The notes: a model not told the origin generated them from the letters alone. DNA of 44,295 nucleotides from Myxococcus sp. (GCA_014879945.1 JACSRE010000099.1:1-44295), one strand, 5' to 3'. Shown: positions 1 through 44,295, counted from the first letter of the stretch. Numbers and translations: made by a program.

Positions 1-277
1 GCAGCACCACGCCGCCGACCGCGCCCGCCGCGCACGCCACCGCGGTCGGGAGCGCCCGGCCCTTTGCCAGCCTGAAGGTGACGAGGCCCGCCAGCAGCGC
101 CAGCGCGCCGCTGCGCAGCGCCGCGCCGGCGAAGAAGGTGCTGGTGGTCTGCGCTGCCAGGCCCTTGAGCACCACCCACGCGCCCAACGACGCCACCAAC
201 GCGCCGGCGGTCGAGCAGGCGAGCGCTACCTCGAGGCGCGTCCACCAGCGGTCGACGCGGGCCAGCAGGGAGGTCAC
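1..277 (-). CDS. TRAP transporter membrane subunit (DctQ-like), 3' end outside window
   Basis: Only the first 92 codons are visible; the gene runs off the left edge. The start is a GTG at 277-275 that overlaps the dctP stop codon (GTGA junction), so the two are translationally coupled. The N-terminus has the RVDRWWTRLEVALA pattern followed by a hydrophobic helix (about residues 17-37). Two further hydrophobic stretches follow (about 54-70 and from 77), as expected for the small permease DctQ or for a DctQ-DctM fusion. In the TRAP family these subunits use the cation gradient to import the ligand delivered by DctP. The assignment rests on position after dctP and on hydrophobicity. Whether it is a separate small subunit or a fusion cannot be seen here. 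Confidence 0.7.
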   Translation of the reverse strand, partial: MTSLLARVDRWWTRLEVALACSTAGALVASLGAWVVLKGLAAQTTSTFFAGAALRSGALALLAGLVTFRLAKGRALPTAVACAAGAVGGVVL

Positions 278-1242
278 GGCTTGAGCTTCTCCACCTCGTC
301 CATCAGGTCGGCCGGGAGCGCGCCCTTCGCCAGCCGGGCGCGGGTCTCACGGTACAGCGTCCGCCAGGCGGCCGTCTGCTCCGGGGTCGACGTCACCACC
401 GTCATCTTCTCCTTCAGCCGCGCGAAGGCCTTGTCGTCTTCGTTGCGGATGCGCGTCGTCAGCGCCTTGCAGGTGAGCGCGCCCGTCTCGAGCACGATGG
501 CGCGGTTCTGCTCGCTCAAGGTGTCGAGCTTCTTCTGCGTCAGCAGCATGCCGCCGATGTTGGGCGCGACGACGGCCAGCGACATGTGGTCGAGGCGGCC
601 GCTCCACTGGAGCTGCTCGGCCGCGAGCGCCGAGATGCTCATGGCGTTGACGTTGCCCGTCGTCAGCTCGGGCAGCACCTCGGGCACACCCAGCGGCACC
701 GCGGTGACGCCGGCCGCCTGAAAGAGCGAGGGCAGCAGCACGTCGTCACGCCACACCCAGGGGCGCTTGTCCTTCAAGTCGGTCGGCGCGGCGAGGGCGA
801 AGCCCTTCGACAGCCACCGGTCCAGGCCGATGTCGCCCCAGCCGACCAGCACGAAGCCCCTGGCTTTGAACGAGGCCTGGAACCGCGGGGTGAGCGCGTC
901 GCGCACGGCGTCGAGCTTCGCCCAGCTGTCGATGAGGCCCGGCACCTGGAGCACGTTCACCGTCGGGTCGACGACCGCCAGGCCGGTGGCGCTCACTACC
1001 GCGCCGTCGAGCTGGCCGGTCTTCAGCTTGCTCAGCTGGGCGGCCTCGTCGCCCTGGGTGGCGTTCCAGAAGACCTCGATCTCCACCTCGCCGTGGGTCT
1101 TCTCGTGCACCGCCTTCACCCACGTGCGCAGCACGACGCCCCAGGGAGACTCCCGCGGCGCGAGGGAGCCGATCTTCAGGGTGACCGGGTCGGCGAAGGC
1201 GAGGGACGACACGAGCAAGAACAGCAGCGTGAACGGGCGCAT
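274..1242 (-). CDS. dctP: TRAP transporter substrate-binding protein DctP
   Basis: A 322-residue periplasmic binding protein with a clear signal peptide (MRPFTLLFLLVSSLAFA, cleavage before DPVT). The mature protein opens with the KIGSLAPRESPW motif typical of DctP proteins. Around residues 155-175 lies the segment LKDKRPWVWRDD, where the family places the conserved arginine that binds the ligand carboxylate. Length fits the family (about 320-340). A GGAG ribosome site precedes the ATG at 1242. It lies 16 bp after the TatT-like gene and overlaps the downstream membrane subunit, giving a T-P-Q(M) operon. The ligand cannot be told from sequence; TatT-linked systems are thought to handle hydrophobic or organic-acid ligands. 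Confidence 0.88.
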   Translation of the reverse strand: MRPFTLLFLLVSSLAFADPVTLKIGSLAPRESPWGVVLRTWVKAVHEKTHGEVEIEVFWNATQGDEAAQLSKLKTGQLDGAVVSATGLAVVDPTVNVLQVPGLIDSWAKLDAVRDALTPRFQASFKARGFVLVGWGDIGLDRWLSKGFALAAPTDLKDKRPWVWRDDVLLPSLFQAAGVTAVPLGVPEVLPELTTGNVNAMSISALAAEQLQWSGRLDHMSLAVVAPNIGGMLLTQKKLDTLSEQNRAIVLETGALTCKALTTRIRNEDDKAFARLKEKMTVVTSTPEQTAAWRTLYRETRARLAKGALPADLMDEVEKLKP

Positions 1243-1258
1243 GGATCTCCGGGGGGCT

Positions 1259-2158
1259 TCAGAACGAGCAGCGCTTGAGGCGTGGCGGGCCCAGGTACCG
1301 CTGAGCCTTCTTCTTCGCGACGACGTTCTCGAGGCGCTGGGCAGGCAGCACGTCGCCCGCCTCGACCACCTCGGCCAGCAGCTTGCCGTAGGCGGCCTGG
1401 TCGTGCGCGTTGCAGGCCCAGGTCTGCGCGTAGAGCAGCTGCACGGTGAGGGCCCCGCGGCTGGTGAGGGTGAGGGCGCGCTCGAACAGCCGCCTGGCCT
1501 CGGGCAGCTCGGCGTCTGGTGACCGCGCGTGGTAGGCGCCGAGCGCCGCGAGCCCGGTCGCGTAGCCGACGCCCTCGTCGAGGGCGACCGCGCGCTCGAG
1601 CAGGGCGACGCCGACGTAGAGCTCCGCGACGATGGCCGAGTCCTCCGACGCCACGCTCCCGCGCGACAGCCACGCGGCGCCCAGCCACAGCAGCGGCTCG
1701 GCGTCGGCCTTGTTGGTGAAGCCCGCGAGGTAGGCCGTGATGGTGTCGACGTTCTTCATCGCCGCGACGAAGCCCGGCCGCTTCTGCTCGAGCAGCAGGG
1801 TGCCGAAGCGCACCGCGCGGTCGTAGGCGTCGCGCGCGCGGCGGGCCTGAAACACCTCGGCGTCGTCGTCACCCTTGTCGATGGCCTGCTCCCACTCGTC
1901 TTCGATGAAGGCGCCCGCGTAGCCAGCCCACGACTGGGTCAGCAGGTACAGCGCGTCTTCGTTGTCGGGCGCCAGGCGCTGCATGCCCTCGAGCTGCACC
2001 AGGCTCGACGCCGCGCCGATGCGCGCGACCTCGAGGTCAGAGAGGGTGTCGAAGGCCCCGGCTGCGTCGCGGGTCGACTTCACCGTGCCGTCGAGGATGA
2101 TCCGATCGAGGCAGGCCGATGCGCTGATCAGCACGAGGAAGAAGGGAGCCAGGCGCAT
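1259..2158 (-). CDS. TRAP transporter TatT-type TPR lipoprotein
   Basis: A 299-residue protein with a lipoprotein signal (LISASAC, Cys16), so it is probably anchored in the envelope. The rest is almost all alpha-helical with Ala/Leu-rich helical pairs, for example around EPLLWLGAAWLSRGS and LAALGAYHARSPDAELPEARRLFERAL, as in TPR-like solenoids. Length, lipobox and position directly upstream of dctP match the TatT (TRAP-associated T component) family known from Treponema pallidum, where a trimeric TPR lipoprotein pairs with the DctP partner. The inferred job is to hand ligand to DctP. It is the first gene of the operon; the 175-bp gap to the divergent cold-shock gene should hold its promoter. 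Confidence 0.82.
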   Translation of the reverse strand: MRLAPFFLVLISASACLDRIILDGTVKSTRDAAGAFDTLSDLEVARIGAASSLVQLEGMQRLAPDNEDALYLLTQSWAGYAGAFIEDEWEQAIDKGDDDAEVFQARRARDAYDRAVRFGTLLLEQKRPGFVAAMKNVDTITAYLAGFTNKADAEPLLWLGAAWLSRGSVASEDSAIVAELYVGVALLERAVALDEGVGYATGLAALGAYHARSPDAELPEARRLFERALTLTSRGALTVQLLYAQTWACNAHDQAAYGKLLAEVVEAGDVLPAQRLENVVAKKKAQRYLGPPRLKRCSF

Positions 2159-2276
2159 GGCCCCTGATACCGCGGGGCCCAGAGACTGCCAGTAGTTTCA
2201 AGGGGGTTGGCGACCGTCACTCAGAATCGACACCGGGGGACTCCCACTCGGCGCGAAACCGATGTAGGAGCGTGTG

Positions 2277-2293
2277 GCCCGGCTTCTCCGGGC
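2277..2293 (+). promoter_or_regulatory. Leader hairpin of cold-shock gene
   Basis: A perfect 6-bp stem (GCCCGG / CCGGGC) closed by the loop CTTCT lies 41 bp upstream of the cold-shock ATG. Structured 5' leaders are common on csp mRNAs and influence stability and translation with temperature. The hairpin is seen directly; its role is inferred. Confidence 0.4.
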
Positions 2294-2333
2294 ACGGCAG
2301 CAATGAATGCAGCCGGAACACTGAAAGCAGACG

Positions 2334-2537
2334 ATGGCGACTGGTACCGTGAAGTGGTTCAACGATGCGAAGGGCTTTGGTTTCATCTCGCAGGACGGCG
2401 GCGGGGAAGATGTTTTCTGCCACCACACTGCGATCCAGACCCAGGGCTTCCGCACCCTGCAGGAAGGTCAGAAGGTCGAGTTCGACGTCGCGCGTGGCCC
2501 GAAGGGCCTGCAGGCGCAGAACGTTCGCCCGGTCTGA
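2334..2537 (+). CDS. Cold-shock domain protein (CspA family)
   Basis: A 67-residue single cold-shock domain, the usual length. RNP1 is intact (KGFGFI, residues 13-18). RNP2 reads DVFCHH (26-31), where enterobacterial CspA has VFVHF; the CHH form is common in myxobacterial cold-shock proteins. The protein binds single-stranded RNA or DNA in the cytoplasm and acts as an RNA chaperone. The gene stands alone with its own leader hairpin and a strong terminator after the stop, so it is a monocistronic unit. Shine-Dalgarno pairing before the ATG is weak. Confidence 0.96.
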
Positions 2538-2589
2538 GTTTTCCTCAGCCACGACATACCCGCTGAGCTCGACTCGGTGGGTGTGACTG

Positions 2590-2628
2590 ACGGCCCGTCA
2601 TCCAACATGGAGACGGGCCGTTTCATTT
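2590..2628. terminator. Bidirectional Rho-independent terminator
   Basis: A perfect 10-bp stem (ACGGCCCGTC at 2590-2599, GACGGGCCGT at 2612-2621) with a 12-nt loop is followed by TTCATTT. It sits between the cold-shock gene and the convergent gene ending at 2655, so it probably stops transcription from both sides. Confidence 0.85.
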
Positions 2629-2654
2629 GGTGCGCCTCCCTCATCTGGCGCGCC

Positions 2655-3548
2655 TCAGAACCCCCGGAGCGGCCCCACCACGCGCGGCGGCGCCAGCGTC
2701 ACCGTCACCGTGAGCGCCTGCTGCGGCGCCTTCGTCACGCGGACGCTGCGCACGGGCTGGTCGTCGACCTTGAGGGTGACGGCTCCCGGCTCGGCGTCGA
2801 GCGTGCACGCGCCATTCGTCGCCTCGTGCGTCTCGTCGGCCCGGCCCGCGGAGCAGAAGCTCAGCCGCTCGGCGCCCTGCCAGAGGGACACGCTGGTGAG
2901 CTGCGTCACCGGCTGCTTCGTCGCCGCGTCGACGACGGTCACCGTCACCAGCGGTCTGCGCTCCTGCAACACCACGCGGTCGAGCGCGGCGGCCGACAGC
3001 ACCACTGGCCTGAAGCCCATGCGCCGAACCCGGAACTCGCCCGAGGCTGGCTCGGGCAGCTCGAAGGCGAAGCGTCCCACGGCGTCGGTGGTGGTGCTGG
3101 CACTGGAGCCGACCACCCGCGCACCGACCACCGGCGCACCGGCGTCGTCGACCACCACGCCCGTGACGACGCGATGGGGAATGGACTGGCCGACGAGGCG
3201 CAGCGGCTCGCCCGGGCGAACCACCACCGGGTCCTCGGGGAACCGCACCCACTGAAGCGGCTCGACGCGCGCGCGAGTCGGGAGGAAGGGCAGCGTGGCC
3301 GTGAAGCGCCCGTCGGCGCCGGTCAGCACGGTCTCCTGCGCGTAGTACGTCCCGCACCCGTGCGGGTCGACGTAGCCGCTGCGCTTGCTGCCGTCGATGA
3401 GGGTGACGCTGACGGCCACGAGCCCGCGGCCGGTCTCGTCGGTCACCCGGCCGGTGACGACGGTGGGCTTCACGCCGGCGTCACCAGGCTCGCCAGCGCT
3501 GGCGATGACCGCGATGACCGCGAGCAGCAGCGGGAGGAGGGCGCGCAT
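2655..3548 (-). CDS. Secreted carboxypeptidase regulatory-like (Ig-fold) protein
   Basis: A 297-residue protein with a signal peptide (MRALLPLLLAVIAVIASA) and no lipobox. The body contains at least two carboxypeptidase-regulatory-like beta-sandwich repeats: TGRVTDETGRGLVAVSVTLI (about 31-50) and TGVVVDDAGAPVVGARVV (about 128-145), the latter followed by DAVGRFAFELP. A third beta-rich segment (LVTVTVVDAATKQPVT) follows. Such domains are binding or spacer modules on exported proteins and have no catalytic residues. The gene is a single unit with GGAG before the ATG and convergent to csp. No specific partner is indicated. Confidence 0.75.
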   Translation of the reverse strand: MRALLPLLLAVIAVIASAGEPGDAGVKPTVVTGRVTDETGRGLVAVSVTLIDGSKRSGYVDPHGCGTYYAQETVLTGADGRFTATLPFLPTRARVEPLQWVRFPEDPVVVRPGEPLRLVGQSIPHRVVTGVVVDDAGAPVVGARVVGSSASTTTDAVGRFAFELPEPASGEFRVRRMGFRPVVLSAAALDRVVLQERRPLVTVTVVDAATKQPVTQLTSVSLWQGAERLSFCSAGRADETHEATNGACTLDAEPGAVTLKVDDQPVRSVRVTKAPQQALTVTVTLAPPRVVGPLRGF

Positions 3549-3946
3549 GGCTCCAGCCTACGCGAACCTGTCGCGGGGGGCCTTCGGGCTGCGGAGGATG
3601 CCCCCACGCGCACCGGCACCATCTGAAAGTGCTCCCAGCACCAGGCGCTCGGCAGGTCACCCCTGGGCCGCACGTCGCTCGCGTCGACCTGCCCGCGTCT
3701 TCGAGGGTCTCCGGCATGTGATGGCGCGCGTGCTTCACCCGTCGCCCCCGTCGAGGCGCCGCTCAGCCGGTCCGCGGCACCCCTCGGGCGGCGCGGCCGG
3801 TCCCCAGCGTTCGCGCTCGGCTGCGACGGAGCGGCACCATCGCGCGCTTCGCGGCATGGCGGCGGTGCCGCTCCTACGGCGTCCGAGCCACGAGGCCGCG
3901 CCACACCCGGGCGCGTGACGGCTATGGTCGGCGCCGGAGGCCGTTC
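3549..3946. other. Intergenic region, 398 bp, with one inverted repeat
   Basis: This gap separates divergent genes (2655-3548 minus and 3947 plus). I find no convincing ORF with a signal or family motif. An 11-bp perfect inverted repeat (GGAGCGGCACC at 3828-3838, GGTGCCGCTCC at 3864-3874, 25-nt loop) lies about 75 bp upstream of the PhnD-like start. GGAGG at 3936-3940 is the ribosome site of that gene. Promoters for both genes should lie here, but I see no clear consensus. Confidence 0.5.
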
Positions 3947-4852
3947 ATGCACCGCACCCTCGTCGCCCTCATCTGCTGCTCATCCATCGTGTCGTCCGCC
4001 GCGGAGCCGCCCGCCCCGAAAGAGAGCGTGCCCCGAGAGCAGGCCCGCGCGGCCCTGGTGGTGGGCGTGGTGGCTTCACAGAACCCCGAGGCGGCCAAAG
4101 CCCAGAGCGCCGCGCTCTCGGGCTTCGTAGGCAACGCCCTGCGCGAGCCCACGGTGTCGCGCGTGTACCCGGACCAGGAGGCGCTGGCCCTCGCGGTGGC
4201 CCGGGGCGAGGTCGACTACGCGGTGATGGGGCCCCTGGCCTACCTGCGCATCGACGCCAAAGCGCACGCCCAGCTCGTCTTCCGCACGCTGCGCAACGGC
4301 AAGCCGACCTACCGCTCGGTGCTGTTCGCGCCAGCCGGCAAGAAGATGACCCTCGAGACCATTCGCAAGGCCTCTGGCCTCAAGGTCGCCTGGGTCGAGC
4401 CCTCGAGCGCCTCGGGCTACCTGTTGCCGAAGGCCCACCTGCTGCGCGCGGGCATCAACCCGGTGCAGGTCTTCACCGTGCAGGACTTCCTGGGCTCGCA
4501 CGACGCGGTCTGCAAGGCGGTCGCCGCCGGCACCCACGACGTCGGCGCCACCTTCAGTGACCCGTCGCCCTCGGGCGCGCAGGTCTCGGGGTGCGCTGGC
4601 GCTCTCGGCAAGGCCGCCGCGAAGCTGACCGTCGTCACCATCACCGACGAGGTGCCCAACGACGTCTTCGTCGCCGCGCCCGGCGTGAAGAGCGCGAAGG
4701 TCGAGCTGCTCAAGCAGGCGGGCAAGACGAGCGCCGACTCTCCGGCCGGGAAGGACTCGCTCAAGGCCGCGTTCCTCGCCGAGGCGGTCGCCGACGTGAC
4801 CGACGCCGACTTCGCCCCGGTTCGGGCGGCCCTCGAGGCCTTCGCGCACTGA
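3947..4852 (+). CDS. PhnD-like phosphate/phosphonate-family substrate-binding protein
   Basis: A 301-residue exported protein with a signal peptide (about residues 1-18). The mature part has PhnD/periplasmic-binding features: VGVVASQNPE at the start, LAVARGEVDYAVMGPLAYLR (about 85-104), then SVLFAPAGKK, VAWVEPSSASGYLLPKAHL and HDAVCKAVAAGTHDVGATFSD. In classical PhnD the SASG segment contributes to binding the phosphonate oxyanion. No ABC permease or ATPase gene is adjacent, so this is an orphan binding protein. A membrane Ser/Thr kinase begins 48 bp downstream on the same strand, which suggests a sensing role rather than transport. Good RBS (GGAGG, 6 bp before the ATG). Confidence 0.82.
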   Translation: MHRTLVALICCSSIVSSAAEPPAPKESVPREQARAALVVGVVASQNPEAAKAQSAALSGFVGNALREPTVSRVYPDQEALALAVARGEVDYAVMGPLAYLRIDAKAHAQLVFRTLRNGKPTYRSVLFAPAGKKMTLETIRKASGLKVAWVEPSSASGYLLPKAHLLRAGINPVQVFTVQDFLGSHDAVCKAVAAGTHDVGATFSDPSPSGAQVSGCAGALGKAAAKLTVVTITDEVPNDVFVAAPGVKSAKVELLKQAGKTSADSPAGKDSLKAAFLAEAVADVTDADFAPVRAALEAFAH

Positions 4853-4900
4853 GCGGGCCCAGGCTGTAACCAGCGCCGCGCCCCGCGCGTCTGGCGCCCC

Positions 4901-6958
4901 ATGCAGCACCTCCGGGTCGCTCCCCCGCCGACTCCGTTGCTTCCGTCGCCGCTCCGGGTGAGAACTCCCCGAATGTCGAGCGTTGCCCGAGGGGTGCTGG
5001 GGGTCGTGGTGGTGGTGCTCTGCTTCGGCGGGGCCGCCGTCCTGTCCGCCCAGCACCGGCAGCACCTCGTTCACGACGCCCGCCGCGCGGCGCAGGCGCA
5101 GGCCGAGGCCTCGTGGGCCGCCGCGGCGAAGAAGCTCGAAGGGCCCCGCCGGTGGATGGAGGAGCGCGCCGTCGCGGTGGCCAACATCAACAACATCCTG
5201 GCGCTGCTGCGCGAGACGACCAGCCAGAGCGACCGCGAGCAGCTGGCCAACACCTTCCGCGACGCCCTGGCGAGCGAGAGCTGGTTCCGGAACCCGGTCG
5301 GCGGCGCGAAGGTGGCGTTGTTCATCGGCTCCGCCGTGGTGTTCGAAGAAGAGCCCGCGCTGTCGCCCGCCGCGACGCGGCTGGTCGCCCTGGCTGAAGG
5401 CGCGGCCTCGGCCAGCGCGCTGGTCGCCGTCGGGCCACGGCCGTGGGTGGTCGCGGTCGGCAAGACGACGGAGCAGAACCGGAGCGGGCAGTCGGCCTTC
5501 TTCGCGCTCGGCCGGCCGCTGACGACCGAGGACCTCTCGGGCCTCCCGCCAGGCGTGGCGCTGCAGCTCATCGGCAACGGTGACACGAAGGCGCCGCTGG
5601 GCGGGGGTGAGGCCTTTGGTCTCGAGCGCCTCGAGCGCCGCCGCGTCTCGATGAAGCTCGACGAGTCGCCCTGCTGCGTCACCCGCGAGCTCGCGCCCGG
5701 CCTCGAGCTCGCCGTGTTCCACGACCCGAAGGGCCTGCTCGACGCCGCCGAGGCCGACGCGGCCCGCGCGCAGTGGCCGCGCTTCGGCGTCGCCGGGGCG
5801 CTCAGCCTGCTGGCGGTGCTGGCGCTCGTCTTCGTCGGGCGCCGGGCCGCAGGTGATGACGAGCGCGACAGGCTCCTGCGCGAGACCCAGGCCCAGTTGA
5901 AGCAGTCGCACGAGGTGCTGCAGAAGCTCTCGACGGGTGCCTTCGCGACGCAGGCCGCGGCGGGGCTGCCGGCCCTGCCCAGCCCCGACGTGGGCCTCGC
6001 CTCGACGCAGGCCTCGGCGACGGCCTCTCGCTACGAGGTGGTGGCGCCGCTGGGGCAGGGCGGCATGGCGAAGGTGTCGATCGCCCTGGTGAGAGGCGCC
6101 GAGGGCTTCAAGCGCACCTTCGTGCTCAAGCGCCTCAAGGCCGAGCTCGCCGGCAACCAGGAGCTGGTCAACCAGTTCATCGACGAGGCCCGCCTCGGCG
6201 CCTCGCTGGTGCACTCGAACATCGTGCCGGTCTTCGACTTCGGCCGAGACGCCGAGGGCTACTACCTGGCGCAGGAGTACATCCTCGGGCGCGACGTCGA
6301 CGCGTTGATCGAGGCCTCGAAGGCGAAGCTCGGCAAGGCGCTCTCGCCGCCGCTCGTCGCCACCATCGCGCACGAGGCCCTCAAGGCGCTCTCGTACGCG
6401 CACACCCGCACCACCGACACCGGGCAGTTCGCCGGCCTGGTGCACCGCGACGTCTCGCCGGCCAACCTGATGGTGTCGGGCCGCGGCGAGGTGAAGCTGC
6501 TCGACTTCGGCATCGTCAAGAGCGCCGACCGGGTGACGCAGACGCAGGCGGGCGTGGTGAAGGGCAACCTCTTCTTCATGTCACCCGAGCAGGCGCGCGC
6601 CCTGGCGGTCGACCCGCGCAGCGACCTCTTCTCGTTGGCGATGGTGATGGCCACCGCGCTCGTCGGGCGGCCGCTCTACACCGGCGACACCATGTTCGAC
6701 CTGATGACGCGGGCGGCGACGGGCCCGACGGCCGAAGACCTCGACCTGGTGCGCGCGCACGCCGGCCCGCTCTCGACGTTCCTCATCAAGGCGCTGGCCA
6801 TCGACCCGGCGCTGCGGTTCCAGTCGGCGGGAGAGATGGCCGCCGCGCTCGCCTCCGCGGTGTCGGCCGCGCCCGCCGCCGAGCTCGAGGCGCTGATGGT
6901 GACGCTCTTCAAGGAAGACCTCGAGGCCGAGCGGCAGCGGTTCGCGGAGGCGTCGTGA
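4901..6958 (+). CDS. Membrane Ser/Thr protein kinase, N-terminal sensor, C-terminal kinase
   Basis: A 685-residue protein. A first membrane helix (about residues 29-51) is followed by a roughly 240-residue extracytoplasmic region, a second helix (about 295-315, GVAGALSLLAVLALVFV) and a short coiled-coil-like stretch (LLRETQAQLKQSHEVLQKL). The kinase domain starts near residue 378 with the Gly loop (PLGQGGMAKV). Visible residues are the ATP lysine K410, the catalytic loop HRDVSPANLM (H515-D517) and the DFG (535-537). The catalytic-loop lysine is replaced by Ser (HRDVS), as often seen in myxobacterial kinases. The order is the reverse of the usual bacterial PknB layout. A later start, ATG at 4973 (MSSVARG), is equally plausible because it begins just before the first helix. 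The next gene overlaps its stop. Confidence 0.9.
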   Translation: MQHLRVAPPPTPLLPSPLRVRTPRMSSVARGVLGVVVVVLCFGGAAVLSAQHRQHLVHDARRAAQAQAEASWAAAAKKLEGPRRWMEERAVAVANINNILALLRETTSQSDREQLANTFRDALASESWFRNPVGGAKVALFIGSAVVFEEEPALSPAATRLVALAEGAASASALVAVGPRPWVVAVGKTTEQNRSGQSAFFALGRPLTTEDLSGLPPGVALQLIGNGDTKAPLGGGEAFGLERLERRRVSMKLDESPCCVTRELAPGLELAVFHDPKGLLDAAEADAARAQWPRFGVAGALSLLAVLALVFVGRRAAGDDERDRLLRETQAQLKQSHEVLQKLSTGAFATQAAAGLPALPSPDVGLASTQASATASRYEVVAPLGQGGMAKVSIALVRGAEGFKRTFVLKRLKAELAGNQELVNQFIDEARLGASLVHSNIVPVFDFGRDAEGYYLAQEYILGRDVDALIEASKAKLGKALSPPLVATIAHEALKALSYAHTRTTDTGQFAGLVHRDVSPANLMVSGRGEVKLLDFGIVKSADRVTQTQAGVVKGNLFFMSPEQARALAVDPRSDLFSLAMVMATALVGRPLYTGDTMFDLMTRAATGPTAEDLDLVRAHAGPLSTFLIKALAIDPALRFQSAGEMAAALASAVSAAPAAELEALMVTLFKEDLEAERQRFAEAS

Positions 6959-8022
6959 GGCGCGCCCTCGCCGCCATCGCGCTCACGGCCCTGGCTGCCT
7001 GCGAGCCGACGGCGGCGCCGCTGGCGAAGGTGTGGACGCCGCGGGAGTTCGTGGCGAAGCGGGCGGTGACGACGCCCAGCTTTGGTGGTTGGGCTCCATC
7101 CCAGCTGGTGGTGGCGGCCGGCGACCTGATTCCCTTCTCGACGCGAACGCAGCTCGCCGGCGAGGGGCTGACGGTGTTCCCCGGGGTGGCCGAGGGCCGC
7201 GCGCTGGGCTTCGTCATCACCGACGTCTGGCAGGACCACCCCGAGCCGTGGGTGCAGCCGGTGTACGTCTCCACCGCGGGCGCGCCGCCCGTCGAGCGCG
7301 ACGTGCCGAGCGTCTTCCCGGTGGGGCTCGACTCGACCTTCTACTCCCCGTGGTGGCGCAAGGAGCATGTGCCGCTCGACGACGACGCCGTGGCGGGCTT
7401 CACCTCGGCGACGGCGGCGCTCAACGCGAAGGCCGCGCGCACCCTGGGTGAGCTGGTGCTGTGCGCCATCATCTCGCCCGAGACCATCGACGTCGCCGCG
7501 GCGGTCGCGCGAGCGCCGGTGCACCCGCTGACGGGCAAGGCGCTGGTCCCCCCGGCCCGGCGTGACGCGTTCGTCGACGGCGCGCCGGTGAAGTACCTGG
7601 GGTTCGGGCCCGGCCGCGCCGCCTTCGAAGGCCAGCGCCTGGTGGAGTCGGAGCTGTTCGTCTTCACCGCGGGCGGCGAGGCGTTGTCCGCTGCGGCGGT
7701 GCTTCCCCGTGAGCCGCGCGCCCACGCCTTCGTGAGGCGGGTCGAGGTGCCGGTGCCGCCGGGCGCGCGCTTCTTCGTGCCCTCGAACCGGGCCGACCTG
7801 AGGGCCGGCCTCGCGGGGCTGGCGCCCGAGGTGGACGCGGCGCTCGACGCCTTCCCCGAGTATGCGCTGCGGCTGGCGCGTGACCCGGCCTGCTTCACGG
7901 CGCCGACGTTCCCCCAGGGCTGTGACTGGCTCGACTCGGCCGACGAGGTGCGCGCGCTCCCCGGCGCCGTGCGCCGCCCGGTGCAGTTGACGGCGGCGGT
8001 GTTGCCTGAGGTGACGCCGTGA
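6955..8022 (+). CDS. Lipoprotein of unknown function
   Basis: A 355-residue protein beginning with GTG inside the kinase stop (GTGA overlap). It has a lipoprotein signal (ALTALAAC, Cys16). I do not recognise a family. The sequence is mixed alpha/beta with several WxxP and PVY segments, such as ITDVWQDHPEPWVQPVYV and STFYSPWWRKEH, and a paired Cys near the C-terminus (DPACF, QGCDW). It is probably an envelope component that works with the downstream barrel protein and cupredoxin, since all are cotranscribed with the kinase. It ends with EVTP then TGA, and that stop region is the left edge of the 92-bp tandem duplication. Confidence 0.7.
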   Translation: MRRALAAIALTALAACEPTAAPLAKVWTPREFVAKRAVTTPSFGGWAPSQLVVAAGDLIPFSTRTQLAGEGLTVFPGVAEGRALGFVITDVWQDHPEPWVQPVYVSTAGAPPVERDVPSVFPVGLDSTFYSPWWRKEHVPLDDDAVAGFTSATAALNAKAARTLGELVLCAIISPETIDVAAAVARAPVHPLTGKALVPPARRDAFVDGAPVKYLGFGPGRAAFEGQRLVESELFVFTAGGEALSAAAVLPREPRAHAFVRRVEVPVPPGARFFVPSNRADLRAGLAGLAPEVDAALDAFPEYALRLARDPACFTAPTFPQGCDWLDSADEVRALPGAVRRPVQLTAAVLPEVTP

Positions 8023-8191
8023 GGGGGCTCTTCCCGGGGGCGCTGCTCGGCGCGGGCGTCGCGCTGGCCGACGAGGCGCCGGTCGTCGAGGGGCTGCCCG
8101 AGGTGACGCCGTGAAGAGGCTCTTGCTGTGGGCGCTGCTCGGCGCGGGCGTCGCGCTGGCCGACGAGGCGCCGGCCGTCGAGGCGCTGCCC
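8008..8191 (+). repeat. 92-bp tandem duplication over the barrel-gene start
   Basis: Two head-to-tail copies, 8008-8099 and 8100-8191, differ at 7 of 92 positions by my count (about 92% identity). Each begins GAGGTGACGCCGTGA and covers a start codon plus a full signal-peptide coding stretch. Copy 2 is the true 5' end of the barrel gene. Copy 1 provides the end of the upstream lipoprotein gene and a 31-codon frame. Seen directly in the sequence. Confidence 0.95.
8019..8114 (+). pseudogene. 31-codon orphan signal-peptide ORF (duplicated 5' end of barrel gene)
   Basis: A GTG at 8019, overlapping the upstream stop (GTGA), opens a 31-codon frame. It reads MRGLFPGALLGAGVALADEA, then PVVEGLPEVTP and a TGA. 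That TGA in turn overlaps the GTG of the barrel gene (8111). The peptide is the duplicated signal sequence of the barrel protein (compare MKRLLLWALLGAGVALADEA). Two charged or aromatic positions of the signal are changed (KR to RG, LLW to FPG), including a proline in the hydrophobic core, so it looks like decay. It may still be translated as a coupling relay between the two genes. Confidence 0.6.
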
Positions 8192-9409
8192 GAGGACGAA
8201 GGCTCTCAGGGGTACACCCCCGACGAAGAGAAGGCGCACGAGGTGCTGCGCGCCACCGGCTACCTCGACGTGGGCTTCGCGAAGGCCACCGGCAACGGCT
8301 CCAGCTTCCTCGACGGCGACCTGCGCGCGCCGCTCGACTACGGCAACGACGCCTTCGCGCCCGCCGTCAACTCACGCGGTGAGGTGGCCTCGACCGACAC
8401 CCAGGGCCGCTTCACCAACGGCTTCCTCCCGCGCTCGGTGGGCATCGGCGCGCGGCCCTCGTTCCTGCTCAACACCTTCTCGGCCGACGTGCGCGTGCAG
8501 CCCAGGAGCCTGCCGGTCTTCTTCTTCGCGCGGGTGCAGGTGATGCCCCGGCTCCTGCCGACGGGCGACCTCTCTCGGGTGGAGCTGCAGCAGGCCTTCG
8601 GCCGGCTCTCGCCCTTCAAGGCCCACGAGCTCGCGCTCTTCGTCGGCCGCTTCGACTCGGTGTTCGGCATCGAGTACCTCGAGAACGAGGCCAACCTGCG
8701 CACGGGCATCACGCCCTCGCTGCTGGCCCGCTACACCACCGGCCACGGCCTGGGCGTCAAGGCGCTGTACCGCGTGCACGTGCCGGCGCTCTGGTCGGCC
8801 TTCAGCGTCAACGCGGCGGCCACCAACAACGGCACCCGCATCGAGGCCCTGGTGCCGGTCAGCGCGAGCCTCCAGGGCGCCGTCGTGGGGAGCGCGCGGC
8901 TGGGCTACGAGCTGAACCTCCAGCGGGTGCAGGTGAAGGCGGGCGTGAGCGGGCTGTACGGGCCGCGCAACGACGTGCGCTCCAGCAGCGCCCGGCAGCT
9001 GGCCATCGCGGGTGACCTGCGCGTCAGCGCGTTCGGCGTCTCGTTGGCGGGCGAGCTGCTGCGCCTCATCGACGAGCCCGGGCAGGGCGCCCCGAAGGTG
9101 ACGGGCGTGACGACGGGCGAGCTGGCGTCGGGCTTCGACGTCACCGGCGGCTGGGTGCGCCTGGGCTACACCCTGCCCCTCACCACCCCGACGCTCACCA
9201 GCGCCACCCTCTACGGCCGCTATGACCGGCGCCACGCGCGCTTCCAGGGCTTCACGCCACTGGCCACCGACCGCTTCACGGTGGGCGCGCGCGTCGACTT
9301 GTGGGAGGTGTTCGCGCTCAAGGCCGAGGTGCTCCTCAACCGCGAGCTGGCCGGGGCGCCGAACGTCGACAACGACGTCTTCACTTCTTCTGCCGTCTTC
9401 ACCTGGTGA
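8111..9409 (+). CDS. Outer-membrane beta-barrel (porin-like) protein
   Basis: A 432-residue protein with a signal peptide (cleavage after GVALA) starting at GTG 8111. The mature sequence is a succession of alternating polar/hydrophobic strands with short turns and many Gly/Tyr/Arg residues, such as FVGRFDSVFGIEYLENEAN, SLLARYTTGHGLGVKALY and RLGYTLPLTTPTLTSATLYG. It ends SSAVFTW with a terminal aromatic residue, the usual outer-membrane assembly signal. The GRFDSVFG...N...SLLARY pattern resembles BBP2-like porins. It probably forms a channel or scaffold in the outer membrane. The next gene starts 6 bp after the stop. The first 92 bp are tandemly duplicated upstream. Confidence 0.8.
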   Translation: MKRLLLWALLGAGVALADEAPAVEALPEDEGSQGYTPDEEKAHEVLRATGYLDVGFAKATGNGSSFLDGDLRAPLDYGNDAFAPAVNSRGEVASTDTQGRFTNGFLPRSVGIGARPSFLLNTFSADVRVQPRSLPVFFFARVQVMPRLLPTGDLSRVELQQAFGRLSPFKAHELALFVGRFDSVFGIEYLENEANLRTGITPSLLARYTTGHGLGVKALYRVHVPALWSAFSVNAAATNNGTRIEALVPVSASLQGAVVGSARLGYELNLQRVQVKAGVSGLYGPRNDVRSSSARQLAIAGDLRVSAFGVSLAGELLRLIDEPGQGAPKVTGVTTGELASGFDVTGGWVRLGYTLPLTTPTLTSATLYGRYDRRHARFQGFTPLATDRFTVGARVDLWEVFALKAEVLLNRELAGAPNVDNDVFTSSAVFTW

Positions 9410-9415
9410 CCTGCG

Positions 9416-10423
9416 ATGACGACTCTGCTGGCGCTGATGATGGTGGTGGCAGCTCCGAAGGCCTCGCCGGCGGACGCAGGCGCCTCGTGGTTGGGCGAGC
9501 AGCTGCCGCTGCAGCTGCTAGTGAAGACGCCCGAGGAGCTCGAGTACAAGGCGATGACCGAGCGCCAGTACCTGCTCGTCACCCTGCTGGTGGGCGCCAA
9601 GGGCGCGTGGGACAAGGGCGACTGGGCGACCGCGGCGACGAAGTGGGAAGCGGCGCTGCGGCTGCCGTCGCTCCCGGCCGACCTCGAGGCGGCGGTGCGT
9701 GAGTTCGCGAAGGTGGCCAGGGAGCGCGCGGGCGGTCAGGCCTCGGCGCTCCCTGCCCTCTCGGCCCCCGAGCCCGCCGTCACCTTCATGCCGATGGAGC
9801 CCGAGCCCGGCGCGAAGTCGGCGGCGACCGTCACCGTGTCGGGCGTGGTGTCGGGCGGCGGCTCCAACGGCCCCGGCGGCGCGGTGGTGGTGCTGCGCAG
9901 GGTCAACGGTGCGACGCCGAAGCCCCGGCCGACGCGGGTGCGCGCGGTCGTTCAGAAGGACAAGCGCTTCGTGCCGCACGTCATCGCGGTGCCGCTGGGC
10001 GCCACCGTCGAGTTCCGCAACGAAGACGACTTCTTCCACAACGTCTTCTCCATCTCGAAGCCCAACGACTTCGACCTCGGGCTCTACAAGTCGGGCGCGC
10101 AGCGGGAGCAGGTCTTCTCGACGCCGGGCCCGGTGCACCTGCTGTGCAACATCCACTCGCAGATGAACGGCTGGCTCTACGTGTCGGACTCGCCCTGGTT
10201 CGCCCAGGCCAACGCGCAGGGCCGCTTCTCGGTGAAGGGCGTGCCGGCCGGGCAGTGGGAGGTCGAGGTGTGGCACGAGTGGGCAAGCCGCCCGACGAAG
10301 CAGGTGGTGTCGGTGACGGCGGGCATGGGCGAGCTCGCGCTCACCGTCGACGGAGACCGCCGCGCCCCCGCCTTCGTGCCCGACAAGTCCGGCAAGCCGC
10401 GGCAGCCGCAGCTCGGGTACTGA
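9416..10423 (+). CDS. Exported cupredoxin-domain protein
   Basis: A 335-residue protein with an N-terminal hydrophobic export signal (MTTLLALMMVVAAPKAS). Residues about 35-120 are helical. A plastocyanin-like domain follows, with a full type-1 copper set: His208 in FFHNVFS, then C244-x2-H247-x2-M250 in LLCNIHSQM. The end (about 267-320; GRFSVKGVPAGQWEVEVWHE) is a carboxypeptidase-regulatory-like beta-sandwich wrapped around the cupredoxin part, as in the methylamine-utilisation/plastocyanin-like family. It probably binds copper and carries electrons or copper in the envelope. Last gene of the kinase-lipoprotein-barrel cluster. Confidence 0.85.
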   Translation: MTTLLALMMVVAAPKASPADAGASWLGEQLPLQLLVKTPEELEYKAMTERQYLLVTLLVGAKGAWDKGDWATAATKWEAALRLPSLPADLEAAVREFAKVARERAGGQASALPALSAPEPAVTFMPMEPEPGAKSAATVTVSGVVSGGGSNGPGGAVVVLRRVNGATPKPRPTRVRAVVQKDKRFVPHVIAVPLGATVEFRNEDDFFHNVFSISKPNDFDLGLYKSGAQREQVFSTPGPVHLLCNIHSQMNGWLYVSDSPWFAQANAQGRFSVKGVPAGQWEVEVWHEWASRPTKQVVSVTAGMGELALTVDGDRRAPAFVPDKSGKPRQPQLGY

Positions 10424-10534
10424 GGCCCCGCCGAAAGAAGCAGTGCGTCACAGGCGGAGTGGCGCGCGCCGCGACTGGTAGTCACAAGGCTAGGGTTCGC
10501 ACCTCTCCACTTCTTTCGCTCCCAGGGGGACCTG

Positions 10535-12193
10535 ATGACCATCAAGACGCAGCTCGAGAGCCTGTACGACTTCGAGAAGAACCGCCGCGACGCCCGCTGG
10601 TTGATTCAGCCGATGGGGGGCGGCGCGCTCAAGGAGTACAGCTTCGGCGAGGCGATGGGTGAGGCCCGCCGGCTGGCCAGCTACTTCAAGTCACTCAACC
10701 TGCCTGAGAAGAGCAACATCGCGCTGTTCTCGAAGAACACCGCCTGGTGGCTCATCACCGACATCGCCATCTGGATGGCGGGGCACGTCTCGGTGCCGCT
10801 GTACCCGACGCTCACCGCCGAGACGATCGGGCAGATCCTCGACCACTCGGGGGCCCGGCTCATCGTCATCGGCAAGCTCGACGGCTTCGCGGCCATGGAG
10901 CCGGGGATTCCCGCCGCGCTGCCGCGGGTGCTGACGCCGCTGGCGCCCGACACCAGGGGCGAGAAGTGGGCCGACGTGATGGCGAAGCACCAGCCGATGG
11001 CTGAGTCGCCGGTGCGGCCCCGCGACGACCTCGCCACCGTCATCTACACCTCGGGCACCACCGGCGTGCCCAAGGGCGTGATGCACACCTTCGCCACCAT
11101 GATCGCCTCGAAGGGCTTCATGGACCAGCTGCAGGTCACCCAGGACGACCGCATGCTGTCGTACCTGCCGCTCTCGCACGTCTTCGAGCGCACGCTGGTC
11201 GAGACGGGCACCTTCGGGCTCGGGTACCAGGTGTTCTTCGCCGAGTCGCTCGAGACCTTCGTGAAGGACCTGCAGCGCGCGCGGCCGACGCTGTTCGTCT
11301 CGGTGCCCCGGCTGTGGCTCAAGTTCCAGGCCGGCGTGCTCGACAAGATGCCGCCCAAGAAGCTCGACCTGCTGCTGTCGATTCCCATCGTCAGCGGCGT
11401 GGTGAAGAAGAAGATCCTCACCGGGCTGGGGCTCGACGCGGTGCGCTTCGCGGGCTCGGGCTCGGCGCCGATCCCCGGCAGCGTCATCGAGTGGTACCGC
11501 CGCCTCGGCCTCGAGCTGCTCGAGGGCTACGGCATGACCGAGAACTTCTCGTACTCGCACATGACGCGGCCGGGGAAGGTGAAGGTCGGCTCGGTCGGCG
11601 AGGCGCAGCCCGGCGTGGAGCACCGCATCGGCGAGGGCGGCGAGGTGCTGGTGAAGAGCCCCTGCAACACCACCGGCTACTACAAGCAGCCGGAGCTCAC
11701 CAAAGAGCTCTTCACCGAAGACGGCTTCGTGAAGACCGGCGACCAGGGTGAGATCGACGCCGAGGGCAACCTGAAGATCACCGGCCGGGTGAAGGAGCTC
11801 TTCAAGACCTCGAAGGGCAAGTACGTGGCGCCCGCGCCCATCGAGAACAAGCTGCTCACCAACTCGGACCTCGAGCAGGCGATGGTGGCCGGCGCGAACC
11901 AGGGGCAGCCGTTCGCCCTCGCGGTGCTGTCGCTCAAGGCGCGCAACCGCCTGTCGGTGGCCGAGGGCCGGGCCCAGCTCGAGGCCGAGCTGAAGAAGCA
12001 CCTCGACGACATCAACGCACGGCTCGACTCCCACGAGCAGCTCGAGACGCTGGTGCTGGTGACCGACGAGTGGACGGCCGAGAACGGGCTGCTGACGCCC
12101 ACGCTCAAGCTCAAGCGCGCGGCCATCGAGAAGAAGTACGGCCCGCAGGTCGACGTCTGGTACCGGGCGAAGACGCAGGTGCTGTGGGCGTGA
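10535..12193 (+). CDS. Long-chain acyl-CoA synthetase (AMP-binding)
   Basis: A 552-residue ANL-family adenylate-forming enzyme. The P-loop motif is YTSGTTGVPKG (171-181). The A5 motif GYGMTE is at 331-336. The hinge region reads TGDQGEIDAEGNLKITGR, followed by VKELFKTSKGKYVAP, which is the FAA1/FadD15-like form (COG1022) of fatty-acid:CoA ligases. The C-terminal catalytic lysine region GLLTPTLKLKR is present. It activates long-chain fatty acids to acyl-CoA with ATP. Length is slightly short of the roughly 600 of this family but all motifs are present. AGGGGG lies 5 bp before the ATG. The downstream gene overlaps by 4 bp. Confidence 0.92.
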   Translation: MTIKTQLESLYDFEKNRRDARWLIQPMGGGALKEYSFGEAMGEARRLASYFKSLNLPEKSNIALFSKNTAWWLITDIAIWMAGHVSVPLYPTLTAETIGQILDHSGARLIVIGKLDGFAAMEPGIPAALPRVLTPLAPDTRGEKWADVMAKHQPMAESPVRPRDDLATVIYTSGTTGVPKGVMHTFATMIASKGFMDQLQVTQDDRMLSYLPLSHVFERTLVETGTFGLGYQVFFAESLETFVKDLQRARPTLFVSVPRLWLKFQAGVLDKMPPKKLDLLLSIPIVSGVVKKKILTGLGLDAVRFAGSGSAPIPGSVIEWYRRLGLELLEGYGMTENFSYSHMTRPGKVKVGSVGEAQPGVEHRIGEGGEVLVKSPCNTTGYYKQPELTKELFTEDGFVKTGDQGEIDAEGNLKITGRVKELFKTSKGKYVAPAPIENKLLTNSDLEQAMVAGANQGQPFALAVLSLKARNRLSVAEGRAQLEAELKKHLDDINARLDSHEQLETLVLVTDEWTAENGLLTPTLKLKRAAIEKKYGPQVDVWYRAKTQVLWA

Positions 12194-12822
12194 GCCGCCC
12201 TGGCGCCTCACCGCTGGTGGCGGCGGGGCTCGCGGCGCTCTCGCTCGTGGCCCTGGTGCGCTCGAGCTTCGCCGAGCCGCCCCCGATGATGGAGCCGCGG
12301 CCGGTGGCCGAGGTGCTGGCTGCGCTCGAGGCGTCGAAGGCCGACGCGGCGACGATGGCCTCGGTGCGCTGGTACGTCGAGGTGACGCGCGGCGCGGTCC
12401 TGCAGGCGCCGGTGGGGAGCCCGAAGTCGACCCTCGGGCCCTGGGGCGAGAACGGCGCGCTCCAGGCCGCGGAGGACGACCTGCGCGACTGCACGCCGCT
12501 CGCCATTCCCGAGGCGCAGGCGGCCATCGCCCTGCACAAGGAGTACAAAGACGCGCTGCCTCCGATGCTGCGAGGCGTCGCGCTGGCGCATCAGGGCAAG
12601 CTCGACGACGCCGCGGCGCTCTACCGCGCCATGGCCCTGGCCAGCCTGCCTGGCAACTCCTGCCCCAGCGAGCACCCCATGTATTCGCACCGCCGCATCG
12701 GGAGGCTCCAGCGGCTGCTCTCGTGCCTCGAGCGCTGGCAGCCGAAGGCGAACCACGCCCCGGTGAAGAAGGTGCTCGAGCGCGCCAGGGGCTGCGCCGC
12801 GAGGAACAACTCGGTCGGCTGA
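12190..12822 (+). CDS. Small exported protein of unknown function
   Basis: A 210-residue protein from a GTG at 12190 that overlaps the acyl-CoA synthetase stop (GTGA). I choose this start because a signal peptide follows directly (VAAGLAALSLVALVRSSFA, cleavage before EPPP). An upstream ATG at 12070 in the same frame would put the signal inside the protein. The mature part is helical (MLRGVALAHQGKLDDAAALY resembles one TPR unit) with four Cys (DCTPL, NSCPS, LLSCLE, RGCAA) that could form two disulfides. No family recognised. Coupling suggests co-expression with fatty-acid activation, but I see no functional link. Confidence 0.7.
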   Translation: MSRPGASPLVAAGLAALSLVALVRSSFAEPPPMMEPRPVAEVLAALEASKADAATMASVRWYVEVTRGAVLQAPVGSPKSTLGPWGENGALQAAEDDLRDCTPLAIPEAQAAIALHKEYKDALPPMLRGVALAHQGKLDDAAALYRAMALASLPGNSCPSEHPMYSHRRIGRLQRLLSCLERWQPKANHAPVKKVLERARGCAARNNSVG

Positions 12823-13018
12823 GCGGGGCGCCCGTCGTAGACGCAGGTGTGCGACCTGGCGCATCCGCTCGGCAGCATGCACGGGTCGCCCACGCTTAGG
12901 AGCGCCGCGCCGCCGCCCGCGCTCCCGCCACTGGGACGCCGGTCGCGCACAGCGCGTTGGTGCCCGCAGCGCCGGCTCGACGCCTGCCGCCGCGTGAGGC
13001 TCGGTCACGGCGCAGCGC

Positions 13019-13765
13019 TCAGGGCAGGCGGCCGGCGCGCACCGTCAGCGGCCACTCCACCTCGCGCACCGTCTCGGGCGCGCCCCACCGCGACGCCAGC
13101 TCGGCCTCGAAGGCATCGACGAGGTCGCGCCGGCCCGCGCGCCCGGCCGCCGCCGCCGCCGACCAGGTGCCCACGTAGCCCAGCGTCTGGGTGAGGCTCC
13201 ACGCCGCGCGCATCGACAGCTGGGGGAGCGCCACCGGCGCGAACGGGAAGTGCAGCGCGGCGTAGCCGGTGTCGACGTGCCGCCGCTCGGGCGGCCAGAA
13301 GTCCTTCAGCGTCTCGAGCGCGAAGGTGTTGAGGCACGCGTCGAGGTCGGGCCGGATGAACATGAGGCCGTAGGTGACGAGCGCCACCAGGGCGCCGGGG
13401 CGGCCGACGCGCGCGCACTCGGCTGCGAAGGCCTCGAGGTCGAACCAGTGCGCCGCCTGCGCCACCACCACGCAGTCGACGGAGGCGTCGGGCAGCCCGC
13501 TCCGCTCGGCCGGCGCGCAGCGGTAGGTGACGCGCGGCGCCGCGACGGCGTTGGCCACCTGCTCCGCGCTCGCGTCAGAGGCCTCGACGGTGGTGAAGCG
13601 GCGGGCCAGCAGCACCGACAGCTGGCCCGAGCCGCATCCGGCGTCCCACGCGCGGTCGGTCGCGGGGCTCGCGTCGGCCAGGGCGTCGACGAGCGCGAGC
13701 GGGTACGTCGGGCGGTAGGCGGCGTAGGCGCTGGCGTGGCCCGAGAAGTGGTCCTTGAAGCCCAT
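13019..13765 (-). CDS. Class I SAM-dependent methyltransferase
   Basis: A 248-residue cytoplasmic methyltransferase of the Methyltransf_11/25 type. Motif I is WDAGCGSGQ (40-48). The acidic strand-2 residue follows in VEASDAS, and LPDASVDCVVVAQAAHWFD gives motifs II-III. The N-terminus, FSGHASAYAAYRPTYP, is characteristic of trans-aconitate-methyltransferase-like proteins in which the Y-x2-YRP element caps the substrate pocket. The substrate cannot be predicted. It stands alone, 69 bp downstream of the start-distal end of no other gene in its direction except the cytochrome gene ending behind it at 13834, so it is not upstream-coupled by overlap. Confidence 0.85.
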   Translation of the reverse strand: MGFKDHFSGHASAYAAYRPTYPLALVDALADASPATDRAWDAGCGSGQLSVLLARRFTTVEASDASAEQVANAVAAPRVTYRCAPAERSGLPDASVDCVVVAQAAHWFDLEAFAAECARVGRPGALVALVTYGLMFIRPDLDACLNTFALETLKDFWPPERRHVDTGYAALHFPFAPVALPQLSMRAAWSLTQTLGYVGTWSAAAAAGRAGRRDLVDAFEAELASRWGAPETVREVEWPLTVRAGRLP

Positions 13766-13833
13766 CGCCGTTCACCCTCGCACGCGCCGCCGCGCCCGGC
13801 GACTCCGTGGAGTCGCGCCAGGCATGCCGTCGG

Positions 13834-15900
13834 CTACAGCGAGCGGAGGTAGCCCACCAGGTCGTCGACCTCGCCCGCCGACAGCCGAGAGGTGAGGCCG
13901 TGCCGGTCGGCCTCCTTGCCCATCAGGATGCGGGCCTTGAGCGTGGGCGCGCTGCCGTCGTGGAGGAAGGGCCCGGTGCGCGCGATGCCCAGCAGCGAGG
14001 GCGTGTTGAGGCCGCCGTGGAAGAGGAACTGCTGGCGGTCGGTCACCTCGCCGCGCGTGACGTAGGTGCCGACGTCGTAGAACCGGTTGTCGGTCATCGT
14101 GGTGCCGGCGTGACAGCTGCCGCACGCGGCCTTGTCGAACGCCGCCTTGCCTCGCGCCAGCACGTCGGCCGGCGTCTGGGTGGTGAACGGGTTGTCAGGC
14201 GTAGGCACGGACATGATGAAGGCCATCAGCTGCTGCTCCATCTGCGGCGACGGGCCCTGGCCGCCCATGCGGTCGCGCATGGTGTGCGTCATGAACTGGG
14301 TGACGGTGGCGAACTCGCCGTTCCAGTGGAAGGGCGCGGTCTGGTCGAGCTTCTTGCCGATGAGCGACGGCGTGTTGCGCGGGCCCTCGGTGGTGTTCCA
14401 GACGTGCCCGTCTTCACGCGCCTCGATGTGGCAGGTGGAGCAGCTGATGCCGAGGCCCGGGTTCGTCATGCGCGCGTCGATGGCGCTGAAGAAGAGCTTG
14501 CGGCCCGCCACCACGTTGGCCGGCAGCACGTCGCCGCCGAGCACCTGCACCTGAACCTGGCGCACCACGCCCGCCTCGGCCGACAGCTTCGACAGCGAGT
14601 GGTCGAAGGCGTTGAACACCCACGCCGTCTTGCCATCACCCGCGACGGCGACGCCGGTGGGGCCTGCGCCCACGTTCACCAGCTGCTGGCGCGGGTCGCC
14701 GGGAGCGCCGCGGAAGTCGACCTTGAACCCGCCGCCGACCGTGCCCGAGGTGGGGATGACCGAGACGTTGTTCGAGTCGCGGTTGGCGATGAACAGGAAG
14801 GTGCCCGACGGGTCTCGCGCGATGGCGGTGGGGCCCTGCACCGGCACGCCAGGCACGTTCGACACCAACATCATCGGCGGGCGGTCGGCGATGACGCCGT
14901 CGCACGACAGCACGTCATCGACCTGCGCCGCCCCGGACTCGTCGAAGGTGAGCAGCGCCGGTGCCGCGACCGCCGACGCGACGCCGCACGGGCCGGTGGA
15001 GCCGTACCCCGACGAGCTCCCGTCGGGCGTCGGGTTGAAGCCGCCATTCCCGCCGCCGGGGCCGCCGCCGAGGTTCGTCTCGGTAGGCCGGGTGTTCAGC
15101 ACCGCGTCGGTGGACAGCAGCGCCGCGACGTAGACCTGCGTGCCCTCGGGGTTGGTGGTGATGGCCTCCATGCCGCGCGGCCGCCGCGTCTGAGGGCCCT
15201 GCTGCGGAGGCAGGCGGCTGCCCGCGAAGCCTGCGCTGCCGCCCGCCGCGCCGGTGGTGGTGAGGTTGAGGGCGCTCCGGTTGAGCTGCACGAAGACGTC
15301 GGAGCCGCTCTTCTCGATCTGGCCCTTCACGAGGTCCACCATCACCACGTCGCCCGACTTGAAGAGCGTCACCATCGCCTTCCCGTTCGAGAGCAGGGTG
15401 ATGGCGCGCGGGTCGGGGCCGAGCACCGCCTCCCACTTCACCTGGCGGGTCGCGGTGTCGATGGCCATCAGCGTGCCCACGTCGAGGTCGGTGCGCGAGG
15501 CGCTGTTGACGACGTAGAGCGTCTTGCCGTCGCTCGACGCCGCCAGGCCTACCGGCTCGACGCCCACGTCGATGGTGGCGCTGACCGACGCCTCGCCCTT
15601 GCGCACCACCGAGACACTGCGGCCATAGCGGTTGGCGACGTAGATGGTGTCGTCAGGCGCGACCAACACCTTCTCGGGCGTGCGACCGACCTTCACCTCC
15701 TTGAAAGAGGTCGGGTTCTTGGCGTCGACGATGAAGAGGGTGTCGAGGTCGGGGTCGACGGCGTAGACGAGCGCGTCGTCGCGGCTCATGGCGACCGAGC
15801 CGCTGGCCGAGTTGCCGCCGCCGCCCGGGGTTTCAGGGGCGCAGCCCCACACGGCAGCCATCGAAGCGACCAGCGCAGCGGCGAGGAGACGGTTTTTCAT
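13834..15900 (-). CDS. YVTN beta-propeller / dihaem cytochrome c lipoprotein
   Basis: A 688-residue exported protein with a lipobox (AAVWGC). Residues about 30-440 are YVTN-type propeller blades, for example KVGRTPEKVLVAPDDTIYVA and VGVEPVGLAASSDGKTLYVV, interrupted by a Gly/Pro-rich insert (GGGPGGGNGGFNPTPDGSS). The C-terminal part carries two c-type haem motifs, CSTCH (487-491) and CGSCH (593-597), arranged as in MauG/cytochrome c peroxidase-like proteins, with NTPSL and DGSAPTL segments typical of that family. The propeller is likely a binding platform and the haem part an electron-transfer or peroxidase module. A good RBS (GGGGCTCCTC) precedes the ATG. Divergent from the DoxX-like gene. 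Confidence 0.86.
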   Translation of the reverse strand: MKNRLLAAALVASMAAVWGCAPETPGGGGNSASGSVAMSRDDALVYAVDPDLDTLFIVDAKNPTSFKEVKVGRTPEKVLVAPDDTIYVANRYGRSVSVVRKGEASVSATIDVGVEPVGLAASSDGKTLYVVNSASRTDLDVGTLMAIDTATRQVKWEAVLGPDPRAITLLSNGKAMVTLFKSGDVVMVDLVKGQIEKSGSDVFVQLNRSALNLTTTGAAGGSAGFAGSRLPPQQGPQTRRPRGMEAITTNPEGTQVYVAALLSTDAVLNTRPTETNLGGGPGGGNGGFNPTPDGSSSGYGSTGPCGVASAVAAPALLTFDESGAAQVDDVLSCDGVIADRPPMMLVSNVPGVPVQGPTAIARDPSGTFLFIANRDSNNVSVIPTSGTVGGGFKVDFRGAPGDPRQQLVNVGAGPTGVAVAGDGKTAWVFNAFDHSLSKLSAEAGVVRQVQVQVLGGDVLPANVVAGRKLFFSAIDARMTNPGLGISCSTCHIEAREDGHVWNTTEGPRNTPSLIGKKLDQTAPFHWNGEFATVTQFMTHTMRDRMGGQGPSPQMEQQLMAFIMSVPTPDNPFTTQTPADVLARGKAAFDKAACGSCHAGTTMTDNRFYDVGTYVTRGEVTDRQQFLFHGGLNTPSLLGIARTGPFLHDGSAPTLKARILMGKEADRHGLTSRLSAGEVDDLVGYLRSL

Positions 15901-15969
15901 GAGGAGCCCCGTGGGACGGCGGTGAGCATGACGGCGATGTCGGGGTCTCGGCGGCCTGCCCCGGCTTGT

Positions 15970-15985
15970 CCTGCATCAATGCAGG
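15970..15985. promoter_or_regulatory. Palindromic operator candidate between divergent genes
   Basis: CCTGCAT-CA-ATGCAGG is a 16-bp palindrome with 7-bp arms and a 2-bp spacer. It lies 69 bp from the cytochrome start and 81 bp from the DoxX-like start, inside their shared promoter region. The symmetry suits a dimeric repressor or activator. The site is seen; binding is inferred. Confidence 0.35.
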
Positions 15986-16066
15986 TGCTGCGCCAGCCAA
16001 CAAGAGCCCCTGGCCGATTCGTCCCGCTTGAGACAGCACGGGGAAGGTCGAGTAGACGCGCGGCCC

Positions 16067-16468
16067 ATGCGAGACCTCGGCATGTGGCTGGCGCAGGGCC
16101 TGGTGGGCGCCTTCCTGGCGGTCCTCTTTCTCCAGTCGGGCCTCGACAAGGTCTTCGATTGGAGCGGTAACAAGGCCTACATCTCGGGGTACCTCGAGAA
16201 GACGCCGCTGCGGCGGCTGAGCGGGCTGCTCTTCTTGACCATCACGCTCCTCGAGGTCTCGGCGGGCGTGGTGTCGGCGGCGGGGGTGATGTCGACGTTC
16301 CTGTTGCGAGAGACGGGGCTCGGCCTGCTGGGCGCGTTCCTGGCGTCGTCGAGCATCGTCGGGCTCTTCCTGGGGCAGCGGCTGGCGAAGGACTACGCCT
16401 CGGCGGCGGGCATGGTGCCGTACTTTCTCACCACCCTGGTCGCGCTGGTGCTCCTCGGCGGGCGCTGA
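16067..16468 (+). CDS. DoxX-like four-helix membrane protein
   Basis: A 133-residue membrane protein with four predicted helices (about 7-25, 46-66, 70-95 and 110-131). The first helix contains GLVGAFLAVLFLQSGLDKVF, typical of DoxX/DoxD-like proteins (FLxSGxxKL pattern). I choose ATG 16067 over the upstream in-frame ATG at 16028, because the extra 13 residues are charged and lie in the probable promoter region. DoxX-family proteins are quinone-linked or thiosulfate-oxidation-associated membrane subunits, but many have no known function. The divergent dihaem cytochrome could be an electron partner; this is inference only. Confidence 0.7.
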   Translation: MRDLGMWLAQGLVGAFLAVLFLQSGLDKVFDWSGNKAYISGYLEKTPLRRLSGLLFLTITLLEVSAGVVSAAGVMSTFLLRETGLGLLGAFLASSSIVGLFLGQRLAKDYASAAGMVPYFLTTLVALVLLGGR

Positions 16469-16475
16469 GTCGGCG

Positions 16476-17168
16476 TCACGAGCCGCAACGGCACACCGCA
16501 GCGCCGCCGTCGACCGAGCACGAAGGACAGCCCGGGCCCAGCGTGGAGCACACGTCGGCCGAGCGCGCGCCCGTCGGCACCGACACGCAGTGAGGCGGCG
16601 CCGGGTCGCACGGGCCGACACAACAGGGAACGACGCAGAGCTCGCCAGAGGCGCACGGCTCGTCGTGGCAGAGCACCGGCCCCTTCGCGCGGTAGCTCAC
16701 GTAGAGGCGTTGGGCCTGGAGGCGGGAGACGGACGCGCGGTGTTGCTCGCGCTGGTCGCTGGACGACGCGGCCCGCGCGAGCGCTGCGTCGTACCGCGCG
16801 AGCAGACAAGCGGCGAGCGCCCTGGTGCGCCTCGACCGAAGGGTCCACACCGCGTCGAGCACGTTGGAGGGGAAGCTCGCGCCGAGCAGGGCGTCGTCGG
16901 CGGCGAAGGTCTCGGCCGCCAGCGCGTCGAGCCACGCGTCGGGCCGCTCGCTCAGGTCTCGCCGCACGCGCTCGAACTCGTCGGGGCCCAGGTGGTCGGG
17001 GCTGAACTGGCCGCCGATGACGAGCCGCACCTGGGCGCGGTCAGCCGCCGCCGCCGTTGGCCTGGCGCAGGCCGCTTCGCTGGTCGTGGGCTGTGAGGGG
17101 CTGCCGGTCGTCGCGACGCAGCCCGCACCGAGGAGGACGAGGACCGCGAGGCGCGCGTGCGGTGGCAT
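16476..17168 (-). CDS. Cys-rich lipoprotein of unknown function
   Basis: A 230-residue protein taken from ATG 17168, which places a lipobox directly after the start (LAVLVLLGAGC, Cys17). A longer frame from 17264 would bury the signal. The middle is helical with RVRRDLSERPDAWLDALAAE and SFPSNVLDAVWTLRS. The C-terminal 75 residues hold about 14 Cys in short pairs (CHDEPC, CVVPCCVGPC, CPSC, CRC), a disulfide-rich tail common on myxobacterial surface lipoproteins. No family recognised. It is convergent with the DoxX-like gene with only 7 bp between the stops. Confidence 0.65.
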   Translation of the reverse strand: MPPHARLAVLVLLGAGCVATTGSPSQPTTSEAACARPTAAAADRAQVRLVIGGQFSPDHLGPDEFERVRRDLSERPDAWLDALAAETFAADDALLGASFPSNVLDAVWTLRSRRTRALAACLLARYDAALARAASSSDQREQHRASVSRLQAQRLYVSYRAKGPVLCHDEPCASGELCVVPCCVGPCDPAPPHCVSVPTGARSADVCSTLGPGCPSCSVDGGAAVCRCGS

Positions 17169-17294
17169 GGGCCCCTTGACGGCGCCTGCGGCCAGACATT
17201 CTGGGGGCGCTTGAACTCCGCTCGACGCGCCGAGCCGTCGGAGGCCAGCCGTCGTCGCCTTCACTGGAGTCCTCGTGGGAGCGGTCGTCGTCGC

Positions 17295-18497
17295 TCAGCG
17301 CCTGGCGTGGCTTCGCCGGCCCGGCTGCGTGGCCAGGTAGACGTCGACCAGCTCACCGGCGCGGCCTGAGGTGGTGGTGAAGCGGCTGCGCTCCCGCTCG
17401 CAGTTGCCGCGCCCGTCGCAGCGGAGCTCGACCGTGAAGTCGGTCGACAGCGCCGTCACGCCCAGGCTCGACAGCGGCACCACCTCGTCGTGGCTCGAGC
17501 GCTTGTCGCCGTCGGCGTCTCGCCACACCAGCAGGGTCGCGAACGCCGGGTCCTTCGCGTCGACGGCGCCGTCGTGGTTCGCGTCGAGCGCCGCGAGGGC
17601 CTCGAACCCGTGCCGCGCGGTGCGCCGGCCCACGCGGGTGTCGGAGCCGAACAGCTCGCTGCCGTCGTCGATGAGCCCGTTGCCGTCGAGGTCTCTGGCC
17701 AGCCACGGCGTGGCGGCGCCGGGCCAGTCGGTGAGGAGCGGGCGGCCGGCGGTGAAGGCGAAGCGCGCGGCGCGCCGCTGGAAGACGACGGGGGCGCCGT
17801 CGAAGCTCAACACCAGCGGGGTGGTGCACTCGAAGCGCTCGTGGTTCGACGAGGTGCAGAACCAGGTCGAGTACTGGGTGCCGGTCTCGGCGAGGGCGCC
17901 GTCGCAGCGGTCGTCGACCCAACGGCGAATCCACGCCTCCCAGATGCCGGGCGTGGCCGGGTTGCGCCGGTTGCACCACGCGTGGAAGCGCGCTGGGCTG
18001 CAGCCGCCGGTGTTGTCCGACGGGGCGCAGCGGTTGCCGTGGCCCGGGTCGCCGTTGCAGCTGCCGCCTTCGGTGTCTTCGCAGCGGCGCCGGGGCGGAG
18101 GGCAGTCGCCGTCACGCTCGTCGGTGCGGCCGTCGCAGTCGTTGTCGACGCCGTCGTCGCAGACCTCGCGAGGCACCTCACAGCGCCCCCACTCGCCGCC
18201 GACGCAGCCCTGGGTCGAGGCGCTGCCACACGAGGTGGCGCAGGCTCGGCGCGCCCCCGGCTCGCACCCGGTCGGGCGCCCCGCGTCCGTCGGCTCGTCC
18301 ACCGGGCGGCCCGCGTCGACCGCCTCGATGCGCTCCTCATCCACCGAGCGCCCGGCGTCGTGCGACGGCGTGCCCGGCGCCTCGAGCTCGAGCCCGGCGG
18401 GGTCGGTCTGCGCGCGCCCGTCGTCACGCAGCTCCGCCGTCGAGACTCCGCAGCCGTACAGCGACAACACCACCACCGATGCTCGCGAGAGACGCAT
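17295..18497 (-). CDS. MopE-type metal-binding / EF-hand-like lipoprotein
   Basis: A 400-residue lipoprotein from ATG 18497 (lipobox VVVLSLYGC, Cys16); an upstream in-frame ATG at 18563 is less likely. After an Asp/Ala/Gly-rich linker with DAGRxVDE repeats comes a MopE-type motif (CDDGVDNDCDGRTDE), seen in many delta-proteobacterial surface proteins and in the copper-binding MopE. A second Cys-containing region follows (CNGDPGHGNRCAPS). The C-terminal part has calcium-loop-like sequences: DLDGNGLIDDGSELFG, DANHDGAVDAKD and DADGDKRS. It is probably a metal-stabilised surface protein. No enzyme motif seen. Confidence 0.75.
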   Translation of the reverse strand: MRLSRASVVVLSLYGCGVSTAELRDDGRAQTDPAGLELEAPGTPSHDAGRSVDEERIEAVDAGRPVDEPTDAGRPTGCEPGARRACATSCGSASTQGCVGGEWGRCEVPREVCDDGVDNDCDGRTDERDGDCPPPRRRCEDTEGGSCNGDPGHGNRCAPSDNTGGCSPARFHAWCNRRNPATPGIWEAWIRRWVDDRCDGALAETGTQYSTWFCTSSNHERFECTTPLVLSFDGAPVVFQRRAARFAFTAGRPLLTDWPGAATPWLARDLDGNGLIDDGSELFGSDTRVGRRTARHGFEALAALDANHDGAVDAKDPAFATLLVWRDADGDKRSSHDEVVPLSSLGVTALSTDFTVELRCDGRGNCERERSRFTTTSGRAGELVDVYLATQPGRRSHARR

Positions 18498-18632
18498 GCG
18501 CCCGCGAGTTGCGACGGCCGTGCCGCCCGCTGACTTCGTGGAGCGGTTTACAGCTCGCCCCAACCCGCCGAATTCGCACGGGCCCCGACCGGCGTGGGGG
18601 CGCGCCGCCGCACCAGTGGAGCGGCGACGGCG

Positions 18633-19718
18633 TTACTCCCCGTCGAAGACGCCCCGCTTGGCCTGGTCGCGCTCGATGCTGCGGAAGAGGGCGCCGAAGT
18701 TGCCCTCGCCGAAGCTGAAGTGGTTCTTGCGCTGGATGATCTCGATGAAGATCGGCCCGATGAGGTTCTTGGTGAAGATCTGCAGCAGGTAGCCCTTCTC
18801 GTCGCCGTCGACGAGCACGTTGCGCCGCTGAATCTCCTCCCGGTCCTCCGTCACCTGGGGGAACTTCTGAAACACCTCGCGGTAGTACTCCGCGTCGATG
18901 TCGAGCATCTCGACCGGCGTGCCCTCGAGCTTCTTGAGCGAGGCGAGGATGTCGTCGGTCATGAACGCCAGGTGCTGAATGCCCGGGCCCTTGTACTCCT
19001 CGATGTACTCGTTGATCTGCGACTTCTTCTCGTCGGCCTCGTTGATGGGAATGCAGAACCGGCCGCAGGGCGAGCGCAGGGCGTACGACGTCAGGCCCGT
19101 CTTGGCGCCGCGAATGTCGAAGTAGCGCACCTCTTCGAAGCCGAAGACCGACTTGTAGAAGTTGGCCCACGTCTGCATCGTGCCCTTCTCGACGTTGTTG
19201 GTGAGGTGGTCGATGAGCGTGAAGCCCTTCGACGGCACCAGCTCGGGCGTGGCCAGGGGCGCGAAGCCCAGCGACTCCCAGGTGGAGCGCTCGTAGCGGT
19301 CGATGAAGTAGATGAGCGAGTCGCCGATGCCGAAGATGGCGGGCACGGGCTTGCCGTCGCGCATCAGATCGCCCTCGGGGCGGGCCTTGGCGCCGCGCGC
19401 CGTCGCCTCGGTGAGCGCCTTCTTCGCGTCGCGCACCCGCCAGCCCATGGCGCAGATGCTGGGGCCGTGGAGCTGACCGAACTGCGCCGCGAACGAGGCG
19501 GGCGCGCGGTTCACCAGGAAGGCGATGTCGCCCTGCTGGTAGAGGTCCACGGGCCGCGAGGTGTGCCGCATCGTCTTCGAGAGGCCGAAGCCCTTGAAGA
19601 GCGCGTCGAGCTTCTCGGGCTCCGACGAGACGAACTCGACGAACTCGATGCCGTCGAGGCCGCAGGGGTTGAACGCAGAGACCTGAAACTGTGCCGGGGC
19701 AATCGCGCGGGTCGTCAT
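18633..19718 (-). CDS. hppD: 4-hydroxyphenylpyruvate dioxygenase
   Basis: A 361-residue enzyme of normal family length that converts 4-hydroxyphenylpyruvate to homogentisate with Fe(II) and O2 in tyrosine breakdown. The three iron ligands are visible: His171 (FTLIDHLTNNV), His249 (GPGIQHLAF) and Glu326 (GPIFIEIIQR). The C-terminal gate helix GNFGALFRSIERDQ matches known enzymes. The ATG at 19718 overlaps the stop of the upstream hmgA-like gene (ATGA), giving a coupled tyrosine/homogentisate operon. In myxobacteria this pathway also feeds pigment precursors. Confidence 0.96.
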   Translation of the reverse strand: MTTRAIAPAQFQVSAFNPCGLDGIEFVEFVSSEPEKLDALFKGFGLSKTMRHTSRPVDLYQQGDIAFLVNRAPASFAAQFGQLHGPSICAMGWRVRDAKKALTEATARGAKARPEGDLMRDGKPVPAIFGIGDSLIYFIDRYERSTWESLGFAPLATPELVPSKGFTLIDHLTNNVEKGTMQTWANFYKSVFGFEEVRYFDIRGAKTGLTSYALRSPCGRFCIPINEADEKKSQINEYIEEYKGPGIQHLAFMTDDILASLKKLEGTPVEMLDIDAEYYREVFQKFPQVTEDREEIQRRNVLVDGDEKGYLLQIFTKNLIGPIFIEIIQRKNHFSFGEGNFGALFRSIERDQAKRGVFDGE

Positions 19719-20824
19719 TTCTGCCAGCTCCTCCAGTAGTCGGTCAGCTCCGTGCGCTCGACGGCGGCGCACGGCTTCAGCGGGTTCTTGGTGTCGAGCA
19801 TCACCGCCACCTCTTCGGTGCGGGTCGCCTTCGCGGCGCGGTCGAACGCCTTCTCTTGCGGGCCGTGGTGAATGCCCTGCGGGTGGAAGGTCAACATGCC
19901 GGGCGCGATGCCTGCGCGGCTGAAGAACTCTCCCGAGTGGTAGAAGAGCACCTCGTCGAAGTCGATGTTCGAGTGGTAGAACGGCACCTTCAGCGCGGCC
20001 GGGTCTCCGTTCTCGAGCGGGCGCGGCAGGAACGTGCAGATGACCGCGTTGCGCATGATGAAGGTCGAGTGTGCCGACGGCGGCAGGTGGTAGCGGTCGC
20101 TCGAGACGGGCCGAATGTCGCGCACGTTCAGCTTCTGCACCGTCAGCGTGCCCTTCCAGCCCACCACGTCGTGCGGGTTGTACGGGTAGAAGACCTTCGT
20201 CACCTCGCCCAGCCGCAAGATCCGCAGCTCGAACTCGCCGCGCGCGTCGGCGGTGAGCGACGACTTCTCGTCGGGTGACGGCACCTGAATGACCGCCGGG
20301 TCGAAGAGCGCGTGCTGCCCCAGCATGCCGCGGTCGGGGAACGAGACCTCGCTGAACGACTCCACCACCAGGAAGCGCGAGGTGCTGGTGGGCAGCAGCC
20401 GGTACGCCGTGCCGCGCGGCACCTGCAGGTAGTCGCCGGCCTCGTACGGCAGCGGCCCGAAGTCCGTCTCCATGCGCCCGGCGCCCTCGTGCACGAAGAG
20501 CACCTCGTCGGCGTCGGCGTTGCGGAACAGGTACGCCATCGGCTTCGACAGCGTCGTCTGGCACAGCCGCACGTCGGCGTTCTCGAGCACGCCCTGGCGG
20601 CCGTCGAGCCAGTCGGTGGTGATGGCCTCCATCTTCCGCAGGTCGTAGGCGCGCGGCTTCAGCGGCCCCTCGATGCGCGTCCAGCCCACCGGCGCGTGCG
20701 TGCGGTACAGGTGCGCGTAGCGGCCGAAGAAGCCGTTGCGGGCGTACTCCTCTTCCACCGTGCCCTCGGGGAGGCCCACATGGGCCTGCTGCGCGACGCG
20801 TCCTCTGACGTAGGGAATGTCCAT
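19715..20824 (-). CDS. hmgA: Homogentisate 1,2-dioxygenase
   Basis: A cupin-type dioxygenase of about 369 residues that opens the homogentisate ring to maleylacetoacetate. Recognisable family segments are RNADADEVLFVHEGAG, GDYLQVPRGTAYRL, VPFYHSNIDFDEVLFYHSGE and MLTFHPQGIHHGPQ; the last two carry the His/Glu iron ligands. It is shorter than the enterobacterial/human form (about 440) and matches the shorter class found in several bacterial phyla. I choose ATG 20824 (MDIPYVRGR). A TTG at 20836 would add four residues. Neither has a strong RBS. The stop overlaps hppD. Confidence 0.92.
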   Translation of the reverse strand: MDIPYVRGRVAQQAHVGLPEGTVEEEYARNGFFGRYAHLYRTHAPVGWTRIEGPLKPRAYDLRKMEAITTDWLDGRQGVLENADVRLCQTTLSKPMAYLFRNADADEVLFVHEGAGRMETDFGPLPYEAGDYLQVPRGTAYRLLPTSTSRFLVVESFSEVSFPDRGMLGQHALFDPAVIQVPSPDEKSSLTADARGEFELRILRLGEVTKVFYPYNPHDVVGWKGTLTVQKLNVRDIRPVSSDRYHLPPSAHSTFIMRNAVICTFLPRPLENGDPAALKVPFYHSNIDFDEVLFYHSGEFFSRAGIAPGMLTFHPQGIHHGPQEKAFDRAAKATRTEEVAVMLDTKNPLKPCAAVERTELTDYWRSWQK

Positions 20825-20989
20825 GATGCGGCGCAATGTGCAGGCGGCGCGGCCTTGAAGGAAAGCACAGAGTTTTGCGCGACTTTGTCAGTCAGGAGCA
20901 CAGCTCCCTTCAGCGCCGCTGATGGCTCGCGACTTCGCGCGGCGGCGGTGGTTCAGTGCGCGTCGGGGAACTTCGCGCGGAGGCGGTCA

Positions 20990-22258
20990 ATGGCCTGGGC
21001 CCGGGTGGTGGTGGTGGTGACGTTGGCGGTCGGCGCGTTGGCGCTGGCGCAGTCACCGGCGGACCAGGCGGCCGCCGTCTACGAGCAGGGCAAGGCGCTC
21101 TACGACGCGAAGGACTACCCGGGCGCGCTCACGAAGTTCGACGAGGCCGCCGCGCTGGAGCCGACCAGGGCGCGCTGGCACTACAACCGCGGCCTCGCCC
21201 TCAAGAAGCTCAAGCGCGACGACGACGCGCGCGCCGCCTTCGAGCGGTCGCGCCAGCTCGAGCCCGACTACAAGCGGGCTGAGATCGACCAGAAGCTCTC
21301 GGAGCTGCGCAGCTCCGCCGCCAGCAGCCCTGACTCCAGCTCGAACGACTTCACCATCATCATCATCGGCGCCGTCATCGCGCTGCTCGGGCTCCTCTCG
21401 GTCGGCGGGGTGCTGTGGAAGGTGGGCAAGGCGCTCTTGGGCTTGTTCGTCACCTTCGACGCCAGGCCCGAGGCCGGCGCGCCGAAGAAGCGCGCGGCCG
21501 TCAACAACCCGCCGCAGGCGCTCGACGCGCTCTCACGACGGCTCCCGCGCACCGCCGAGGCGCTGGCGCGCGTCGAGCACGGGCTGTCGAAGGGTGAAGA
21601 CCCGGTCGCGCGGGGGCACGCCGACCGCGCCGCCACCAACCTCGCCAGCGTGCGCCGGGGCCTCGCCGCCGCGACGCGAAACGAGCGCCCGGTGGCTGAG
21701 CTGTCCGCCGCGCTCGACCGCGCGCAGGAGGCGGCCGAGCTCGGCCAGCAGCGGCTGGTGGCGCTCCATGGAGAGCAGGTTCGCCACGTCAGGGGGCCGC
21801 GCGCCGGCTGCTTCTTCTGTGCGCGCGCGCTGCCCACGGCGAAGGCTGGCGAGCCGGTGCAGCTGCGCGCGGCCGCCGGGCTGACCACCGTGGCCGCGTG
21901 CCCGACCTGCGCCAGGCGGGTCGCCGCCGGCACCCCTCCGCCGGTGTTGATGGTGGACGGCGACCGCCGGCGCCACTGGAGCGAGGTAGACGACCTCGAC
22001 CCGTACCTCGAAGCCCACGCGCCGCGCGCCAGCGCCGTCGAGGTGCCGGCGTGGAACGTGATGAACGCCGGCGCGGCGCTGAACCCCCTGGCGACCTTCG
22101 CGGGCGGGGCGGTGCTGGGCGCCCTGGGCGCGGCGGCGGTCGGGCGGGTGCTCGACCTCGAGTCGCTCAAGCAGTCAGACCTCGCGAGCCTGGCGGCCCA
22201 GGCGTCGGCGAAGGCGGCGACCTCGAAGCGCTCCACCGAGTACTCGGACCACTCCTGA
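20990..22258 (+). CDS. TPR / zinc-ribbon membrane protein, first gene of the GT-rSAM operon
   Basis: A 422-residue protein from ATG 20990, chosen because a hydrophobic export signal follows (VVVVVTLAVGALALA). Residues about 24-100 form two to three TPR units (EQGKALYDAKDYPGALTKFD and YNRGLALKKLKRDDDARAAF) outside the membrane. A Ser-rich linker leads to one membrane helix (121-143). The cytoplasmic part has a helical segment (about 175-265) and then a four-Cys zinc-ribbon pattern, C274-x2-C277 and C304-x2-C307. Near the C-terminus is a Gly/Ala-rich hydrophobic hairpin (370-387). No family recognised. It overlaps the glycosyltransferase by 1 bp (TGATG). It may be the membrane anchor or scaffold of the following enzymes. 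Confidence 0.78.
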   Translation: MAWARVVVVVTLAVGALALAQSPADQAAAVYEQGKALYDAKDYPGALTKFDEAAALEPTRARWHYNRGLALKKLKRDDDARAAFERSRQLEPDYKRAEIDQKLSELRSSAASSPDSSSNDFTIIIIGAVIALLGLLSVGGVLWKVGKALLGLFVTFDARPEAGAPKKRAAVNNPPQALDALSRRLPRTAEALARVEHGLSKGEDPVARGHADRAATNLASVRRGLAAATRNERPVAELSAALDRAQEAAELGQQRLVALHGEQVRHVRGPRAGCFFCARALPTAKAGEPVQLRAAAGLTTVAACPTCARRVAAGTPPPVLMVDGDRRRHWSEVDDLDPYLEAHAPRASAVEVPAWNVMNAGAALNPLATFAGGAVLGALGAAAVGRVLDLESLKQSDLASLAAQASAKAATSKRSTEYSDHS

Positions 22259-23328
22259 TGCGCGCGCTCTTCTACGCCGTCAACGGCCTGGGCCTGGGGC
22301 ACGTCACGCGGTTGTTGGGCATCGCCCGCGCGCTGCGCCGCGCCGAGCCCGACGTCGAGGTGTTGTTCCTCACCTCGTCCGAGGCTGACGGCGTCTTGCA
22401 CCGCGAGCGCTTCGCCGCGGTGAAGCTGCCCTCGAAGACGATTCGCGAAGAGGTGGGGCTGCAGAAGACGCGCTACCTGAAGCTGGCGCAGACGGTGACG
22501 TGGAACACCATCGCCGCCTTCGACCCCGACGTGCTGGTGGTGGACACCTACCCGATGGGCAGCTTCGAGGAGCTCATCCCCGCGCTGCGGTGGCGGCAGA
22601 AGAACGTCTTCGTGTTCCGGGAGCAGCGCCCCAACGCGCCGGGCATGCCGCTGCTGCAGGCCACGCTCCCGCTCTACGACGCCGTCATCGTGCCGCACCC
22701 CGCCCTCGAGGCCGTCGGGCCCGTGCCGGAGCCGTCGAAGCTGCGCGCCGTCGGGCCCATCCTGGTGCGCGAGCGAGACGAGCTGCGCGCGCGAGACGAG
22801 GCCCGCCGTTCGCTCGGGCTCTCGCTCAGCGAGACGCTCGTCTACGCGTCGTTCGGCGGCGGGGGCGAGCCCGAGTCGTTCGAGGCGCTGCGAGCGGCGG
22901 CCGAGGCCGTGAAGCGGCTCCCCAACGCACGGCTCGTCGTCGGCGCGGGCCCGCTGTTGCGCGAGCTGCCCGAGCTGCCCGGCGCCGCGGTGCTGCGCGG
23001 CGTGTACCCGATGCTCGAGTGGCTGCCGGCCTTCGACGCGGCCCTCAGCGCCGCTGGCTACAACTCGGTGCACGAGCTCCTCTTCGCCGGGGTGCCGTCG
23101 GTCTTCGTGCCCTTCGAGCGCGTGCTCGACGACCAGGAGCGGCGCGCGCGCGCCCTCGAGGCGCAAGGGGCCGGGCGGGCGGTCACCTCGCTCGACCCGG
23201 GCGTGCTCGGCGCGGCCCTGAAGTCGGTGATGGAGAACCGCAAGGGCGTCGCCGCCGCCGCCAGCGCGCTCGTGCCCGCCAACGGCGCCGCCGCCGCGGC
23301 CCGCGTGCTGGTGGAGGTCTGCCGATGA
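22258..23328 (+). CDS. GT-B glycosyltransferase, MurG/GT28-like
   Basis: A 356-residue GT-B-fold protein. The N-terminus has the GLGHVTRLLGIARAL motif (Gly-x-Gly-His acceptor loop) seen in MurG, MGDG synthases and related transferases. The C-terminal donor domain shows VYASFGGGGEPESFEAL, LPNARLVVGAGPLL, VYPMLEWLPAFDAALSAAGY and NSVHELLFAGVPSVFVPFE, which carry the nucleotide-sugar-binding pattern. No signal or membrane helix, so it works at the inner face of the membrane or in the cytoplasm. It is coupled by overlap to the gene before (1 bp) and after (4 bp). Donor and acceptor cannot be read from sequence. Confidence 0.88.
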   Translation: MRALFYAVNGLGLGHVTRLLGIARALRRAEPDVEVLFLTSSEADGVLHRERFAAVKLPSKTIREEVGLQKTRYLKLAQTVTWNTIAAFDPDVLVVDTYPMGSFEELIPALRWRQKNVFVFREQRPNAPGMPLLQATLPLYDAVIVPHPALEAVGPVPEPSKLRAVGPILVRERDELRARDEARRSLGLSLSETLVYASFGGGGEPESFEALRAAAEAVKRLPNARLVVGAGPLLRELPELPGAAVLRGVYPMLEWLPAFDAALSAAGYNSVHELLFAGVPSVFVPFERVLDDQERRARALEAQGAGRAVTSLDPGVLGAALKSVMENRKGVAAAASALVPANGAAAAARVLVEVCR

Positions 23329-24353
23329 GCGAGCTCCACCGCGAGCGCTTCAGGGGCTTCCTCGAGCAGAAGGTGCGCGCGGGCCCCGAGACGGTGCACG
23401 TCGACGTCACCAACGTCTGCAACCTCGACTGCGTCACCTGCTGGAACTACGGCGGCTCGCTCGACGCGCCCAAGACCATCGCGTGGAAGCGCCAGCGCAT
23501 CGACCCGGTCGTCTTCCACCGCGTGCTCGCCGAGGTCGCCGAGGCCGGCGCCGAGCGCATCGTGCTCTCGGGCGGCGGCGAGCCGTTCACCCACCCCGAC
23601 ATCGAGGGCTTCATCGGCGCGGTGAAGCAGAAGGGCCTGCGCCTCACCGTCATCACCAACGGCACCTTGTGCGACTTCGCCCGGCTCAAGGCCCTGGGCG
23701 TCGACCAGCTCCTGCTCAACGTCGCGTCGGCTTCGCCCGAGACCTACGTCGCGTACCACCCCAACCAGCCGAAGGAGACGTTCCACCGCCTGGTGGAGGG
23801 CTGTCGAACGCTGCGGGGCCGCACCGCCGTCAACATGGTGCAGGTCATCAACGGCCTCACCGCGCACGAGGTGGTGGCGATGGTGGAGCTCGCCGCCGAG
23901 GTGGGCGCGCGCGTCAGCTTCAAGGTGGGCGACCTGCCGCAGGGCACCGCGCACTTCGCCCTCACCGCCGCGCAGCGCGAGGCGTTGCTGGCCGAGGGGC
24001 TCCCGGCCGCGCGCAAGACGGCGAAGCACCTCGGCGTGCGCCACAACCTCGACGCCTTCGAGCGGCAGCTGCGCGGCGTGAAGGAGCAGCAGCCTCCCTG
24101 CTTCGCCGGCTACCTCTACTCGCGCATCTCGGTCGACGGCCGCGTCTTCTTCTGCTGCGCGCACATCGACGCGGGGCACCTGAACGAGGGGCCGTTCGCG
24201 CAGGTGTGGAGGAGCCCCCGCTACGACGCCGTGCGGCAGACGCTGCACCGCGGCGGCTCGTTCGCGGCCTGTCAGCGCTGCGGCAAGCACGACATGAACG
24301 TGGCCGCGCAGCGGGAGCTCGACGTGCTGCTCTCCGAAGGCGCGCTCCCGTGA
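23325..24353 (+). CDS. Radical SAM enzyme with C-terminal SPASM-like Cys cluster
   Basis: A 342-residue radical SAM protein. The 4Fe-4S motif is C32-x3-C36-x2-C39 (CNLDCVTCWN), followed by the SAM-binding GGGEPF motif (about 83-88). After the barrel, a second set of Cys occurs: QPPCFAGYL, VFFCCAHID and ACQRCGKHD. This resembles the SPASM/twitch region that holds auxiliary clusters in peptide-modifying enzymes. The start ATG at 23325 overlaps the glycosyltransferase stop (ATGA). It is not closely similar to the next radical SAM protein, so the pair is not a recent duplication. The substrate may be a peptide, sugar or lipid. Confidence 0.88.
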   Translation: MSELHRERFRGFLEQKVRAGPETVHVDVTNVCNLDCVTCWNYGGSLDAPKTIAWKRQRIDPVVFHRVLAEVAEAGAERIVLSGGGEPFTHPDIEGFIGAVKQKGLRLTVITNGTLCDFARLKALGVDQLLLNVASASPETYVAYHPNQPKETFHRLVEGCRTLRGRTAVNMVQVINGLTAHEVVAMVELAAEVGARVSFKVGDLPQGTAHFALTAAQREALLAEGLPAARKTAKHLGVRHNLDAFERQLRGVKEQQPPCFAGYLYSRISVDGRVFFCCAHIDAGHLNEGPFAQVWRSPRYDAVRQTLHRGGSFAACQRCGKHDMNVAAQRELDVLLSEGALP

Positions 24354-25222
24354 GGGCCACCGTGTCGTGGAACATCGTCGGCGGCTGCAACTACCGGTGC
24401 ACCTACTGCGTGCAGAAGCACGCGCCGGGCCTGGGCACCCCGAGCGATGAGGAGCTCGAGGGCGCGCTCACCACGCTCGAGGCGCTGCCCGGCGTCTGGG
24501 AGTTCAAGATCTCGGGCGGCGAGCCGTTTCTCCTGAAGCGCCTGCCCGAGGTCGCCGCCCGCCTGGCCGCGAAGGGGCACCTGGTCTCGGTGCTCACCAA
24601 CCTCTCGGCGCCGGTGCGCGTGCTGGTGGACTTCATCGAGGCGGCGGGGCCGAAGCTGCGCACCTTCTCGTGCTCCCTGCACCGCGAAGAGACGACGGAG
24701 GACGAGTTCCTCGAGAAGGCGAAGGCCGTGAAGGCCGCGCTCGCGCCGCTGCCGAAGGCCAGCTTCGTGGTCAACAGCGTGGTGGTGCCGGGCACCGTCG
24801 ACGTGGTGGGCCACAGCCGCCGGCGCTTCGAAGGTGAAGGGCTCAAGTTCTACCCGCAGCTGATGCGGCGCGACGGCAAGGCCGTCACCTACGACGAGGC
24901 CGACGCGCAGCGGCTCGAGGAGCACTTCGACGACCTGGTGGGCCCCGGCCAGATGAACCGCGGCTACAAGCTCACCGGCAAGCTGTGCCACGCGGGCTCG
25001 AAGTACTTCATCATCCACCCGCGCGGAGACGCCTTCAGCTGCTACCCGGGCAAGCGCTTCGGAGACGGCCACCTCGGCAACGTCTTTCGTGGCACCCTCG
25101 CGCTGCGCGATGGGCCGGCGCCGTGCCCGTACGAGGTGTGCCCCTGCACCGTGCCGCAGAACCGGGGCATCATCGAAGGGTTCGGAGCGAACGGCGAGGT
25201 CGCTCCCCCAGAGGCCGATTGA
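24350..25222 (+). CDS. Second radical SAM enzyme with C-terminal Cys cluster
   Basis: A 290-residue radical SAM protein from a GTG at 24350 that overlaps the previous stop (GTGA). The cluster motif C13-x3-C17-x2-C20 (CNYRCTYC) lies very near the N-terminus, and ISGGEPF (about 58-64) is the SAM motif. C-terminal Cys (KLCHAG, SCYPGKR, CPYEVCPC) suggest at least one auxiliary cluster. HPRGDAFSCYPGKRFGDGHLG has the SPASM-family turn in which G-x-x-x-C-Y-P ends with H/D-LGN. It is the fourth gene of the overlapping operon. A hydrolase lipoprotein begins 16 bp after its stop and may belong to the same transcript. Confidence 0.87.
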   Translation: MRATVSWNIVGGCNYRCTYCVQKHAPGLGTPSDEELEGALTTLEALPGVWEFKISGGEPFLLKRLPEVAARLAAKGHLVSVLTNLSAPVRVLVDFIEAAGPKLRTFSCSLHREETTEDEFLEKAKAVKAALAPLPKASFVVNSVVVPGTVDVVGHSRRRFEGEGLKFYPQLMRRDGKAVTYDEADAQRLEEHFDDLVGPGQMNRGYKLTGKLCHAGSKYFIIHPRGDAFSCYPGKRFGDGHLGNVFRGTLALRDGPAPCPYEVCPCTVPQNRGIIEGFGANGEVAPPEAD

Positions 25223-25238
25223 GAAAGCGAGCTCCCCG

Positions 25239-27746
25239 ATGCGACGCGCAGCGCTGGTGATGACGGTGTTCTCGCTCGGGTGCAGCGACGGCCGGGTCAA
25301 CCCGCCCGACGGCCCCTCGACGCGCGGCGCAGGCTACGGCGCCAGCTGCGAGCGCGAGGCCTGCCGCTCGGGGCTCACCTGCAGCAACGACAAGACGTGC
25401 GTGGTGGCCATGCCGGCGGAGGAGGGCGGCGCGTGCTTCATCGGCCCCGAGTGCGTCAGCGGCCTCTGCGCGCCCAACGGCTCACGCGGCCGCTGCGTCG
25501 CGCCCGGCCCGGGTGGCCCGTCGACGACCTGCCAGGGCGACAACGACTGCCAGGCCCACCTGCGCTGCAGCTTCTCGGGGCAGAGCCTCTTCCCCGTCTG
25601 CCTCACGCCGGGCACCAAAGACATCGGCGCCGACTGCGCCGCGCCGCGCGAGTGCCTGCAGGGGCTGCTGTGTCAGTCGGGCAAGTGCGCCTACCTGCCG
25701 CTCGACGCCATGACGGCGCCGAAGGGCGTGCCGCCGTTCATCGCGCCTCCCGCGAGCGCGCAGTGGCAGGGCGCCACCTGCCCGCCGCGCAAGATGAGCG
25801 GCCCCATCACCGCGCTGTGGAGCCTGCCGCGCGAGAACGACCCCGACGACGTGAAGCAGGACTTCTTCCGCCTCCCGTTCCCCAACGACGCGCACCGCGT
25901 GGGCGGCCGGGTGGACTTCGCGCGCTTCCCCAAAGACCCGACGCCGCTGTTCGGCTTCGACCTGCTCGGCCGCTACCTCGAGCGCCTGGCCACCGAGCCG
26001 TTCGGCAACTTCCCCGCCGTCACCTTCCGCTTCGACGGCGCCATCGACTTCTCCACCATCAGCCTCGCGGGCGACGACCCGCAGCTGCGCTTGGTGGACC
26101 TCACCGACGGCCCCAGCTTCGGCAACGGCCGCGGCCTGCAGTACGTCGTCAGCGGCGGGCGCAACCGCTACGTCTGCCAGGACTGGTTCGCCCTCAAGCC
26201 GTACACCGGCGACTCGCTCGAGCCCGGCACCTACGCCGTCATCATGAAGCGCGGCCTCAAGGACACCGCCGGCGGCGACGTGCAGCCCAGCGGCGACTTC
26301 ACGGCCATGCTCGCCGCGTCGGTGCCCTCTGACGCGAAGCAGGCCGAGGCGTGGGCCAGCTACGCCCCGCTGCGCCGCTACCTCACGCTCAAGAGCCTCT
26401 CGGCCGCCGACCTGGTGACGGCGTCGGTCTTCACGGTGGGAGACCCGACGCGGCTGGTGAAGTCGCTGGCCGCCAGCGTCGCCGCGGCCGACGCGCCCGT
26501 CGCCGACCCGTGGGTGAAGTGTGGAGAAGGCGTCTCGCCCTGCGCGGGTGACGGCGGCGTTTCGCGCGACTGCTCGCCGTCGAGCGACGTCGACGAGTGG
26601 CACGCGCTCGTCGAGCTGCCCATCTTCCAGCAGGGCACCGCGCCGTACCTCACGCCGGCCGAGGGTGGCGACATCGTCGCGGCCGATGACGCTGGCGTCC
26701 GCGCGCCGGTGCGCCGCGAGAAGGTCTGCGCCTCGCTCACCACGCCGAAGGGGGCTCCACCTGCGGCCGGCTGGCCGCTCATCCTCTACGCGCACGGCAC
26801 CGGCGGCAGCTTCCGCACCCACGCGCTCGACTCCTCGGCCGCGGGCCTGGCGAACGTGTCGCTCGCTGACGGCGGCACCGCGGCCTTCGCGGTGCTGGGC
26901 TTCGACCAGGTCGGCCACGGCCCCCGCCGCGGCGCGCGGCAAGACGTTCACCCCAATGACATCGTCTTCAACTTCGGCAACCCGGCCTCGGCGCGCGGCA
27001 CCATGGCGCAGGGCGCCGCCGACCTGTTCGCGATGACGCGCCTGGCGAAGGCGCTCCCGCTCGACGCAGGCACGCCGCCCCTCGACGCGTCGCGGCTGGG
27101 CTTCTGGGGCCACTCGCAGGGCGCCAGTGAAGGCGGCCTGTTCCTCGCGTTCGACCGGGACCTCGAGGTCGCCGTGCTGACGGGCGCCTCGGGCAGCCTC
27201 GCCGACTCGCTCACCACCAAGAAGGCGCCAGTCAACATCGCCGATGGGCTCGCGCTCGCGCTGGGTGAGACGCCGGGGCCGGTCAGCCCCTTTCATCCCG
27301 TCGTCGCGCTGCTGGCCAGCTGGTCGGACCCGGTCGACGCGCTCCACTTCGCGCGCTTCGCCGCGGTGACGCCGGCCGACGGCGCGAGGCCCGCGCACGC
27401 GCGCCACTTCTTCCAGGCGTGGGGCAAGGGTGACTTGTTCACCACCTCACAGGTGCAGCGCGCGTACGGCTCGGCGACCAACGCGGCCTTCGTGGGCCCG
27501 AAGGTGGACGACTTCGACGCGCCGCTGCTGATGTCGGTGCGCGGCAACGTGATGAGGCCTCGCCAGGTGACCTCGGCGCTGCGGCAGTACGAGCCGCCCT
27601 TCACGCAGGCCGCGCCGATGGGGCCGAGGCTCTACCAATATGACGGGCACTTCGTGGCGTTCCAGGACCCGACGGCGAAGCAAGACGTGCAGCGCTTCTT
27701 CGGCCGGGCCGTTCGGGGCGAGGTGCCCACGGTTCCCGAGCGGTAG
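25239..27746 (+). CDS. Exported alpha/beta-hydrolase lipoprotein with Cys-rich N-terminus
   Basis: An 835-residue lipoprotein starting at ATG 25239 (lipobox VFSLGC, Cys12). Residues about 30-160 contain many Cys in EGF-like or disulfide-knot spacing (CEREACRSGLTC, CFIGPECVSGLC, CQGDNDCQAHLRC, CAAPRECLQGLLC). The C-terminal half is an alpha/beta-hydrolase: oxyanion strand YAHGTGGSF (517-525), nucleophile elbow GHSQG with Ser626, and a late DGHF with His804 as probable catalytic base. It looks like a secreted esterase, lipase or polyester hydrolase. It follows the radical SAM operon closely and is ended by a strong terminator. Confidence 0.8.
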   Translation: MRRAALVMTVFSLGCSDGRVNPPDGPSTRGAGYGASCEREACRSGLTCSNDKTCVVAMPAEEGGACFIGPECVSGLCAPNGSRGRCVAPGPGGPSTTCQGDNDCQAHLRCSFSGQSLFPVCLTPGTKDIGADCAAPRECLQGLLCQSGKCAYLPLDAMTAPKGVPPFIAPPASAQWQGATCPPRKMSGPITALWSLPRENDPDDVKQDFFRLPFPNDAHRVGGRVDFARFPKDPTPLFGFDLLGRYLERLATEPFGNFPAVTFRFDGAIDFSTISLAGDDPQLRLVDLTDGPSFGNGRGLQYVVSGGRNRYVCQDWFALKPYTGDSLEPGTYAVIMKRGLKDTAGGDVQPSGDFTAMLAASVPSDAKQAEAWASYAPLRRYLTLKSLSAADLVTASVFTVGDPTRLVKSLAASVAAADAPVADPWVKCGEGVSPCAGDGGVSRDCSPSSDVDEWHALVELPIFQQGTAPYLTPAEGGDIVAADDAGVRAPVRREKVCASLTTPKGAPPAAGWPLILYAHGTGGSFRTHALDSSAAGLANVSLADGGTAAFAVLGFDQVGHGPRRGARQDVHPNDIVFNFGNPASARGTMAQGAADLFAMTRLAKALPLDAGTPPLDASRLGFWGHSQGASEGGLFLAFDRDLEVAVLTGASGSLADSLTTKKAPVNIADGLALALGETPGPVSPFHPVVALLASWSDPVDALHFARFAAVTPADGARPAHARHFFQAWGKGDLFTTSQVQRAYGSATNAAFVGPKVDDFDAPLLMSVRGNVMRPRQVTSALRQYEPPFTQAAPMGPRLYQYDGHFVAFQDPTAKQDVQRFFGRAVRGEVPTVPER

Positions 27747-27780
27747 ACGGTGCGTTCCGCGTCCCCGCTCCGCACCGTCT
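27745..27780 (+). terminator. Rho-independent-type hairpin after the hydrolase gene
   Basis: A perfect 10-bp stem (AGACGGTGCG at 27745-27754, CGCACCGTCT at 27771-27780, 16-nt loop) overlaps the stop codon region of the hydrolase gene. The T-tract after it is short, so this may be a weak or Rho-aided site. A second hairpin follows at 27823. Confidence 0.6.
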
Positions 27781-27822
27781 TCACCGCCTGCGCCGACGCC
27801 TGACCAGACGGGCTGGCGGCGA

Positions 27823-27851
27823 AACGGCCCCATCGGCGGCCGTTCTTCGTT
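27823..27851 (+). terminator. Second hairpin with T-rich tail upstream of DUF58 gene
   Basis: A stem of 7 bp (AACGGCC at 27823-27829, GGCCGTT at 27838-27844) with an 8-nt loop is followed by CTTCGTT. It lies 23 bp before the DUF58 start, so it could act as a terminator of the upstream operon or as a leader structure. Confidence 0.5.
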
Positions 27852-27867
27852 ACAACGACGCCAGTCC

Positions 27868-28752
27868 GTGTCGCTCCTCGACGCTCAGATGTTGTCTCGC
27901 CTCGGTGGCCTGAAGGTGCGCGCCCGCGCCGTGGTGGAGGGTGTGCTCTCGGGCCTGCACAAGTCGCCGCACCAGGGCCAGAGCGTCGAGTTCGCCGAGC
28001 ACAAGGAGTACGCGCCGGGCGACGAGCTCAAGCACCTCGACTGGAAGGCCTTCGGCAAGTTCGACCGCTACTACGTCAAGCGCTTCGAGCACGAGACGAA
28101 CCTGCGCTGCACCCTGGTGGTCGACGCCTCGGGCTCCATGGGCTTCGGCACCGCGGGGCTCACCAAGCTCGAGGTGGCGCGGGTGCTGGCGGCGACGCTC
28201 GCGCACCTGCTCCTCAAGCAGCAAGACGCCGCCGGCGTGGCCATCGCGGTGAAGGGCAAGGTCGTCGAGGTGCCGCCGCGCTCGTCGGCCTCGCACCTGC
28301 AGGTGGTGTTCGACGCGCTGGAGCAGACGCCGGCGAAGGGGGAGACCGACCTCGCCGCCACCGCGGACCTGCTGGCCGAGAAGCTGCCGCGCCGCTCGCT
28401 GGTGTGCGTCTTCTCTGACTTCCTCGACGACGGGCCCGACGGCTTGAAGCGGCTGCTGGCCCTGCGCGCCCGGAAGCACGACGTCGCCATCTTCCACCTG
28501 GTGGACCCGGCCGAGCTCTCCTTCCCCTACGACGACCCGACGCTCTTCTTGTCGATGGAGGACGAGCGCCGGCTCGAGGTGAACCCGCGCGAGATCAAAG
28601 AGAGCTACCTCGAGGAGTTCAACCGCTTCCTCGAGGCGACGAAGGCCGCCTGCACCGCCGCCGACGTCGACTACCAGCGCGTGCGCACCGATGAGCCGCT
28701 CGACCAGGTGGTGGTGCGGTTCCTCTCGCGGCGCGTGGGCGGTGGCGCGTGA
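27868..28752 (+). CDS. DUF58 domain protein (VWA-like)
   Basis: A 294-residue protein taken from GTG 27868 (VSLLDAQML). The family signature is complete: SVEFAEHKEYAPGDELKHLD, then WKAFGKFDRYYVKRFEHETN (about 42-80). The VWA-like MIDAS Asp-x-Ser-x-Ser follows (VVDASGSMGFG). DUF58 proteins usually work with a MoxR AAA+ ATPase and BatA-type VWA membrane proteins in envelope stress or metal-cofactor assembly. Here the BatA-like gene follows with a 4-bp overlap (GTGA), but no MoxR gene is upstream in the window. An upstream in-frame extension (from 27640) overlaps the hydrolase gene and is not credible. Confidence 0.85.
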   Translation: MSLLDAQMLSRLGGLKVRARAVVEGVLSGLHKSPHQGQSVEFAEHKEYAPGDELKHLDWKAFGKFDRYYVKRFEHETNLRCTLVVDASGSMGFGTAGLTKLEVARVLAATLAHLLLKQQDAAGVAIAVKGKVVEVPPRSSASHLQVVFDALEQTPAKGETDLAATADLLAEKLPRRSLVCVFSDFLDDGPDGLKRLLALRARKHDVAIFHLVDPAELSFPYDDPTLFLSMEDERRLEVNPREIKESYLEEFNRFLEATKAACTAADVDYQRVRTDEPLDQVVVRFLSRRVGGGA

Positions 28753-30839
28753 CGTTCGCCCACCCGTGGCTGCTGCTCGGCGCGCTGGCGGCCCTCATTC
28801 CGCTCCTGGTGCACCTGTTCGACCGGCGCCGCCCGCGGCCCCAGCCGTTCCCCGCCATCGCGTTGCTCATCAAGAGCCAGAAGCGCACCGCGTCGCGGCT
28901 GAAGCTGAAGCGCCTCATCCTCTATGCGCTGCGCACGCTCTTCTTCCTGGCGGTGCCGTTCGCGCTGGCGCGGCCCGAGTTCGTGAAGACGGCCAACGCG
29001 GTGACGGCGAAGGGCGCCGCGGCCACCGTCATCGTCGTCGACACCTCGCTGGCCATGCGCTGGAGCGACGGCACGCCGCTGTTCGACGTCGCCCGCAAAG
29101 AGGCGAAGGCGGCGCTGGGAGACCTGCTCACCGAGGAGCCCGCGGCCCTGGTGCCGTGCACGCGCGCGCCGGTCGCGACCGGGCCGCTGTCGTTCGAGAA
29201 GGCGCGCCTCATCGCGCAGGTGGACGAGCTCGAGCCCGGCTACGAGGTGGTGGACGTCAACCGCTGCCTCGAGGTGGCGGCGCGCGCGCTCGACGAGTCT
29301 CCGCTGGCCAACCGGCGCATCGTGTTGGTGACGGCGCTGACGCAGAGCGGGCTGCGCCTCGAGGCCGAGCCCCCCGTCACCACCGGCCCCAGAGGCGAGA
29401 AGGTGAAGCCCGAGGTCGTCTTGCGAGACGTCGCGCGCGGCGCCGAGGCGCTGCCCAACCGCGCCATCCTCGACGTGCGGGCCGAGCCCGCGCCGCAGGC
29501 CGGGGTGCGCGCGTGGCAGTTCACCTTCACCGTGCGCAACTTCTCGGCGCAGGCGCAGAAGGACGTGGAGCTCTCGCTCAAGGTGGGCGGGCAGGTCGTC
29601 ACCAAGGGCTTCCTCGACCTCTCGCCCGACGGCACCGCGCAGAAGGCGCTGACGTGGAAGTTCCAGCAGGGCGGGCCGACCTACGTCGAGGGCGCGCTGA
29701 CGGCCGACCAGCTGCCTGACGACGACGTGCGCGGCGTGGTGGTGACGGTGCCGAAGGAGCTGCGCGCCCTGGTGGTCAACGGCGAGCCCAACCCGCTGAA
29801 GGTGAAAGACGAGGCGTACTTCACCGACGCGGCGCTCTCGGCGCCGGGCAGCCCGGTGCGCGCGGTGGTGCGCGACGCCGACGCCGCGTGGCGCGAGGAC
29901 TTCTCGACGTGGGACGTGGTGATGCTGCTGAACGTGTCGCCCCCGCCGCCAGACGTCGGCGCCCGCCTCGCCGAGTTCGTCGCGAAGGGCGGAGGCCTCT
30001 TCCTCTCGTTCGGCAGTCGCGCCGAGGTGGAGGCCACCAACACTGCGCTGGCGTCGGTGCTCCCGCGGAAGCTGCGCGTGGTGAAGACGGCCGTGGAGCC
30101 GGGCGCCGCCGACGCCAGCACCCGCGCGGCCCGCCTCACCCAGCTCGAGGCCGCGCACCCGGTGCTCTTCCCTTTCACCGGCAAGGCGCGTGAGGGGCTC
30201 GTCTCGACGCGGTTCTATCGGTACGCGCTGTTCGAGAGCGTGTCGAACGGAGAGGTGACGGTGCTGGGCACGCTCGACGACGGCGCGCCGGCGCTGCTCG
30301 CGTCGCGGCTGGGGAAGGGCAGGGTGCTGGCCTTCGCGTCGACGGTGGACCGCGACTGGAGCGACTTTCCCATTCGCACCTCGTTCCTGCCCTTCATGCA
30401 GCGCGCGGCGGCGTGGCTGACGGGAACGCTGGAGGAGCGCGAAGAGGTGAAGGTGCGGGTCGGCGCCTCGGTGACGCTCGAGCTCGACGCGGAGCGCCCG
30501 GCGGTGCTGGTGAAGTCGCCCTCGGGAGGCGAGCGCGCGGTGGCGAAGCAGGCCGATGGCGTGAGCGGCGTCGCGGGGCCGTTGCCTGAGCCGGGGCCGT
30601 ACCAGGTGCTCGATGCCCTCGGGGTGCCCAACGACGCGGCGGCCTTCGCGGCGACGATCGACCCGGCGGCGAGCGACGTCACGCGCCACTCGGTCGAGGC
30701 GGTGACGACGTGGTTCGGTGAAGACGTCGTGCGCCTGGCCGAGGGGGAGCAGACCGAGAAGAAGACTCCGCTGTGGACGTGGTTGTTGCTCGTCGCCGCG
30801 ATGGCGTTTGTCGCTGAAGGCGTGCTCCTGAGGAAGTAG
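28749..30839 (+). CDS. BatA-like membrane protein with VWA and gatase-like regions
   Basis: A 696-residue membrane protein. The N-terminus is the aerotolerance/BatA domain: helix WLLLGALAALIPLLVHLFDRR, then RLILYALRTLFFLAVPFALA. The VWA domain begins TVIVVDTSLAMRW; the MIDAS pattern DxSxS is DTSLA, so the second Ser is missing. A CARDB/Ig-like segment (about 240-330) and a glutamine-amidotransferase-like region (about 345-480, VMLLNVSPPPPDVGARLAEFVAKGGGLFLSFG) follow. A C-terminal helix (TPLWTWLLLVAAMAFVAEG) closes it. This is the long BatA-plus-DUF4159-like form found in myxobacteria and planctomycetes. It is coupled to the DUF58 gene. Confidence 0.82.
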   Translation: MTFAHPWLLLGALAALIPLLVHLFDRRRPRPQPFPAIALLIKSQKRTASRLKLKRLILYALRTLFFLAVPFALARPEFVKTANAVTAKGAAATVIVVDTSLAMRWSDGTPLFDVARKEAKAALGDLLTEEPAALVPCTRAPVATGPLSFEKARLIAQVDELEPGYEVVDVNRCLEVAARALDESPLANRRIVLVTALTQSGLRLEAEPPVTTGPRGEKVKPEVVLRDVARGAEALPNRAILDVRAEPAPQAGVRAWQFTFTVRNFSAQAQKDVELSLKVGGQVVTKGFLDLSPDGTAQKALTWKFQQGGPTYVEGALTADQLPDDDVRGVVVTVPKELRALVVNGEPNPLKVKDEAYFTDAALSAPGSPVRAVVRDADAAWREDFSTWDVVMLLNVSPPPPDVGARLAEFVAKGGGLFLSFGSRAEVEATNTALASVLPRKLRVVKTAVEPGAADASTRAARLTQLEAAHPVLFPFTGKAREGLVSTRFYRYALFESVSNGEVTVLGTLDDGAPALLASRLGKGRVLAFASTVDRDWSDFPIRTSFLPFMQRAAAWLTGTLEEREEVKVRVGASVTLELDAERPAVLVKSPSGGERAVAKQADGVSGVAGPLPEPGPYQVLDALGVPNDAAAFAATIDPAASDVTRHSVEAVTTWFGEDVVRLAEGEQTEKKTPLWTWLLLVAAMAFVAEGVLLRK

Positions 30840-30916
30840 GAGCAGGTCGCACCGCGCTGATCATTTTTTTGAATTCCGCGCCCGATGTTTCTCGGCAGCT
30901 GATAAACCCCGCCCCC

Positions 30917-32329
30917 ATGTCAAGAACCTCCATTCGCTACCTCCTCATGGGAGCGGCGCTCGCAGTCACCACTGCGTGCCCCGGTCCCTCGACCTGCAAC
31001 ACCAACTCTGACTGTGGCTCCGGGGAGGTCTGCTCGGCAGGCGCCTGCGTGAAGCCTGATGCAGGATCGACGGCAGGCGGGAGCGCGGCCGGTGGCTCGG
31101 CGGCCGGTGGCTCGGCGGCCGGTGGCTCGGCGGCTGGCGGCTCGGCAGCGGGTGGCTCGGCAGCGGGCGGCTCGGCAGCGGGCGGCTCGGCAGCGGGCGG
31201 CTCGGCAGCGGGCGGCTCGGCTGGCGGTGACGCCGGTGGTTCGGCGGCCGGTGGCTCCGCAGCCGGTGGCTCCGCAGCCGGTGGTTCGGCCGGCGGTGGT
31301 GCTGGCGGCTCGGCTGCGGCGAACTTCATGGCGCTCCGCCTCGGCGATGGCGGCGTGACGCTCAGCAGCGTCGCGACCTGGGTGATCCTCGAGGAGCGCG
31401 CCATCTCCGACGGCAGCCTGCTGCGGACCATCGACGTCTCTACCCTCGCGACGGCGCCTGGCTTCGGGCTCTCGGGCACGGCCACCAGCGAGGGCTACCT
31501 GAGCCTGGCCGGCAACGGCTCCTTCGTCGTGTTCGCTGGCTACCGCGCCCCGCTGGGGACCACGGGCATCTCGGCGACGGCCTCGGCGACCATCCCGCGC
31601 TGCATCGCGCGCGTCGACGTCGCTGGCAACCTCGACACCTCGACCATCGTCACCGACGCCTTCAGCGGCAGCAACTTCCGTGGGGTCGCCACCAACGACG
31701 GCATGGGCTACTGGGCGGCCGGCGGGAACTCGGGCGTTCGCTACATCGTCCACAACTCGACGGGGGCCTCGGCGCCGGTCTTCGTGGACTCGACGAACAA
31801 CCGCGCGGTCAGCGTCTTCGACGGGCAGCTCTACGCGTCGACGTCGGGCACCACGGGCCTCGATGGCGGCACGCAGATCTTCAGCCTCGGAGCGCTCCCG
31901 CAGTCGACGGCTCCGCTCACCTCGTTGCCGGGCGTCGACGTCACCTCGCCCAACGCCTTCGTGCTCTTCGACGCCACGCCGGCCGTCATGGGCGCCGACA
32001 CGCTCTACGTCGCCGACACCGCCTCGGCGGCCAACGGCGGCGTCCGGAAGTACACCTACAACGGGCTCACCTGGTCGCTCGCCTGGCGCGCGAACACCTT
32101 CGTCCCCGCGGGCGGCGGCGCCAACACCACCTCGGCCTGCTCGCACGTCGCCGCGGCCAGCGTCGCGGGTGACATCGTGGTGCTCTGCACGGCGGGTGAC
32201 TCGTCTGCCAACCGCATCGTGAAGTACGTCGACGTCGGTGGCACCAGCACCACGGCGCCCGTCGGCGCGGTGCTCGTCACGGCGCCCGTGAACACCTCGT
32301 ATCGCGGCGTGGCGACCTCGCCGCGCTGA
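30917..32329 (+). CDS. Lipoprotein with GGSAA-repeat linker
   Basis: A 470-residue protein from ATG 30917. The signal ends in a lipobox-like TTAC. A short Cys motif (CNTNSDCGSGEVCSAGACV) precedes a linker of about 80 residues made of GGSAA units (31076-31321), then a C-terminal domain of about 330 residues rich in beta strands and Thr/Ser (SAPVFVDSTNNRAVSVFDGQ, DTLYVADTASAANGGVRKYT). This probably is a beta-propeller. The linker would hold the globular domain away from the membrane. The AT-rich patch ATTTTTTTGAATTC at 30863-30876 may be part of the promoter. No enzyme motif. Confidence 0.78.
   Translation: MSRTSIRYLLMGAALAVTTACPGPSTCNTNSDCGSGEVCSAGACVKPDAGSTAGGSAAGGSAAGGSAAGGSAAGGSAAGGSAAGGSAAGGSAAGGSAAGGSAGGDAGGSAAGGSAAGGSAAGGSAGGGAGGSAAANFMALRLGDGGVTLSSVATWVILEERAISDGSLLRTIDVSTLATAPGFGLSGTATSEGYLSLAGNGSFVVFAGYRAPLGTTGISATASATIPRCIARVDVAGNLDTSTIVTDAFSGSNFRGVATNDGMGYWAAGGNSGVRYIVHNSTGASAPVFVDSTNNRAVSVFDGQLYASTSGTTGLDGGTQIFSLGALPQSTAPLTSLPGVDVTSPNAFVLFDATPAVMGADTLYVADTASAANGGVRKYTYNGLTWSLAWRANTFVPAGGGANTTSACSHVAAASVAGDIVVLCTAGDSSANRIVKYVDVGGTSTTAPVGAVLVTAPVNTSYRGVATSPR
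31076..31321 (+). repeat. 15-bp (GGSAA) coding tandem repeats
   Basis: About sixteen 15-bp units encode GGSAA with small variants (GGSAGGDA, GGSAGGGA). Blocks such as 31143-31215 are almost identical at the DNA level, while other units differ at wobble positions, so expansion is partly recent. In-frame copy changes would alter linker length only. Confidence 0.92.
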
Positions 32330-32353
32330 GCCGAGCGACGACGTGAAGTGGCG

Positions 32354-32385
32354 AGGGCCACGATCTCCACCGAGGTCGTGGCCCT
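32354..32385. terminator. Bidirectional terminator between convergent genes
   Basis: A perfect 10-bp stem (AGGGCCACGA at 32354-32363, TCGTGGCCCT at 32376-32385) with a 12-nt loop is followed by TCGTCC. It sits between the lipoprotein gene and the convergent radical SAM gene that ends at 32410. Confidence 0.78.
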
Positions 32386-32409
32386 TCGTCCATCTTGGAG
32401 CCCGCGTGG

Positions 32410-33945
<1,536 letters not shown>

Positions 33946-34006
33946 GCGCGCCCAGCCTTAGCCCGCTTGCGCCGGCAAAGGCGACTCCGACCGGGCAGCC
34001 CCCACG

Positions 34007-34912
34007 TCACCGCTTCGGGAGCCCGGGCCGGGTGACGTCGACTCCCGGCACGCAGACGCCCAGCGCGGTGTCACACGTGGGCGCGAAGGCCGGGTCGATG
34101 CCCGAGCCCTTCGGGTGCCCGGCATCGAGGTCAGCCACGGGCGCGCAGTCGACGTCGCGCGTGCACGCCACCGCCGGGTAGAAGGCCACCACGTCGTAGC
34201 TGGCGACGCAGGCGCCCTCGGTCTGCGTCAGCGTCGCGGTGAAGGCGGTGCCCGGGACCTCGGCGGTGGCGAGCACCTGCACCTGCGAGAACTCGAAGGC
34301 CGCGCGCAGCGCCGGGAAGGTGGTCGGCCCGCCGTCGATGACGTCGACGGTGAGGGCGGGCAGCGCCTGCTCGGCGAGCATCGGCGCCGACACCCCGCAG
34401 CGCCCGTCGGTCGGCTCGCGCGGGAAGGCGCCCACGGCGTTCAGCTTCAACCGCTCCGGGTCGCTGGGGTCGACGCGGACGATGGGGTCCTCCACCACGC
34501 GGCAGGGGTTGGCGCCCGACGCGCTGCACGTCGCGCAGCCCGGCGACGCCTTGCCCTCGAAGCCCGCCTGGCAGTTGTTGCCCGCGTCCACGTCGGCCTT
34601 GAAGACGACGCCGCTCACCAGGTCGCTCAGCCGCCCGGGCCGCAGCGCCAGGGCGCCCGCGCCGGTGCCGGGAGGGACGTACGACTGCGCGCCCACGCGC
34701 ATCACCCGGAGCCTCTGCGCCTCGGTGCAGGCCCCCGTCGCCGAGGTCGAGGTCAACAGCGCCAGGTAGGGCGGGTTGCCGTTGAAGCCCTGCGTCGACA
34801 CCACCTGACACGGAGGCGCCGGCTGTGGCGCGAAGCACCCCGAGCCGATGGCGGCCGCGGCGCAGAAGGCGCTCGAGGCCAGGAGGAGCGGTCGTGTCAT
34901 GGGCGCGCGCAT
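34007..34912 (-). CDS. Lipoprotein coupled to TonB receptor
   Basis: A 301-residue protein whose ATG at 34912 overlaps the stop of the TonB-receptor gene by one base (TGATG). The lipobox is AAIGSGC. The protein has several Cys pairs (QAGFEGKASPGCATC, NPCRVVEDP, VACTRDVDCAPV) and a GDCA-like surface-lipoprotein pattern, ending CDTALGVCVPGVDV. No family is recognised. Close pairing with an outer-membrane TonB receptor suggests a SusD-like or surface-ligand-binding partner, but the sequence is not SusD-like, so this is inference from context. Confidence 0.72.
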   Translation of the reverse strand: MRAPMTRPLLLASSAFCAAAAIGSGCFAPQPAPPCQVVSTQGFNGNPPYLALLTSTSATGACTEAQRLRVMRVGAQSYVPPGTGAGALALRPGRLSDLVSGVVFKADVDAGNNCQAGFEGKASPGCATCSASGANPCRVVEDPIVRVDPSDPERLKLNAVGAFPREPTDGRCGVSAPMLAEQALPALTVDVIDGGPTTFPALRAAFEFSQVQVLATAEVPGTAFTATLTQTEGACVASYDVVAFYPAVACTRDVDCAPVADLDAGHPKGSGIDPAFAPTCDTALGVCVPGVDVTRPGLPKR

Positions 34913-37900
34913 CAGAAGGAGAGCCTCAGGCCGAGCTTGACCGACAGCGGCGCCTGGAACGCGGTGGGCTGCTTGAAGTTGCCGTTGAGGTCGGCGGTGG
35001 TGACGGGCACCGCGGCGCCGTTGACCTGCTTCTGCAGCACCGACTGACAGACCGGGCTGTTGCCCGAGAGGCAGGCCGCCTCGGACGCCGTCTTTCCATC
35101 GGGCACCGTCGCGGGCAGCACCTGGGCGGTGGAGAGCCGCTGCGACACCTCGGTGGCCTCCTGCAGGTTGAGCAGGTTGAAGACGTCGAGCGTCACCTGG
35201 AGCGTCTGCTCCTTCGACACCCTCCACGCCACGCCACCGCGCACGTTGAGGTGGTGCGTCCACGGGGTGCGGCCGGCGGCGCCGCGCGGCAGCACGAACG
35301 TCTCGTCGTCGCCGGCCGTCGGGTGCCACGCCAGGAAGCTGATGGGGGTGCCCGAGAGGCCCTCGTAGCTGACGCCGGCGAGCACGGTGACGTCGGGCGA
35401 GACCTCGAAGTCCTTCGCGACGTAGGCCTTGAACTGGTGCGTGCGGTCGCCGGGGAGCGGCCCGGTGCGGTTTTCCAGCAGGTCGCTCGCGTTGAAGTCG
35501 CTCCCCAGGCCGGGCTCGAGCTGGCCCGTCTCGGGGCGGAAGAGGCCGGCGTAGTTCCCGTAGAGGCTCGAGAGGGTGTAGCTGCCCTGCGCCAGCCAGC
35601 CGCTCGTGAAGGCGCGGCTCGCGTAGAGGGTGGCCGCGAAGTACTTGCGCTGCGCCGCGGGGAAGGCGGCGCCCAGGCCCGAGCCCGGGTTGCCGATGAA
35701 GGCCGTCGCGCCTTCGTCGCGCGAGAGGTCTTCGACCGCGTTCATCAACCACCGGTGGGTGCCGATGAGCCCCACGCGCAGGGCCGAGACGACCTCGTAC
35801 TCGAGGCCGGCGGTCAGCTCGCCGTTCGCCATCGGCTTGAGCGACGGGTCCACCAACAACCGGCCGGCGCCCAGGCGCACCACGTCGGGCGACGGCGCGA
35901 GCGGGTCGGCGTTGAGCGGCGTGGCGCTGCCGGTGCGGGTGATGGTGGTGGTGTTGCCCGAGAGCCCGCGGTCAGCGAGGTGGAGCGGCAGGCTCTGCTG
36001 CAGCACCGCGTAGTTCGCGAAGACCTTCGAGCGCCCCTGGCCGGTGAAGTCGTAGACGAGGCCCACCCGGGGCGAGAGCATGTTGTTGAGCGAGAGGCCC
36101 AGCTGCCCGTTGGAGTCGAACAGCTGCTGGGTGTCGTAGCGGAGCCCGGCGCTGAGGGTGACGGCGTCGAGCAGGCTCCAGCTGTCTTGCACGAAGAGCC
36201 CGGTGGCGAACTGGCTGGGCGCGGCGCGCACCACCAGCTGCGACACCGCGTCGTTGGGGCCCGCGAGGAAGGCGCCGTCGGCGGTGTCGAGCGTGCTGCC
36301 GCCGGGCGTGCTGCCCACCCGCGCAACCACGCCCGAGGTGGCGCGGCTCAGGCGCGCCTGGGTCCACTCCACGTCGGCGCCCGCGCGCACCTGGTGGTGC
36401 CCGAGGAGCTCGAAGCGGAGCGTCGCGTCGGCGCGCGCCTGCAGCCGGTCGGCCTGGGACTCCATGAGGAACCCCGGCCCGCCCAGCTGGTAGGTGGCGC
36501 CGGCGCCCGTCACCGGGCACGCCATGACGAAGCGGCTGAGCCCGCGCGAGGTGACGCGCCGGGTGGCGGTGAAGCCCGCCGGCTCGCAGAGGTCGGCCAC
36601 CTCGGGCGGCAGCGCCTCGAACTCGCGGATGGACAGCGGGGGCGCGCGACGCAGCTGCGTCTGCGGCGTGCCCGCCCAGCCGGTGGTGTCACCCGGCCTC
36701 GAGCCGTCGTTCGGCAACGTCGCCTGGTCGGTGCGGTTCCAGCCGAGGGTGGCGCTCACGCTCAGGTGCCGGTCGAAGAAGCTGCCGGCGTAGCGCAGCG
36801 ACGCGGTGGTGGACTCCGAGGTGGTGAGCAGCGCGCCGAAGGCCAGCGGCTCGAACACCGGCGCCACGCCTCGCTGCGGCCCGCCCGTCATCGACGCCGC
36901 CAGGGTGTGGCCCTCGGCGATGCGAAGGGTGAGCTTCCCGATCCACGTCAGCGCGCTGCGGTCGTCGAAGCGCGAAGCCCTGGCCAACCGCTCGGTGCGG
37001 ACCGCGCCGGTCGTCTCGTCGATGAGGAAGTCGGAGCCGTCGTCGGTGAGGAGGAAGCGCTGCACGTCGCGGGTGACGCGCTGGCGGTCGTACGACTGGG
37101 CGACGCCTCCGTAGAACCACAGCCGGTCCTTGATGACGGCGCCGCTCAGGTCTGCGCCGAAGTCGCCGGTGTTGTGGCGCGCCGTGGTGGTGAGGATGGA
37201 GGAGCCCAGGTCCGAAATGGGGCTCACCCTCGCCGTCAACGCGCCGGGCCACCAATGGCCCCACACCGAGCCGTGCAGCGCGTTGGAGCCCGACTTCGTC
37301 ACCACGTTCACCACGCCGCCGCTGGCCCGGCCGAGCTCGGGCCCCGCGCCGCCGGTGATGACGTCGACCCGCTCGAGGAACTCCAGGGGCAGCTGCGCGC
37401 CGCCGATGCCGACGCTGGTGCGCAGCGAGCCGAAGGTGGGGTCGTTCACCGTGACGCCGTCGATGACGTACAGGTTCTCTGGGCTCGACCCGCCGCTGAC
37501 GCCGAAGCCGTAGCGGTCTGCCGTCACCTGCGGCGCCGCCTGCACCAGCGCCTCGAAGGAGCGCTGACCGGTGGCGTTGGGGCGCACCAGCGGCACGCGG
37601 TCGATGAAGCCGGGGGTGATGGTGAGCCCCGAGGCGGCGGAGGTGGCGTCGACGACCGGCGCCCCCGACTCCGCGTCCTGGCCTCCATCGGCCGCTCGCG
37701 CGGTGGCGTCGTCGAGGCCCTGGCCTGCGTCGGCCGAGGCACGGGGCTCGACGGCGGCGCGGCCTGCGGCCGACGGGAGCAGCCCGGCGTCACGAGCGCG
37801 CGCAGCGTCGAGGTCTCGTGGGCCTCCGTTCAAGCTGGGCAGGCCGGCGTCACCGACGATGGCGCGCCCTGCGTCGGCGCCTCGCGGGCCTGCGTCAGAC

Positions 37901-38295
37901 GCGAGCTGACCGGCGCCAGCGGAAGGGAGCCCCGGCTCACCGGGTGTCCCTGCCGCCGCCAGCTCGAGCCTGGCGTTGATGCGCAGCGTGCGGTCCAGCT
38001 TCAGCTCGAGGTCGGCCCGGGTGAGCGTCAGGTAGGTCGGGCGCGCGAACCGCAGCGCGTAGGTGCCGGGTGGCAGCTCGACGATGCGGTAGATGCCGGC
38101 GTCGTTGGTGGTGAGTGTGCGCGCGGCCGCCAGTGAAGGAGACGTCGCGGTCACCACGACCCCGCCCAGCGGCTTGCCGGCGGCGTCGGTGACGGTGCCG
38201 GTCAGCGCGCAGGTGTTCTCGGACTGCGCCACGGCCGCCGACGCCACCAGGGCGACGGCCAGCGTGACGATCCTCGAGCGCGACGGGTTCGACAT
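34912..38295 (-). CDS. TonB-dependent receptor, Oar-like, with Asp/Ala/Gly linker
   Basis: A 1127-residue outer-membrane receptor from ATG 38295 (GAGG 6 bp upstream). An in-frame ATG at 38319 would bury the signal. A signal peptide (VTLAVALVASAAVAQ) precedes a carboxypeptidase-regulatory-like domain (about 30-112, TGTVTDAAGKPLGGVVV). An unusual 110-residue linker rich in Asp, Ala and Gly (114-222) comes next, then the plug (about 240-345, VIDGVTVNDP, GRASGGVVNVVTKSG) and the barrel, ending SVKLGLRLSF with a terminal Phe. Family members import large ligands or secrete proteases (Oar/PopC pair in Myxococcus). No TonB box is obvious. Confidence 0.88.
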   Translation of the reverse strand: MSNPSRSRIVTLAVALVASAAVAQSENTCALTGTVTDAAGKPLGGVVVTATSPSLAAARTLTTNDAGIYRIVELPPGTYALRFARPTYLTLTRADLELKLDRTLRINARLELAAAGTPGEPGLPSAGAGQLASDAGPRGADAGRAIVGDAGLPSLNGGPRDLDAARARDAGLLPSAAGRAAVEPRASADAGQGLDDATARAADGGQDAESGAPVVDATSAASGLTITPGFIDRVPLVRPNATGQRSFEALVQAAPQVTADRYGFGVSGGSSPENLYVIDGVTVNDPTFGSLRTSVGIGGAQLPLEFLERVDVITGGAGPELGRASGGVVNVVTKSGSNALHGSVWGHWWPGALTARVSPISDLGSSILTTTARHNTGDFGADLSGAVIKDRLWFYGGVAQSYDRQRVTRDVQRFLLTDDGSDFLIDETTGAVRTERLARASRFDDRSALTWIGKLTLRIAEGHTLAASMTGGPQRGVAPVFEPLAFGALLTTSESTTASLRYAGSFFDRHLSVSATLGWNRTDQATLPNDGSRPGDTTGWAGTPQTQLRRAPPLSIREFEALPPEVADLCEPAGFTATRRVTSRGLSRFVMACPVTGAGATYQLGGPGFLMESQADRLQARADATLRFELLGHHQVRAGADVEWTQARLSRATSGVVARVGSTPGGSTLDTADGAFLAGPNDAVSQLVVRAAPSQFATGLFVQDSWSLLDAVTLSAGLRYDTQQLFDSNGQLGLSLNNMLSPRVGLVYDFTGQGRSKVFANYAVLQQSLPLHLADRGLSGNTTTITRTGSATPLNADPLAPSPDVVRLGAGRLLVDPSLKPMANGELTAGLEYEVVSALRVGLIGTHRWLMNAVEDLSRDEGATAFIGNPGSGLGAAFPAAQRKYFAATLYASRAFTSGWLAQGSYTLSSLYGNYAGLFRPETGQLEPGLGSDFNASDLLENRTGPLPGDRTHQFKAYVAKDFEVSPDVTVLAGVSYEGLSGTPISFLAWHPTAGDDETFVLPRGAAGRTPWTHHLNVRGGVAWRVSKEQTLQVTLDVFNLLNLQEATEVSQRLSTAQVLPATVPDGKTASEAACLSGNSPVCQSVLQKQVNGAAVPVTTADLNGNFKQPTAFQAPLSVKLGLRLSF

Positions 38296-38346
38296 GGAGC
38301 CTCTTTGGGTCTGCCTCACGACGACGACTCACTCGAGGCGCGGCAC

Positions 38347-38374
38347 ACCCTAGCGGTGGACCATCAGCTGTCAA
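38347..38374 (-). promoter_or_regulatory. Sigma-70-type promoter of the TonB-receptor gene
   Basis: On the minus strand, TTGACA (38374-38369) is separated by 16 bp from TAGGGT (38352-38347). The -35 is perfect, while the -10 keeps the first, second and last consensus bases. The -10 lies about 52 bp upstream of the chosen ATG. The pattern fits vegetative promoters of high-GC bacteria. Confidence 0.5.
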
Positions 38375-38589
38375 TGAGCGCCGGGCGTCCTCTCCGGAGG
38401 ATGCGCGCGTGGACGCCACCAGGACTCTCGAGGCGTGAGAGCGCTGGGCGTGATGAGGGCGATGGCGAAGCGGCTGCGCAGGCGCTCCTCGAGGCCGGGA
38501 ATCTCGCTGGGCACCGGGCGGCCGTCATCACCACGGCCTTCGCGGTCGGCGTGGCGCTTGCTCCCGCGCCTCGAGGGGAGGGCATCTTC

Positions 38590-40161
38590 ATGCTCGCGAG
38601 GGTCAGGTCGGGCGCGCTGGTGGGAATCGAAGCGGTCGTCGTCGAGGTCGAGGTCGACATGGCGCTCGGCTTGCCGTTCTTCAACGTGGTGGGGCTGCCC
38701 GACGGCGCGGTGAAAGAGAGCAAGGTGCGCGTGGTGTCGGCGCTGAAGAACTGCGGCTTTGTGTTGCCGCAGAAGCGCATCACGGTGAACCTCGCCCCGG
38801 CCGACCTGAAGAAGGAAGGGGCGACCTTCGAGGTGCCCATCGCGCTCGGAGTGCTGGCGGCCGGAGGGCTGCTCGAGCCCGAGGCCCTCGAGCACTACCT
38901 CTTCGGTGGGGAGCTCTCGCTCGACGGCGCGGTGAAGCCGATTCGGGGCGTGCTCCCGCTGGCCCTCGCGGCGCGCGACGCGGGCTTTCGTGGCGTGCTG
39001 GTGCCGCAGGCCAACGCCGCCGAGGCCGCGCTGGTCGACCGCATCGAGGTGATCCCCGTCGCGACGATTCAAGAGGCCGTCGCGCACCTGTCGGGCGACG
39101 CGCCGCTCCCGGCGTTCCAGCGCGGTGGGCCTGCCGGAGCGGCTCGGCCAGTGCACGCCCTCGACATGGCCGACGTGCGCGGGCAGGACGACGTGAAGGA
39201 CGCGTTCGAGCTGGCCGCCGCCGGGGGGCACAACGTGCTGGTCTGCGGCCCGCCTGGCTCGGGCAAGACGATGCTGGCGCGCCGGCTCCCGTCCATTCTC
39301 CCGGCGATGCGCTTCGAAGAGGCGCTCGACGTCACCCGCATCTACTCGGTGCTGGGGTTGGTGCCGCCCGACGCCGCGCTCGTTCGAGAGCGCCCTTTTC
39401 GCGCGCCGCACCACACCATCAGCGACGCCGGCCTCGTCGGCGGGGGCCCGCAGGCGCGCCCGGGAGAGCTGTCGATGGCCCACCGCGGCGTGCTGTTCCT
39501 CGACGAGCTGCCCGAGTTCCGCCGGCACGTGCTCGAGGTGCTCCGCCAGCCGCTCGAGGAGGGCGTCATTCGCCTCGCGCGCGCCAACCAGCACGTCAGC
39601 TACCCGTGTGAGGTGATGTTGGTGGCCGCGATGAACCCGTGCCCGTGCGGCTACTTCAACGTCGCGGAGCGGCAGTGCGAGTGCGCCCGCAGCCGCGTGC
39701 TCGACTACCACGCGCGCATCTCGGGCCCGCTGCTCGACCGCATCGACATCACCATGCAGTCGCGGCCGGTCGAGGTGAACACCATGACGCAGCTGAACCA
39801 GCGCCGGCTGCCCTCGGCGCACTACCGCGACCGGGTGGAGGCCGCGCGTGAGCGCCAGGCCCACCGCTTCGCCGACGCGCCCGGGGTGTTGACCAACGCG
39901 CAGATGACGCCGCAGCACCTGGCCACGTTCTGCACCTTGAACGCGCGCTCCCAGCGGCTGCTGTCACACGCGGTCGATCGCTTCGGGCTCTCGGCGCGCG
40001 CGCACGACCGCATCTTGAAGCTGTCGCGCACCCGCGCCGACCTCGAGGCCCGCCCCGACATCTCGGAGCAGGACCTCGCCTTCGCCATCAGCTGCCGGGT
40101 CATCGACCGCCGCAGCTGGTTGGGCGCGCTGCCGCCGGAGCTCTCGGCCAGCGGCGCCTGA
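38590..40161 (+). CDS. comM: YifB/ComM family Mg-chelatase-like AAA+ ATPase
   Basis: A 523-residue protein. The N-terminal Lon-type/ChlI domain starts LARVRSGALVGIEAVVVEVE and contains LPFFNVVGLPDGAVKESKVR. Walker A is GPPGSGKT (220-227) and Walker B is LFLDE with D305-E306. A C4 zinc-like group follows (NPCPCGY, QCECARS), then arginine-finger and sensor regions (GPLLDRIDI). ComM helps natural transformation by branch migration of incoming single strands; related YifB proteins are widespread. ATG 38590 fits the family length (about 505-525). An upstream frame from 38305 is non-homologous. Divergent from the TonB-receptor gene. Confidence 0.92.
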   Translation: MLARVRSGALVGIEAVVVEVEVDMALGLPFFNVVGLPDGAVKESKVRVVSALKNCGFVLPQKRITVNLAPADLKKEGATFEVPIALGVLAAGGLLEPEALEHYLFGGELSLDGAVKPIRGVLPLALAARDAGFRGVLVPQANAAEAALVDRIEVIPVATIQEAVAHLSGDAPLPAFQRGGPAGAARPVHALDMADVRGQDDVKDAFELAAAGGHNVLVCGPPGSGKTMLARRLPSILPAMRFEEALDVTRIYSVLGLVPPDAALVRERPFRAPHHTISDAGLVGGGPQARPGELSMAHRGVLFLDELPEFRRHVLEVLRQPLEEGVIRLARANQHVSYPCEVMLVAAMNPCPCGYFNVAERQCECARSRVLDYHARISGPLLDRIDITMQSRPVEVNTMTQLNQRRLPSAHYRDRVEAARERQAHRFADAPGVLTNAQMTPQHLATFCTLNARSQRLLSHAVDRFGLSARAHDRILKLSRTRADLEARPDISEQDLAFAISCRVIDRRSWLGALPPELSASGA

Positions 40162-40203
40162 GCCTGCCGTCGAGTGGCGTGAGGAGACCAGGTCGTGCGC
40201 GCG

Positions 40204-41955
40204 TCAGCGCTGCTCGGAGTAGACCTCGACGAACTCCTCGGCGCTGAAGCTGTTGTTGAACTTCGTCGAGAGGCCGAGCGCGTGCTGCGGGTTCACCACG
40301 TGGCTCGCGGCGGTCTTGGCCACGTCGAGGCGGGTGATCTCGTTGCGGAAGAGGTCGAGCACCTGCGAGAGCTGCAGCGCCGTCAGGCCGTGGCGGGCGA
40401 CCATCTTCTCGAACATGTCTTCGCGGGTGATCTCGTTCATCACCGCGCGCAGCGACTGAATCATCCCTCCGAAGACGCTCGCGTCCATCGCCATGAAGCC
40501 GTTGCGCATCAGGCCACACCCGGGGTCGTTGGGGCCCGTGCCGCAGTCGCGCACGCCCACCGGCTGCATCACCGCGGGCTGCACCGGAGGCGGCGGCACG
40601 CCCCGCTCATCGACGCGCACCGTCATGCCTGGCACCTGAACGAAGACCCCCGGCTGCACCACCGCCGGCTGGGGCTGGCCGGGCTGCACTACCACCCCGG
40701 GCTGCACCACCACGCCCGGCTGCGGCACCCCCGGCACCTGCAGGAGCACGCCCCCCGGGCCGACCATGCCCGGCTGCCACGGCACCCCGGGCGACTGCTG
40801 CGCCATCAGCTGGGTGTACGAGGTCTGCATCATCGAGCTGCGGAACTTCACCGAGAAGCCGATGGCGTGCTGCGGGTTGACCAGCCGCGGCGCGGCCCGC
40901 TGCGCGAAGTCGAGCTTCGTCATCTCGCTGGAGAAGAGGTCGAGCATCGGGCCGAACTGCGCGGCGGTGAGCGAGTTGTTCTGCAGCATGCTGGCGGCCA
41001 TCGAGCTGCGCATCATGTCGGAGCGGTTGTTGCGCAGGCTCTGGAAGAAGCCCTGGTACGTCGCGGCGTCCATCGCGAGCTGGCCGTCGCGCACCATCAG
41101 GCAGCCCGGGTCATCGGCGCCGGCCCCACAGTCACGGCGCACCACCACCGGCGGAGGCGGCGGCACCTGCTGGCGCGGCAGGTTCACCCTGAACGCGACC
41201 TCCCGGAAGGCGAGCTCCTGGCCCTGGCCGTCGAACACCGCGACGTGCGCGATGAAGCGGCCGTTCGAGAAGTCCTCTTCGGCCAGCGTCGAGTAGCGCA
41301 GCAGGTGGTTGTAGGCGTTGCGCCACACGAAGGGCGCGGTCGGCACCGTCCACACCTGGGTCGTCACCCACGCGCTCCAGTCGCCCTCGAAGGAGCGGAA
41401 CCGCGTCGCCACGTAGAAGCCCTGGCCCTGCATCGCCTCGAAGCGCACCTCGGGCAGGCTCAGCTGAACGGCCCGCTCGTTCTCGAACGGCACGCTCCCG
41501 TTCACCTTGATGGGCGCCATTTGCACGAAGGGCGTCAGCGGCGCCTCGGGCGCTCCGCGGCGCTTGTCCCGCCGGCTGCCGCCCCCGCGGGTGTCGCCCC
41601 ACATCGCGACGCGCACGTTCTCGAGGCCGTCGAGCCCGCGCTGAATGTCTTCGGTGACGCCGATGGGGCAGGCGGCGAACGGCGCCTGCTGGCCGATGGC
41701 GGCGAGCTCGGTGCGCACCAGGTTCAGCTCCAGCAGCGGCGAGGTCTGCTTGTCCAGGCCGTCGATGCGGTCGATGAGCGCGTTGAGGGCCGGGCCGACC
41801 TGCTGGCGGCAGCGCCCGTTCGAGCGCTGTGCGCGGTCAAAGGCGTCTTCGACGGCGTCTGCGGCGGTGTTGAGGGGCCGCTTCCAGGGCTGCGCGGAAG
41901 CGAGCGAGGCGGCCAGCGTGAGCGTTGCGCAGAGGGTGTGAATCAGGTGTCTCAT
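40204..41955 (-). CDS. Exported protein with two DUF4476 domains
   Basis: A 583-residue protein from ATG 41955 with a signal peptide (TLTLAASLASA). Residues about 30-270 form an uncharacterised region containing IKVNGSVPFENERAVQLSLP and VRVAMWGDT. Two DUF4476 domains follow, each preceded by a DCGxGxxDPGC motif: the first near 290-400 (MDAATYQGFFQSL, NPQHAIGFS) and the second near 480-583 (MDASVFGGMIQSL, NPQHALGLS). They are joined by a Pro/Gln/Val-rich linker built of VVQPGV units. DUF4476 domains are small helical modules of unknown role found on exported proteins. A divergent neighbour (42130) carries the same domain, so they are paralogues. Confidence 0.8.
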   Translation of the reverse strand: MRHLIHTLCATLTLAASLASAQPWKRPLNTAADAVEDAFDRAQRSNGRCRQQVGPALNALIDRIDGLDKQTSPLLELNLVRTELAAIGQQAPFAACPIGVTEDIQRGLDGLENVRVAMWGDTRGGGSRRDKRRGAPEAPLTPFVQMAPIKVNGSVPFENERAVQLSLPEVRFEAMQGQGFYVATRFRSFEGDWSAWVTTQVWTVPTAPFVWRNAYNHLLRYSTLAEEDFSNGRFIAHVAVFDGQGQELAFREVAFRVNLPRQQVPPPPPVVVRRDCGAGADDPGCLMVRDGQLAMDAATYQGFFQSLRNNRSDMMRSSMAASMLQNNSLTAAQFGPMLDLFSSEMTKLDFAQRAAPRLVNPQHAIGFSVKFRSSMMQTSYTQLMAQQSPGVPWQPGMVGPGGVLLQVPGVPQPGVVVQPGVVVQPGQPQPAVVQPGVFVQVPGMTVRVDERGVPPPPVQPAVMQPVGVRDCGTGPNDPGCGLMRNGFMAMDASVFGGMIQSLRAVMNEITREDMFEKMVARHGLTALQLSQVLDLFRNEITRLDVAKTAASHVVNPQHALGLSTKFNNSFSAEEFVEVYSEQR

Positions 41956-42034
41956 GATCCGTCCGTGGTGAGCTGTTGAGGCCGAAAAAGACGCTGAAAA
42001 ATCACAGGGATTCAAGGCGCAGAAACAAAGCAGC

Positions 42035-42074
42035 GGGGTGGATCGGATTCCACCACCCCGGCAACCAAGGTGGT
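42035..42074. promoter_or_regulatory. Two mutually exclusive hairpins in the leader between DUF4476 genes
   Basis: GGGGTGG (42035-42041) can pair with CCACCCC (42053-42059). Alternatively ACCACC (42052-42057) can pair with GGTGGT (42069-42074). The two stems share bases, so only one can form. They lie in the 174-bp divergent intergenic region. An A-rich block (41983-42031) beside them stands out from the GC-rich surroundings. Confidence 0.35.
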
Positions 42075-42129
42075 CGCGGAGCGGTGTTTCGATACAACGC
42101 CCTGCCTCGACCCCAAACAGGAGCAGACG

Positions 42130-42843
42130 ATGAAGCAGCTGATGAGCGCAGCGGTGGTGATGATGTCGTGTCTGTCGTCGATGGCCTTCGCGCAGGAGCA
42201 CGATGACGACGACACCGCGGTCGAGGTGATGATGCCCGGCGCGGCGGTGCAGGTCCGCCAGGGCGGCAGCTCAGCGACGGTGGTGGTGCCCGGCGCCGCG
42301 GTGCAGGCCAACGTGAACGTGCGCACCACCACGCAGACGACCGGCGTCGTCCTCCAGGCGCCCGGGGTCGTGGTGCACCAACAGCCGGTCATCGTGCGCG
42401 AGCAGGTCATCGTTCAGCAGCCGGTCGTCGTGCGCGAGCAGGTCATCGTGCGGGAGCAGGTCGTGCAGCAGCCCGTCGCCTTCCGCGACTGCGGCACCGG
42501 CCCCAACGACCCTGGCTGCACCATGCGCAAGAACGGGCAGCTCCCGATGGACGGCGCCACCTTCGGCGGCGTGCTCAAGACGCTGCGCGCCCAGAAGAAC
42601 AGCATCACCCGCGAAGAGATGGCCACCAAGATGCTCGCGCGGAACTTCCTCACCGCCGCCCAGCTCGGCCTGGTGATGGACGCGTTCTCGGACCACTCCA
42701 TCACCCAGCTCGACGTCGCCAAGGCCGTCGCGCCCAACGTCGTCAACCCGCAGCACGCGCTCAGCCACTCGACCAAGTTCCAGAACTCCATCTCGGCCGA
42801 GGAGTACGTCGAGGTGATGTCGGCCCAGTCGTCGGGGCAGTGA
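42130..42843 (+). CDS. Exported DUF4476 protein
   Basis: A 237-residue protein from ATG 42130 (AGGAG 6 bp upstream) with a signal peptide (SAAVVMMSCLSSMAFA). Residues about 25-115 are a Val/Gln/Arg-rich repeat (VIVREQVIVQQPVVVREQVI) that resembles the VVQPGV linker of the divergent gene. Then come CGTGPNDPGC and one DUF4476 domain (about 137-237: MDGATFGGVLKTL, NPQHALSHS). The shared DCGTGPNDPGC motif and domain show common descent with the 40204-41955 product. Such proteins may be surface or periplasmic scaffolds; the function is not known. Confidence 0.82.
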   Translation: MKQLMSAAVVMMSCLSSMAFAQEHDDDDTAVEVMMPGAAVQVRQGGSSATVVVPGAAVQANVNVRTTTQTTGVVLQAPGVVVHQQPVIVREQVIVQQPVVVREQVIVREQVVQQPVAFRDCGTGPNDPGCTMRKNGQLPMDGATFGGVLKTLRAQKNSITREEMATKMLARNFLTAAQLGLVMDAFSDHSITQLDVAKAVAPNVVNPQHALSHSTKFQNSISAEEYVEVMSAQSSGQ

Positions 42844-42867
42844 GCGAGGCTGCGCCGGCGCGCGACG

Positions 42868-44295
42868 TCAGCGCTCGAAGGCGCCGATGGACGCGGGCGT
42901 CGAGAAGCACGCGCCGCTGAAGTCCGAGAGCCTCGGGGTCAGCGCGCGCGCGGCCCCACCCGCAGGGCTGGTCGTCGAGATGCGGTAGTCGCCCATCGCG
43001 CGATTGACCAGCTGCGGGTCCTGCTGCACCACGCTCCCCGTCTCGGCGGGGACGCCGGTGATGGGCGGCGTCCAGGTGCCCGGCCGATCGAGGGCGAACC
43101 ACAGGTTGTTGCCGAAGGTGAAGGTGTTCGGCTCGGTGTTCCCGCCCACGTTGACGATGGTGCTGACGTCGGCGGCGTTGAGCACGATGAGGTTGTTGAT
43201 GAACTGGCCGTTGCGCGAGGCGACGAAGCGCGGGTCGGTGTTCTCCTGGAGGATGCGAACGACCCACCGGTTGGGCTCGATGATGGTGTTGTGGGCGGCG
43301 AGGCAGCCGTCGCAGCCGACGAAGGCGACCGCCGCGCCCGAGTTGGTGCCGCTTCGCAGGAACACGTTGGACAGCACTCGGATGTTCCGCGCCTCGGCGG
43401 TGGCGTTCTGTGGGCGGAAGAAGGCCAGCCCCGTGGAGCCGCCGGCGTTCACGCTCCGGCCTGGAATGCGCTCGAAGCGGTTGCGGTGAATGAGGATGTC
43501 TTCGCTCCCGCCCTTGGCCTGCACGCCGCTCCCGACGACGTCGTGGAAGGTGTTGCCCGTGATGACGCCGCGGTGACAGCCCACCATGTCGATGGCCTCG
43601 CCCAGGTTGCAGCCCGCGACGTTCGAGTCGACGACCCAGAAGTCGTCGAGCCCGCTGAGCTTGATGCAGTCGTTGTTTCCGCCCGAGCCCGCGGAGGGGA
43701 TCGTCAGCCGCCTGAGGACGACGTGGTGAGAGGGCGTGTTGAACGAGCTCCCGTCGTCCAGGTTCAAGCCGTGCACCATCGAGTTGGCGATGGTGAAGCC
43801 CTCGATCACCACGTAGCTCCCGTCGCTCATCGACACGCCGGTCCCGGTGCTCCCGTTGATGGTGACGGCGCCGTTGGCGACCAGCGCGATGGGCTGCGTC
43901 GCGGTGCCCGTCAGGCTGCCGAGCGAGACGGCGGGGTAGGTGCCGGGGCCGACGAGAATGCGCGTGCCGGGGGTGGCCGCCGCCACCGCGCGCGCGATGG
44001 TGTCCATGGGGTTGGCCTGGGTGCCGGTGCCCGACGCGGAGCCCGTCGTCGCGACGTAGAGCGTCCGCGAGTAGGTGACCCCGACGTCGAACGGGGCCGG
44101 CGCCGCGCACGCAGCCGACCCACCGCCCATCGCGGAGCCGCCTGCCGACGCGGAGCCGCCTGCCGACGCGGAGCCGCCCGCCGACGCAGAGCCGCCCGCC
44201 GACGCAGAGCCGCCAGCCGACGCGGAGCCGCCTGCCGACGCGGAGCCGCCTGCCGACGCGGAGCCGCCCGCCGACGCGGAGCCGCCTGCCGACGC
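42868..44295 (-). CDS. Beta-helix lipoprotein or surface protein, 5' end outside window
   Basis: The frame is open from the stop at 42868 to the right edge, so the start and signal lie beyond it. An internal ATG at 44128-44130 is not the real start, because the upstream repeats are in frame. The visible N-terminal part is a GGSASA-repeat linker (44131-44295). Residues after it form a right-handed parallel beta-helix (PbH1 type) with GTRILVGPGTYPAVSL, GVITGNTFHDVVGSGVQAKG, NIRVLSNVFLR and HNTIIEPNR, and a closing SIGAFER. Such proteins bind or cut polysaccharides; no catalytic set is visible. Confidence 0.83.
   Translation of the reverse strand, partial: ASAGGSASAGGSASAGGSASAGGSASAGGSASAGGSASAGGSASAGGSASAGGSAMGGGSAACAAPAPFDVGVTYSRTLYVATTGSASGTGTQANPMDTIARAVAAATPGTRILVGPGTYPAVSLGSLTGTATQPIALVANGAVTINGSTGTGVSMSDGSYVVIEGFTIANSMVHGLNLDDGSSFNTPSHHVVLRRLTIPSAGSGGNNDCIKLSGLDDFWVVDSNVAGCNLGEAIDMVGCHRGVITGNTFHDVVGSGVQAKGGSEDILIHRNRFERIPGRSVNAGGSTGLAFFRPQNATAEARNIRVLSNVFLRSGTNSGAAVAFVGCDGCLAAHNTIIEPNRWVVRILQENTDPRFVASRNGQFINNLIVLNAADVSTIVNVGGNTEPNTFTFGNNLWFALDRPGTWTPPITGVPAETGSVVQQDPQLVNRAMGDYRISTTSPAGGAARALTPRLSDFSGACFSTPASIGAFER
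44131..44295 (-). repeat. 18-bp (GGSASA) coding tandem repeats at window end
   Basis: About nine 18-bp units, GGCGGCTCCGCGTCGGC-type on the minus strand, run to the edge of the window with one or two wobble changes per unit. They encode GGSASA. The true repeat number cannot be seen. Confidence 0.93.

Follow-up and report, generated by a model that had tools for sequence, protein, structure and literature searches.

Mycofactocin was recognized through an invariant C-terminus whose gene lies next to those for a radical SAM enzyme and a glycosyltransferase (PMC3023750, PMC7491314). The His-Xaa-Ser (Hxs) system of Haft and Basu involves paired radical SAM maturases and a short target motif that ends in Ser (PMC9062424). 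Two further radical SAM enzymes serve as references for the locus described here: BlsE, which acts on cytosylglucuronic acid (PMC3715490), and BtrN, from which a fully ligated twitch cluster is known (PMC6231123). We analyzed a 44,295-nucleotide stretch of DNA from Myxococcus sp. (GCA_014879945.1, JACSRE010000099.1:1-44295; hereafter the window), which contains four genes that are compared with these systems below. Our literature search found no description of this gene set.

The four genes, all on the + strand, are designated A (20990-22258), B (22258-23328), C (23325-24353) and D (24350-25222), and they overlap end to end at all three junctions. The stop codon of gene A (TGA, 22256-22258) shares one base with the ATG of gene B at 22258 (TGATG); the B/C junction is ATGA, with B ending at 23328 and C starting at 23325, and the C/D junction is GTGA, with C ending at 24353 and D starting with GTG at 24350. 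The first-pass annotation of this DNA had described a four-gene overlapping operon with the same junctions, and the reading frames and overlaps match it exactly.

Gene A encodes a 422-aa membrane protein with a hydrophobic, signal-like segment at the N-terminus, followed by a TPR pair at residues 31-94 (21080-21271, + strand; Pfam TPR_2, 1.9e-9, TPR_1 and TPR_11), a strong membrane helix at residues about 123-141 (21356-21412, + strand; Kyte-Doolittle hydropathy 2.7), a four-Cys ribbon and the C-terminal tail discussed below. The ribbon (C274, C277, C304 and C307; 21809-21910, + strand) is of the 2+2 type, and its cysteines are invariant in the alignment of relatives. The TPR domain, the strong helix and the ribbon had been predicted before; as a correction to that prediction, hydropathy analysis revealed a weaker second hydrophobic segment near residue 367. 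Due to this segment, it is uncertain whether the tail lies on the cytoplasmic side, on which radical SAM enzymes work, and this weighs against the enzymes acting on the tail as proposed below.

Gene B encodes a 356-aa GT-B (MurG/GT28-like) glycosyltransferase, assigned by Pfam and NCBIfam. Its match to Pfam Glyco_tran_28_C (7.5e-8, 33 bits) lies above the cut-off of 22 and bears out the MurG-like transferase proposed for the second product. The protein is not MurG proper, with 39.9 bits for TIGR01133 against a cut-off of 250.

Genes C and D encode two radical SAM enzymes of 342 and 290 aa, respectively, C with a twitch/SPASM-type auxiliary site and D distantly STM4011-like. Both assignments are based on Pfam (radical SAM matches of 1.1e-19 for C and 1.7e-11 for D), NCBIfam, alignments and structural models, and both proteins have the CxxxCxxC motif and the partial TIM barrel of the superfamily. 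The motif is invariant in the respective alignments, at C32, C36 and C39 of C (23418-23441, + strand) and at C13, C17 and C20 of D (24386-24409, + strand). Both enzymes also carry C-terminal cysteines for a predicted auxiliary Fe-S cluster, a SPASM/twitch feature, in accordance with the extra C-terminal Cys reported for both in the first-pass annotation. For C, these are C259-x17-C277-C278 and C316-x2-C319 (24099-24281, + strand), which are invariant in the alignment; the C259-x17-C277 and C316-x2-C319 pairs, kept in all relatives, give the single-site layout expected of twitch enzymes. For D, the invariant residues are C213, C231, C259, C264 and C266 (24986-25147, + strand). The Pfam SPASM model matches C at 4.1e-10 and D at 0.007, the latter below the cut-off.

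Neither C nor D reaches an NCBIfam family above its cut-off. The best models are TIGR04317, with 78 of 380 bits for C, and the STM4011-like NF038073, with a nearly full-length match of 52 bits (5.7e-14) for D against a cut-off of 200. A match of the two radical SAM genes to a housekeeping pathway, which had been named as the outcome that would speak against a dedicated system, was not found: NCBIfam gave no equivalog for either, and neither matched a curated family or housekeeping pathway. We rejected a viperin-type antiviral (pVip) identity, based on scores of about 38 bits for C and D against the NCBIfam cut-off of 180 and on PADLOC pVip matches that were partial.

The AlphaFold2 model of C (mean pLDDT 89.8) has BlsE as its nearest structural neighbor (Z 27.3, rmsd 2.6, 291 aligned residues), followed by SkfB (24.0) and SuiB (22.2). 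The model of D (pLDDT 79.2) is nearest to BlsE (Z 16.9) and DesII (16.3), and a large number of other structures score within 2-3 units of these. BlsE is a cytosylglucuronate decarboxylase. These matches of predicted models indicate the fold of C and D, not their substrate, and would allow sugar or peptide chemistry.

Comparative genomic analysis revealed 14 other Myxococcaceae genomes with A-B-C in synteny. D is missing from one of them, a genome of the same genus (G133), an absence that rests on this assembly; the genome sets are samples and contain many draft assemblies. Within the order, D was found at 73-92% identity in 13 other genomes, all of one family, where B and C adjoin each copy and A is present wherever the contig reached (in G053, A lies at a contig end). 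The complete A-B-C-D set also occurs in two betaproteobacteria (L011/G195 and L093/G536) between unrelated flanks, where the identity to the proteins of the window is 56-65% for B, C and D and 32-35% for A; a third betaproteobacterial contig (L012) starts inside the cassette and contains D only. No further cassettes were found in samples of 300, 151 and 369 genomes taken around these betaproteobacteria. The cassette is rare in this group, as expected after transfer. In the tree of C, the two betaproteobacterial proteins cluster beside Myxococcaceae, apart from distant Myxococcota forms; the rooting is arbitrary, and the direction of transfer is therefore not fixed. Plasmid records gave no match at E 1e-20, and viral contigs yielded nothing useful, with a single fragment of 24% identity.

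When the called genes of the fetched loci were clustered, only A, B, C and D were widely common, and the flanks differed between genera. The synteny check suggested with the first-pass annotation thus came out in its favor, since A-B-C, and nearly always D, stay together while their surroundings change. A gene order that is kept across two phyla makes the arrangement more than chance, and A-B-C(-D) is a real, self-contained and mobile cassette.

The C-terminal tail of A (Tyr-Ser-Asp-His-Ser, 22241-22255, + strand), which the first-pass annotation had overlooked, ends in three nearly constant residues, although most of the protein is variable. A is the least conserved of the four products, with a mean pairwise identity of 47% and a minimum of 31%; nevertheless, its last three residues (22247-22255) are 96% identical. 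Asp-His-Ser-COOH ends 16 of the 17 A proteins, and Glu-His-Ser ends the remaining one, at protein lengths of 409-479 aa and after a variable linker. For B, C and D the relation is reversed: their overall identities are 74, 72 and 76%, and those of their last three residues only 39, 45 and 24%, respectively. Of the remaining proteins called in these loci, Ser is the last residue in about 6% and Asp or Glu stands at position -3 in 9%; both features occur together in 2 of about 245 unrelated proteins. Within the whole source genome, the DNA pattern [FYW]xDHS-stop, searched with TCN serine codons, has a single match, the end of gene A; by this pattern, no further tail-bearing substrate was found there. 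The last three residues are the proposed substrate or recognition site.

The conservation acts on the protein and not on the DNA, because the tail codons vary synonymously, with TCC, TCG, TCT and AGC for Ser and GAC and GAT for Asp. Furthermore, the tail is retained in loci without an A/B overlap, with gaps of 86 bp in L007 and about 80 bp in G536. In view of these two loci and the codon variation, we rejected the idea that conservation of the tail DNA is driven by the TGATG overlap.

In most tails, the position two places ahead of the Asp is occupied by Tyr, Trp or Phe. Aromatic-x-Asp is the three-residue cyclophane motif of YxD/triceptide peptides. A cyclophane of this type was considered for A and rejected, in view of Ser at the aromatic position in both betaproteobacteria, Leu in G053 and Met in the A-like protein of G154; an aromatic residue is thus not required.

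More distant cassettes were identified in Myxococcota of other families (G185, G155 and G186), which encode B, C and one or two D-like enzymes in the same order. Their B proteins contain an extra C-terminal domain of about 190 residues, and the contig of G186 ends inside the first D-like gene. In G155, one D-like copy is broken across two frames, possibly through an assembly error. In place of A, all three encode a small protein (113-132 residues) and a coiled-coil protein (414-431 residues). The coiled-coil protein is of the soluble type, without a clear membrane helix, and does not match the A profile (hhalign probability 0.2%). The C-termini of these proteins are DVS, DAS and DAS, preceded by linkers of differing length.

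Profile searches across 195 Myxococcota genomes revealed that the presence of A or of the coiled-coil protein parallels that of the cassette, apart from a few unlinked copies. The complete paralogs without B nearby end in EQG (G083) and KKT (G155), and the unlinked paralog in G098 is a remnant. Two genomes with B provide natural controls. In G154, an A-like protein with the tail DRS immediately precedes B; C lies on another contig, and D was not detected in the assembly. In G192, a coiled-coil homolog directly before B ends in ISS, with Ser kept and the acidic residue lost; this assembly contains no D and no C, its best radical SAM match (1.6e-12) being an ordinary family member. Altogether, a terminal Ser accompanies B in 22 of 22 cases and an acidic residue at position -3 accompanies C in 21 of 21, and the acid is lost in the only case of B without C, that of G192. 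The apparent pairing of Ser with B and of the acidic residue with C depends on this one genome and is suggestive only, because independent lineages are few (about five): A in Myxococcaceae and Betaproteobacteria, the A-like protein of G154, and the coiled-coil protein in two or three families. Within a family, the tails are related by descent.

Based on the near-invariant tail that tracks the presence of the enzymes, A is more likely a substrate or docking partner than a passive scaffold. The best explanation of the sequence comparisons is a probable self-contained, mobile protein-tail modification cassette, in which the enzymes would act on the tail of A or would at least dock there; we rate this general reading as about evenly balanced. 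Of the first-pass proposal, a glyco-modification at the membrane is still a viable idea, and the role of A as a passive scaffold is exchanged here for a more specific one. The same annotation had noted no small precursor-peptide ORF and had regarded a classical RiPP system as unsupported. The former holds as far as tested: a classical RiPP system with a small precursor was set aside, as there is no fifth conserved gene among the called genes across genera; a rough search of the flanks for small ORFs was dominated by GC-rich antisense frames. RiPP-like chemistry may nevertheless take place, since the site of modification can be the tail of a large protein.

In this reading, the [D/E]-x-S tail of the large protein would be the target of B, C and D together. 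B, being of the GT-B type, would attach a sugar, in the simplest case to the C-terminal Ser; C, which has one auxiliary Fe-S site, would act by hydrogen abstraction on the tail or the attached sugar; and D would perform a second, dispensable step. The large protein would replace the leader of a RiPP precursor, and the finished group would stay on the membrane-anchored TPR/Cys-ribbon protein or on the soluble coiled-coil protein. In its full form this scheme would constitute a new kind of post-translational modification: the GT-B enzyme would load the C-terminal Ser of the membrane-anchored TPR/Cys-ribbon protein with a sugar or another group, one or two radical SAM enzymes would remodel it, and the [D/E]-x-S tag would be carried also by an unrelated coiled-coil protein. 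We propose it tentatively, with somewhat more doubt than belief.

The main rival, close to the view of the first-pass annotation, treats [D/E]-x-S as a short linear motif by which A recruits C, D or B, with A as scaffold and a glycan, glycolipid or small molecule at the membrane as the true substrate. The membrane anchor and TPR repeats of A would suit such docking, as would the structural proximity of C and D to the sugar-acting BlsE and DesII and the location of a lone, distant D-like enzyme (G153, L067) within a polysaccharide-type gene cluster. However, the cassette contains no other glycan genes (nucleotide-sugar synthesis, flippase or polymerase), the tail-bearing protein of the distant cassettes has no clear membrane helix, and conservation limited to the last three residues suits a modified terminus at least equally. 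We consider docking, with a separate substrate, unlikely, if still a serious competitor.

Alternatively, the tail could be modified by C, D and B and then cut by a host peptidase, which would yield a small glycosylated product, a redox cofactor or signal, as in mycofactocin. The parts are of the mycofactocin type, i.e., an invariant precursor C-terminus, a radical SAM/SPASM enzyme and a glycosyltransferase (PMC3023750, PMC7491314), and C has a weak, nearly full-length match to the MftC model (2.8e-8, far below the cut-off). Such release is improbable, given that no gene for an MftB/RRE-like protein, an MftE-like peptidase or a dehydrogenase was recognized in the cassette, and that a membrane protein of 422 residues would be expensive as a leader used only once. 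General Pfam models detected no RRE or PqqD-like domain in A-D or in the small extra protein of the distant cassettes, and no peptidase was recognized in the cassette, which also weighs against the main reading. To a tail independent of the enzymes, a localization, stability or translation-coupling signal conserved with the operon by chance, we give the least credence. The TGATG overlap of A and B in most genomes would permit a DNA-level constraint; yet the tail persists without that overlap and with synonymous codons, recurs on the unrelated coiled-coil protein, and is absent from the unlinked paralogs.

If modification of the tail is correct, radical SAM and glycosyl chemistry would extend to the tails of full-size proteins, beyond small precursor peptides, and RiPP searches based on short precursor ORFs would miss such systems. 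The tail would then be a transferable tag for radical SAM chemistry; being very short and C-terminal, it would offer an easy mass spectrometry readout and could serve site-specific protein labeling. The scheme also provides a concrete substrate hypothesis for two radical SAM families without an assigned function.

Among known systems, BlsE is the best structural match of both C and D, with DesII next for D, and the four-Cys layout of C would be compatible with a single fully ligated twitch-type cluster like that of BtrN; in contrast, BlsE, BtrN and DesII act on small sugar or aminocyclitol substrates, in another gene context and at about 18% sequence identity. SkfB, SuiB and anSME share the fold and the SPASM/twitch arrangement (Z 20-24 for C), but C and D have no visible N-terminal RRE domain, and those systems have no glycosyltransferase partner. 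anSME is an example of residue modification within a whole protein. For D, the STM4011 family is the best NCBIfam match over nearly the full length, although its score is far below the family cut-off. The Hxs system resembles the cassette in its paired radical SAM enzymes and a short motif ending in Ser; its targets contain His-x-Ser motifs, whereas here a single Asp-x-Ser stands at the extreme end and a glycosyltransferase is present, and D scores 0.0048 and 15.8 bits with the HxsC model, short of the cut-off of 267.9. By analogy, the nearest functional counterpart would be mycofactocin maturation (MftA, MftC and MftF). The two differ in several respects: MftA is a peptide of about 30 residues with a Val-Tyr core end, in contrast to a large membrane or coiled-coil protein that ends in [D/E]-x-S; MftF belongs to GT2 and B to GT-B; two radical SAM enzymes are encoded here, and MftB, MftE and MftD are not; and C reaches 33 bits with the MftC family TIGR03962, below the cut-off of 265. 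Nevertheless, both combine a ribosomal product that has a near-invariant C-terminus with genes for a radical SAM enzyme and a glycosyltransferase, and both were found in the same way, through conservation of the tail and co-occurrence.

The genes at 18633-20836 on the reverse strand of the window, upstream of and divergent from the cassette, resemble those for 4-hydroxyphenylpyruvate dioxygenase and homogentisate 1,2-dioxygenase; this neighbourhood is common to the same genus only. At L094 of the same-genus genome G133 (7787-8884 and downstream), the second radical SAM gene, D, is missing, apparently through loss in this strain, and the radical SAM enzyme C has an altered, longer C-terminus. 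The Asp-His-Ser (DHS) tail of A, the membrane TPR/Cys-ribbon protein, is kept although D is absent.

In the distant cassettes of other Myxococcota families, in which a coiled-coil protein replaces A, the glycosyltransferase is extended at its C-terminus by a further domain, roughly 190 residues long, to which Pfam gives no confident match (L065 11462-13108 and L066 12722-14392, both on the reverse strand; L068 7149-8783 and L126 10629-12302, both on the forward strand). A small protein of 113-132 residues, for which Pfam likewise gave no match, is encoded ahead of the coiled-coil gene (L066 15692-16033, reverse; L068 5434-5832, forward; L065 about 14460-14789, reverse).

In G154, the A-B pair (L122, 7675-10572) and a solitary C-type radical SAM gene, 49% identical (L092, contig C10, 9233-10387), lie on separate contigs, and the A-like protein (L122, 7675-9486) has ~200 additional residues, without Pfam assignment, separating the TPR part from the membrane helix. 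A truncated A-like remnant with an in-frame stop was observed in G098 (L123, contig C119, 5454-6257), with the cassette absent nearby. In G153, a polysaccharide-type cluster contains a solitary D-like radical SAM gene with 29-31% identity (L067, contig C239, 4006-4959), immediately downstream of what is presumably a UbiA-type prenyltransferase gene.
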